Positions 1 through 64,000 of a stretch of 64,000 bases of DNA are shown here, piece after piece. Source of the DNA: Spinacia oleracea (Eukaryota > Streptophyta > Magnoliopsida > Caryophyllales > Amaranthaceae); contig NC_079487.1 of NCBI RefSeq assembly GCF_020520425.1, positions 88,355,141 through 88,419,140 of the forward strand, given 5' to 3'. A model generated the notes under the pieces. It saw only the letters and a program-made list of their open reading frames with translations, was not told the origin of the DNA and searched no databases. The position numbers and the translations under genes were made by a program. Position 1 is the stretch's first letter, and each line of letters opens with the position of its first letter.

Positions 1-3000
1 GTCCTTGATCGTGTTTAGGGATCATGCTCGTAAGTGCGAGCGATCTTCGTAGTAGTGTGCTACTTTTGACAAAGTCGTGAGGTGTAACTTTCAATAAGGA
101 AATTGGCAATTTTCGAGTCAAATGGATGCGGCAGGGCCCAAAAGAAGTTAGGGCCTTTTTTGAGCCTGGGTTCATTTTTGGTGCCCAGGCCTGGGCGTTG
201 AAATAATTCACGCCCAGGTGGGGCGTTGAAAATGTTGTTTGGGATGGCCTTTTGATGACACAGTTGGCCTCTTGTTCATTCGTTTATTTCACTTGGAAGT
301 TCTATGTATTCTCTTCTCTTTTGTTTTTTTCTTTATTTTTAGAACGTGATGATTTTCTTGAGAAGCCGTAGCCGATTGGCGGACTACGGTGCTTGTCGCT
401 TTGGGGCGATTATTTTAAGGAACTGTTGCTCTTAAGGCGTACATTTATTGCAATAGTTGGGCGAGTCTATTTGGCCCGAGGAACATACCTTGAGGCGTAA
501 GATTTGATCGCTCTTGTATATATCTTTTTTCTTTTGAACGTGTTCGTGAATGTTCGATACTTAGAATGATGATATGTATGTGCGAACGAGCGTTCATAGA
601 ATGGCCGTCGTGTGCGGTCCATTAATCAGTTTGCTTGAATCATTTTTTTTGAACAATGACTGATTTTGAATAGTTTGCTTAGAAGCTTGATAGGGGTCAG
701 GCCCATTCATGAAGTGGGCTCAAACATCGTGCCCTTTCGATTGTTCGAACATTTTCTTCGAGATTTTTTTTATTTTGCTATGGTTGTTTCGTAGCTTGGA
801 GCCTCCACTTATGCATGTTGGGATGCTTCCTTTTGGCGTACGATTTTTGTAGGTTCTTTCGAGAAAGATGCCTTGGGGTTCCGCTCGTGTAGGTGCGAGC
901 TATCCCTTTCGTGGTAGGTAATATTTTGCTACCTTTAATCCTTAATGTAGAAGTCGTGTGGCTTGCATTTTGGGCGATAAGTAGTCTTTGCCTCTTTTAC
1001 ACATGCTCTTTGGTCGTGCCTACATTAGTGCAATATGCCTTACTCTTCTTTTAGACTTGTACCGTGGGACGGTTGAACTTATGGTGCGACGTAGGCTTGT
1101 TTGGCCTAACAACATGTATTAGAACACTTCTCCAGGTGTTGGGATATCATTGCATTGGAGTTTTGGTGACTCGCGATTTTCAGTTACCCTTGTTAGTGGG
1201 GTGACTTTATATATTCTAAGTAGCGCTTAGAATTTGGGAGGGGTTGTAGCCATTCTAAGGTTTTCTTTACACGATCAAACCTTAGGATTGTGCCCCTATG
1301 ATGTATGTATAGCATTAGCGTCGAGAATTTGTGATGAAATCGTCATTTCGAGCTTTTTTAGAGTGTTTTTCTCAAGCCCCCAATTGTAGCTACGGGATTG
1401 GCTTGGTGCTATAATGCTTTGCATACGTTTTTATGCATTCATGGTGACATGGATCATGAATAGTTTGAACCAGACTCGTTTAGTGCGAGGTACGTTCGAG
1501 TAGTGATTTTGCTGCTTCTCTTGTAAATGTCGTATTGTGCGACATTGCCATGGTCAAGGTAGTCACATGTTGAAGTGTGCCTTGTCCAAAAGCTAGGTGC
1601 CTTTCTTTACCCATAATCATATTTGGAAATCCGTTGACTCACTTGCAACATTGAGATAAACGCATACTTAGCTTAAACCAAAGACACTTTATTATGTTCG
1701 AAGAAGTCTTTGAAAATCATTTGAAAATTATTTAAAATCGGAGGTCTCCTAAGTAGGTTGACTTATAGAAGGGTTCGTAAAAATACTGTTACGATTTTTG
1801 GAATGCTGTCTAAGGATTTGCTGGAAGCCAGGGTGCAGGCGTCAAGATACACTTGTGCCCGTTAGGCATTTGCTTTAGGCTTTTAGGGCCATCTTTTCCA
1901 GAATTGCGGGAATATAAACCGTTTTCAAATTGACTTAGATTTACTTGGTGTATGTCTGTACAAAAGGTCAAGGTATACTTAGTTCTTTCCCTAGCTCTTT
2001 CATTTCAATTTTTCAGCCCCCAGTTGCTATTATGTCTTCCCATTAATGATGCTTTTAGATTTCGATTTTAGATGCCCGTGCTACATGTCTGAGTGGGGTG
2101 AGCCTTGGTTAAGTGCCAAGTCCTATTGACAATGTCTGTTGTTTTTTTTCAAAGGGGATTCGCAAGCATTTGAATTACCATGAACGGGTGCCCTGAGTTC
2201 GAAGGAACGATGGGGCAATGCCGTAGAACAATTATCTTTTTTTGCAAGTTTACTGCCTTTACTACTTGTTGGCGATCATGACTGTGTCTAGTGGTGAAAG
2301 AAGGTCTTTAAGCGAACGACTATGTCTAGTGGTGAAAGAAAGTCTTTAAGTGAATTAGTTCGCTTTAGGGAGGGTCAAGTCGAGTACTTTAGAGGTCATG
2401 GACGCTTGCGCTAGCCCCCATTCAATTGAGGCAAAGCGATCTTTTTTGAGTCTTGGCTAAGTGCCTAGGAGTGTGAGTGCTCCTTCCGGCAAGGGTACGT
2501 GCCCTTATTATTTTTCGATGTGTGCTCGTTTTGGCATCTTGATGACTTGGATTCTTCCTATGACTTTTTCTTTCGACTCGGGTTGCGAGTAATTAAATTT
2601 CAATAAGGGACTTCTATTTTTTATTCTTATTTTTCTATAGGCTTTAATATTTTTGCAAATTGGTTGGACCGAATCATGGATTGCCTACGTATCCGCCTTA
2701 AATAGATTTAATTTGGAATCAGGTCTTGCGTAGTTCTTAGCCTAGAAAATGGTTTCATAGAATGCCGATTTTAAACAAGTATGTTCTGAGGTGGAAACAT
2801 ATTATTTGAAACGGTTAAATAAGTGAAGTTTATTATTATTTTAATCTGCTGCCTTGCCGTAAGCCAAAAATTTATTTTATATTTTTTGAGTACATGTATT
2901 TTTTGGTGGTACGTATGTCTGAATACGTGTTGTACCCCTCCAAGTGTTCGTTATTTTTCCGTGTATGTGCGGATAAAATGACGAGCACTTCTGGACAAAT

Positions 3001-3324
3001 TTTAGCAAGCAGACAGATTCGGCGCTCAGGCAAGGGCGCTAAAGATTTCGGCGCCCAGCCCTGGGCGCTGGAAATGACTTTTGGGCGGGTCTTTTTTGGT
3101 GCGCTAAATGCTTCATTTTCTTTTTAGACTAACTTTAGAGGCGCTTTGCAAAGTTTCCTTTTTTATTATTCACATATTTTTTATTTTTGCATTGAGCGTA
3201 GAATGTACTTTTCACTTGTCTCTTTTTTATTTGTGACTCAAGACGGCTTGAAAGATGGGTTAAATGAGATAGGATAGGTTGTATAGGTATTAGTCGAGCA
3301 TGAGGATTACATCAACCAAGGCCA

Positions 3325-3624
3325 ATGAATAGCATGGGAACGGCTCAAGGGTATATCAACAGGATGTATCCAAACAAGTTATATGGTTATTACGCTAATG
3401 GTGGCGTAAGAGCAGGTTTTGGAAATAATGGGTATGATGCACGTGTCAATGGCCGTGCGTGGTTTGCAATTGACAACAAGTTCAAGAACAAGAGTCGAGG
3501 TAGTGGTTTCTTGGGTTATGGCAATGAGAGCATGGATGGGTTAAATGAGCTGAACAGGGACCCCAGAGCGAAGGCGTCTAAGAGCATAAGGATTGGAAAG
3601 GGTAGACATCGTAGAATTTTATGA
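3325..3624 (+). pseudogene. Captured fragment of a YTH-domain (ECT family) gene
   Basis: The 99-codon open frame contains MYPNKLYGYY, a GRAWFAIDNKFKNKSRG stretch and DGLNELNRDPRAK. These match the conserved segment just upstream of the YTH domain in plant ECT (evolutionarily conserved C-terminal) m6A-reader proteins, where the last block is typically LNELNRGPRAK. The YTH domain itself is absent and the frame ends soon after the match, so this is a fragment and not a working reader. It lies on the strand opposite to the retroelement. This fits capture of cellular transcript sequence during reverse transcription, or a nested processed copy. Whether the frame has been kept by chance or by selection cannot be judged here. 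Confidence 0.75.
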
Positions 3625-5767
3625 TTTGGATTGGTTGACTCAATTCTTTTCCTTCGTTTTACTTGGGTAAATTTCGCACTTTGGGAGGTACGGGCTAAAT
3701 ATTTCATGGCTCGCTCTTTTCGTTCTCCCTCTTCTCTTTCTTTTTAAGTATTTCATGGCTTGCTCTTTTCTCTTTCTATTTTTATTCTTTTTGCGTGGGA
3801 TTTCTCCCCAACATAAATACTTCAAATTTTTTACTTGGGCTAAAAGGTGGATGGTTGTGGTCTTTGAGTCACGAGGCGAGACTGAGTGAGCCCCGTTTGG
3901 TAGGCCTATAGTGGACCTTTAATTTTAGTAGGCCTAGGGTGGACCTTTAAATTGTCTTACTTTGCAAGCGTATTTAGTCGTTTCTTAAAATGTGCAAATA
4001 GCGTAGATTCGAAATCTTGTTTTTACCTTATTGAAATTTAACGAAAGAATTGCACCGAAAATAACTTTTTTTTTTTGCTTCTTTTCAGATTCCAGTTTCT
4101 GGGATTTGGAAGTTGTGATTTAGACTCGAACTTTCATTAATCTTTCTGATTATAACCCGTGTATGAATACAAGGAGGTGGCCTAGACTCAAAATAATGAC
4201 GTGGTGTAAGCCTATAATACTTGACTAAGCGACTCTCAGACTTAGGCTAATTGGACCATAACTTCCGTTGGTTGACACTTTAGATTTTAACCCTTGGGTG
4301 TTCATTTGTCATGCGCCATTTTTCTTAATGTTGGCAAGGTAGTTAATTGGGGAGATCGAATTTTTATTTTTGCAAGACTAGAATCATCAGTGCGGCTTCT
4401 CTCTTAGTGTGTATTGTTTTTACCCCAATGGTAGTCTTATGGCATGCCGATTCGGGTATTTTCATGGTTGGTCGTGTTGCATTCATGGAAAATGTTTTAG
4501 TCCGTACTTAGTAGTATTTCAAGGAGCGAGTGACTCGAGAGGACTATGATAGTCGTGACCCAATGTGATTATAAGCCTTGGGGCCATTAATTTTTTCTTT
4601 TCCAATGGTATTAACACCTTAGGTTCACTTTGGGGGTTGTGCGACTATGGGGGAATGATTTTCAGAATGTGACCGTTTCCATTTTGCAAATACTATAATA
4701 TATTCTTTTTATTGGTGAGAGAGAGTATCGGGGCCGTAAATTCTTAGTAAGGGATGACAATTACATATGGGTGCTTTATTGATTTAAATGTTAGGAAGGG
4801 AGACTCAACATGGTTTAACCTTTTAACTTGCAGAACGACACCAAGCATTAGGACCGATTCTATGGATAAGACAACTGAGACTTAGGATTTAGATTGTACT
4901 TTGGCATAGCCTAGTCTAGACTCGGATTTATTTTTTTCGAACATTATTTTTCTTGAAAACTTCATTTGAACATTATTTTTTGAATACTTTGCCCATGTGA
5001 CATTCAAGGTCGTTTAATTAGCATGCTCGGTTTTGGTGCCGAGCATTGTCGTCGTAGGATGCCTAACAACGACACAAAGAGTTATTTATTTTTATTTTTT
5101 AGTCGCTTTTAGAGTCGAGTGCCTTTCTTACGCCCTCGTAGCAATTCTTTTTACGAACACTTTTTGTGCTACGTATTTTCCTTTTGCGCAGGCACCGAGG
5201 TTGCTGCGCCTGACCAGAAGGCCAAGCAGCAACTTCAGCGCCCAGCGAGGGGCGTGAGAAATTCTGGCGCCCAGCCAGGGGCGTTGAAAATGCATCCCTG
5301 GCTGGTTCTCGTTTTCTGTCTTCTGTTTATGCGACTTCGATTTGCGTGCTTGCCTAATAACGTCCTTTACGCGTAGCAGCGTTTGTGGGATTCATTATAG
5401 GCCATCCCGAGCGTCGCTTATTTTTGTGGCGATCATTCGGGTTTGTGGGACACGTGTTTCGGTATAACTCTTTGGCAAATTAGTCTATGAATGTTTGGGC
5501 AATTTTTAAGGTCGTTGGTTTTCTAGGATAGTTTGTCACACACAATCACACATTTCGCTACACATAACTACATTACAAACATGGATTTGAAAATTAAATA
5601 TGTCACGTAGTTTATGATAGGCTTCTATGGGTAGTTATTTGCGCCTGGCTTGGTACCGCTTCTATCATAGATCCAACACATGCCCCGGTCGAGTTAGTGT
5701 CTTCAACAGACGAATTTCGCCCAAGAGGCCAACTCGCAAGTGCAAGCCAAGGGGGCATGCAGGCGAG

Positions 5768-6022
5768 AGGGACCTAATGAGCGAACGATTGGGTTCCGGA
5801 TAGGTGTACTACCTGCACAAGTACCGAGTGGGAAACATGCGCGGCGTATACACCCCCCTATTGGCGAAAAAAGGTATCCTTAGTCCCAACTCCCGAGGGA
5901 CCTAGTGGGCGAGCGATTGGGTTTAGGACGGGTGTACTACTAGCGAAAGTGCCGAGTGGACAACGTTCGAAGCGTATGCACCCCCCGGTTGGCGATGGGT
6001 ATCCTTAGTCCCAACTCCCGAG
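5768..6022. repeat. Tandem duplication, period about 128 bp
   Basis: Two diverged copies (5768-5895 and 5896-6022) each begin AGGGACCTA and contain GCGATTGGG-like, GTGTACTAC, CACCCCCC and TTGGCGA blocks. Each ends TATCCTTAGTCCCAACTCCC. The duplication lies just inside the Gypsy primer-binding site, in the leader region. Confidence 0.8.
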
Positions 6023-6190
6023 ATGAAACATCCCAAGGGAGCCAAGATTCGTTATGCGGTTCTGCCCGTTCACATTAATATGCTGATTTTCAGGTCGTCC
6101 CAACTTGATGGGGAAATAAACGCGGGGTAGGATCGTTTCACCCTTCGGCTATTTTGATTACCTACGAGCACGAGTATTTCCTTCACTGTC

Positions 6191-6207
6191 CCTAGTGGAG
6201 TCGCCTC
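6191..6207 (-). promoter_or_regulatory. Candidate tRNA primer-binding site of the Gypsy element
   Basis: Read on the minus strand the bases are GAGGCGACTCCACTAGG, directly abutting the LTR end at 6208. The GGCGACTCC core followed by a short spacer and purines matches the primer-binding site pattern of Tat/Ogre elements. This position fixes the element's orientation. Confidence 0.6.
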
Positions 6208-7665
6208 TGTGAGGGGGTCGAAAAAGCACGAGGCTAATGCGTGACCTGGTCCCTCGTGGGTGTGACGCTTCTTTTTTATTCAATCAAGTGTAATTGGATT
6301 TCCTGTGAGTTTACACCCAATTGACTAGTAATATAGGAGTCGCCATTCAGTTTTTAACAACAATGAGAAAAACTGACAAAACCCGGTTATCGTGACATAA
6401 AGGGAGTGCAATTATGTTTGACCACGACGGCCGTAGGTTCCCTTGTGATCCCTGGTGTGGGGATCTCTCAACATACACCCGCAAGAAAGAGATTGAGGTT
6501 CGGGGGACTGTAACTACCGAGAGGAGTACTTCGCTCGTCGATAACTCCAGAGGCAGGATATCCTTACTAGCTCAGCATAAATAATTGAAGGGACATGCGT
6601 TAACTATTAAACTAATCTGAGTTGATTTTAGCAATATGCAACATATAATACTAGATCGATCGTGATTATCTGATTTAAATAGTATTAAGGGACCTAGCAT
6701 GATAATCCAATTTCCCAAAAATATTATATTTGTTAGGCGTGGTAGAACAATCAGATTTAGTTAGTTTAACAGTTCATAAAAAGGGCGAGGAAAGCAATTA
6801 AATCATCGAGAAGGGGCACAGTACGACGCACCCTTGAGAGGTGCGTCACGGTTCTCAGAAAACTAACCACTTTGACTTTGCTATTTCTCCTTTTTATTTA
6901 ACGAATCTCAATTATGGGACAGGATACGTTCTGTTCGATTTATGGATCGATTGCGACAGAACGCGTGAACAATTACGCAGCGTGAGGCTTAGGCTAAGGG
7001 TTGGAGTCAATACTCAGAATATAATTGTGTGTTGTTGTGTTTTCACGTCGAATTTGGGGTTGTATTTATAGGGAAGAGTTCGTGGAAAGATAGAATTTGC
7101 AGAGTTCTAATCCATAAAGAATTAGGAAAAAACACGTACCCAGGTATTTTCAGCGCCCAGGCCTGGGCGCCGAAGATTGCGGCGCTCAGAGCCAGGCGTT
7201 GAAAATAGGGTCTGGGTTGTTTTCTTAGTCAGATTCGGATTCCTGAAATCCGTAGAGTTTGAGACTTAATCGAGTCTTTTAATGCGTATCAATTTCATGA
7301 CGGAATGTGTCTGGGCCCGTTACGAACTCTAGGCTCGTTAGGATTTTAATTAATACGTAACTCTTATTTCCGAATCATATTAGGAATAGGATTCTCGCAG
7401 TTTTCTATCTCATTTAGGATTTATGTTGGAGTGCAACACCTAATTCTGACAGGTTTCTATCTTTTATAACTTGCCACTTTTAGAAACTACCCTTTACGGC
7501 AGTTACTATTTTTAGCAGGTTTCCATAAATAGCAGGTTTCTGGTGATATGAAAAGGGGAATTGAGATTCGTTTATTTTATAGGAGATGCGTTGTCATGTG
7601 GAGATTTATGTTCTCATCATCGAACCTTTCCCTTTCGGGAATGGGGACAAAAGTAGGTGTCTACA
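6208..7665 (-). repeat. 5' LTR of the Gypsy element
   Basis: The segment is bounded by TG...CA: on the minus strand it begins TGTAGACACC (7665) and ends CCCCCTCACA (6208). The length is 1458 bp. It includes a GC-rich palindromic module at about 7148-7215 (GCGCCCAGGCCTGGGCGC) that recurs in the interior of the element. Short open frames here (for example 6841-7071) have no recognisable content. Confidence 0.7.
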
Positions 7666-10005
7666 GAAGTAGAGAATCAATTAGGCAAGAAGATTAAGGC
7701 ACTGCGGTCTGATAGAGGCGGTGAATATCTGAGCTATGAACTTGATGACCATCTGAAAGGATGTGGAATTCTATCAGAATTGACTCCTCCCGGACCACCT
7801 CAATGGAACGGTGTGTCGGAACGGAGGAATAGAACCTTGCTAGACATGGTTAGATCAATGATGGGTCAGGCCGAACTTCCAATAGAATTTTGGGGACATG
7901 TACTAAATACAGCTGCACTCACTATAAATAGAGCTCCGTCTAAAGCTGTTGAAAAGACTCCATATGAGTTATGTTTTGGAAAGCCTCCTAAAGTGTCTTT
8001 TCTTAAGATTTGGGGATGTGAAGTATACGTCAAAAGATTAATTTCAGACAAACTTCATCCAAAATCTGACAAATGTATCCTTGTGGGCTACCCAAAGGAA
8101 AAAAAGGGGTATTACTTCTACAATACATCTGAGAACAAGGTGTTCGTTGCTCGAGATGGTATCTTTTTGGAAAGAGATTACATTTCCAAAATGACAAGTG
8201 GGAGAAAAGTAGACCTCGAAGAAATTCGAGTCGAACAACAAACTCTAGAGAATGCTCAAGATGACATTCAGGATGAAACTCAGAGATCTTTAGAAGTATC
8301 TGGTGAGAATCAAGGACCATCTAGAAATGTAACCCCGCGTAGATTGCAAAGATATAGATCTCAATCGGAAAGGTACTTAGGTATTTTGACGAACGAGAGC
8401 TATGAAGTTCTATTACTTGAAAGTGATGAACCTGTGACTTACAAACAAGCTATGACGAGCCCTAGCTCCAAGCAATGGCAAGAAGCCATGCAATCTGAAT
8501 TAGACTCCATGTCTGAAAACCAAGTTTGGGATTTGGTCGATTTTCCAGATGGCTACCAAGCCATAGGAAGCAAATGGGTTTTCAAAATGAAAAAGGACAA
8601 GGATGGGAAACTTGAAGTTTTCAAAGCTAGATTGGTTGCGAAAGGTTACAGGCAAGTCCACGGTGTGGATTATGATGAAACCTTTTCACCAGTTGCAATG
8701 CTAAAGTCTATTCGGATAATGTTAGAAATCGCTGCATATTACGATTACGAAATATGGCAGATGGATGTCAAAATCGCTTTCTTAAACAGCGTTTTAACAG
8801 AAACTGTGTTTATGACACAGCCTGAGGGTTTTGAGGATCCAAAGAATGCTAAAAAGATATGCAAGCTTAAGAAATCAATCTACGGATTGAAGCAAGCATC
8901 AAGGAGCTGGAATATACGTTTTAATGAAGCAGTCAGTGACTTTGGTTTCATCAAGAACGCAGACGAATCTTGTGTATACATGAAGGTCAGTGGTAGCAAA
9001 ATTGATTTTCTAGTATTATATGTCGACGACATATTACTTATCGGAAATGACATTTCTATGTTAAACTCTGTCATTGGCTTGGGAAATGTTTTTCAATGAA
9101 GGATCTAGGAGAAGCACCGTACATACTGGGCATCAAGATTTACAGAGAAAGATCTAAGAAGATGATTGGACTCAGTCAAAGCACTTACATCAATAAGGTG
9201 CTTGAAAGGTTCAATATGGCAGACTCCAAGCGAGGCTACCTACCCTTGTCTCATGGAATAACTCTAAGCAAGACTCAGTACCCAAAAACATTGGATGAGC
9301 GTAGACGAATTAGTGGGATTCCATATGCATCATTGATTGGTTCAATAATGTATGCTATGATATGTACACGCTCGAATGTTGCGTATGCACTCAGTGCTAC
9401 GAGCAGATACCAGTCAGACCTAGGAGAGGCACATTGGACTGCTGCCAAGAATATTTTGAAGTACCTGAAAAGGCACAAAGATGACTTCCTGGTCTATGGT
9501 GGAGATGATGAATTAATTGATAAAAGGCTATACGGACGCAAGTTTCCAAACCGACAAGGATGATTTCAGATCACAGTCTGGGTTTGTCTTCTGCCTCAAT
9601 GGAGGTGCAGTAAGCTGGAAAAGTGCTAGGCAAAGCACCATTGCGGATTCTACAACTGAAGTGGAGTACATTGTTGCACATGAAGCAGCAAAGGAAGCTA
9701 TATGGCTAAGGAAGTTCATAGGTGAACTTGGTGTAGTCCTCTCCATTAAAGGACCAATAGCTCTATATTGTGATAATAATGGAGCTATTGCACAGGCAAA
9801 GGAGCCTAGACACCACCAGAGAGTCAAGCATGTACTTCGTAGATTTCACCTTCTACGAGAGTTCGTTAAAATAAAAGAAGTCGAGATAAGCAAGATTTGA
9901 ACTGATGACAACATCTCAAATCCATTAACTAAACCTCTGTCGCAGGCGAAGCACAACTCGCACACTGCAGCTATGGGAATCAAGCATGTTGGAGAATGGC
10001 TTTGA
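7666..10005 (+). pseudogene. Copia-1 pol remnant (integrase, reverse transcriptase, RNase H)
   Basis: Alignment by eye with Copia-2 shows the second half of the integrase core (RSDRGGEY, then GVSERRNRT), the reverse transcriptase (KARLVAKGYRQVHGVDY, YVDDILLIGN) and RNase H (ending QRVKHVLRRFHLLREF). Three lesions break the frame. A 4-bp deletion near 9073 follows the reverse transcriptase YVDD block. One extra A lies near 9525 at the start of RNase H. A GGA to TGA change creates a stop at 9898-9900. The remaining codons run on to a TGA at 10003-10005. The first three codons of the apparent open frame belong to the Gypsy LTR end. The copy cannot make an intact polyprotein. Confidence 0.9.
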
Positions 10006-10911
10006 TGTCCTTAATTAATGTTTTAAAGTTTTAGAGTTTAATACTTTGTAAAACATTATTGGTTAACCGTTCACATTAATGAATAGAATTCATTTTTCCA
10101 TTTAATTTGTGGTTTATTAAATGATGAGTCCCTTCAATTTGACGATATATTAAAGATAGACTGTCAGGACCAGTCCTGTGACTAAGAAATGTCTATCAAG
10201 TGAACTTGAATGTCAAAAGTTGAAAATGGTCCCTGGTCAGAGTTTTCTATAAAGATGGACAGAGTTTTCTGTAAAGATGGACAGAGTTTTCTATAAAGAT
10301 AGACGCATAGAAAACTCTAGACGACTAGAATGCAAGATGACTAGTAGTTCTGTTTCTTGAACTATGTGGACATGGCAATGTCACAATCATTTGCATAGAT
10401 ACTTACTTTGGGAAGACTAGTATCGGACAGACCTATGAAACTTTACTGTAAGAGATAAAAATCTGTCATAAGTAAATTTCATTAATATTATTAGACACTA
10501 ATCCTCAATACCTGAGTGATTTGAGATTACTTGTTTGAGAACTGGTTACTTTGACGTTGATCAACCGTCGCACCGTAAAAGGAGGCTATAAAGGCAACGC
10601 TCAGGTAATCACCTATCAAACGAAGTCTAATATCAAGATCGCAAGATTGGGATTGTCCTCCCATAAATCGGGATGAGATGCTTAAAAGTTGTACAAGGCC
10701 ACTCGGAGAGCTAGAAACTGTAAAATGCATGGTCGTGCTCGGATGAATCATAGGCTATGATTATCTGTTTATTTGATCAGTTGAACTCTGAAACCGAGAA
10801 ACACCTCCAGACATAATAAGGATGACAACTCTTACCTTATGTTCAAGAGCAAGCATCGAGCGACAAAGGAATTAGGTAATGCACACTTGTCTCTAAGGAC
10901 AAGTGGGAGAC
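10006..10911 (+). other. Copia-1 3' untranslated region and polypurine tract
   Basis: About 0.9 kb lies between the pol stop and the 3' LTR and is strongly conserved in Copia-2 (36964-37827) and Copia-3 (58940-59690, minus). It ends in AAGGACAAGTGGGAGAC, the polypurine tract next to the LTR start TGAAGG. A short internal duplication of the GACAGAGTTTTCTATAAAGAT type is present at about 10235-10305 and is not seen in Copia-2. An antisense 74-codon frame (10527-10751) is also conserved in the other copies. Confidence 0.75.
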
Positions 10912-12201
10912 TGAAGGAAATAGTGCCCTTGGTCCAAGTATCACTACTAGAAATGAGATTTTTAACGACCAATTTATAACGACATATAAAATCAATTGTC
11001 GTTAAAAGAATCAAATTGCCATAAGACTACAAGATAAGTAAAAAAACCAGCGCGAGGGTTTTTAATTAATTTAAAGAAAAAATATGAGCGGCTTTTTCAA
11101 TATCTGGTTCGTCGTTAATGTTCAGAGAAGAAAAATGATTTTTAAAACTTCACCCTAAATCTCGAAACCCTTCTGTAAATCTCGAAACCCTTTAGTAATT
11201 TTCCTCTCTCTTATTTCTACAATTCGAGCTCTAAAGCAAAGCTTTACCAGATCTACGAGGGGGCAACATCAGAAGAAGGATTGAATAAAAAAAAATAGAA
11301 GGTAATTTTTTTCCTTCTACTTAATGAGAATTCAATTTCTAGGGGATACCCGACCTTTTGGGGTTCTCCGATTTTATTCTACATCAAATGTGTTTTGTGA
11401 GGTTGATTTTTATGAATTTCGAGCAATTTCCTAATTCCAATCGAAACCCATGAATTGGGTAATTTTAAAATTCTACTTCTGGAGTTTGTACTTTTCGTTA
11501 TTATACTCCCTGCACATAAATGGATTCTATGGTTTTTTATTTTCCTGTCAATTTTGATTGAATTTATCAATAATTTCTGTTTGAATTGATGTTTAATTTT
11601 ATATTTTCGGTTCTAAGAATAGTATTTTAGTTTTTATCTTCTTTGGATCATATTTACTGTTTCATTTACGAAGAGTATGTGGTTCTAAATTTTACACTTT
11701 GTTTGTTACATGGTATTGGATTTTTCATTGTTTTTTCCGGAATATTGTTGTTGAAGCTTAAATTGCTTGATGGAATCAACAGGTGAGGCTGTACAAAGGT
11801 GAATTTTGGAGCTATTGTCTGCCCAAAAAAGATGATTGGTTTCATAGAGATGGAGGGGTATTTTTCTTTACACTCCATGCTTTTTTTATTATGTTAATGT
11901 ATCAGTAACCAGGGAACTAGTAATTTAAATCATGACAATAATGACAATAACGAGTTATTGGAGAATTTAATAACTAGGGAACTAGTAATTTAAATCATGA
12001 CAATAATCTTCTTGTTATACACCCAAACCTACTACTTTCCGGGACTCAGGTAATCTTTTCTTATTTTTGTCAAATCTATGCATTATTTTGGGTGAGTACC
12101 TCAATTGTGTAGAATTTGGATAGTAGGCTTAAGATTTAATTTTATTCAATTTTCTTTGAGAAGGATTTTAAAAAGAAACTGACACCCCTTTAGATCGCGG
12201 G

Positions 12202-12766
12202 TAGTTTCAATTGTCCTAGACGAGCAGTGTTGGATGAGAGGTGGTGAAACCTCTACTGCAGCATTAACTGGCACCTTGCTGCACCAAATCTTTCAGGTCC
12301 TGCTCCTTATTTAGTTTCTGTGTTTAGAGTTCAATACTAAGATCAAATTAGGAGTAGGTTTCTAAAGCCTGTGTAGTTGTGATGTTAGAAACTCTATCTT
12401 TTAGGCTGGGCTTTTAATGGAGAATCCCACAATAGAGCCGCTTCAGGAATTTGCAAAGAGTGTTATTCAAAAAAGCATTCAAGGCTTGTATGCATGTGAA
12501 GGTGATATCTTTAAATCTTGATTTCAGTTTTCTATTCCATTTGAAGGTTGTATTCTTGATTTGTAGTTTAATGTTTTCTCTTATCCTAAGTATCTTCATT
12601 TTTCATCATTCTGAACTTGTATGAGAGAAATCTCATAGCTTTTGCTCACAATTAGTAATGCAATTTAATGTGTTCATTTGCAATACAGGAAAAGGATATG
12701 CGTGAAACCTTGAATGATACAGTTCCAATGATCTGCAATTGGATAAAAAGTTTCCGGGACCCTCAG
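12202..12766 (+). pseudogene. Captured exons of a DNA2-type helicase/nuclease gene
   Basis: Three exon-like blocks with plausible splice sites read as a DNA2 nuclease-domain segment. 12202-12296 gives FNCPRRAVLDERW and, after a frame slip, GGETSTAALTGTLLHQIFQ. 12405-12501, after a TTTTAG acceptor, gives AGLLMENP...SIQGLYACE. 12689-12766, after an ATACAG acceptor, gives EKDMRETLNDTVPMICNWIK. The RRAVL, LTGTLLHQ and FQAGL blocks in this order are characteristic of the Dna2 family (the plant member is JHS1). One slip inside the first exon and a phase mismatch between the second and third show decay. The helicase motifs and most of the nuclease are missing. Capture by CACTA-1 explains its position between the element's ends. 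Confidence 0.75.
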
Positions 12767-12965
12767 GTTAAGCAGTCTTTTTATCTCTAATTATAGATAT
12801 AAAATCTAGGGGAAGGACTTGATCTATAGTAAGAGAGTAATCTTTTTATATCTAATTATAAGTATAAAATCTAGGGGAAGGACTTGATACATAGTAAGAT
12901 CTTCCCTTTGCTAATGCTTTCCCAAAATACATAGTTGCTACTTGCGCAAACTATCAGGTTTGTCA

Positions 12966-13498
12966 GGTGCTTTCAACAGCCTACTCTTGCTGGTCTTGTT
13001 CCTTAGTGTTCATCCTGGTTTTCCTGTTGCCTTCTGTGTTGCGTTGTTGTTTGTGTTGTTGCTATAGTCTGGTTGTGCTTTGTTTTGTGTTGTTGTGAGT
13101 CTTGATCTTTATATGCTTTAGTTGTTGGTGAGGGTTCTCTGCTAGCTGTAGTGATGTCCTGCTGTCCTTGGTACTCTGGTTCAGGCTGTTGGGCTATCTG
13201 GTGCAGGCTGCATTGCTGGTCTGGTTAGGTTGGCAGGTGCTGGTCAGGTGCAGGGGTATGCTGCAGTTCAGGTCTGGTGCCTTTGGTTACTGGTGGTCTG
13301 TTCCAGCTCCTCGTTCTGGGTGCAGCGTTCGTGTTATTGTTGCTGTTGGTGTTGGTTTGTTGTTGTTCTTTGTTGTTTTGTTTTTGGGTTGTTGTTTCCA
13401 AGGTTGCGGTTTGTGCACCTTCATTGTGGGAGTTGTTTCGTTGTTTGGTTATTACTTGTTTTATTTCATCTTGGTAATAAAATTTCTATTTTACCAAA
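12966..13498 (+). mobile_element. 5'-truncated LINE insertion inside CACTA-1
   Basis: The segment is flanked by an 18-bp direct repeat, AAACTATCAGGTTTGTCA, at 12948-12965 and 13499-13516. It ends in a LINE-like 3' tail (GGTAATAAAATTTC, then TTTTACC and a short A run). The GTT/TTG-rich composition gives several overlapping open frames (13168-13801) that have no protein-like content. It is read as the untranslated 3' end of a LINE. Confidence 0.8.
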
Positions 13499-13687
13499 AA
13501 ACTATCAGGTTTGTCAAAGTAGAGGTGTTAACGTTATGTGGAATGAGCTTACGCTCCAACAAAATTCTGGAGTTGTTGTCAATCTTATCATCTTGTTGTT
13601 CTGCACTGAAGTTGTTTGGTCTATGTTTCTTTGGATTTCTGTTCTTTGGTCAATTGGTGTTCTGATCAAGTTTCTAATTTCTTGCAG

Positions 13688-13800
13688 ATTTCCAATGCAC
13701 CTACAGTTGATAAGCTTAATGAGCTTATAGCATTTAAAGAAGTGTATCTACAACGATTTTCAAGAGATGGCATTCCAAGAGAGAACATTTCAACTAGTTA
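13688..13800 (+). other. Exon-like fragment in CACTA-1, unidentified
   Basis: After a CTTGCAG acceptor the frame reads ISNAPTVDKLNELIAFKEVY and continues to IPRENISTS before a TAA. It has protein-like composition and is followed by a 3'-UTR-like stretch. I do not recognise the family. It could be a further captured exon, either from the same gene as the DNA2-like block or from another. Confidence 0.35.
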
Positions 13801-14140
13801 AATTTTATTTGTTCTTTTAGATTGAACAAAAATGACATTATCTTTTAGTCTTTTAGAAGTTAAAGACGAGGGTATGTGATCTTTGGTTTCACATAACTTT
13901 AAATTGTATTGTCAAACATCGTTTGAGTAATGAAATTTTAATTTGTTTATGATTGATTTATAGTTTTTTAATTACTTCATAGGGAAGATGTAGGTGTTTC
14001 GAAGGACGCAAATGATATTATTATGAGTGCAATATTGACGACAGAATAATTGGTCGTTTTTGTCAAATTTCTAAATTTTTTATTGTTAGGGAGGGATATT
14101 TTACAAGGGATTTGTTGGTCGTTGTTGCTTAATTGATCAC

Positions 14141-14487
14141 CGGGAATAAGTTTCTAACGACGGATAACTGTTTCGTCGTTAACAGTTAACGATGGATTAA
14201 CGTTTCGTCGTTAACAATTAACGACGGATTATCGTTTCGTCGTTAATAATTAACGACGAATCATGATTTCGTCGTTAAAAGTTAACGACGAAACGATAAT
14301 CCGTCGTTAATTCTTAACGACGAAATAATAATTCGTCGTTAGTAAACGTTAATTATTAACGACGAACATCGTCGTTAAAGCCAATAACGACGGAACCTGT
14401 TACAACAGACATAATTTCCGTCGTTAAAGGTTTTAACGACGAAAATTGATGCTTTTAACGACGAAATTGTTCGTCGTTAAATGTCCT
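14141..14487. repeat. CACTA-1 subterminal repeat cluster
   Basis: More than ten copies of a motif of the form TTAACGACGAA or its complement TTCGTCGTTAA are packed in both orientations, forming many potential small hairpins. In CACTA elements such subterminal arrays bind the element's transposase. A sparser version lies at the left end near 10965-11005. Confidence 0.8.
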
Positions 14488-14814
14488 TTTTCTAGTAGTG
14501 TTATATGCATATAATATTAAGTGTAATAAATGCGGTTCAGTATTAATTAACAAGTTAATAATTCAGTGAGATCAAGTGAGCTGAATGTCTAGCTAGAGGC
14601 CGCTTCAGTTCAAGTGGAATTAATTATATTAATCCACAACTTACTCTTGACTGAACCCGTAGGGTCACACAAATAGTACGTAAACGGATCAAGTATTTAA
14701 TGGTATTAAATACTCCATCTATGGATATTCGGAATCGACGGATCTTGGTTCCAGTGGGAGCTGAGATCGTCAAAGGCAAATAATGAATACTCCGGAAACG
14801 ATGATATTGCTGGA

Positions 14815-15110
14815 AACGGAAATATGGATCGTATCGGAAATATAAATATTATCCAAGTCGTAGATGTTTCCGGAAATGGAAACATAGTACGTATCGGAAA
14901 ATATTATCGGGAATGGAAATATTGCCGGAATCTGAAATATTGCCAGAAACGGAAATATTGTCGGAATCGGAAATATTATCGGAATCGGAAAATAATTCCG
15001 GAAACGGAAATATTAAATATTTGTTCAAAACGGAAATTTATTTCGGAATCGGAAATATTAAATATTGTTCGTATCGGAAATGAATTCCGGAATCGGAAAA
15101 TTAATCGGAA
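14815..15110 (+). repeat. GGAAATATT-type minisatellite in the Copia-1 LTR
   Basis: Imperfect repeats of CGGAATCGGAAATATTGC and CGGAAACGGAAATATT, about 18 bp each, fill this part of the LTR. The same block occurs at about 29100-29405, 38148-38455 and, inverted, 58300-58625. An abrupt change to GC-rich sequence follows at about 15110. The open frames across it are by-products of the repeat. Confidence 0.85.
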
Positions 15111-15840
15111 GCGCGACGTAGAAATAAAACATCGGACGAGCTTGCTAGACGCAAGGCCTAGCACGAAGCTAGGCCCAACGCCTAGTGAAGCCCGCTCGAC
15201 CAAGCAAGCAAAGCCCAGCCAAAGCGCGAGCAAGGCCAGCAGGCGCGCCCCTCGTGGGTTGCGAGCAATCGCTGGGCCAGGCCTCAGCGCGCGCATGACT
15301 CCCCTCGTGGGGTGCTGTGCGTGTGTGTGAGTTTGTGCTTGTGTACGAAACCTTGATCGATTAGGATTCGTTTAGATTGATTTCCTAAATCTACTAGATA
15401 ATTAATTAAATTAATTTAAGTTAAATTCAGATTAGTTAATTTGTTTCCTAGTAGGATTCAAATATCCGATACCCATACCCTATAAATAGGTGATCATGGT
15501 TCACAATTTATAACGAGTAATTCAAGTATTCATTCATGTTTTAGGCTTAAAACTCATACTTTTATTTGTCATAAAAATCGAAAATTTCATAGTACCTTTG
15601 GGGCAATTCTAGTTAATTAAACCTAAGGCGGATCCGAGCGTGCTGTGGACTATCTACGGAGGGACGACGTTTGGAGTCCTAGACTTGTTCTTGTTCGGTT
15701 CGGGCGCAGCTAGGGAGGGCACGCTACAAAGAGTATGCATCCTAAATTATGCTAATTGTTATGTTTAATTAATTTGGAATCCTGGCTTTTATGGTTTTTC
15801 CGCATGATTTATATTCAGTTATATGTGTCATAACCTAACA

Positions 15841-16534
15841 GATTTTAATAACCATGGTGTGATAGGATTGGGTCAAGTGGAATCACAAATATTATTTCTT
15901 ACACATGCCCTAGACATAGCGACGTGTTTAGGGCTCATCACGCGTTATATCCCTGGGTTGATGGGTCGTTGTTGCTGTTGCATGCTGCTTGGCTTGCGTG
16001 TGTACGTTGTCGTGCTCGCTAGTGGGCTGGCAGCTGCTGTATATAGTAACGCGTATTCGGACTTGTGGCTAGCATGCCTCGTATAGCCCATGGCTCGGTA
16101 ACCCATGGTTATGCGACCAAAGCCACGACTCTTGCGCTCTGAGGCCTATCGTTCATCGATCGTTTTACGATCTAAAATTTCCAATTAGCTGTGAAAGGAA
16201 TTTACGATTCATTTAATCAGGCGATCCGTTTTATGCCATTGGTGTGATCGTGCAGGTTCTCTCAAGAGCAAGTTGTGAGTTTAATAAGGATTAGTTCTCA
16301 CTGGTCGGAAGCAATCCTTCAGGTAGATGTTCCGATAACTTGATCTTAACGAATTAATTATTACGATAATTAATCTGAAAGTTGATATTAGACTAATTAA
16401 TGCACCTTGGATGAAGGAAAAATTGCATTCATAATATTAATATATTATGAGTTACTCAGTATCATAATATATTTTCATAGTAAACTCACAAACATCCTAT
16501 TATTGGATAGAATACTTAAGCAAAGTTAATAATG
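15841..16534. other. Unassigned sequence between Copia-1 and a LINE tail
   Basis: The sequence after the Copia-1 LTR has a GC-richer first half and an AT-rich second half. No coding frame, terminal repeat or RNA gene could be recognised. It is probably older repeat-derived sequence that served as the target of Copia-1. Confidence 0.3.
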
Positions 16535-16544
16535 AAGTTCAAAT

Positions 16545-16775
16545 TATATCATGACAATCCAACAATTCCAGGATGTTCATATTCAACATGTCTTTAGAGA
16601 AGCTAATAGAGCTGCCGATTGGGTAGCCAATGTTGGTCACCTTATTATTAATCCTATGTATATTACTCCCAATAGTAGCCCCCAATTAGAATCTATTGTA
16701 ACCAGTGACTACTTAGGAGTTACCCTCGAGCGGAGGGGCTCCTAAGTTTTTCTTCTTACCTTATTAAAAAAAAAA
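16545..16775 (+). mobile_element. Short LINE 3' end with RNase H remnant
   Basis: A 64-codon frame (16551-16745) contains HVFREANRAADWVANVGH. This is the C-terminal block of the RNase H-like domain at the end of plant L1-type LINE polyproteins. It is followed by a short trailer and an A run. A 10-bp TSD, AAGTTCAAAT, flanks the insert (16535-16544 and 16776-16785). The copy is severely 5' truncated, as is usual for target-primed reverse transcription. Confidence 0.8.
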
Positions 16776-16785
16776 AAGTTCAAAT

Positions 16786-17685
16786 GACATCTTTTTATAA
16801 TTTTCTATAAGTGCCGATAATATAAGATAAGATAAAATAATACAAGTGAAATTCAGATAAATCAAACCGTACCTTTGTACTTCCTCGGTTTCGCAAATGC
16901 ATCATTTTAGCAGAGATATATGGGAGATTATAAGGGAAATCCTCACCCCCAAAGAGCCCTTAGTTGGGTTAAATCTCATAACCTTGAGTTTATGAGACCA
17001 AACTTTTATCACTAGGCCAAATCTGACTTGATTATAATTTGATATATTAAGAGTCAAATTTAAACATTATGCATAATCCGTATCTAAGTAACGTAAAATT
17101 CCGTATGAAATGAAGGGGTTAGATGATGATAGTGACTAGTTGTACAATAATGATAAGTTTTACGGGTAAAAGAAGTTTAGATAAGGCTTAGCCAATAGTA
17201 TTCACAAGTGATTAATTAAATTTATAATGAATGTAATTTTATATAATTATCTTATCTCCATCACTATCCAAGACTTGTTGTTACTTGTTGTTGATAGCGT
17301 TATTTAATGACCCACTCCATCTCCTGTTGTTTTTTTTCTTCTTTTTTCTTCTCCTTCTCCTTCTCCTTCTCCTCTCGTCCTTTAACCCAACAAACAACAA
17401 ATTCAATCCAAATCCAAACTTATTCAGATCAATTCACTCAATCATTGATTGCATAAAACATGATGGAAGTATAAATTAGCTGAGTTCATATCTGGATATG
17501 AAAATTAATACTATTTGCTGGATTTCTAAGATTAAATTCATCTTTCGCCGACGCCAAGGCGAAGGTTGATTGTTAATTTATAATTATTTCTTCATCTTCC
17601 TTTTTTTAAAAATTTATTTTTAGCTTTAGATCTTCATTTAGCAGCTGCAAGTACATATATTTTGTTTGTTTGGAAATTTGAGATC
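16786..17685. other. Intergenic sequence and upstream region of the OXS3-like gene
   Basis: The region is AT-rich with no coding content. A CTT-rich tract at 17325-17380 and GC-poor sequence to 17685 probably include the promoter and 5' untranslated leader of the gene starting at 17686. No transposon ends were recognised. Confidence 0.4.
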
Positions 17686-18384
17686 ATGTCAGTGGTTGAC
17701 TTGATACCGGGAAATTCAGTGGGAAGGGGAAAATTAGAAATAGGAAATGGCGAGTTAAGTTCGGAAGAAGATCTGACAACGAGATCAGACGGTTCAACGG
17801 AAAGCTCATCCATCGGACAACCTGATGACGATGATGTTACCGATGATGATGATGAAGATGAAGTGCAGAGCACTCTGTCGTCTCTAGCCTCTCTTGAAGA
17901 CTCTCTCCCCATCAAGTCAGTATTTGTTTCTTTTTATTTATTTAATTAATTGTGATCATGTTAATTAATTGATTAAATTTGGATTTGCAGGAGGGGATTA
18001 TCAAAATACTATGGAGGAAAATCGAAGTCGTACGGGAACCTGGGTGAAGTGAGTAACGTGAATGAAATAGGGAAATCAGAGAACCCGTTTAACAAGAGGA
18101 GAAGGAGTTTAATGGCTTATAATCTCATGTTTAAGAGTGGTAGTAAACAGGAGAAATTGATGATGAATAAGAAGAAGAAATCTGGAGGCTTATTCTATTC
18201 TCATTCTAATCACATCTCTATGCCCCTTTTACCCCTTGCCGAACAAGATGACGATGACAATGACGACGATAACGACGGTGTGGTTGATGATTCCTCCGAT
18301 GCCGATGATTACTATACTACTACTACTGCTAGTAATGTTAGTGTTGCTAATGTTGTTTCCGATGTTAAGGATTGGCATAGATGA
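17686..18384 (+). CDS. OXIDATIVE STRESS 3-like protein
   Basis: There are two exons, 17686-17915 and 17991-18384, joined across a 75-bp GT-AG intron (AA|GTCAGT ... TTGCAG|GAGG). They give 207 residues. The start is the first ATG in frame (MSVVDLIPGN). The join creates the family's conserved core at residues 77-127: KRGLSKYYGGKSKSYGN, then SENPFNKRRRSLMAYN. This core is the signature of the plant OXS3 family, nuclear proteins linked to tolerance of oxidative and heavy-metal stress and thought to act on chromatin. The N-terminal part is acidic (DDDDVTDDDDEDE at 47-59) and the C-terminus has a second acidic run (EQDDDDNDDDND). It looks intact. The nearest disturbances are a LINE tail 0.9 kb upstream and a MULE 0.4 kb downstream. 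Confidence 0.85.
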
Positions 18385-18777
18385 TAGATGTAATACCAAT
18401 TTCATATATACCATTCCTCCACTATCATGTTTACTTCTAAAGAGTCCAAGATGCATTTGTTTCCTCATTTTTGCTTCATTCTAACTTATAAGCGACTACC
18501 ACTTTTCCTTCCATCGCCAAATTCTTGCAAAAAAATACAGTAACAAATAAGTTGATGACCCCTAAAAATCTAAAATATTTGATTGGATCGATTTATCTTT
18601 AGGTCTAATAAGTTCAAATAAGTTATAATAAAAGTATATGTTTCAAGGAAGTAATATACATTTAAATTACATCCAATAATCAGTTGTAATAAGTTTAATT
18701 CAGATAAATTTAGGTAGTTTAGGTTTTATCCGACAAAGAGAACTTGCTATCACAGATTCTTATTTAAAAGTGGTGTA
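18385..18777. other. 3' flank of the OXS3-like gene
   Basis: AT-rich sequence that probably holds the 3' untranslated region (about the first 100-150 bp). The remainder is featureless up to the TSD of the MULE at 18778. Confidence 0.4.
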
Positions 18778-18786
18778 CAATAAATA

Positions 18787-20106
18787 CGGATGTTTCACCA
18801 AATGCCCTCGAGGTTTACTTTAATGCACCAAGTACCCCTAAACTTTCCAAAATGCACCAAATACCCCTGACATTTAAAACAATATCATCAAATACCCTTA
18901 TTGACCATTTTCCGTCTATTCCGTTAACTTTTCCGTTAACATTTCTTTTCCTCATTTTTCTTTATTCTTTCCCCTTCCCATGGAAATCTTTATCCTCTTC
19001 CTCAACTTGAATCCAAATCATCAATTATCCACCAATTTCTTCAAATGTTGCAGCCATCCACTACTATTGTTTGTTGCTAGCCAGAAATCTCCACCCACTA
19101 TCCTCTTTCTTCCGATCTGCATTTTCGGTCTCCTCTCTTCTTTTCTCTTCCACCCATCCTTGTAGTGAAGCCCAAACCCAAAATTCGTCGGGATTTTTTG
19201 AGCAAATCCAAAGCAATTTCGCACAAAAAAAACTGAATTGTATATCGAATTATATACTTAATGAGCTTTAATTTTCATCTGGGTATCTCGAATTTTCTCT
19301 TGAAATTTCAACAATGGTGATGCAGATTTCTGGGATTCAAAAGGAAAGAAAAGATTAAAACTTGTGATATGATGCAAGTTGTGGTGCTTGGAAAACCCGA
19401 GGTAGCCGACTGTGAGCACCCAAAAAAATCACCGAACATTGTAGCTTAAACCTAGCAAAAAATCAATTTGATTCAATTGGGATTTTCGTCAATTTCACTT
19501 TTTTTTGTTGATCTGAAAAATTGATAAATTTTGACTTGGATATGAGAAAACTAGGTACGATTGAAGTAATGATCGGTGGTTGAGGGATGGTGTTCAAATG
19601 TCGGAAGCGGCGGAGCCGTGGTGGTTGGATTTGGTGGTTTGGGGAAATTGGTTTCAACTAATAGAAATTAGCATTGGTCTAAGGGATGCAGTTGGCCGAC
19701 GTATGTAGCAAGCAAAAAGGGGGAGGGGTTGGTCTGGATGTGGAGGTTCGAGTTTTGACAATGGTGGATAAGAAGAGGATGATGATGATGGCGTTTAGCA
19801 GAGGACAGAAGTGAAGAGGAAGCCCAACAGATGTTTTGGGTTTTTTTTTTTTTTTTAAGATAATAGTTAATTAATTATTTTAGGGGTTTAATTCATTTAA
19901 TTAAGGTTTAATATTAGGATTAATAGAGAAATGGGTTGAGTAAGGGCAAAAAAGTAAACACACGCTAACGGAGACTTAACGTCTGTCAGCCTCAAGGGTA
20001 TTTGATGATATTGTTTTAAACGTCAGGGGTATTTGGTGCATTCTGGAAAGTTTAGGGGTACTTGGTGCATTAAAGTAAACCTCGAGGGCATTTGGTGAAA
20101 AATCCG
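18787..20106. mobile_element. MULE (Mutator-like) non-autonomous transposon
   Basis: Terminal inverted repeats of about 112 bp (18787-18898 and 19994-20106) are nearly identical. They begin CGGATGTTTCACCAAATGCC and CGGATTTTTCACCAAATGCC when read inward. The element is flanked by a perfect 9-bp TSD, CAATAAATA (18778-18786 and 20107-20115), the size typical of Mutator elements. The 1.1-kb interior has no transposase. Small frames there (for example 18980-19165 and 19021-19224) do not resemble known proteins. Confidence 0.9.
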
Positions 20107-20115
20107 CAATAAATA

Positions 20116-20358
20116 TTTTATACCAGAATAAAAGTTGACTCAAAATGATTTAAAATTACATTTATATATGTAAAAGTTGTCAATTTTTTAGTGATAAAAT
20201 TTTTCATTTGAATAAAAATTATTTCTTCAAAATCACTCATACAATAAATTTACTGTACACCTTATGTGCGCAAGACCTTTTGACTTACCATACTCTTTTC
20301 AAAATATGATTTAATTAATTACTTAATTGTTTAGTTAGAAGAGTGAATAGTTTATGAG
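20116..20358. other. Short AT-rich spacer between MULE and mariner element
   Basis: Low-complexity AT-rich sequence separates the MULE TSD from the TA target site of the mariner element. No feature is seen in it. Confidence 0.4.
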
Positions 20359-20948
20359 TACTCCCTCCGTTTCTTTTTGTTGTATCCGTTTCCTTTTTAG
20401 TCGTTTCATAATGTTGTATCCACTTAGAATCTTTCCATTTTTGGACATACTTTTTTTCCTAAAATACCCTTATATTTCAATCTAATAACCAAAAAACCTA
20501 AAGAATCTACCCATATTCCCACCTAATTTTCCCCACCCATAATATTTTATTCATTTAACCCACCCACCTCCCTTATTAAATTAATAAAACCCTAACGTCA
20601 CTCTCACCTCTCTCTCCTTATAACCCGTCCCTCTCACCCTCTCTCTCCTCATTCTCTTCGGATCCCTCTCTCCTCCTGTCTCCCTCTCTCTCCTCAAGAA
20701 ATCTCTCTGTTTCTCTAAAAACCCTAACCTTCTCCGCCCCTGTTCTTCGTTTTTTTTGGTGAGATCTCTCAGATCTTTGGGGTTTTCGCTCAAAATTGTT
20801 CTCAAACTTTAACCGGAACGACATTCCGGTGAGATCCCCTCTAGTTTTGTCCCCTTTGTCGTCCCAAATCCCGGTTGGTAATCGATTCTCTGGTGAAACT
20901 TTTTTGGGGATAAAATCGGAGTTTTATTAGGGTTTTATTAATTTCTTA

Positions 20949-22076
20949 ATGGGATCCTCTTCCTCCAAATATCTTCCGACTTATTCGGTTGGTACTTCTG
21001 GGCAACGAATTCCTGACTCAAACTGTGATTGGGGCTCGAAATGCATTTGTCCCAACAACGAGCACTCGTATTCTGGCGAGTATCTGAATAATTTGAGGTT
21101 GGCCCAGAAGGAGAACACGAGTACCCGAAATTATCTCAAAGCTTGGTTTGAGAAAATGGAAGTGGAGCCTGGTGAAGAGGTGGAGTCCAAATACGACGAT
21201 CGAGTCCCCACACCAGCAGATCTGAGATTCTTTGGAGGAGACGAATCTGATGAGGTATATTTCCTTATTTTTGGGTTTTTTTTCCTGATTTTTCGAGTTA
21301 ATTAGGGTTTACTCTGTTTTTGGGATTTTTTGTGTTTCTTGGAGAAAATCTGTGATTTTTGGTTGAAACGTAGGTTTTCTAATAAAATTAGGGTTACTCT
21401 GCATGTTCTGATTTTTTGAGATTTTTTGTGAATTTTAATGATTTTTTTTCATTTGTTGATGATTTTTGTGAATTGTTTTAGATTTAACATTGGTTCATTT
21501 TTTGTGATCATGCATGTCCCATAAATGTTTGATTTTTGTGTTAAATGATGAAGTTTTCGAATTGCATGTCAGAGATTCGTTGATAATTTTTGTTAAATGA
21601 TGAAGTTTTCTAATTGCATGTAAGAGATCCCTTGATTTATTTTGTTAAATGATAAATTTTCGAATTGCATGTCAGAGATCCCTTGATTTTTTTGGTTAAA
21701 TGATGAAGTTCATGAATTGCATGTTAGAGATCCCTTGATTTTTCTCGATTTTTATGAGTTTATTTAAATTGCATGTTGAATACCATGAATGTTGGTCTGT
21801 TTTGGTTGATTTGGATGTTCAATTCCATGATTACTTTGATGATGTTGTTCTTTGATCTTGTTAAGTTGATGTGAAATATATTAAACATATTTTATGTCCC
21901 CTCTTGATTGCAAGGAACCCAATCACTCTGATTCATTCGACCTATACTATGTGGGTGAGTGTGAGAACACAACTGCTGGTCCAGAGGTTTCTGATGGGCA
22001 ATGTTCGGTTTCGTCCCCAAACGTGAAGGAAGATGAAATAAAAAAAAAGCCACCTAAGGGTGTTGATGATGCTTAG
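20949..22076 (+). CDS. Accessory protein of the mariner element, unknown function
   Basis: Exons 20949-21254 and 21915-22076 join in phase across a GT-AG intron (GATGAG|GTATAT ... TTGCAAG|GAACCC) to give 155 residues. The protein starts MGSSSSKY, a possible N-myristoylation pattern (Gly2, Ser6). It has a short Cys cluster (Cys26, Cys32, Cys34), a helical RLAQKENTSTRNYLKAWFEK stretch at 50-69 and acidic segments, and ends with a Lys/Pro-rich tail. A CT-rich leader of about 370 bp and the left inverted repeat lie upstream. I do not recognise the family, and plant MLEs normally encode only the transposase. It could be a captured host gene or an element-specific helper. The 660-bp intron and matched reading phases suggest a real gene, but expression is unproven. 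Confidence 0.6.
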
Positions 22077-22262
22077 AGATAAGTGTGTCTTCTATAAACC
22101 CTCTTTTAATTATATTTGGATTGCTGGTTAGCTGTGGAGACATAAGGTGGAGTAGCCAACAACTGTGATCTGTTGTTGGCAAGGGGTGTTGTTGTTTTGT
22201 TGATGATGTGATAGGGTTTGGAGTGTATTCATGTCCTCTATTATTGCCTTGTTGCTTGAAAC

Positions 22263-22335
22263 ATGTTGCCTTGTTGATTGATGAATGTTGCCTTGTTGAT
22301 TGATGAATGTTGCCTTGTTGATTGATGAATGTTGC
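22263..22335 (+). repeat. 22-bp tandem repeat in the mariner element
   Basis: About three copies of GTTGCCTTGTTGATTGATGAAT stand head to tail, with partial copies on either side. Related TTGCCTTG words are scattered through the following 2 kb of the element. Confidence 0.85.
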
Positions 22336-22546
22336 CTTGTGTGCTTGCTGATTTAATAATGTTGCCTGTTGAAACTGTCATATGTTTGCTGGTTGATTAG
22401 TGTTGCCTTGAGAGGGGTGAAAGCATATGGGATGGGTTTATGAATAAAATTTTAACATGTGATTGGAAAAAAACAGTTTCATTAAAGTCCCCTCTTATTG
22501 TTTGTCTTTCCTGAATGCTTGGTCTGTGATGTTAGGGTTTGAATGA

Positions 22547-22700
22547 GGTCTATGATGAGTCTTTCAGTGCTGAGAAACTATCCATGTTTCATAAACCACA
22601 GTGCGCCATTAGCATCCAGCCGTAGGCTGTATGAGGCTTTTGTGTGCTAATGGTTTGTGAACATGGTGTGGTTCAATGAAGCTTGGGGACATCTGAGACC
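22547..22700 (+). ncRNA. Foldback unit A1, C/D-box-like candidate small RNA
   Basis: The unit begins with GGTC, a T and ATGATGA (box C-like, 22552-22558). It ends with CTGA (box D-like, 22693-22696) followed directly by GACC, which pairs with the opening GGTC. Inside, a 5' arm (GAAACTATCCATGTTTCATA, from 22574) pairs imperfectly with the 3' arm (TGTGAACATGGTGTGGTTC). GCTTGGGGACAT stands just before the box D-like CTGA, as a guide would. Units A2 and A3 share ends and loop but differ in the arms. It could be a box C/D RNA, a MIRNA-like precursor or a structural element. No expression evidence is available. Confidence 0.4.
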
Positions 22701-22767
22701 AAATTTAACATGATGATGAGTCTTTCATATGCTGAGTCTTTCATATGCTGAGAAACAATTCAAGTTA

Positions 22768-22916
22768 CATCGATGATGAGTCTTTCATATGCTGAGAAAC
22801 AATTCAAGTTACCTACACTCACTCGTGCTGCCATTAGTATCAGTGATGATGCTTCTCAGGCGCTAAGTGTGTGTAGGTTGAATTTGTTTCAATGATGCTT
22901 GGGGACATCTGAGATG
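22768..22916 (+). ncRNA. Foldback unit A2, C/D-box-like candidate small RNA
   Basis: Terminal CATC (22768-22771) pairs with GATG (22913-22916). ATGATGA follows the first and CTGA precedes the second. An internal TGCTGAG (D'-like) and a GTGATGATG (C'-like) are also present. The arms GAAACAATTCAAGTTACCTA and TAGGTTGAATTTGTTTC form a strong stem. The 5' arm region is partly duplicated just upstream (22711-22767), a half unit without its partner arm. Confidence 0.4.
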
Positions 22917-22945
22917 AATTTTGATGTCATGCATGTTTTACTTTT

Positions 22946-23046
22946 GTTAGTTAGGTGGTCCTTCAAAGGGGATTGACTTATTTTTAAATATCCAATGCGA
23001 TAGTTCACAATTTGTCAATTCCCTTTGGAAGGACCACCATGACACT
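22946..23046. repeat. Foldback B1 in the mariner element
   Basis: Near-perfect arms GGTGGTCCTTCAAAGGGGAT (from 22954, continuing to 22977) and ATTCCCTTTGGAAGGACCACC (ending 23038) are separated by about 36 bp. The stem length and few mismatches resemble a plant microRNA precursor or a very small MITE. No TSD was identified. Confidence 0.6.
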
Positions 23047-23119
23047 TAAACAACATGTTTGATTGTGGTGTTAATGATAATCAATGATGTTAAAGGTTGA
23101 TATCCTGAGATTTATGTTT

Positions 23120-23234
23120 CAATACTTGTCCTTTAACTCCTTTTGTCGAATGGAGTGATTGTCATTTCACATGATCAGTAGTGAATATCAATCATTCCGT
23201 TCGGCAAAAGGATGTTAAAGTTGAGAAAATATTG
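23120..23234. repeat. Foldback B2 in the mariner element
   Basis: Arms of about 50 bp pair across a 10-bp loop: 23120-23170 (with CTCCTTTTGTCGAATGGAGT) and 23181-23234 (with ATTCCGTTCGGCAAAAGGAT). It is related in sequence to foldback B5 (shared AATGGAGTGA and TTAAAG ends), so the two are diverged copies. Confidence 0.6.
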
Positions 23235-23414
23235 ATACAATAGATCAATGATGCTATTCAACAACTCTGAGATTGGAACCCTAATGTTTGCTAATGTCCC
23301 ATGTGTGAGTTTGGTCATTGTTAAAATTTGGAAACATACTACATATATGCTGTAAATCAACCTATCTGAGATTGTTGTGCCTTGTCCATTGCTGCCTTGT
23401 TATTTGTTTTGAGT

Positions 23415-23559
23415 CATCTATGATGAGTCTTCATTTGCTGACACTCAAACCCTATATTCCATTAACACTCATGCGCCATTAGCATGAATAATGCTTCTCA
23501 GGAGCTAAGTGTTGGTGGATGGGGTTTGTGTGAGGGATGCTTGGGGACATTCTGAGATG
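23415..23559 (+). ncRNA. Foldback unit A3, C/D-box-like candidate small RNA
   Basis: Same architecture as A1 and A2: CATC (23415-23418), ATGATGA (23420-23426), CTGA (23552-23555) and GATG (23556-23559). The inner arms ACACTCAAACCCTATATTCC and GGATGGGGTTTGTGTGAG differ from those of A1 and A2 yet remain complementary to each other. The loop-proximal CGCCATTAGCAT and GCTTCTCAGGAGCTAAGTG are conserved with A2. Confidence 0.4.
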
Positions 23560-23644
23560 GTTGTGTGTACTTGCTTCTATGTACTTGATGCCTTCTTCTT
23601 CATGCTTTGTTCAATGATGAATTGGTTTAAGCATATCGAATTTT

Positions 23645-23745
23645 ACTTTTGTTGACGCATCGGTATCTAGGTGGTAAGATTTTCCATCTGAAAATGATGT
23701 GATATGCATTCTTTCCACTTAGATGCCGATGTGTTTAGAGAAGTG
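23645..23745. repeat. Foldback B3 in the mariner element
   Basis: The arms GACGCATCGGTATCTAGGTGG (from 23654) and CCACTTAGATGCCGATGTG (ending about 23733) pair around a TCTGAAAATGATGTGATAT loop. B4 repeats the same design with different arm sequence. Confidence 0.6.
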
Positions 23746-23858
23746 ATTTTGCATATGACTTTCTAAGTATGTTGTAAGTAAATACCTTGCCTTTGCTGCC
23801 TTGCTCATGGCCTTGTTTTTTTGAGTTGTTCAATGATGAAATGATTTAGTAACTCGAA

Positions 23859-23966
23859 TATTACATCTTTTGACGCATCGGTTTCAAAATGGGAATAAAT
23901 TCCATCTGAAAATGATGTGATATTCATTCTTTCCATTTTGAAGCTGATGTGTTTAGAGTTGTGATT
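23859..23966. repeat. Foldback B4 in the mariner element
   Basis: The arms GACGCATCGGTTTCAAAATGG and CCATTTTGAAGCTGATGTG surround the same TCTGAAAATGATGTGATAT loop as B3. Where B3 reads TATCTAGGTGG, B4 reads TTTCAAAATGG. The opposite arm has changed to match, so pairing is kept. Confidence 0.6.
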
Positions 23967-23978
23967 TTGCATGTCCTG

Positions 23979-24090
23979 AGTTTCCTACACTTTTAGTATC
24001 CTCTGTCAAATGGAGTGACTTTCCTTTCCCATTTCTGTTTGTGTTAGTCATTCACTCCATTTGGGAGGAGGATATTAAAGTTTAGGATTC
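23979..24090. repeat. Foldback B5 in the mariner element
   Basis: The arms contain TAGTATCCTCTGTCAAATGG (5') and CCATTTGGGAGGAGGATATT (3') and pair over about 45 bp with few mismatches. It is a diverged relative of B2. Confidence 0.6.
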
Positions 24091-24313
24091 AATGATGATG
24101 AACACATACAAACTGAGAACAACATGTCCCCATGCTTTGCCTTGGCTTGAAAATGAATTCATGTGTTGCCTTGAAAACATAAAGTTGTCCCCTTAATGGT
24201 TTAAGGAATGGCTGACTCATTAAATTGGTGTTTTGTGTTTCAATTACAACTACAAATAAGAAACATGATTGTGAATATGATGAACAAAAACTAAACTATG
24301 ATTGTGATAACCT

Positions 24314-24531
24314 AGTTATTGTTGCCTTGTTGATGCTGTCTTGTTCATATTGCCTTGTGCATTGCTGCCTAGTTATTGTTGCCTGGTTGATGCTGTCTTG
24401 TTCATATTGCCTTGTGCATTGTTGCCTTATGATTTTGACTTATCCTGAAATCATATGTTAATATGCAATGTACATGTTCCCTTATGATTTTGAATAATCC
24501 TGAAATCATATGTTAATATGCAATGTACATG
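24314..24531 (+). repeat. Two adjacent tandem duplications in the mariner element
   Basis: A 57-bp unit is repeated at 24314-24370 and 24371-24427 (AGTTATTGTTGCCT starts). A 55-bp unit follows at 24426-24480 and 24481-24531 (CTTATGATTTTGA starts). The copies are nearly identical, so the duplications are recent. They lie downstream of both convergent genes. Confidence 0.85.
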
Positions 24532-24749
24532 AATAACTACAAATATGTGAGTATGATGAACAAAAACTAAAGATTAACAACAACAAATTGATTCATTCAT
24601 TCTTCCAGTTGATATGTTGCTTCCAAAATGTTTTAAATACATGTGATGCTTTCATTCAAGCTTACAAAAGTGACATTTTGTTTGCTCTTGTAACTTTTAA
24701 AACATGTTCCCAAAACACAAAAAGTAATCTCTCGTTCTTGCTCTATACT

Positions 24750-26396
24750 TCACTGATTTGCTCTCCATTCATCAACAAGTTGTTTGCATTCATTCACAGC
24801 CCACCTTGGGGCCTTAACTTGTTCTGGCAGATTCCCCTCATCTTCTAAAATCTTTTTCTTGTTGTGTGGGAGTTGGTAGTCATTGTCCCCCTTGTGTTTC
24901 AAAATTTCATTTCCAACATATTGAAGTGACATCCACACATTAGATAGAGTCTTTGCATGCAGTTCATTATATGCCTCAGTCACAGCACCACTTAAATCTT
25001 CAACTGTTTTAGGCATCTTTTTGTGCATTAGTGATTGAATTGACCTAAAGAACCCCAAGTCTAATATGTTACAATCTGGACTGTTTGCTGGCTGCTGAGT
25101 CAATATCAATGTGAAGCCATCTTGCTTGTAATGTTGCTGCCATTCTTGATCATTTTGCAAAATGTGTGCCTTTGCATTGTCTTGAATGATGTATATCACC
25201 CTTTCCCCCTCATGTGGTGGCCATTTCTCTTTAATTGCTGGGATTAGGTAGTTGATTAGCATGGCCCTAGTTGCAATCTGATTAACTGACTTGATTGGTT
25301 TAGTCTCAATTGTCCCCTTGACTCTATTTTTGGATGTTCTCTTTGCTGCCACTGCATCTGTGAATGGAAATATACCAAGTTTCCCATCCCACTCACACTG
25401 CCCATCTTGTCCCCATCTTGGCCTTGCTACTGCTGCCATAAACATGAACTTTGGAATCTTAGTTCTTGATTTTCCCTTCCTGTGTGGAAATGGTTCATTG
25501 TTTGCTAAATAAACTCTTTGACTTTTTTGTGTAAGATAGAACCATTTCTCATCGATGTGAATGAAATCATACATGCTGTAATATGTGGGATCATTTGGTA
25601 TTGAGTAGTCCATTAAGAGACCAAGTACCCACTTCATCCTTGCCATCTTGCATTCTTCTGAAATGCCTGGATTCAATGGACTTGAATGTGGTTTTATCTG
25701 TTTTCTTTTCACCATTCTCCAAATTGTTGTGGGACTCAAATTGAGCATCCTTGCTAGATCAATAATGGTTGTTCTATCCCCCATGGCTATGGAGGCTATA
25801 GACTCATATGTTACTTGAATTCTCTTCCTCCCACAGTTGTGATATTTGCTATCATAGAAATACGAATCCATGGCTGCCTTATGTGCCAATGCTCTCTGCC
25901 ATATTAGTCTAATTGTCTTCCTTGTGTAACCAAACTTTATAACAGCCTGCCTATTTGTCCCATGAATGAGTTCATCTGAATGCTTTTTTTTTCTTAAGAG
26001 AAGGAACAACAAGATTTCCAACCTTAATTCGTTGTTAATCCTTGGGGTTCTAGGCTTATGATGATTTTGCTCTGTTTCTGTTTGATGAATTGGAGATGGT
26101 GGGAACTTTTGTTGTGTTGGCATGTTCAAATCAAACAAAAATGGAACTGAGTGGTTATCTGATATACCTGATGTATGCTGTGGTCCCACTTCACATTCTT
26201 GTGCATATTCTTGTCCCACTTCATTCAGATCTGGCAATTGTTGATTTTGCTCAAAGTCCCCTATTTGATGAGCATTTACTTCACTTACAGCATTTTGGGT
26301 TGCTTCATCATCATCATAATCTGAATCAGAGTTCGTGCCGTCTCCTTCATCATCGGAAAAACCGAGGAACTCGTCCTCCTCTTGATCTGAAGCCAT
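24750..26396 (-). CDS. Mariner-like transposase (DD39D)
   Basis: A single uninterrupted frame of 548 residues starts at the ATG at 26396, about 540 bp inside the right inverted repeat. The first 35 residues are acidic. Two DNA-binding regions follow: one near 120-185 (NNELRLEILLFLLLRKKK onward), and a helix-turn-helix near 195-232 (TIIDLARMLNLSPTTIWRMV). The catalytic core shows HIDEKWF (Asp282), IIQDNAKAH (Asp406) and NSPDCNILDLGFF (Asp446). The spacing of 39 residues between the last two gives the plant MLE signature DD39D. All three acidic residues are present and no stop or frameshift is seen, so the enzyme may be functional. Transposases of this group cut and paste at TA and can also mobilise Stowaway MITEs. 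Confidence 0.95.
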   Translation of the reverse strand: MASDQEEDEFLGFSDDEGDGTNSDSDYDDDEATQNAVSEVNAHQIGDFEQNQQLPDLNEVGQEYAQECEVGPQHTSGISDNHSVPFLFDLNMPTQQKFPPSPIHQTETEQNHHKPRTPRINNELRLEILLFLLLRKKKHSDELIHGTNRQAVIKFGYTRKTIRLIWQRALAHKAAMDSYFYDSKYHNCGRKRIQVTYESIASIAMGDRTTIIDLARMLNLSPTTIWRMVKRKQIKPHSSPLNPGISEECKMARMKWVLGLLMDYSIPNDPTYYSMYDFIHIDEKWFYLTQKSQRVYLANNEPFPHRKGKSRTKIPKFMFMAAVARPRWGQDGQCEWDGKLGIFPFTDAVAAKRTSKNRVKGTIETKPIKSVNQIATRAMLINYLIPAIKEKWPPHEGERVIYIIQDNAKAHILQNDQEWQQHYKQDGFTLILTQQPANSPDCNILDLGFFRSIQSLMHKKMPKTVEDLSGAVTEAYNELHAKTLSNVWMSLQYVGNEILKHKGDNDYQLPHNKKKILEDEGNLPEQVKAPRWAVNECKQLVDEWRANQ

Positions 26397-26937
26397 TAAT
26401 GTCCCCTTGCTGATTAATTGTAGTGCATTTATTGCCTTTGGTTTTTTGTTGTTGTAACTGATATTAAAACAGTTGGAATTTATGAGGGTTTTTGGGTAGA
26501 AATTGTCCCCTATTTATAAAGGGTGGTAAATGTATAAAGTTTGGAGGGAAAACTTTTTGGTAAATTTCTGTTTTTGGAGGGAAGTGTAAAAAGGGAAGTG
26601 GACTTTCCCAATTTGGGAAGTCTTCCCTCCGTTTTTTTCTGTTGCTGTAATCTCATTGGATGAAATAAATCCACCTCATGTACTTTGGTCCCCACTTCAA
26701 TCAGATTTTTTCTGATTTTTGATTAATTAAATGAAAATATCCCCTTTCCCATAATTCTTTAATATTTTCTCTCTCCTTACTTTAATCTTTAAAAAAGAAT
26801 CTCTTACACATTCTTACACACAATCATTTCTCTTACACCCAATCATTACACTTATACCCATACAAACCAAGATTCTATTTTTCTTAAAAACCCCCCAAGA
26901 TTCCAAATGGATACAACATTTAGAAATGGAGGGAGTA

Positions 26938-28529
26938 GTAGATATAGATGCTTTGCTATTGCGAGAAAATGGAGCATTAAATATTCCCAACCATTGTTCA
27001 AACCAAATCTTATCTTGATACGGAATATCTAATATATTTGCACAGTTTTATTTGACAATGGTACTATTATTAGGGTATTGGTGCTAACCTCCAAACAATC
27101 TTTATCTTTAAAATGAAAGATGTCTATGGATTCCTAGTTGCACGCGGCAAACATGCATACTGCATATTTTAATTTTCCTTAGATGACTCATTAAGTGTAA
27201 ACTTCACACCTTGTATCATGTATGTGACAATCACATTTCCGGCCATGGCTCGAAGCATACCACAAGGGCAGGCTCATACTTGGACGTGACATAACATACA
27301 AATTAAGCCTATGAATGAAATGAGTATGTGATCGAGTTGTGTGTCGAGCCGTGGACTTGCTCTCTGAATTTGGCGACATGACAAGGCACTTAGGAATGTT
27401 GTTCTCATGTCGGTACCTGGCTAACTCAGCTAGCAGGAGAACATGTTGTAGGAACAATGACTAGTAATGAGCGAATAAACTTATCTCAATCAAGTTGTAG
27501 CGTGTATGAACACTGCCCTAAAGTTGAATTTGCCCCGTTATGTACACACGGCCTCTTGATAATCAACCTCCAGGGTTACACGACATATATCTCATTGGTG
27601 TAGTACAAAAAGATAGAGTGAAAACGAAATTGAACATTGCCCAAAACAAACCAGAGAAATTGTGTATTTTTTTAATGTAGAAAATGGAGATCGGTTTTCT
27701 GTGCGTTTAGTGAAGAAGAAAGGCTCTGAATATATAACGTAAAGGCTGAGCCATTTATTTCAGAGGGAAATAAATTTGGCAATCAATTAAAATCAAACAA
27801 TGACTTAATTGACGGAATAAAATATGTAACCGTTATAGAAATTATCCGGTTACCATATATGACAAACTAGTCGTTACACAAGACTGAGCGGCAGCAAAAA
27901 GAGCTTCACTCGCGAACGCGCCGCGCCACTCGCCCAACCTACGCGCACCTGTGCGGTGGCCTAGAGCCTCCTCTCGAGTTTTCTAACAAGCATAGTAATA
28001 GTAGGTGGATATATAAAGTGGGTAAGACTCTTGTTCTTTTTGTCAATGTGGGACAAACACTCTTTTTATTCTTTTGAAGCAAAACCAACTCATGGAGAGA
28101 AACTCCGACACATGTATCACACTACATCTTTATCTTGCTTTGGTTGCCCATAAAGATACCAAATAAGACATTGCAATTTCTTATATTTACTCGGGTGTAA
28201 TAACTTAATTCCTATAATGTATATTATAATTTCTTATATTTACTCGAGTGAGGGAGCTAAGATTTGAACTTTGTACCCTAAACCCTAAATCAAAAATTAA
28301 ATATAGGGGGACAAAACTTAAGTTATAATTTTTATAACAATGAAGAATAAAAAATAAAAAATAAAACAAGTATAAAAGTGAGGGAGCTAAGATTTGAACC
28401 TTGTACCTCCAACCTCTAACTTTTAAGGTAAAATAATCAATGTAGCTATAGACATGTGCTTTTACATTATATATTTAATTTGAAACATATTATGGGGGGC
28501 CATGACCCCCGCCAGCCCCCTAATTTCGC
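26938..28529. other. Unassigned intergenic or old repeat sequence
   Basis: No convincing coding frame is found in 1.6 kb. A GC-richer patch lies at about 27895-27980. The phrase GAGGGAGCTAAGATTTGAAC occurs twice about 140 bp apart (28248 and 28381), a diverged duplication. The last part (28490-28529, GGGGGCCATGACCCCCGCCAG) looks like the body of an older repeat and continues at 42610 after the nested insertions. Confidence 0.35.
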
Positions 28530-28779
28530 GAGGAAGTCTTGGCTCAAGTGGCTTGTGTCCATATGGACACAAGTGGCTTGTAATTGGTACCCGCAAACAC
28601 TACAAGAAAAACACTACAAGAAAAACACGCCAAAAATATCTTTAGCAACAATTTTGCATTTAAGGCAACGATTTCAGGTTGTCATGGGAGATGCCGTTAT
28701 TAATAGTTTCTGCAACGACTTCTTTTCGTTGCCAAAAATGTGTATATGGCAACAATATCTTTGTTGCTAAACATATGCC

Positions 28780-30191
28780 TGAAGGAAATAATGCCCTTGG
28801 TCCAATTATGCATTCTATGTTAAGTCTAATAAATGCGGTTCAGTATTAATTAACAAGTTAATAATTCAGTGAGATCAAGTGAGCTGAATGCCTAGCTAGA
28901 GGCCGCTTCAGTTCAAGTGGAATTAATGATATTAATCCACAGCTTACTCTTGACTGAACCCGTAGGGTCACACAAATAGTACGTAAACGGATCAAGTATT
29001 TAATGGCATTAAATACTCCATCTATGAATATTCGGAACCGACGGATCTTGGTTTCAGTGGGAGCTAAGATCGTCACATGCAAGAAATGAATACTCCGGAA
29101 ACGATGATATTGCCGGAAACGGAAATATGGATCGTATCGGAAATATAAATATTATCCAAGTCGTAGATGTTGCCGGAAACGGAAACATGGTACGTATCGG
29201 AAAATATTATCGGAAATGGAAATATTGCCAGAATCGGAAATATTGCCGGAAACGGAAATATTGTCAGAATCGAAAATATTACCGGAATCGGAAAATAATT
29301 CCGGAAACGGAAATATTAAATATTTGTTCGAAACGGAAATTAATTCCGGAATCGGAAATATTAAATATTGTTCGTATCGGAAATGAATTCCGGAATCGGA
29401 AAATTTAATCGGAAGCGCATCGTACGAATAAGCATCGGACGAGGCCTGCCGGACGAGGCCCAGCACGAAGCCAGGCCATCGCCCAGCAAGCCAAGCGCGC
29501 CGCACAAACAGCCACGCCAGGCCCAGCGCAAGGCCAGGCCCAGCAGGCTGCGCAGCGCGCACAGCGCGCACAGCACGCGCAGCGCGCAGCGCGCGCGGGC
29601 GCTGCGTGGGCTGCTGCTCGCGCGCACGCATGGGGGCCCATCGTGGCTGCCGTGCGTGTGTGTGCAAGTGTTTGTGTTCGTGCACGTTTCCTAAAACATG
29701 CAGAGTTCGGTTAATGATTAAATTCCTAATTCTATTTGATAAATTAATTAAATTAGAGTTCTTGTAGGATTCTAGGTTTAATTAATTTGTATCTGAATAG
29801 GATTTCGATTCCCTTTCCATACCCCTATAAATATGAGGCTAGGGCTCACAATTTATAACAAGTTTCAAAGTATTCAAAAGTGAGTTTTTTGAGAGAAAAT
29901 TAAAACACACATCTTGCTCATAAAGTGCCGAAATTTTCTAGTACCTTAAGGGCGATTCTAGTTGGTCAATCTTAAGGCGGATCCGGACGTGCTGTGGACT
30001 ATCTACGGAGGGACGACACTTGGAGTCCTAAAGACTTGTTCTTGTTCGGTTCGGGCGCAGCTAGGGAGGGCACGCAACAAAGAGTATGCATCTAAATTAT
30101 GCTATATGATTATGTGTAAATAATATGTTGTCCTGGGTTAATGGTTGTTTCCGCATGATCTATGTAATGTCATATGTATCATAACCTAACA
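28780..30191 (+). repeat. Copia-2 5' LTR
   Basis: It begins TGAAGGAAATAATGCCCTTG and ends TCATAACCTAACA. In order it contains a conserved U3 start, the GGAAATATT-type repeats (29100-29405), a GC-rich tract of CCAGCGC- and GCGCAC-like words (29450-29640), an AT-rich core promoter and a 3' part with CGGATCCGGACGTGCTG. Confidence 0.95.
29826..29833 (+). promoter_or_regulatory. TATA box of the Copia-2 5' LTR
   Basis: TATAAATA lies in the same position in all four LTR copies of this family (15481, 29826 and 38875 on plus; 57897-57904 on minus), following CATACCCC or a close variant. It is the likely core promoter for element transcription, with the start expected about 30 bp downstream. Confidence 0.65.
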
Positions 30192-30207
30192 GTGGTATCA
30201 CGAGCCC
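30192..30207 (+). promoter_or_regulatory. Copia-2 primer-binding site (variant)
   Basis: GTGGTATCACGAGCCC directly follows the LTR. It resembles the initiator-Met tRNA site TGGTATCAGAGC used by most plant Copia elements, with one additional C after TGGTATCA. Copia-4 in this window has the standard form. Confidence 0.6.
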
Positions 30208-32997
30208 CTTATTATTTTCATAATCTAAATTGCATGAACATGGTTAAATATTACAAATTTGCAAGAATTAAAAGGGGTGATAAATTTTCGTAATTGTTAA
30301 TTAATTGCAAATTGCGTTTATTTAATTATACGTACGCAGTTTTTCGGCAGTTTCTTCGTTACTCATCCGAATTGAGTGATTTTTGTGTCAATTCCGCATG
30401 TAAAAGGCATTCTAAAATTTTGACAAAAACAATATTTTTCTGCCGAACCCAGAATTCTCAAATTCGAAGCCTAACTATGACTTTTAGAAGGTTTTAGTTT
30501 TTCGAATGCAAAATTTCGTAAATTTAAGATGTTAAATTAAATATTTGCGATTCTTGTTGATAAATCTTGAATTTTTTATTGACCTACTGCATATGTTTAA
30601 CAAGTTTGAATGCCTAGTCTTGTTAATTATGCAATCTAATTTGTAATTATGATTAATTTGTTGAAAATTAGAATAATTTAGAATTAATTTGATTTTCATA
30701 ATTAATTGTAATTTAATTAGAAACCTATGATTAAAAACCACCATAAAAATTGTAAATTTATGATAAATTTTAAATTTTATGACCTAGACTTGAATCCATA
30801 ACAATCGGAAATCAATTGGATAATAAATTTTCGATTTTTTCGCCCTAAAATTATGAAATTAATATTACTTATTAATTTGTCATTAATTTTAAATATAAAT
30901 TTTAAATTTTTATGCGATTCGTTCATAAAACTTGCACGCACGAAGCAATGGACGCTTCGTGTTACCCTTAAGGGGTGTTGTATAATGCGGGCATGCGACG
31001 ACGAGCAAGGGAGCTCGTCGCCCGTGCGGCACGAATGCAATGAGCAAGGGCGTAGTGCACGAGCACAAGGCAGCAGCCCTGCCTTGTGTCGTGTGCCACG
31101 AGCAATGGACGAATGGGCATGGGCGAAGGGCGAGCCAAGGCAGTCGCGTGTGGGCAGCAAGCGAGCTGCGCCACAACGCGCGCTGCCTCGCACAAGAGCG
31201 CGCAGCCTCGCGCGCAGCGAGCGCAAGCTCGCGTGCCACGAGCGCTGCGCCCAGCATTGCTCGCGCGCACAACGAGCGAGGACTCGCTCGCACAGTCAGC
31301 ATTGCTCGCGCGCACAGCGAGCGATGTCGCCCGCCCAGCGAGCGATGTCGCGCGCCCAGCAAGCGATGTCGCGCGCGCACTGCGAGCGATAGCTCGCGTG
31401 CGATGAGCGCTGGCGCGCGCAGCGAGCACCAATGCGTGCGGAGGCTTGCGATGGGGATGCAGCAGCTATGCGACGAGCGCATGGGCTGCGCGCACATGGC
31501 CAGCAATGGCTATGTGCGTACGGCCCATGGGCGTGCAACGCGTAGGGTGTTTGCGTTACGATTAAAGATCGTTTTGAATGTTTAATTTAAAAATTCCAGT
31601 TCACGTAATTTTAATTAATTTTAAAATTAATAATTTAAATTATTTTCTTGGATTTTAATTTTGAATATTGTAATTATAATAAATGTTATTTATTCTAATT
31701 ATTTTACTAAAATTAAAATCATGAATTAATTTAAATACGACTGAAATTAAATTAAACTTTTTGGATTCAATTATAAATTTATATGAGCTTTAAATTTTAA
31801 TTAAATTTGTATGTTTCCGGTTAGACTAGAAATACATTTTTATGTTTAAAATTAGTAAAGCATATGAATTTATTGGTTTAAGTGGGAGCGCTTTTTAGTC
31901 ATAAACTCTTGATTAGGTCTACAAATCCTTAAGGTTAAAACAACTTGATTAGAATTAATAAGGACTGGATAATTGGTAGATTATTGGCGCCCTTGATTAA
32001 TTGCTGCAAATGTTTACGTGATGCATAATGTGTTTTACTAACCAGCTATGTGGGCCATTCATGATAATGAATGGGTGAATGGTATATATTGTATATGTAC
32101 TGTTTTGCAGGTTATGAAGTGACTAGTATGGCCCAAATAGGATAGAAAATATGGTCTGCGTACCATTAATTTGAATGTAATTGGTCTAAAGTACCAAAGT
32201 TGTTTTTCAATTCAAATATGGTCTGCGAACCATCAAATAGTTGTAATTAGTTATAACTTATCCTATTTGAAGAAAATGGTGCCTCCCACGGAGATTTTCA
32301 AGACGGACTTTGAAGTCAAAGCTTCAAGATGAAGTCGGGCCATACTAGATCACATTTATCTTATGCATGCTTTAAGTTATTTATTGTTTTAAATATGTCT
32401 TAAAATGCATGAGATCAAAAGCTTGATTATGTTGCATGATTAAGGATTTTAGTTCACTTAAAATCTAACCAACATAGTAAGAGCCTTAAGTTCCAAACTT
32501 AAAAATTGAGTTAAAAGGTGCCATGCCAAAATATACACTTGCTTGGATATCCTTTACATCAATCTAGTAATAGTTTTCGCTCAGCGAGGTGTTACTTATT
32601 GGTCCTAAAGGGGCAAGGTACACAAATAATTGTGAGTACATGTTAGTTTTGGTGAAACTCAACGATATAAGTAAGGAGTCCTTTTATGTCGTGGCAAATT
32701 CGATAGGTTTACCTAATAAGTTCTTAGACGTACCTATCAACCAAGAATAGTTTCTAGACTATTAGCAAAAGGCTTTTGCTTACCTAAGATGTTCTAGGAT
32801 TAAGTCGACAAACTGTGCTTAGTTCTTCAATGATTTTAGGATCTTGGAATCATTTTATTCACACCTGCCGGAACACATAATTTGAATAAAATGCTTAATA
32901 AACATTGAATTAAGCATGTATGCTAGAATTTAAGTTTATTAAGAGAAACTGTGAATGGTTATTTATTTGTTTATTCTTTTCAATTGTAGTTTTTAAT
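30208..32997 (+). other. Long leader of Copia-2 (about 2.8 kb)
   Basis: Sequence between the primer site and gag. An AT-rich first part is followed by a strongly GC-rich block (about 30955-31560) made of GCGAGC, GCGCGC and GCGATGTCGC words, including a short tandem array at 31315-31400. AT-rich sequence then runs to the gag start. Long frames exist on both strands in the GC block (for example 31040-31585 plus, 30910-31506 minus). Their Arg/Ala/Cys-rich composition is what GC-rich repeats give by chance, so none is called. Packaging or dimerisation signals would be expected in this region. Confidence 0.6.
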
Positions 32998-35900
32998 ATG
33001 GCAAACAACAATTCATTCAACATTCGATCAATTCTCGAAAAGGAGAAGTTGAACGGGAAAAACTTCCTTGACTGGCAAAGGAACTTGCAAATAGTTCTTA
33101 TGCAGGAAGAAAAGGAGTATGTCCTGGATGAGGCGATGCCCGAAGCTGCAGGCGACGGGGTCACTCAGGCAGCCCTCAATCGTTGGATTGATGCCAACAA
33201 GGATGTGAAATGTCTAATGCTCGCCACCATGAGTGCGGATCTGCAGAAAACGTTCATCAACTCAGATGCTTTCACAATCATCAGTGAGTTGAAGAACATG
33301 TTCCAAGATCTGGCTCGAGTCGAAAGATTCGAGACTCATAGGCAAATTCTTGAGACCAAGCTTAAGAAAGGCGAGCCCGTAAGTCCACATGTTCTCAAAA
33401 TGATTGGACTCATTGAGAATATGAGTCGGCTGGATCAGCAATTTTCTCAGGAAATGGCTATAGACACCATCCTACATTCTCTTCATAGCGGGTATGATCA
33501 GTTCAAACTGAACTACAGTATGAATAGTCTGGACAAAACGCTCACTGAGCTTCACGGTATGCTGAAGACCGCTGAAAAGACGCTCAAAAGTGATAAGCAG
33601 GATGTGCTTATGGTGCGTGGGGGCAAGTTCAAGAAATCTGGAAAGAAGAGGAATGCTAAGAAAGGTGGCAACAAGGCCAGCCCAACTAAGCAAACTGGCG
33701 CCAAATCTGCAAAGAGGAAGGTCAGTCAACCCACTTCTGAATCCGAATGCTTCTACTGCAAGAAGAAGGGGCATTGGAAGAGAGATTGCTTGAAGCTAAA
33801 GGAAGATCAGAAGAACGGAACAGTCGTTCCATCTTCAGGTATTTTCGTTATAGACTGTATACTTGCTAATTCAACTTCTTGGGTATTAGATACAGGCTGT
33901 GGCTCACACTTATGTTCCAATCCACAGGGACTAAGAAGAAGTAGAAAGTTAAGCAAGGGTGAAGTCGACCTACGAGTGGGAAATGGAGCACGGATTGCTG
34001 CATTAGCCGTAGGAACTTACTATTTGTCGTTGCCCTCCGGGCTAGTTTTGGAACTGGAAGAATGTTTCCATGTTCCAAGTCTTACTAAAAACATCATTTC
34101 AGTTTCTTGCTTAGATGCTAAGGGATTTTCCTTTATAATAAAAGACAATAGTTGTTCGTTTTATTTTAAAGAGATGTTTTATGGATCTGCTAGATTAGTC
34201 AATGGACTTTATTTATTAGATCACGACAAACAAGTATATAACATAAATACCAAAAAGGCCAAAAAGGATGATTCGGATCTCACCTATCTGTGGCATTGTC
34301 GATTAGGCCATATAAACTTGAAACGCTTAGAAAGACTTCAAAGGGAAGGAATTCTAGAACCATTTGACTTAGAGGATTATGGTAAATGCGAATCATGTTT
34401 ACTTGGCAAAATGACAAAGCAACCTTTCTCTAAAGTTGGAGAAAGAGCAAATGAACTATTGGGTTTAATCCATACAGATGTATGTGGACCAATGTGTACA
34501 AATGCTAGAGGTGGTTTCAGCTACTTTATCACTTTCACTGATGACTTCAGTAGGTATGGTTATGTCTACCTAATGAAGCATAAGTCTGAATCCTTTGACA
34601 AATTCAAGGAATTTCAGAGTGAAGTAGAGAATCAATTAGGCAAGAAGATTAAGGCACTGCGGTCTGATAGAGGCGGTGAATATCTGAGCTATGAATTTGA
34701 TGACCATCTGAAAGAATGTGGAATTCTATCAGAATTGACTCCTCCTGGAACACCACAATGGAACGGTGTGTCAGAACGGAGGAACAGAACCTTGCTAGAC
34801 ATGGTCAGGTCAATGATGGGTCAGGCCGAACTTCCATTAGAATTTTGGGGACATGCACTAAATACAGCTGCACTCACTATAAATAGAGCTCCGTCTAAAG
34901 CTGTCGAAAAGACTCCATACGAATTATGGTTTGGAAAGCCTCCAAATGTGTCTTTTCTTAAGATTTGGGGATGTGAAGTATACGTCAAACGATTAATTTC
35001 AGACAAACTTCATCCAAAATCTGACAAATGTATCCTTGTGGGCTATCCAAAGGAAACAAAGGGGTATTACTTCTACAATACATCTGAGAACAAAGTGTTT
35101 GTTGCTCGAGATGGTGTCTTTTTGGAGAAGGATCACATTTCCAAAATGACAAGTGGGAGAAAAGTAGACCTCGAAGAAATTCGAGTCGAACAACAAACTC
35201 TAGAGAATGCTCAAGATGACATTCAGGATGAAACTCAGAGATCTTTAGAAGAATCTGGTGAGAATCATGGTCAATCTAGTAATGTTACCCCGCGTAGATC
35301 GCAAAGATATAGATCTCAACCGGAAAGGTACTTAGGTATTTTGACGAACGAGAGCTATGACGTTCTATTACTTGAAAGTGATGAACCTGCGACTTACAAG
35401 CAAGCTATGACGATCCCTAGCTCCAAGCAGTGGCAAGAAGCCATGCAATCTGAATTAGACTCCATGTCTGAAAACCAAGTATGGGATTTGGTCGATTTCC
35501 CAGATGGCTACTAAGCCATTGGAAGCAAATGGGTTTTCAAACTGAAAAAGGACAAGGATGGGAAACTTGAAGTTTTCAAAGCTAGATTGGTCGCAAAAGG
35601 TTACAGGCAAGTCCACGGTGTGGATTACGATGAAACCTTTTCACCAGTTGCAATGCTAAAGTCTATTCGAATAATGTTAGCAATCGCTGCATATTACGAT
35701 TACGAAATATGGCAGATGGATGTCAAAACTGCTTTCTTAAACGGCATTTTAACAGAAACTGTGTTTATGACACAGCCTGAAGGTTTTGAGGATCCAAAGA
35801 ATGCTAAAAAGGTATGCAAGCTAAAGAAGTCAATCTACGGATTGAAGCAGGCATCCAGGAGCTGGAATATACGTTTTGATGAAGCAGTCAGTGACTTTGG

Positions 35901-36963
35901 TTTCATCAAGAACGCGGACGAATCTTGTGTATACAAGAAGGTCAGTGGGAGCAAAATTGCTTTCCTAGTATTATATGTCGACGACATATTGCTTATCGGA
36001 AATGACATTCCTATGTTGAACTCTGTCAAGATTTGGCTTGGGAAATGTTTTTCGATGAAGGATCTAGGAGAAGCACAGTACATATTGGGCATCAAGATTT
36101 ACAGAGATAGATCTAAAAAGATGATTGGACTTAGTCAAAGCACTTATATCAATAAGGTGCTTGATAGGTTCAAGATGGCGGACTCCAAGCGAGGCTACCT
36201 ACCCATGTCTCATGGAATGACTCTAAGCAAGACTCAGTGCCCAAAAACACTTGATGAGCGTAGACGAATGAATGGGATTCCATATGCATCATTGATTGGT
36301 TCAATAATGTATGCTATGATATGTACACGCCCGGATGTTGCGTACGCACTCAGTGCTACGAGCAGATACCAGTCAGACCCAGGAGAGGCGCATTGGACTG
36401 CTGCCAAGAATATTCTGAAGTACCTGAAAAGGCACAAAGATGACTTCCTGGTCTATGGTGGAGATGATGAATTAATTGTTAAAGGCTATACGGACGCAAG
36501 TTTCCAAACCGACAAAGATGATTTTAGATCACAGTCTGGGTTTGTCTTCTGCCTCAACGGAGGAGCAGTAAGCTGGAAAAGTGCTAAGCAAAGCACCATT
36601 GCGGATTCTACAACTGAAGCGGAGTACATTGCTGCACATGAAGCAGCAAAGGAAGCTATATGGCTAAGGAAGTTCATAGGTGAACTTGGTGTAGTCCCCT
36701 CCATTAAAGGACCAATAGCCCTGTATTGTGACAATAACGGAGCTATTGCACAGGCAAAGGAGCCTAGACACCACCAGAGAGTCAAGCATGTACTTCGTAG
36801 ATTTCACCTTCTACGAGAGTTCGTTGAAAGAAAAGAAGTCGAGATAAGCAAAATTGGAACTGATGACAACATATCAGATCCATTAACTAAACCTCTGCCG
36901 CAGGCGAAGCACAACTCGCACACTGCAGCTATGGGAATCAAGCATATTGGAGAATGGCTTTGA
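32998..36963 (+). pseudogene. Copia-2 gag-pol polyprotein, one premature stop
   Basis: The start is ATG 32998 (MANNNSFNIRSI). The open frame extends upstream to 32920 but those codons look non-coding. A single frame of 1321 codons has one in-frame TAA at 35512-35514 (codon 839; CAA in Copia-1). Domains in order: gag (about 1-230), a CCHC zinc knuckle (Cys251, CFYCKKKGHWKRDC), an aspartic protease (LDTGCGSH, Asp298), a GAG-pre-integrase LWHCRLGH (from 431), an integrase core with Asp494, Asp557 and Glu593 (DD35E), a reverse transcriptase with YVDD at 993-996, and RNase H from 1163 (GYTDASF). The stop falls at the start of the reverse transcriptase. Without suppression the copy makes gag, protease and integrase only. 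Confidence 0.95.
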
Positions 36964-37827
36964 TGTCTCTGTTTAATGTTTTAAAGTTTTAGAGTTTAAA
37001 TCTTTGTAAAACATTATTGGTTAATCATTCACAATAAATGAAATGAATTCATTTTTCCATTTAATTTGTGGTTTATTAAATGATGAGTCCCTTCAATTTG
37101 ACGATATATTCAAGATAGACTGTCAGGACCAGTCCTGTGACTAAGAAATGTCTATCAAGTGAACTTGAATGTCAAAGGTTGAAAATGGTCCCTAATCAGA
37201 GTTTTCTATAAAATTGGACGCATAGAAAACGTTAGACGATTAGAATGCAAGATGACTAGTAGTTCTGTTTCTTGAACTATGTGGACATGGCAATGTCATA
37301 ATCATTTGCATAGATACTTACTTTGGGAAGACTAGTATCGGACAAGACCTATGAAACTTTACTGTAAGAGATGAAAGTCTGTCATAAGTAAATTTCATTA
37401 AATTATTAGACACTAAATCCTCAATACCTGAGTGATTTGAGATTACTTGTTTGAGAACTGGTTGCTTTGACGTTGACCAACCGTCGCACCGTAAAAGGAG
37501 GCTATAAAGGCAACGCTCAGGTAATCACCTATCAAACGAAGTCTAATCTCAAGATCGCAAGATTGGGATTGTCCTCCCATAAATCGGGATGAGATGCTTA
37601 AAAGTTGTACAAGGCCACTCGGAGAGCTAGAAACTGTGAAATGCATGGCCGTGCTCGGATGAATCATAGGCTATGATTATCTGTTTATTTGATCAGTTGA
37701 ACTCTGAAACCGAGGAACACCTCTGGACATAATAAGGATGACAACTCTTACCTTATATTCAAGAGCAAGCATCGAGCGACAAAGGAATTAGGAAATGCAC
37801 ACTTGTCCCTAAGGACAAGTGGGAGAC
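36964..37827 (+). other. Copia-2 3' untranslated region and polypurine tract
   Basis: A conserved 0.86-kb stretch ends with AAGGACAAGTGGGAGAC next to the 3' LTR, the presumed plus-strand primer. An antisense 74-codon frame (37443-37667, minus) is conserved in all three copies of the family, but DNA-level conservation alone can explain this. Confidence 0.75.
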
Positions 37828-39230
37828 TGAAGGAAATAATGCCCTTGGTCCAAGTATGCATTCTATGTTAAGTCTAATAAATGCGGTTCAGTAATAATTA
37901 ACAAGTTAATAATTCAGTGAGATCAAGTGAGCTGAATGCCTAGCTAGAGGCCGCTTCAGTTCAAATGGAATTAATGATATTAATCCACAGCTTACTCTTG
38001 ACTGAACCCGTAGGGTCACACAAATAGTACGTAAACGGATCAAGTATTTAATGGCATTAAATACTCCATCTATGAATATTCGGAACCGACGGATCTTGGT
38101 TTCAGTGGGAGCTAAGATCGTCACAGGCAAGAAATGAATACTCCGGAAACGATGATATTGCCGGAAACGGAAATATGGATCGTATCGGAAATATAAATAT
38201 TATCCAAGTCGTAGATGTTGCCGGAAACGGAAACATGGTACGTATCGGAAAATATTATCGGAAATGGAAATATTGCCAGAATCGGAAATATTGCCGGAAA
38301 CGGAAATATTGTCAGAATCGGAAATATTACCGGAATCGGAAAATAATTCCGGAAACGGAAATATTAAATATTTGTTCGAAACGGAAATTAATTCCGGAAT
38401 CGGAAATATTAAATATTGTTCGTATCGGAAATGAATTCCGGAATCGGAAAATTTAATCGGAAGCGCATCGTACGAATAAGCATCGGACGAGGCCTGCCGG
38501 ACGAGGCCCAGCACGAAGCCAGGCCATCGCCCAGCAAGCCAAGCGCGCCGCACAAACAGCCACGCCAGGCCCAGCGCAAGGCCAGGCCCAGCAGGCTGCG
38601 CAGCGCGCACATCACGCGCAGCGCGCAGCGCGCGCGGGCGCTGCGTGGGCTGCTGCTCGCGCGCACGCATGGGGGCCCATCGTGGCTGCCGTGCGTGTGT
38701 GTGCAAGTGTTTGTGTTCGTGCACGTTTCCTAAAACATGCAGAGTTCGGTTAATGATTAAATTCCTAATTCTATTTGATAAATTAATTAAATTAGAGTTC
38801 TTGTAGGATTCTAGGTTTAATTAATTTGTATCTGAATAGGATTTCGATTCCGTTTCCATACCCCTATAAATATGAGGCTAGGGCTCACAATTTATAACAA
38901 GTTTCAAAGTATTCAAAAGTGAGTTTTTTGAGAGAAAATTAAAACACACATCTTGCTCATAAAGTGCTGAAATTTTCTAGTACCTTAAGGGCGATTCTAG
39001 TTGGTCAATCTTAAGGCGGATCCGGACGTGCTGTGGACTATCTACGGAGGGACGACACTTGGAGTCCTAAAGACTTGTTCTTGTTCGGTTCGGGCGCAGC
39101 TAGGGAGGGCACGCAACAAAGAGTATGCATCTAAATTATGCTATATGATTATGTGTAAATAATATGTTGTCCTGGGTTAATGGTTGTTTCCGCATGATCT
39201 ATGTAATGTCATATGTATCATAACCTAACA
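37828..39230 (+). repeat. Copia-2 3' LTR
   Basis: Nearly identical to the 5' LTR. It lacks one 9-bp GC-rich unit near 38610 and shows a few substitutions, for example in the AAGTATGCAT region near 37855. TATA box at 38875-38882. Confidence 0.95.
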
Positions 39231-39235
39231 ATGCC

Positions 39236-42200
39236 GTTGCCAAAACTCAATGGTAGGCGAGTACGCAAATCCTGTTTTTCACAACGATAAATAGTCGTTA
39301 CCAAAAACCTTTCCTATTTAGCAACAAAATATATCGTTGCCAAAAAGAAATAAATCAAGTAGTACGAACGCTACTTGTTATGCTTTTATTTTTATTTATA
39401 TCTTCTCATTAAAATATTGATAATAAATTTTACAAGAACATAAACCATAATATCCAACAATTAGAATTAACAATAGAACCCGATTTCATAGATCATTAAA
39501 TTTACATTATCCAAAAAAAATATGACTACAAAATTTCAAAAGGTGATGAAAAAACTCAATTTTTAGAAAGCTTATAAGCACAAATATCGATTTTCTAATA
39601 CATGGTGGGAGTGTGAAAGGAGTGCTCACTTCAATGTTAGAAATGACAACATTGTTGTTGCCATTAGCTTCTGCATTTGACCTTTTCTTCTGGTGAAAAT
39701 TCTGACTGTCTTGAAGGGGGTAGTGAATTATAGTCATTAGTCAGAACTAAAATTGCCTCACTGATGTTTAGTTCTCGTGATCGCCTTGCAGCTACTTCGC
39801 ATCAATGTTTAAGGTAATTTCAGGTTAATTTTAGTGGTCGAGACTACAAACGGAGCCAACATGGCATTGCTCATTACTCTCAGTTGCATCTAATAATTTC
39901 CCTTAGTCGTTTGCTCAACATTTGATATTTGAAACTGATTCTCTCTACAGTAATTCTTTGGCGTAACCTCATAGCCTTCAGCCCCTCCAGCGTAATTACT
40001 TCCACGAGTCCCTTGATCTGATGAGCATATGCTTACATTGTTTTTCTCGGCATACTTGTTACGTTGCATCACAATTCAAGGCAGTACATATATTCAGCTT
40101 ATATATATGATGCAAGTAAGGGTAAATGTTGTACATAAACCTCTCCTAACCCGAAGGATATTCAGTCACTACCGAACTCAACCAAATGTATTCGAAAAAT
40201 GAAAAAGTATACACAAATCAAAGCATCCCATTCTTATTGCAAGTGTATATGGAAACAAGATGCACATGAATTTTCACCAAAATGTTTGTATCAAATAGTA
40301 AATTGAAAATTATCATATCTGAACCCAGCAAAGGAACCGAATAGATTACCTCGATCTGTGATGTTTACCATACCCCCAAATGATGGCAACTCGATTTGCA
40401 AATTCTCTAGAAGAATACCCCTGTAGCTGCTAACAGAGTAACACCATCCAACATCAACAAAACAACAATATGAATAATAATGTACGATGTAAAGACCTGA
40501 TAAATTCACAAACTCTCCAAACTTTATACCAGTTGTCTTCTAAGTATTAACTTCAAAACGAAGTGTGATATTGACCCTGAAAATATTCAAATGTAGCATC
40601 AAGTTATGGAAGTGTTTGTTTAGTGTTATGACTAAAATTTGGTAGAGATTGCAATAACATCTAGTAAGGCACTGTGAATCAAAAAGAAACATCAACTATG
40701 TAAACTCAATCATCACACATTGCTCCAAACTACGATAAAAATAATGATGAAGTGAATCCACCTTAAGAAACATTAACGGAATAAAGGTGCATTATTAAAT
40801 ACTCAAATAGTATAACAGGACACCAAAACAATGATTGTTCAACAAATGGAACTTCAATGCATCTATGGACATGTTAATGCTCAAAACAACAAAAGCAAAC
40901 TCAAAGTATCTCACCTGCACACGATGAATCACTTTGATTTCTTAGAAGCAAAGCTACAAAACCTATTAGATTCTACTTTGAATTCAATACCGCAAAGCTC
41001 TAAAACTTCTAACATATCCTATCTTTATAAATCTGGGTCTGCTAAATACATCTGTAAACAATAGAAAATTTAAAGGTAGATATAGAAATTCAGAATTGCT
41101 ATGAGAATTTATAGAACACACGAAATTGATATAGAACAAAAAAAAACTAGGACATAATCCATCAGAAGGAGCTTCATTGGTTTGGAGTTAATTAACATTA
41201 GATATAAAAGGGGTGGAAAAGAAACTCCATCACAAAACAACTTTTAGAAGAAAAAAAATAGAGAAATGGATAAGCGAGAACCATGCCAGAGTGCCCGCGA
41301 ATAGAGTGGACATGGTTATCCCATGAAAAAGACTGGATTCATCAACTCGAGCCCGATAAAATCAACTTTTTTTATTGTATAAACATCTCCAACCCTATTC
41401 ACATTTCAAAAATCCAATGAAAAACCCATCAAAATACTACAAGTTTACAACCTACAAAACATTAAGATCACTTAAGAAAGAAAAATAAGTTCAACAACAA
41501 TGCGCCAGAACAATTCCATCCCTGCATTTGATACCTACAACAGTACTAAAAATTGGCGAAAATCACTTAATTACTAATTAAAAGAGCTTTGAAAACTAAC
41601 TGCATAATAGTTTAGTTTAAAAGCTTGAGAAATAAAAACGAGCAATATAGCTGAAGAGATAAATCGAGCAATATAATTAATCATTGATAAATCGTTGAGG
41701 CTTGAGCTTCGGTACAAAATGCCTAAGATCCAATGAAATCAAATTACCAACATGAAAGTAGTAGGATACATCAAGTTTTGACGATATCAAACAAGAAATC
41801 AAATTAGGTTTTCAAATGAAAAGGGGATATGATGTAATTAGTAAAAAAATAGCAAATAAGTTAAAGAATTTTGGGAAATTACCTCAATTGAAGCCCTAAA
41901 GTTTTCAAGGGAACCAATTCCAAATAATAGATCCATGGTCATGAACCAGCCGACGATCAAAGCGAATAAAACGCCGACAATGTAGGTCGTATTTCAACTT
42001 TTACAAGAAAAGAAGGGAGGGGAAGGTTTGAGAATTGGAAATTAGGGTTTGGCGAGTTGAGATGAGGAAACTGGGAGGTCAAGGTAGCCAGATCTGAAAT
42101 TCTTAATGACCCAATATTGATGGAAGTTAACGTGTTTTTATTTTTTCATAGTTACTTTGGCAACGAATGGTTTTGTTGCTAATGATATTTTTTTCCCCAA

Positions 42201-42429
42201 CAATTAAGTTTCGTAACGATAAATAAACTCAACTTCATCAACGACATGGTTGTTGCAAAAAATTACCTTTTCATTCCTCTTGAACATAGGTGCGGGAAAA
42301 TGAAAAAGTAATTTTTCGCAACAATATTTGGCAACGACCAAATTAGATTGTTGCTAACTCATATTTTCAGTAACAGAATTATTTGTTGTTGCGAAAAACT
42401 TGTAGCTAAAAAACGGTTTTCTTGTAGTG
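39236..42429 (-). other. CACTA-2 interior right of Copia-2, possible captured exons
   Basis: Subterminal GTTGCCAAAA-type repeats lie at both ends of this part. Between them, two minus-strand stretches look like gene fragments. At about 41880-42110, a TC-rich leader leads to ATGGATCTATTATTTGGAAT, then codons to CTTCAATTGAG followed by GTAATT, like a first exon with a donor site. At about 40290-40510, a frame contains LENLQIELPSFGGMVNITDR followed by a GTAATC donor. I do not recognise the source gene. Other frames in the region are short and unconvincing. Confidence 0.4.
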
Positions 42430-42694
42430 AAATTTGGTAATGGTAGTAAGACTAGTATGGTATTGGTATACCAATACATTGCTAAGAAGTACCAATGCAA
42501 ATTATTTGTGTTATTGGTATTGACATATGCTGTGTTGGTACTAAAAATAGTTGTTTTTAGGTCACTTGTGTCCATATGAACACAAGCCACTTGAGGTTTA
42601 GCATTCCTCCTAATTCCGCCCCTGTAATTTGAGATTTAAGAGTAAAAGTCATGAATATTTAAAGAATGGAGTATAGACGGGTAATCGGGTAGAC

Positions 42695-42886
42695 TATAGG
42701 AGAGTCAACTTATTTATATTATTATTTTATTTCAAGTTTGTTAGAGTTGGTTAGAAGTTTGTTAGAGGCATTTTTGTCATGTATATAAACTCTCATGAGC
42801 TCATCATTTGGATCAAGAAAATCAGATTACAAATTCTGTTTTCTCATTTTTCCTCTCAAATACTTTCGATCTCTTCTTCTTCTACA
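42695..42886 (+). repeat. Copia-4 5' LTR
   Basis: 192 bp, with TATATAA at 42782-42788 as core promoter and CTACA at the end. The primer-binding site follows immediately. Confidence 0.9.
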
Positions 42887-42899
42887 TGGTATCAGAGCT
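42887..42899 (+). promoter_or_regulatory. Copia-4 primer-binding site (initiator Met tRNA)
   Basis: TGGTATCAGAGCT, complementary to the 3' end of plant initiator methionine tRNA, directly follows the 5' LTR. Confidence 0.9.
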
Positions 42900-43054
42900 G
42901 AATCTCTTTGGAGATTTAGGTTACAAATCGTTCGTAATTGTTGCTGCACAATTGTGTGATTCTTTGACGTGTTGCTGCGAATTTTTTTGACAATTGCGAA
43001 ATTTCTTGCGGAAATCTTTTATTCTTCATCAAGATAATTGCAATCAGTTGATTT

Positions 43055-46000
43055 TTGATCGCAATGGAAACTGATAACTCTGAAAACTCCACTTCTCAAT
43101 CGAACAATGGAGGTAATTTTGATCCATATTTTGTTTCTAGTTCGGATAATCCAACTTCTTCTCTAGTTGATGTAGTGTTCAATGGGATGAATTTTGTTCG
43201 TTGGAGTAGAAATCTTAAAAGATCATTGATAGCTAAGAATAAAGAAGGTTTCATCAATGGTGAAATATTGAAGGCAGCTGTGAATCATAAGGATTATCCT
43301 AAGTGGAAACGAGCTGATTTTATGGTAGTAAGCTGGATTCTGAGTTCTATGAATAGTGAGCTTGCTGATGATTTTGGATATATAGACAATTCTATGGAAT
43401 TGTGGAAGGAATTAGCCAAAATATTTTGTCAATCTAATGGACCTTTGATCTATCAATTAAACAAGGAAATAGACAACCTCGATCAAGAGAATTTAAGTAT
43501 AGTTACATATTATGGTAAATTGAAGAAACTTTGGTATGAAATGCAGAATCTGAGAGCTTTTCCTACTTGCACTTGTGGAGCTTTAAATACATGTAGCTGT
43601 ATGTTCTTGAAAAAGATTGCTGAATTTGAGGAAGAAGACAAGATGATGAAATTTTTGCATGGACTGAATGGAGGATATGAAGGCACTGCCACCAATGTGT
43701 TATCCATAGATCCTTTGCCAAGCATTAATCGAGTATTTGTTATCACTCAACAAATAGAAAAACAGAAGGAAGTGAATAATATGACCAATGAAGCAACTGT
43801 TCTGAGTAGCAGTGCAATGGCTGCACAAACTCACAAGGGTGGACAATTTTAGAAGTTTGGTAATGGTTCTGAAAAGAAAGACTGGAAAGAATTGAAGAAG
43901 GAAAAGATGTATAGAGTGTGTACACACTGTAAAGGAAAAGGTCATACAGCTGATCAATGTTTTAAACTCATTGGTTATCCTGACTGGTACAACTCTATCA
44001 AAGCATCCAAAACTTCAGTCACATGGAGACAGACTTGCTGCTAATGTTCATTCTTCTGCAACTGGAGATACTCCCTTGGATGATACAGTTGGGGATATTG
44101 GAGGTGTAAGCAGTGAGATGTTAAATGCAATCTGCCAAGAGGTAATGAAAGCAATGAAGGGCAAGCAGATGCAAAATGGTGATGCTAATGGAGCTAATTG
44201 TTCATCTTCCAATGATACAGGTATAATATCTCACTCTTTCAATTGCACTGTGAATAAATTACATGATGAATGCCTTTGGATTGTTGATTCTGGTGCATGT
44301 GATCACATGACATATGATGAAAGCATATTGATAAACAAAAGAGTCATTAATACACCTATTAAGGTTGGCTTACCAGATGGAACTCAGTTGAGTGTTGATA
44401 TCATGAGTGATACATACCTGTAACACCTCCAAAATTTGGACCTTTCAATATAGACCGTCCAAACCTTGGGAGTATTACATAGAATCCATTTCCTCTCGAA
44501 AATGAATGCGGTACACCAACAAATATAATTAACTCGTGATTATTATCATTAACTAAGTGGTCTAAATTAAGTGAAAGTAATTACAACCCAATCTATGAAA
44601 ATGTTCCTCGAAAAATAATAAACTTGAAACGTTGTTCGACTAAGTGATTTATTCTAACGTTCCCCCTCACTCGAGTCGTGTCCCATACTCAACCTGCAAA
44701 ATACATAAGAAAAGAGAAAGAGAGACAAACTCCCAAAAATCAGGAAAACTGAGTAATCACGACTCCATCCCGTAAAATAAATAATTTTATTTTAAAAACT
44801 TTTAGATTTAAAGGTAAACAAAATATAGTACCCAAATTAGATATATCCATTAATCAGACGACAAACAATAATTTATATTTTATTTAAGAGAGGAAAAGAG
44901 AACGCTAGTAGGCCGGGACTAGTCCCAAAGTAACCACCTACTAAGAAAGGGTTGCGCGTCACCCTTAAATGATGGCCAAGTAATCAAGATGACAAAATGT
45001 CCCTAGTGTGCACACCCCTCACTAATACTTCATAATTAGGAGGAAGACTTATGACAGAGAGTTGATAGAGAAATACGGAACCTACTAGAAGCCTATTGAG
45101 TAGCGACACATGTACTCAATAAAACAACATCTAGTAGGGCAACCTGTTCATCACCATTTCGGGTTTATTTCCCCTCTTAAATTATTCCACTTTACGTTTT
45201 TAATAGTTTTAAAGGAGTCTAATACACCTAGTAAAATAACCGAATACAATTCAAGTTATAAAAGGGGTATTTGACCTCAGCATCGAACATACTCATTACA
45301 AGAGTTACCTTAAGCATCACTTGGATAACCCATATAAACCATTCAATATCTTAACTCAATAATTTTGAGTACAGTTCAAAACTTTTTCATTTCTAGACCA
45401 AAACGTACGAAATGATTAACCTCTATAAATAGTTCAATCACAAACTATTGTACCCAAAGTTAAAATAGATAGTAATTAATAAGGTACGTAGTAGATAATA
45501 GTGAACTGACACTTTTTTTTTTGACCTTGCAAATACATAACCCATACTTAATAATCTCACCTATATAATGTATTATAGGACGTAAAATTGTTCCCTAACG
45601 GGATCCTTGTAACGATGGACATCGATAATTACCTGGCAAAACGTAAAACCCGAAATACGTAGTACCTGGAACTATAAACTTTCTTGAGTGTTGTCACCTA
45701 TGTAGCCTCCGTCTATGATATGGAGTAGTAGTTTCGTGGAGAAGTGTGAATGATGAAAGTAAGGAAGAAGGGATGGGGAATATATATACTCCTTCAATGG
45801 AAGATGAAGGGTCAAGAAATAATGACTAGGTAAATTAGTAAGTTAAAACCGATGAAGTTTAGGTTGATCATTGATAAAGATAATGAATAGTGTCGGTTGA
45901 ACACTTCATTTTTCTCCTTTTGTCTTTTGTGTTTCTTTAACATCAGTTACCCTTTATAAACATATCAATCTTGCATTTAAATCATTTTGAGAAAATAAAT

Positions 46001-49000
46001 AAAAATAAAAATGAAATGTAAGATTATGAACTCAATCATAAAAGCTTGTGGAAACGTTTTCTTTTTGTTATAGTTTTATAATAAGTGAATAATCATAAAA
46101 GGAAATTATTAAAAGTAATAAATATAAGAATAATTTTAAAACTACCAATTTCATTAAAATACTAATTTCAAGCACGTAAAAATACGGGATATTACAATAG
46201 CTGACTGACAAGTTATTGTTAACAAATGTTTTGTTAGTCAAAGGTTTCAGGCATAATCTGTTATCCATTGGTAGATTGATTGAACAAACTGGTATAAATG
46301 TCATATTTACTGGAAATGGATATTGTTTCCAGGACCCTTATAATTCCATGATGCTTGGTGCTGGAAAAAGGATAGAAGGTCTCTATTACTTTGTCAAACA
46401 CACAGAGAACAAACAGTCAAAGGTTGTGAATAAGTCTGATATTGTCTGTCAAGATTCAAATTGCAGCATAGTTGCTAATGTAGTTGAGGAAACTATTACT
46501 GATGTAAATATGCTTAGTTTGCCACATAAGACTACTACTAGTGTTTCTCAGTCTAGAGTTGGACACAAAGGTAGCCTTGATTTGTTACATGCCAGACTAG
46601 GACATATATGCTTCTTTGTCAAAAATGAAACATGTTAATGCTGAATATTGCAAAAATGTTACAGAATACAATTGTGGTGTATGTTGTAGTTCAAAACAGC
46701 ATAAATTTCCATTTGCTAAGAGTGACAGTAAAGCTTCTGAGTGTTTTGATTTGATACACTTAGACTTATGGGGACCATATAAGGTTAAAAGCTTAGATGG
46801 GGCTTCCTATTTCTTAACTGTGCTTGATGATCACAACAGGGTTACATGGACCTATTTGTTACATAATAAAATGCAAGTAGAAAGGATTATTTCTGAGTTT
46901 GTTTCTATGGTTGAAACTCAATCCAGTAAGAAGATCAAAAGGGTCAGATCAGATAATGGGACTGAAATTGTCAAACAGTCTTGTTTAGCATTTTTTGCCA
47001 GCAAAGGTATCCTACATGAAAGGAGTGTTCCATATGTCCCACAACAAAATGGGAGGATTGAGAGAAAACACATAAGTCTCCTTGAAATTGCCAGGTCATT
47101 AAGGTTTCATGCTGGTCTACCAAAGAAATTTTGGGGTGAATGTGTTCTCATAGCTACATATTTGCTTAACAAGAACCCTCAAAAATCTTGAATTGGAAAA
47201 CACCATTTGAGGTTATGTTTCAAACTCCTCCAATTTATGATAAACTCAGAGTTTTTGGTTCTCTTTGCTTTGCATGTAATACAAATGTTAAGAAAGACAA
47301 ATTTGACTCTAGAACAAGGAGATGTGTCTTTCTTGGCTATCCTCTGGTTTTAAGGCTTTTAAATTATATGATTTGGAAAATCATACTGTTTTTGTTTCAA
47401 GATATGTGATATTTTTTGAAACTGTCTTTCCTTACAAAGTTTCAAATTCCCCACCTCACTCAGTTTCTCCTTCTACCCATATAGTGCAATTTGGCACTGA
47501 TATACCTAGTTCTACTAACACTCTTGTCCCTCATATTTCTCATTCAACGGATCAATCTCCAAATCACACCTTCTCACCTGAATCTTCATCCTCTCCTGAA
47601 CCACTCCAATCACAAATCATCAACTTGGCTCAGACAATCTTCCCTTATCTTCAACTTGTATTTCTTCACATCATCTTTCTCCAAACCATTCTTCTCAATC
47701 TGAGTTTGATCATTTCTCACCTCTTATTTCTCCTCCAGTGCATGTAACTGACACAGTTATCAGACAATCATCAAGACAAATTGAACCTTCTACTATTCTA
47801 AAGGATTTTGTTAGGGGATATGTTCCTCATAGGCATGCTGATACATCCTCTAGCAGTGAATCTCTTACTTTCTCTGTGAATTCCTGCTTACCTGATGTTG
47901 AGCATGATGATTCTTGGCTACTAGCTATGGCACTTGAAAATTATGATACTTGGGAGTCTCTGGCATTCTCTGTCTTACCTTCTGTCAATGATCCAAAATT
48001 CTATAGTCAAGCCAAAGATGACAATAATTGGGTGCAAGCAATGAACAAGGAGATTGATGCTCTTGAGAGCAATGACACATGGGAGCTTACTCAGTTACCT
48101 GAAGGTAAAAAGGCCATAGGATCTAAATGGGTTTATAGAACAAAACTCAATCCAGATTATACCATTGATAGTATAAGGCAAGATTGGTTACCATTGGTTA
48201 TCAGCAGGTTGAGGGGAGAGATTTTACTCAAACATTTTCACCTGTTTCTAAATTGGCTACTGTGAGGATAGTGATTGCACTTGCTGCTGTCAGGGGTTGG
48301 ATTTGTATCAATTAGATGTGAACAATGCATTCTTGCATGGGTTCATTGATGAGGAGGTATACATGAAGCCTCCTCCTGGTTACATTAAGGCTCACTCAGG
48401 GGAAGTTTGTAAACTTAAAAGGTCTATTTATGGCCTAAGGCAAGCTTCCAGGCAATGGAATAAAGAACTGCGTAAGTTCTTGAAAACTTTGAACTTTGAG
48501 CAATCTAAGCAGGACTATTCATTGTTCACTAGAACACATGATGGAGAGTTTCTGGTGATTCTAGTTTATGTGGATGATATTCTGGTTATTGGTACTTCTG
48601 CATCTCAAATTCAAGAAGTGAAGTGTTCACTTGATCAAGCATTCACCATCAAGGATCTTGGCCAGCTATCTTACTTTCTTGGCATAGAGGTGCATAGAAA
48701 TCCTAAAGGCATTTTTTTTCCCAAAGGAAATATATCAATGATATCCTCAAAGATTCTGGTATGGAGGAATGTAATGTTGCACCTGCTCCTTTGCCTTGTG
48801 GTCTTAAGCTATCTGTCAATGAGGGAGATTTACTGGATGAACCAAATGTGTATAGAAGACTTGTTGGAAGACTTTTGTATCTAGGAATCACTAGGCCAGA
48901 TCTCTCTTACTGTGTGAAACATCTTAGTCAGTTTGTAAATTCACCAAGAGTTCCCCATTTGAGAGCTGCTCTCCATGTTCTCAAATATCTCAAAGGCACT

Positions 49001-49531
49001 ATGGATGATGGCCTATGGTATTCAGCTGATTCCAGCATTCATCTATCTGCATACAGTGATGCAGATTGGAGTTCTTGCCAATTCAGTAGCAGATCACTCA
49101 GTGCATATGCAGTATTCCTTGGAAATTAATTAAGTTCTTGGAAAACCAAGAAGCAACGCAGTGTCAGCAAGTCTTCTGCTGAAGCTGAATACAGGAGTAT
49201 GTCAGCCACTACCAGTGAGCTTGTCTAGATTCAAGGTCTACTTGAAGACCTTTATGTCATCATTCCATTGCCTGTGTGTATGCACTGTGACAACACTTCA
49301 GCTGAGCATCTTGCTCAGAACCCTATGTTTCATGACAAAACCAAACACTTAAAAAGGGAGATGCATTATGTTCGTGAACAAGTTGAGAGTGGCTTCATCA
49401 AAACAGTTCATGTCTCGAGTTCACAACAACTTGCTGATCTTCTCACAAAGCCTCTTGCTTCCTCTCAGCATCGCATGCTTTCTTCCAAGCTTGGACTCAT
49501 ATCCAAAGTCCAGCTTGAAGGGGGAGTATAG
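43055..49531 (+). pseudogene. Copia-4 gag-pol, disrupted
   Basis: Recognisable parts in order: gag (43055-43852, ending at a TAG), a zinc knuckle read through that stop (CTHCKGKGHTADQC, near 43920), a protease (WIVDSGACDHMT, near 44280 in another frame), the solo LTR insertion, LLTNVLLVKGFRHNLLS (from 46216), an integrase (HLDLWGPYK, RSDNGTE, from 46616), a reverse transcriptase (KAIGSKWVYRTKLNPD, YVDDILVIG near 48570) and RNase H (YSDADWSS near 49060; HLKREMHYVREQVESGF near 49350). Several frameshifts (about 44000, 46610, 47190, 48190 and 48720) and stops prevent expression. The final stop overlaps the 3' LTR start. Confidence 0.9.
44419..46196. mobile_element. Solo LTR (probable Gypsy) inside Copia-4
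   Basis: The segment starts TGTAACACCTCC and ends GGATATTACA, the TG...CA termini typical of several plant Gypsy LTRs. It has no coding content and is 1778 bp. It splits the Copia-4 frame between SVDIMSDTY and LTDKLLLTNV. The flanking 5-mers ATACC and ATAGC match at four of five positions and probably represent the TSD. A solo LTR arises by recombination between the two LTRs of a full element. Confidence 0.75.
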
Positions 49532-49709
49532 GAGAGTCTTATATTATTATTTTATTACAAGTTTGTTAGAGTTGGTTAAAAATTTGTTAGAGGTATTTTT
49601 GTCATGTATATAAACTCTCATGAGCTCATCATTTGGATTACGAAAATCAGATTACATTCTGTTTTCTCATTTTTCCTCTCAAATACTTTCGATCTCTTCT
49701 TGTTCTACA
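49527..49709 (+). repeat. Copia-4 3' LTR, adjacent to a host gene promoter
   Basis: 183 bp, preceded by the polypurine tract GAAGGGGGAG. It carries TATATAA at 49607-49613 in sense orientation relative to the gene starting at 49890, so it could supply a promoter to it. Confidence 0.9.
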
Positions 49710-49889
49710 TAGACCATACTTGGATTGGAGTATTAGATGGGCCGTTGGGATTTGGGAGTTTTTGGGCGGGTGGACCAAACTCACCAAAGGGAAGATCCGA
49801 CGTTATTTTGAAAGTGCACTAGTGCACTCGGCTCATCAAGAACCAAGATTAGGGATAAAATTGTAAAAAAAAAAAAAAGGAAAAAAAAA

Positions 49890-50646
49890 ATGGGAATTTT
49901 GACATTGCCCACATTGGTCAGGTTAAGGGCATCAGTACCAGCAGCAACATTGGTGCCATTCCATTCGACGGAGAGAGAAAAACTAATACGAAAATCGCTG
50001 TATCTCCGGAAACCCGGTCTACAAACAACACAACTTGTGAGGTATTACAGTTCATCCATCACCACTACACGGAGGAGGATGAGTGCCGATGCAACCGCAG
50101 ATTCATCGGATGTAGGAGAGAGAGTGGAGGCAGCAGAAGTGGCGGCGCCGGAAGATGTGGTGGTGCAATACGTGGTGTTAAGGAGAGACCTGATTGACAC
50201 GTGGCCTCTTGGGAGTGTGGTTACTCAAGGTTGCCATGCCTCTGTTGCTGCTATTTGGGAACACAAAGACGACGCTTTCACCCTCCGCTACTGCTCCCCT
50301 TCCGCTCTTGATTCAATGCACAAGGTTATTCCTCAACTTAAATCTTTTTCTATGTAATTAATTGTAATATCTCTTCTTATATAAATTGGATTGTTTACTA
50401 ATTTGAAGTCAATTTTGAAAATTGTGATTATGTGAATGGGTGGTGTATTTGGATGATGGGCAGGTTACACTGGAAGTTAAAGGAGAGACTCAAATTGTTA
50501 ATCTTTCAGAAAAACTTAAGTCAGCTGGGATTTTACACAAACTATGGATTGAGCAGCCTGAGAATTCTCCTACATGCTTAGCCACTAAGCCATATCCTAA
50601 ATCAGTCGTATCGCCTATTTTTAGAAAGCTTAAACTTTGTAAGTGA
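49890..50646 (+). CDS. Peptidyl-tRNA hydrolase II domain protein (PTRHD1 type), organelle-targeted
   Basis: Exons 49890-50324 and 50464-50646 join in phase (ATGCACAAG|GTTATT ... GGGCAG|GTTACA) to give 205 residues. The PTH2 fold begins near residue 90 with VVQYVVLRRDL. It continues WPLGSVVTQGCHASVAA (His116 in the conserved Cys-His position), then TLEVKGETQIVNLSEKLKSA and LHKLWIEQPENSPTCLATKP. This is the pattern of the PTRHD1 branch of the family, not the classical Pth2 enzyme. The family releases peptides from peptidyl-tRNA; activity of the PTRHD1 branch is less certain. Residues 1-62 are basic and Ser/Thr-rich without acidic patches, typical of a mitochondrial or plastid transit peptide. 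A start at Met64 (MSADATADSS) would give a cytosolic form. The Copia-4 LTR lies 180 bp upstream. Confidence 0.85.
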
Positions 50647-51258
50647 TTCTTGTTCAATTTCTGCCAATTTCGCCTTTTGCTTGTTCATCTGGCATATGGC
50701 TATTGTTTTATTTCCAAAGATTTTATTGATGTTTAGTCATTGTGCCTAGTGATATGGAATGGTCAATCTCAAGTGTTAGCTTGCAAACAATTGCTTGGCA
50801 AATTACATAATCACATTTCTCGGCGTTTCACAAATCGTAGTGATGAAAGTAAGGTGAAGTGACAATAAGTGATTCTGAATTTACTTGAAAACAATTGCTT
50901 GGCATCCGCATATACATACAAATATATTACTGAGTATATATATAATATAAATATATGAGATGGTTGTAGTCTTTTGCAGAGTTTGTTTACATGCAAAATA
51001 AAACTCTGTGTTAATTACTCATAACCGAAATAAATTAGCATCCATCTGAGAGATGGTTATCATGCGATCATCCCATCCCGACCTTGTTTTGATGTGAAGA
51101 CTAGGTGTTGTACATGCCATTAAGTTTCTTCTTAACCATGTAAGTTCTGCAGTCTGCACAGATCACATTGAGTTCTTAAGCTAGATACTAATAGATCAGT
51201 AGATATACTTTGTATATTAATGTAGAGTGAAATGTGAGATAGGTAATGTACTTATTAT
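50647..51258. other. Convergent intergenic region
   Basis: 3' ends of the PTRHD1-like gene (plus) and the GH9 gene (minus) face each other here. The AT-rich sequence probably contains both 3' untranslated regions. No other feature is seen. Confidence 0.4.
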
Positions 51259-53950
<2,692 letters not shown>

Positions 53951-53954
53951 GCAA

Positions 53955-54050
53955 GCTTGTTGGCTCAATGATTAGACTTCCTTATAGTATAGCTATCTTC
54001 AACTAGATAGGTCGTGGGTTCGAATACTGGCCACGACATTTTTCTAGTTT
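53955..54050 (+). mobile_element. tRNA-derived SINE-like head
   Basis: TGGCTCAATGA (53961-53971) resembles a pol III A box, and GGTTCGAATAC (54017-54027) a B box, at a spacing typical of tRNA genes. The flanking sequence does not fold into a proper cloverleaf with a 3' acceptor strand, and a T-rich tail follows. A SINE or tRNA relic is therefore more likely than a working tRNA gene. Confidence 0.5.
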
Positions 54051-54254
54051 TTCATTGCTTTTTTTTCCTCTCTTTTTCATTTCTGCAATTATTCTCACTT
54101 TTCTTGGAACACACATTTTCATTTCTTTTATTGTAATACATAATATTATGAGTAGCAACCCTCAATATAATGTTAAGTATTTCAATAATAACATACAGAA
54201 TAATAAGCAACTCAAAATAATATTAAAAATAAACTAATTACTATTAAAAAAAAA

Positions 54255-55590
54255 AAAAATTTAGGGGAGTTATTTTTTTAGTTTGTTACTATTATAGTTT
54301 AAGCCTGTTATTTTTATAGTTTTAGGGAGGTACTTTTTTATTTTAGGTATGTTACTTCTATAGTTTACACATGTTACTTTTTTTATACGGAGTAGTTTTA
54401 GGGAAGATACCTTTTTAGTTTAGGTATTTACTTCTATAGTTTAGAAATGTTACTTTTTTTAATAATTTTAGAATAGGTACTTTTTTAGTTTAGGTATGTT
54501 ACTTCTATAGTTTAGACATGTTACTTTTTTTTATACGGAGTAGTTTTAGGGGATGTACCTTTTTAGTTTAGGTATGTTACTTCTATAATTTAGACATGTT
54601 ACTTTGTTTTTATAATTTTAGAGGAGGTACGTTTTTAGTTTAGGTATGTTACTTCTATAGTTTAGATCTGTTACTTTTTTTTTATAGTTTAAGCCTGTTA
54701 TTTTTATAGTTTTTGGGGAGGTACTTTTTTAGTTTAGTTATGTTACTTATATAGTTTAGACATGTTACTTTTTTTATAGGGATTAGTTTTAGGGGAGATA
54801 CCTTTTTAGTTTAGGTATGTTACTTCTATACTTTAGACATGTTACTTTTTCTTACTCCCTCCGTCCCTTAATACTCGCACCGCTTTCCTTTTCGGGCTGT
54901 CCCTTAATACTTGCACCGCTTCTATAAATGGAAGTTTATACCAATATTATATTATTTCTCACACTTACTTACTAACCCCACTACACCCCTATTCCCTACA
55001 AAAAATCATTTAAAAATTACACCCCCACTCACCACCCTCCACCTCTTACCAATTTCCCACTAACTATATTAAAAAAATACCCCACTATCAACTAACACCC
55101 ATTAAAGTAATAAGTCAATTTAAATGTCTTAAACTCCGCACCGGTCAAACCGGTGCGAGTATTAAAGGACGGAGGGAGTATAATTTTAGAGGAGGTACTT
55201 TTTTGTTTAGGTACGTTACTTCTATAGTTTAGACATGTTACTTTTTTTATACGGAGTAGTTTTAGGGGAGGTACCTTTTTAGTTTAGGTATGTTACTTCT
55301 ATAGTTTAGACATGTTACTTTTTTTTATACGGAGTAGTTTTAGGGGAGGTACCTTTTTAGTTTAGGTATGTTACTTCTATAGTTTAGACACGTTACTTTT
55401 TTTTTATAATTTTAGATGAGGTAATTTTTTTAGTTTAGGTATGTTACTTCTATAGTTTAGATCTGTTACTTTTTTTTTATTGTTTTAGGGGAGGTACGCT
55501 TATAGTTTAAACGTTACTTTATAGTTATAGAGGGAGTACTTTTATAGTTTTAGCCTGTTACTTTTATAGTTTTAGGGGGAGTAATTTTAT
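54255..55590. repeat. AT-rich minisatellite, period about 70-80 bp
   Basis: Many imperfect copies of a unit contain GTTTAGGTATGTTACTTC, TATAGTTTAGACATGTTAC and, in most, TATACGGAGTAGTTTTAGG then GGTACCTTTTTA. Units vary by insertion of T runs. The array is interrupted by a Stowaway MITE at 54855-55178. The TACGGAGTA words resemble Stowaway ends, so the array may have grown from a MITE fragment. Confidence 0.85.
54855..55178. mobile_element. Stowaway MITE
   Basis: Inverted ends CTCCCTCCGTCCCTTAATAC and (inverse) CTCCGTCCTTTAATACTCGC flank a 324-bp AT-rich body without genes. TA is present on both sides (54853-54854 and 55179-55180). The outermost bases match those of the mariner element at 20361-26935. 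Confidence 0.9.
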
Positions 55591-56865
55591 AGTTTAGGTT
55601 TGTCATTAAACAACTCATACGTTCCTTCATCATCTCTAAAGAAAAGGTTGCTTAGACGTGATCGAAATCAAACCACGTGATTAACAGGGAGGATTATGAA
55701 CAATCATTTGTTTATCTTCTTTGGAAACATTTCTTTGGTTGTTGTGTAGAGAAGATGATGAACAATGAAGCAAGTTTCTAGAAATCAAACAGCCCAATGT
55801 AATACAGGTGCGGTTTTTTCGGTTAATCAACGCCATGAATCTATGCTCCGTCACACCCATCATCGAGAAGTCCTTAAGCATGTTGTCATTGTCGTCGAGC
55901 GTCGCAGTTGAGGAGAGGAAGGAGAAAGTGGAGGTTGTCAGGAAGGGACCAGATTTGACGTCGTTGGTTTCGCGCTCGTCACACCATCAAGTTGATGGTG
56001 TGACCGGTCACACAGGAGACGCGCTGATAGCTCACAGCGACCGCGCCACGCGCCGCCAATATAAGACTGGACATTCAATTCGGAACTGTTGATGCCAATA
56101 GTACATGTTTAGTTGGTTTGTTAGTTCCACGGAGTTCCTCAAGAGGGGGGGTGAATTGATATTTTATGGTTTTACAAAAATTAAACTACTAGGAACAGAA
56201 ACAGTAAAATATGCAAGCGAGATTTAGCGTGGAAAACTATCTAGGCCCAATAGAGAGGAAAAAACCACGGCCCCTTTGGGGACTTAAACACATTCACTAA
56301 TTAGGCAAAACAACTCAGTTTCTTTACAAGCCTAATCTACTCGGGCCACAATCTGTTAGTCGCCTATGACTACAGATGACCAGAAACAACCCCTCGTTGT
56401 TCCTTCCCTTACAGAAACAGTCCCTCAACTGCTTCTCCTCACAGATCTCTTGTGAGATCTTCTCTCTTGCTCAAATAAGCCTGACTCAGGCTTAACATAC
56501 AATATCTCAACACTTTAGACTGAAAATAAAGTAATATTAAACTTAATACTAACTACTAGATATAAGACCACGTAACAAATACTGCTCTATATGGGAACAG
56601 GAACAGACTCTTTAAAGATTAAGACTTTAAGGGTAATACCTGAAAGCTTCCGGTTAATGTAAATAAGTCTGATAAAAAACTTTCGCAGAGAACTTAAGGT
56701 GTTTATATAGGAAACCAAGAGTTTACCCTAGATTCTAATTCAAACCAATTTAGGACTCTTTTCAAAAGATATATTTTCACAAATAACATCTTTAAAACGC
56801 GTTTAGATGAAATCAATCCTTACGGATTAGAGAGTTGTGAATTAACTCAAAACGTTTAAGAGTTT
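55591..56865. other. Unassigned repeat-like region
   Basis: It contains a 94-codon frame at 55808-56092 ending YKTGHSIRNC, reminiscent of the last zinc-knuckle residues of some transposases but with no other support. A perfect palindrome (GTCACACCATCAA, a central G, and its inverse) lies near 55978-56004. From about 56100 the sequence looks like a degenerate LTR or CACTA intron (AAGAGGGGGGGTGAATTG). No gene is called. Confidence 0.3.
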
Positions 56866-57500
56866 AACTCAGCACAATGTTTCGCAATCATATCTCTTCA
56901 GCCAAAGTATTTTTCACGATGCTACCTTCAGGTTTTGCTGGATTTCGTGCTCTACCTTTCAAGACCACCATATGTCACTCAAAGGGGTACATGTAACGCA
57001 AGTGCACTGGACCACACATCTTAACCTCCCGAACCAAATGCACAATTAAATGGATCATTATGTCAAAAAAGGATGGTGGAAAATACATTTCTAATTTACA
57101 TAACGTTTCAACTATATCAGCTTGAAGTGCATCTAGTTTTTCCGGGTCGATCACTTTGCTAGAAATCGAGTCGAAAAACAAACACAACTTAACAATGACA
57201 TGTCTCACATGCTTTGGTAAAATTCCACGAAGAGCGATCGGCAAAAAAACTTGCATCATCACATGACAATCATGGGATTTCATACCATTTAACTCCAAGT
57301 CGGTCAAAGAAACTAGCCTTTTCATGTTCGCACAGTACCCTGAAGGTACCTTGATGTTATATAGACATTCACATAAAATTCGCTTTTCTTGACGGGACAA
57401 TGTGTAGCAAGCCGGAGGCAAATATGACTTCTTCTTACCCTCCTTATCCACAGGCCACAACTCTGGTCGAATATTCCTTTTTTTCAAGTCTAGTCGCACC
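56866..57500 (-). pseudogene. CACTA transposase (tnp2) C-terminal fragment
   Basis: The minus-strand frame 57499-56975 contains MKSHDCHVMMQVFLPIALRG, PPSFFDIMIHLIVHLVREV and GPVHLRYMYPFE. This is the DUF4218-type region found downstream of the catalytic domain in plant En/Spm tnp2 transposases. After a TGA the match goes on (VLKGRARNPAKPEGSI, AEE) to about 56870 before further stops. The N-terminal catalytic part is absent here: upstream lies the Copia-3 insertion at 57541, so the rest may continue beyond it. This is the remains of an autonomous CACTA element. Confidence 0.85.
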
Positions 57501-57540
57501 TTCTAGTGTCCTTTGTCTTTCCAGTTATGTTCAACAATGT

Positions 57541-58939
57541 TGTTAGGTTATGATACATATGAATAAACATAAATCATGCGGAAAAACCATTAAGCCAGGA
57601 AACATATTATTTACACATAATCATTTAGCATAATTCAGATGCATACACTTTGTAGCGTGCCCTTCTTAGCTGCGCCCGAACCGAACAAGAACAAGTCTTT
57701 AGGACTCCAAGTGTCGTCCCTCCGTAGATAGACCACAGCACGTCCGGATCCGCCTTAAGCTTGACCAACTAGAACCGCCCTTAAGGTTACTAGGATTTTC
57801 GGCTATTTGGGTTGCAAGTGTTTGGCTGATTTTTGCTTGAAAATCTTACCTTTTGAAAACTTCAAATCTCGATATAAATGGTGAACCCAGGCCACATATT
57901 TATAGGGGTATGGAAAGAGAATTGGAATCCTACTAGGATACGAATTAATTAAATTAGAATCCTAGTAGAACTCTTATTTAATTAATTTATCTTTTAGGAT
58001 TAGGAATTTAATCATATATCGAATCCTGATAGCTTTAGGATTCGTATAGCACGCACACGAGCATCGCACGAGTACCACACACTCGCGCAGGCCTAGCGGC
58101 CCACGCTGAGCGCACAGCGCCTCGGCCCATGCTTGCTGCCTGTGTCCGCGCGCGCGCCCAAGGCCTTGGCTGGGCCTGGCCTTGCGTTGGGCCTGGTCGA
58201 GGCTTGGCGTGTGTTGGTGATGCGTGTGGCTTGCTAGGCATGGCCTGGCTTCGTGCTGGGCCTTCGTCTAGCGAGCCTCGTCCGATGCTAATTCGTACGA
58301 TACGCTTCCGATTAAATTCCCGATTCCGGAATTCATTTCCGATACGAACAATATTTAATATTTCCGATTCCGGATTTAATTTCCGTTTCGAAAAAATATT
58401 TAATATTTCCGTTTCCGGAATTATTTTCCGATTCCGATAATATTTCCGATTCTGACAATATTTCCGTTTCCGGCAATATTTCCGATTCCGGCAATATTTC
58501 CATTTCCGATAATATTTTCCGATACGTACCATGTTTCCGTTTCCGGCAACATCTACGACTTGGATAATATTTATATTTCCGATACAATCCATATTTCCGT
58601 TTCCGGCAATATCATCGTTTCCGGAGTATTCATTTCTTGCTTGTGACGATCTCAGCTCCCACTGAAACCAAGATCCGTCGTTTCCGAATATCCATAGATG
58701 GAGTATTTAATTCCATTAAATACTTGATCCGTTTACGTACTATTTGTGTGACCCTAAGGGTTCAGTCAAGAGTAAGCTGTGGATTAATATAATTAATTCC
58801 ACTTGAACTGAAGCGGCCTCTAGCTAGACATTCAGCTCACTTGATCTCATTGAATTATTAACTTGTTAATTAATACTGAACCGCATTTATTAGACTTAAT
58901 ATTATATGCATACTTGGACCAAGGGCATTATTTCCTTCA
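57541..58939 (-). repeat. Copia-3 3' LTR
   Basis: On the minus strand it begins TGAAGGAAATAATGCCCTTG (58939) and ends TCATAACCTAACA (57541). It has the GGAAATATT-type repeats at 58300-58625 and a TATA box at 57897-57904. Its GC-rich segment (58080-58290) differs in detail from the Copia-2 LTRs. Minus-strand frames such as 58035-58592 are products of the repeats. Confidence 0.92.
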
Positions 58940-59690
58940 GTCTCCCATTTGTCCTTAGGGACAAGTGTGCATTTCCTAATTCCTTTGTCGCTCGATGCTT
59001 GCTCTTGAACATAAGGTAAGAGTTGTCATCCTTATTATGTCCAGAGGTGTTTCTCGGTTTCAGAGTTCAACTGATCAAATAAACAGATAATCATAGCCTA
59101 TGATTCATCCGAGCACGGCCATGCATTTCACAGTTTCTAGCTCTCCGAGTGGCCTTGTACAACTTTTAAGCATCTCATCCCGATTTATGGGAGGACAATC
59201 CCAATCTTGCGATCTTGAGATTAGACTTCGTTTGATAGGTGATTACCTGAGCGTTGCCTTTATAGCCTCCTTTTACGGTGCGACGGTTGGTCAACGTCAA
59301 AGTAACCAGTTCTCAAACAAGTAATCTCAAATCACTCAGGTATTGAGGATTCAGTGTCTAATAATTTTAATGAAATTTACTTATGACAGATTTTCATCTC
59401 TTACAGTAAGGTTTCATAGGTCTGTCCGATAATAGTCTTCCTAAAGTAAATATCTATGCAAATGATTACGACATTGCCATGTTCACATAGTTCAAGAAAC
59501 AGAACTACTAGTCATCTTGCATTCTAGTCGTCTAACGTTTTCTATGCGTCCATCTTTATAGAAAACTCTGACCAGGGACCATTTTCAACTTTTGACATTC
59601 AAGTTCACTTGATAGACATTTCTTAGTCACAGGACTGGTCCTGACAGTCTATCTTGAATATTTCGTCAAATTGAAGGGAATCATCATTTA
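58940..59690 (-). other. Copia-3 conserved 3' untranslated region
   Basis: Nearly the same sequence as 37100-37827 of Copia-2, including the polypurine tract (GGACAAATGGGAGAC) and the antisense 74-codon frame (59100-59324, identical in translation to the Copia-2 copy). Similarity drops sharply beyond about 59690. Confidence 0.8.
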
Positions 59691-62600
59691 ATACTAAACC
59701 AAGATTAAATGGAATATGAAAATACATTTCATATATGATAAATGTTTAACCCCAATGTTTTACAACCATGGGCCTCGAACCCATCTTTAAAAACAGTTCA
59801 TGGAATTCAAAGCTATGCTTGATTTCCAGTGCTACAATGTGAGTGTTGCTTCTCACTTGTTGCATAGGTTTAGTTATCATTCTTTGCCAATCTTAATATC
59901 CTTTTCATCGAATGTCTTTTCGAGATAGGATGATAAGATCTTTTGAGTGTGTTTAGTTTGTGATCTATTCTTTCTAGCTACAAGAGTGGTTCTACGCATT
60001 TTGCAATGAAGAACCATCAAGTCAGCAGACATGTGATCTACCCAAGTTCAATGAAGAACTCTTTAACATAAACAACCCTATTTAATTGCTTCTTAGGCAA
60101 TAAGTACTTTTACTTCAACTGTATAGGTTGCTAGTGATGCTTTGTTTGGATTTACTTATCCAAGCAGTTCACAGATATGTGGAAGACTTTCCAGCTGTAT
60201 CTTAGAACATAGAAATTAATATTTAATTTTCCACGCAACAACTCATGGTCTCCAATCCATGTTGCCATTTCAAAACACGATGCTAGCTCTATAGCTCGTA
60301 CTTATCAATGGTTAACTCCAAAGGGTCTTGCTTGATCCTTTGTCAGTGTTTATGCGTGTAGCATCAATATTTAACATATCTTTATTTCCTTGAATCAAGA
60401 ACTATTCCTATGTACCTTTTCAAGTACCATAAGTATTCTTGATCTCAATCTAGTTGATCTTCACTTAGATCAATAGAGATTGGTATATGTTCGTCATGCC
60501 TAAAGTCATACGATACGTTTTTGGCGATCCTCATATTTTATCATACATGATAAATTCTTTTGCAGAATAATTCCCAATTGAATTCTATTCATGTAACTTT
60601 AGCTCATTCAATTTCAGTAGATACTGAATCCAACTAAATTCTTTGACATGTAATATAGGTTAAGAATCTTACTTAGATTCTTTGATGTTTAACTTAGTAA
60701 ATGCTTATACATAGTTCAAACATTCTTTACTTAGATTTATTCATATGGGTCGAATGTCTCAAATGGAGTCTCTCGTGTTTGATTCAGTAAATGTCATTAC
60801 TTAATCCAAAACAATATTATAAGATCTTTGTAACTAGAACTTAATACCCATTATGTACTAAGTTTCGCCATGGTCCATCGTTGATAAATAATTTCAACTC
60901 TAAGTCATTAGCATTTGAATGTTATTTCACAATAGAGAGATATGTGTGTGATACACATAGGACCAATTAAGTTTTATGTACTCCCACTAAACTTCTTATA
61001 TATCTATAAGAATCATGTATATTTTATAAAACTAAAATACTTATTAGCTTCACTAAAATACAATTCCAATTCCCAATTGCTTGCTTAAATCTGTACTTAG
61101 ATTTCATAAGCTAGCATTCATTTCAAGCATTATTTGGATCCACAATTCCTATGACATGTCATGTACATAGTTTCTTCCAACATTTGATTGAGGAATACGT
61201 TTTGTCATCCAATTGCCATATGTACCAATATGCAATCATTGCTTGAATTATAGATTTAAGCATTACGATTTTGCATGGGGTTTCAACACAATCCACACGT
61301 TGAATTTTCTTGTAACCTTTAGCAACTAATCTAGCTTTGTGTGTGAACACAATTTCATGTTTGATGGTTTTATCCTTCAAACAAACTTGCAACCAATTGG
61401 TGTGAAACTATTCTTGCAAATCAACAAAATTTCATTTTTTTCATCAAAACATTGAGTATATTTTATGGCCTCTAACCATTTAAAACATTTGAGTCTATAT
61501 ATGGCCTCTAACCATTTTAGGGAATCTGAGTTTCGTCATAGCTTTCTTACAGGTCACAAACTCATTAATAGTTTGACTGCAAGTTGTAGGTTTCTTCACT
61601 ATCTAATAGAAGAATCGCATAGCTTCAGTGACCTGAACTCCATGTTTCTTCACTATCTAATAGAAGAATCTCATAGTTTCAGTGACTTGAACTCTATGTC
61701 TACTTGGATATAGAACATCAAACAATAGAATATCAATAGCCAATTGAAAGTCCTTTGAATATTCTGTTCTGCTTGAAGCACTTGTAAAGTCTTCTAAGAG
61801 ATGTCTATTCTTTAAAGCCACTTCTAAAATCCTTAAAGAATACATGTTTGGATTTTCTAAAGAACTTCGAAAAGCCTCCTGAACATCCGTTTATGTTTGT
61901 TGTTCGCCTCGAAGACTTTCAAGGTCTATTTTCTCCCACTTGTCATTTTGGAAACGAATCTCCAAAAGGACATTATTTCGAGCAAACAAACATTATGTTC
62001 TCAAAAATTCGTGGTAGAAACAATACCTTTGTGTCTCATTTGAATAAATCACAACGAAACATATATCTATACTTGGGCCTTAGTTTGTTGAATAACAAAC
62101 ACTAAGCTCCCACTAAGTTTATGAACTCTTTAGATATATTATGAAAAGATATTCTGAAATTACTTTTCAATAGCTTTGACGAATTTGGTTTTGTTTGGTG
62201 GTAGTAGAGCATTTTGTTTAGAAATTATAGGAAAATTCTTTATGATTCATCATTTGATCGAATCAAGTATTAATTGACTTCGATCATTCCAACTCAGATA
62301 TACCATATCTTATGGAGCTAGATCGTGAAATTTCAACACACAATCATTGATGATCATTTTTCGTATAAGAAATCATCAACATGATTTAACCTAGATCTTT
62401 ATGATTTCTTGCCAAGTGGATTTTATACTTCTGAATCTTTGAACTAGCCAAACAGATTCAAACTTATATCACTTTGAGTAAATAAACCTATATTCACTCA
62501 AATCTATGTGAAATAATAAAGTCATAAAATCTTTCTTTAGCTTTGAACTCTATTGTCTAGGCGTTCTAACAATAGTTCATATCTTTTGTTACTTTCAACA

Positions 62601-63800
62601 AGTAAGACTAGCTTGTCTTGAACTGATCTAGAAATCAACCAACTTTCAAAAGTCCATTAAAATAAAGCTTTAGAATGTTAACTTGTTGACATGGTCTAAG
62701 TAACAATGCCAAAGATTAGTGGAACTCAAATCAAGGGGTTGATTTGAACCTAGTAAAGTTTTTATTGTTAAAGAGTTGTTTGTTTTTAATCAAGCATATT
62801 GACTCAAACCGTAAATGACCATTTCATTCAAATAAACAAACAAACAAGCATTGTTTTCGTTCTTCTGAATGTGAGTCTTTCTGTGTTTTGAAGCAGAAAT
62901 TTAGGTATGCTGATTATGGAACAAAATAGCCATTAAGTTCCAGCCTTTGAAAGGACTTAAAACAAACTAGATGACCCTACAACTAATGTAGCATTGCCAT
63001 GCTTCATTTCCCACTTGTAGGTCATTAGTGTAGCCTAGCTTCCATTGTTTTGAGTTATTACCGAAGTAAGAACCTCAAGCGGTATATGATACCAAGGAAG
63101 TTTGATTGTTAGGTTACTGCTCTTTAAACATAAACTTTTAGGTAGAAATGGAATTGTAAATTCCTTTCACTTGTTCCTTGTTTTCCTATTTCTTGTACCC
63201 TTTCTTATAAACTTAAGAATTGAATTCTCTAGTGTTGACTTTTATACTTTGTCTAGACATATCCAATGTCACCAACAAGGTTCTTTACCATTTTAGTTTA
63301 TGTTGAATATTTTGTTTCAACTAGATGATCTTACCAGAAGCTTCTAAAGTTCTCTAAGCATCAATCTATTCGAATGTCTAGGGTCTAGACTTATTCAAGA
63401 ATTAAATGGACAAAGATATTAAGTTGTTAACCATTGGTAAAGCTGAGCGTTTAAACTCAATGCTTTATGATCTCAAAACTTTATTGTATTTTGAATTCAC
63501 AAGCACCAATCGGTTCGCCATTCGACTTTGATACTCGAAAACAACCATAAAAGTCGCTAAAAGAAACGTACATTTTAAATTGCTCATTTTCTCTCATTTC
63601 CGTGAATCGTTCTTGGATTCACTACCAATCGAGGAAATTTACTATTACCTTTCTAAAAGGATTTACTGTAGTGCAAGATATTTAATTATAAACAATAATT
63701 AAAACATACATTGAAGCATGCAAAATCTAAACATTTATCATGAATAATAACTTGAAAATTAAAGCAATCATGCAATTCAAACAAGTTATTAGCATTTTAT
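59691..63800 (-). pseudogene. Highly decayed Copia-3 gag-pol region
   Basis: Recognisable traces on the minus strand: a GAG-pre-integrase-like LWHCYLDHVNK near 62700-62730; the linker before reverse transcriptase (matching Copia-2 TTCCAAAATGACAAGTGGGA near 61940); a reverse transcriptase piece at 61159-61392 (KARLVAKGYKKIQRVD...MLKSI); and a pol C-terminal trace near 59780-59870. Stops and frameshifts are everywhere. The decay is far greater than in the flanking untranslated parts. The gag proper could not be traced. Confidence 0.75.
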
Positions 63801-64000
63801 TCGAATTTATTGTTCCGACAGGTGTGAATAAAATGATTCCAAGACCCTAAAACCATTGAAGAATTAAGCACATTATGTATTTTGACTCAATTCTAAAACA
63901 TTTTAGATAAGCAAAAGCCTTTTGCTAATATTCTAGAAACTACTCTTGGTTGATAGGTACGTCTAAGAACTTATTAGGTAAACCTATCGATTTTGCCACG

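Follow-up and report, generated by a model that had tools for sequence, protein, structure and literature searches.

A mariner-like element of spinach carries an array of foldbacks with covarying stems, four of them with a box C/D-like layout

What purpose could an array of eight long foldbacks serve between the two convergent genes of a mariner-like element, and is it the sequence or the pairing of the foldbacks that is kept? We addressed these questions in the window, a stretch of 64,000 nucleotides of the Spinacia oleracea genome, where the initial annotation had described three A-type and five B-type foldbacks as cargo of such an element. Mariner elements are textbook minimal transposons, consisting of ends and a transposase. 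The array of eight is indeed present at 22547-24090, and it lies between convergent genes, ORF1 on the + strand and the transposase on the - strand, inside a TA-flanked element (Table 1).

The element shows the features of plant mariner-like elements, namely a TA duplication, CTCCCTCC-type inverted ends and a DD39D transposase. Its inverted ends begin CTCCCTCC, and 26 of their 32 terminal bases are identical. In the transposase, 34 residues separate D2 from the D of NSPD and the D of LD stands five beyond, giving the spacing of 39; comparison of the protein with solved structures gave no match. ORF1 encodes 155 aa in two exons, with splice sites inferred from the sequence, and it matched nothing in Pfam. 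A diverged relative occupies the same place in two other copies of the element, L019 (29% identity) and L024 (28%), with 15 invariant columns, and frames similar to ORF1 are also found in L031 and L025. The dN/dS of ORF1 exon 1 was 0.41 against L029 and 0.08 against L032. For the transposase, the comparison between the window and L013 gave dN 0.18, dS 1.22 and dN/dS 0.15, so that synonymous sites are near saturation between these two families while the array has been kept. At the other end of the range, four copies fetched from elsewhere in the genome agree at 99.4-99.5% of positions over 3-5 kb; identity is 99-100% for the first 20 transposase matches listed, 18 of them with no internal stop. 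The element copies are evidently in part recent, and array-carrying copies have recently spread.

Table 1. Features of the mariner-like element, in window positions
Feature	Positions	Strand	Description
Mariner-like element	20361-26935		6575 bp; TA duplication at 20359-20360 and 26936-26937
ORF1 exon 1	20949-21254	+	Second gene of the element; CDxGxxC...H.Y..EY motif
ORF1 exon 2	21915-22076	+	Stop 22074-22076; array downstream on the same strand
A1	22547-22700	+	C/D-like; stem 22547-22550/22697-22700 (GGTC/GACC); C 22551-22558, D' 22570-22573, then hairpin, C' from 22675 (AATGAAG), D 22693-22696
A2	22768-22916	+	C/D-like; stem CATC/GATG; C from 22772, D' 22792-22795, C' from 22891, D 22909-22912
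B1	22947-23046	+	Long hairpin without C/D boxes; in window subgroup, L029 and L032
B2	23079-23274	+	C/D-like, long hairpin; stem AATC/GATT; C from 23083, D' 23105-23108, C' from 23247, D 23267-23270
A3	23415-23559	+	C/D-like; stem CATC/GATG; C from 23419, D' 23438-23441, C' degenerate (AGGGATG, from 23533), D 23552-23555
B3	23640-23755	+	Long hairpin; box-C-like AATGATGA ahead, without D'
B4	23857-23972	+	Paralogue of B3, 82% over 128 nt; matched changes in both arms
B5	23980-24090	+	Long hairpin; partial box-like motifs flanking, without full C/D layout
Transposase	24750-26396	-	548 aa, DD39D-type triad; convergent with ORF1 and array
GTCCCC sites	20849, 21204, 21896, 22013, 22487, 24126, 24187, 24885, 25312, 25409, 26256, 26401, 26505, 26688	+	Within 20361-26935

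Each foldback was folded singly against 200 dinucleotide shuffles, as had been proposed at the outset, and all eight folded better than their shuffles. The z-scores were -3.3 (A1), -3.1 (A2), -4.9 (A3), -8.9 (B1), -10.5 (B2, hairpin alone), -8.5 (B3), -8.1 (B4) and -7.1 (B5), and a shuffle folded as well as the unit in 1 of 200 cases for A2 and in 0 of 200 for each of the seven others.

The initial annotation had held that opposite arms change in match, and this was borne out for the A and B2-type units, which the covariation tests covered. Pairs changing on both sides amounted to 18 of 27 in 17 A units and to 16 of 46 in nine B2-type units. In the A units 89.3% of cells were paired, compared with 75.9% when partners were shuffled and 30-46% when they were slid, and 60 cells showed a double change (19.8 by shuffling, 500 shuffles; 6-15 by sliding). 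In the B2-type units the paired cells reached 93.2% (85.1% with partners shuffled) and the double-change cells 38 (14.7 by shuffling, 500 shuffles; 3-8 by sliding); further pair types were less extreme for this type, being reached by 7 of 500 shuffles. A tree-based null, in which a paired ancestor evolved along a FastTree tree with the site rates of the alignment and no pairing constraint, was simulated 500 times with 15 A and 8 B sequences and the RNAalifold structure. Double-change cells averaged 7.7 in the simulations against 37 observed for A, and 5.3 against 28 for B, and 0 of 500 simulations reached either observed value. Non-cognate 3' arms were clearly worse for the A units (p = 5e-5; 12 units, of which one row, L028 2911, is a mis-set unit starting at a duplicated box), with the own arm best for 5 of the 12, and the same test was not significant for the B2-type (p = 0.17; six units, first 30 nt only). 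In B3 and B4 the matched changes in both arms were seen by eye; in a wider set of copies that includes the L011 group the arms of these two units are nearly unchanged. The arms of B1, whose loop varies, are nearly unchanged in six copies (window, L018, L021, L029, L032 and L039). The excess of compensatory change is thus found across copies from the same genome, and the pairing of the A and B2-type units is under selection; of the two explanations offered at first, the matched change in the A and B2-type units upholds the one in which pairing rather than sequence is kept. The other, that each unit arose by inverted duplication of a different sequence, is disfavoured for the A units, as counterparts of A1, A2 and A3 recur recognisably in diverged elements on reading of the alignments, and the A arms have therefore diverged by matched change.

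What the first reading overlooked is that the ends shared by A1, A2, A3 and B2 are box C/D motifs. Read from its 5' end, each of these units has one strand of a 4-bp stem, then a bulge of 3 nt (usually NRT) and box C (GATG); CTGA, as D', follows after 12-15 nt. Beyond a hairpin stand the GATG of C' and, 11-13 nt further on, a second CTGA (D), and the terminal stem is then closed by its second strand. Box C is accordingly placed near the 5' end and box D near the 3' end of the A units with a terminal stem closing them, and both internal spacers, counted from GATG in the window units, are of guide length. The hairpin stem opens at the base after D' and closes 3 nt before the GATG of C', which fits the placement required by a C'/D' kink-turn, and its first pair is a standard one in 17/17 A units and 9/9 B2-type units. 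NRTGATG and CTGA form the RNA kink-turn signature, and the geometry described here is that of the C/D and C'/D' kink-turns. Among the 17 A units, D' and D read CTGA in all, box C reads RTGATGA in 14 and C' is an exact RTGATG in just 9. In these units 98.5% of terminal-stem cells are paired, and the stem shows GC-CG and AU-GU-GC changes; the figure for the nine B2-type units is lower (86.1%). The 11-bp stem adjoining D'/C' in the A units is paired in 78.9% of cells. The boxes, together with a nearly invariant spacer, CTTGGGGACAT(T), before the last CTGA, are the most conserved parts of the A units, rather than one arm of the stem. The D'-C' hairpins measure 87-139 nt, more than is usual in C/D snoRNAs. 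The other four of the eight foldbacks, B1, B3, B4 and B5, have no full C/D layout, and the window matched no Rfam family at gathering score.

When every part of the layout was required, with some leeway in C', scanning picked up four full C-D'-C'-D layouts in the window element, all on its + strand; the - strand gave 0, as did 20 dinucleotide shuffles. Among the first 20 loci fetched from the genome, 15 gave 1-6 layouts, overlapping alternatives counted, and five gave none (L009, L014, L015, L016 and L025), although L015 and L025 carry A units by the covariance model described below, with ATGACG as box C in the units aligned. Box order, spacing, kink-turn-like stems, matched change in the stems and the same place in diverged copies can all be read from the sequence itself, and A1, A2, A3 and B2 are probably C/D-like RNAs that bind host protein. 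A shorter A-like unit of about 67 nt (L013 2535-2601 and counterparts) scores 26.9 bits with the A model and occurs at 16 places, mostly in copies of the L013 group.

We searched the genome (894 Mb, 242 contigs), from which all copies compared were taken. The A-unit word TGATGAGTCTTTCA occurs at 490 places, against 3 for the reversed control, and 40 loci were fetched, chosen (with the exception of L035) among the first 100 of these places. Thirty of the 40 contain a transposase, whose first-listed piece is 45.8-99.7% identical; even where identity drops to 46-58%, as in three of the fetched elements, A units are present. A covariance model, trained on 17 A units of the window and of 11 loci (sequences that match by construction), gave 98 matches at or above 100 bits, in the window and in 33 of the 40 loci, including all 30 with a transposase; it gave none in seven loci with neither transposase nor array (L009, L014, L016, L034, L035, L036 and L047). 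In L025, L030 and L032 the array was found and no transposase was found in the stretch fetched. As these loci were picked by the A-unit word, their count is no measure of elements lacking the array. Contig C1 has a complete list of A words, and transposase genes were found there irrespective of the array; an A word lies within 6 kb of 16/16 transposase genes among the matches listed (73-100% identical). Clusters of two or more A words (n = 34) lie within 6 kb of a transposase among the 79 matches listed, a lower bound (at least 79), in 18 cases and not in 16, and of 15 single A words one lies that close to a transposase among the matches listed. The exact 22-nt B1 arm occurs at 58 places (0 for the reversed control), 29 of them within 6 kb of one of the 79 transposase matches listed. 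We rejected B1 as a universal part of the element, as its exact arm lies near 29 of the 35 first listed transposases but near 0 of the 43 listed in the 73-75% group; an origin of B1 as a nested MITE was also tried and not adopted, with 29/58 copies within 6 kb of a transposase among at least 79 matches. Searches of bacterial and viral collections found no relatives.

Could such a layout be inherited from the host? The units might be duplicated fragments of a captured host snoRNA gene cluster, passively kept and of no present function. Telo-box-like motifs are typical of plant snoRNA and ribosomal-protein promoters, and the telo-box core AACCCTA lies upstream of the array on the + strand in 14/15 copies, as it also does on the other strand in 13/15. 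Plant snoRNA genes are often clustered (PMC12045711). However, passive sequence would not keep its pairing by matched change at dS above 1, and none of the snoRNA families is matched at gathering score, which together make passive keeping very improbable.

The initial annotation had instead likened the array to plant MIRNA clusters and siRNA-producing inverted repeats. The foldbacks would then be Dicer-like substrates making small RNAs against host or element transcripts, and the constant ends processing signals or relics of duplication. Tandem long hairpins are indeed a feature of such loci, and all eight foldbacks fold strongly; the arms of B1, B3 and B4 are conserved, those of B1 being nearly identical between copies while the loop varies, as in MIRNA genes, and several MIR families give weak sub-threshold matches in Rfam. 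These matches all fall far below the gathering scores, however, and no known MIR family is matched at that level. Searched against the window outside the array, the arms gave exact matches of at most 13 nt, and none of the 43 listed transposases of the 73-75% group has the exact B1 arm nearby. Nor would a MIRNA or siRNA origin lead one to expect what four of the eight units show, boxes C, D', C' and D in order, stems like those of kink-turns, and short spacers; MIRNA precursors need no C/D boxes, whereas in the A units the boxes and the spacer are the most conserved parts, and A and B2 change both arms in match where a MIRNA locus conserves one. As the main reading of the array we consider a small-RNA cluster unlikely, given the boxes and stems of A1, A2, A3 and B2. 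B1, B3 and B4 could nevertheless be small-RNA precursors, as their arms change little between copies. The idea that the hairpin arms are copies of other window sequence was dropped, as no exact match exceeds 13 nt. The complement of the 3' arm of B1 (22950-23043) contains TCCAAAGGGA, a sequence shared with miR393, but the Rfam score is only 17.4 bits against a cut-off of 60.

If A1, A2, A3 and B2 are C/D-like RNAs, their spacers may act as guides. We compared 12 spacers with 18S rRNA and none stood out, shuffled spacers doing as well in 5-57 of 60 cases; the best of the 12 was equalled by 5 of 60 shuffles. The body of 25S rRNA was sought in the genome and not found: one pattern gave one exact match, at a contig end, and a second pattern 0. 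Within the element, TGTCCC/GTCCCC, the complement of the nearly invariant A spacer, is among the most over-represented words of the + strand, ranking first in the window element, L013 and L019 and fifth and seventh in L024. Counts of TGTCCC, with the expectation in brackets, were 14 (2.7) in the window element, 13 (2.9) in L013, 23 (4.4) in L019 and 10-12 (1.3-3.0) in L015, L024, L025 and L031; they were never reached in 300 Markov sequences for each of the seven elements, whose spans were set by eye. GGGACA occurs outside the box modules 0-1 times, being nearly confined to them. The TGTCCC sites are spread over both genes, with every frame of the transposase gene represented, and over spacers, at places that mostly differ between elements. 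Complementarity to the A spacer does not continue into the flanks, whose 3' side is T-rich: of 94 sites, 66 share 6-7 bases with the spacer and 28 share eight or more, five of these at 10-11. The enrichment would fit a guide-target relation but is no demonstration of one, and a word bound by a protein would give much the same picture. Two further complements were tried and rejected as candidate targets: that of the A-unit D' spacer is not enriched in the element, and that of the B D-spacer (GTTGAT) was observed 15 times against 6.6 expected in the window element, more weakly enriched in four others and not enriched in L013 and L015. The A-unit spacer GGGGACAU (22682-22692) resembles, in the same sense, the 5' stem of plant U6 snRNA, a likeness probably due to chance. 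We regard as improbable an element-encoded box C/D guide array in which the spacer CUUGGGGACAU(U) before D would seek UGUCCC(C/U) sites through host NOP56/58-fibrillarin particles. Were it true, the array would mark, protect or silence the + strand RNA of its own element and would be a eukaryotic counterpart of the C/D-type arrays on prokaryotic mobile elements.

The scatter of TGTCCC, another oriented motif, over the element would also suit a role of the units as DNA, as would their position inside a DNA transposon. They would then be extruded hairpins or clustered motifs binding the transposase or a host factor during transposition. Plant mariner elements, however, transpose with terminal repeats and transposase, and the NRTGATG/CTGA signature belongs to RNA, with the full layout on one strand only. 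GU is moreover tolerated, 5 of 17 A units having a GU at one terminal-stem pair. A function at the DNA level is on these grounds highly unlikely.

The reading that we prefer, C/D-like RNA, would make the array a non-coding module on the ORF1 strand, with tandem box C/D-like units interleaved with plain long hairpins. The units would be transcribed from the + strand downstream of ORF1, their kink-turns would be bound by the host C/D core proteins SNU13/15.5K, NOP56/NOP58 and fibrillarin, and several units per transcript would assemble C/D particles. These particles may stabilise the RNA of the element or localise it to the nucleolus or Cajal body; alternatively, excision of the units may yield stable small RNAs. 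We favour a scaffolding or stabilising role over guidance of rRNA modification, as none of the spacers is distinguished by its match to 18S rRNA and the central spacers of the B2-type units (GTTGAT/ATCAAC type) can pair together, in 90.7% of cells. Since no pair there changes on both sides, the central helix of the B2-type is unproven and we put the stabilising or localising role, taken alone, forward only tentatively, with more doubt than confidence.

Comparison with known systems places the array closest in layout to box C/D snoRNAs, especially the polycistronic clusters of plants, with which it shares the terminal stem, the box order, the kink-turn-like geometry, spacers near guide length and the tandem arrangement. 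Unlike these, the window units lie in a mariner element, have 87-139 nt between D' and C', have no 18S target found and belong to no Rfam family at gathering score. Vulmar1, Soymar1 and Osmar are plant mariner-like elements, and with them and carrot Dcmar1-11 the window element shares the TA duplication, the Stowaway-type ends and DD39D. The carrot elements are 1.9-4.9 kb long, compared with 6.6 kb here, and the available part of their description mentions neither a second gene like ORF1 nor an RNA array (PMC6881990). Some TIGR arrays likewise use stem-loops, but TIGR arrays and IS110 bridge RNAs are prokaryotic, work with a Nop-domain protein of their own and lack snoRNA K-turns (PMC12045711). 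In a Pfam search neither the transposase nor ORF1 showed a Nop domain, and the transposase is a DDD enzyme, unlike TIGR/IS110 systems.

In agreement with the initial annotation, no described mariner cargo of this kind was found in the literature searched, subscription journals lying largely outside it. Clusters of C/D RNAs and mariner elements are each known, and their combination, old and selected, may be new within that literature. Together, these results suggest that a mariner element makes structured RNAs that borrow host proteins. If true, an old, covarying C/D-like module in a recently spread element would mean that a cut-and-paste transposon makes structured RNAs using host snoRNP proteins; this would make it possible to test in what way plant transposons evade RNA-based control or turn it to use, and the element would be a source for the entry of new snoRNAs into genomes.

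Several further sequence features surround ORF1. Telo-box-like AAACCCTAA motifs lie near its start, in the regions of 20588 and 20720, tandem repeats of about 52 bp occupy its intron (21477-21786), and tandem repeats of 22 bp (TTGCCTTGTTGATTGATGAATG) follow downstream (22244-22410). Across the element, TGCCTTG occurs 14 times on the + strand and 0 times on the - strand.
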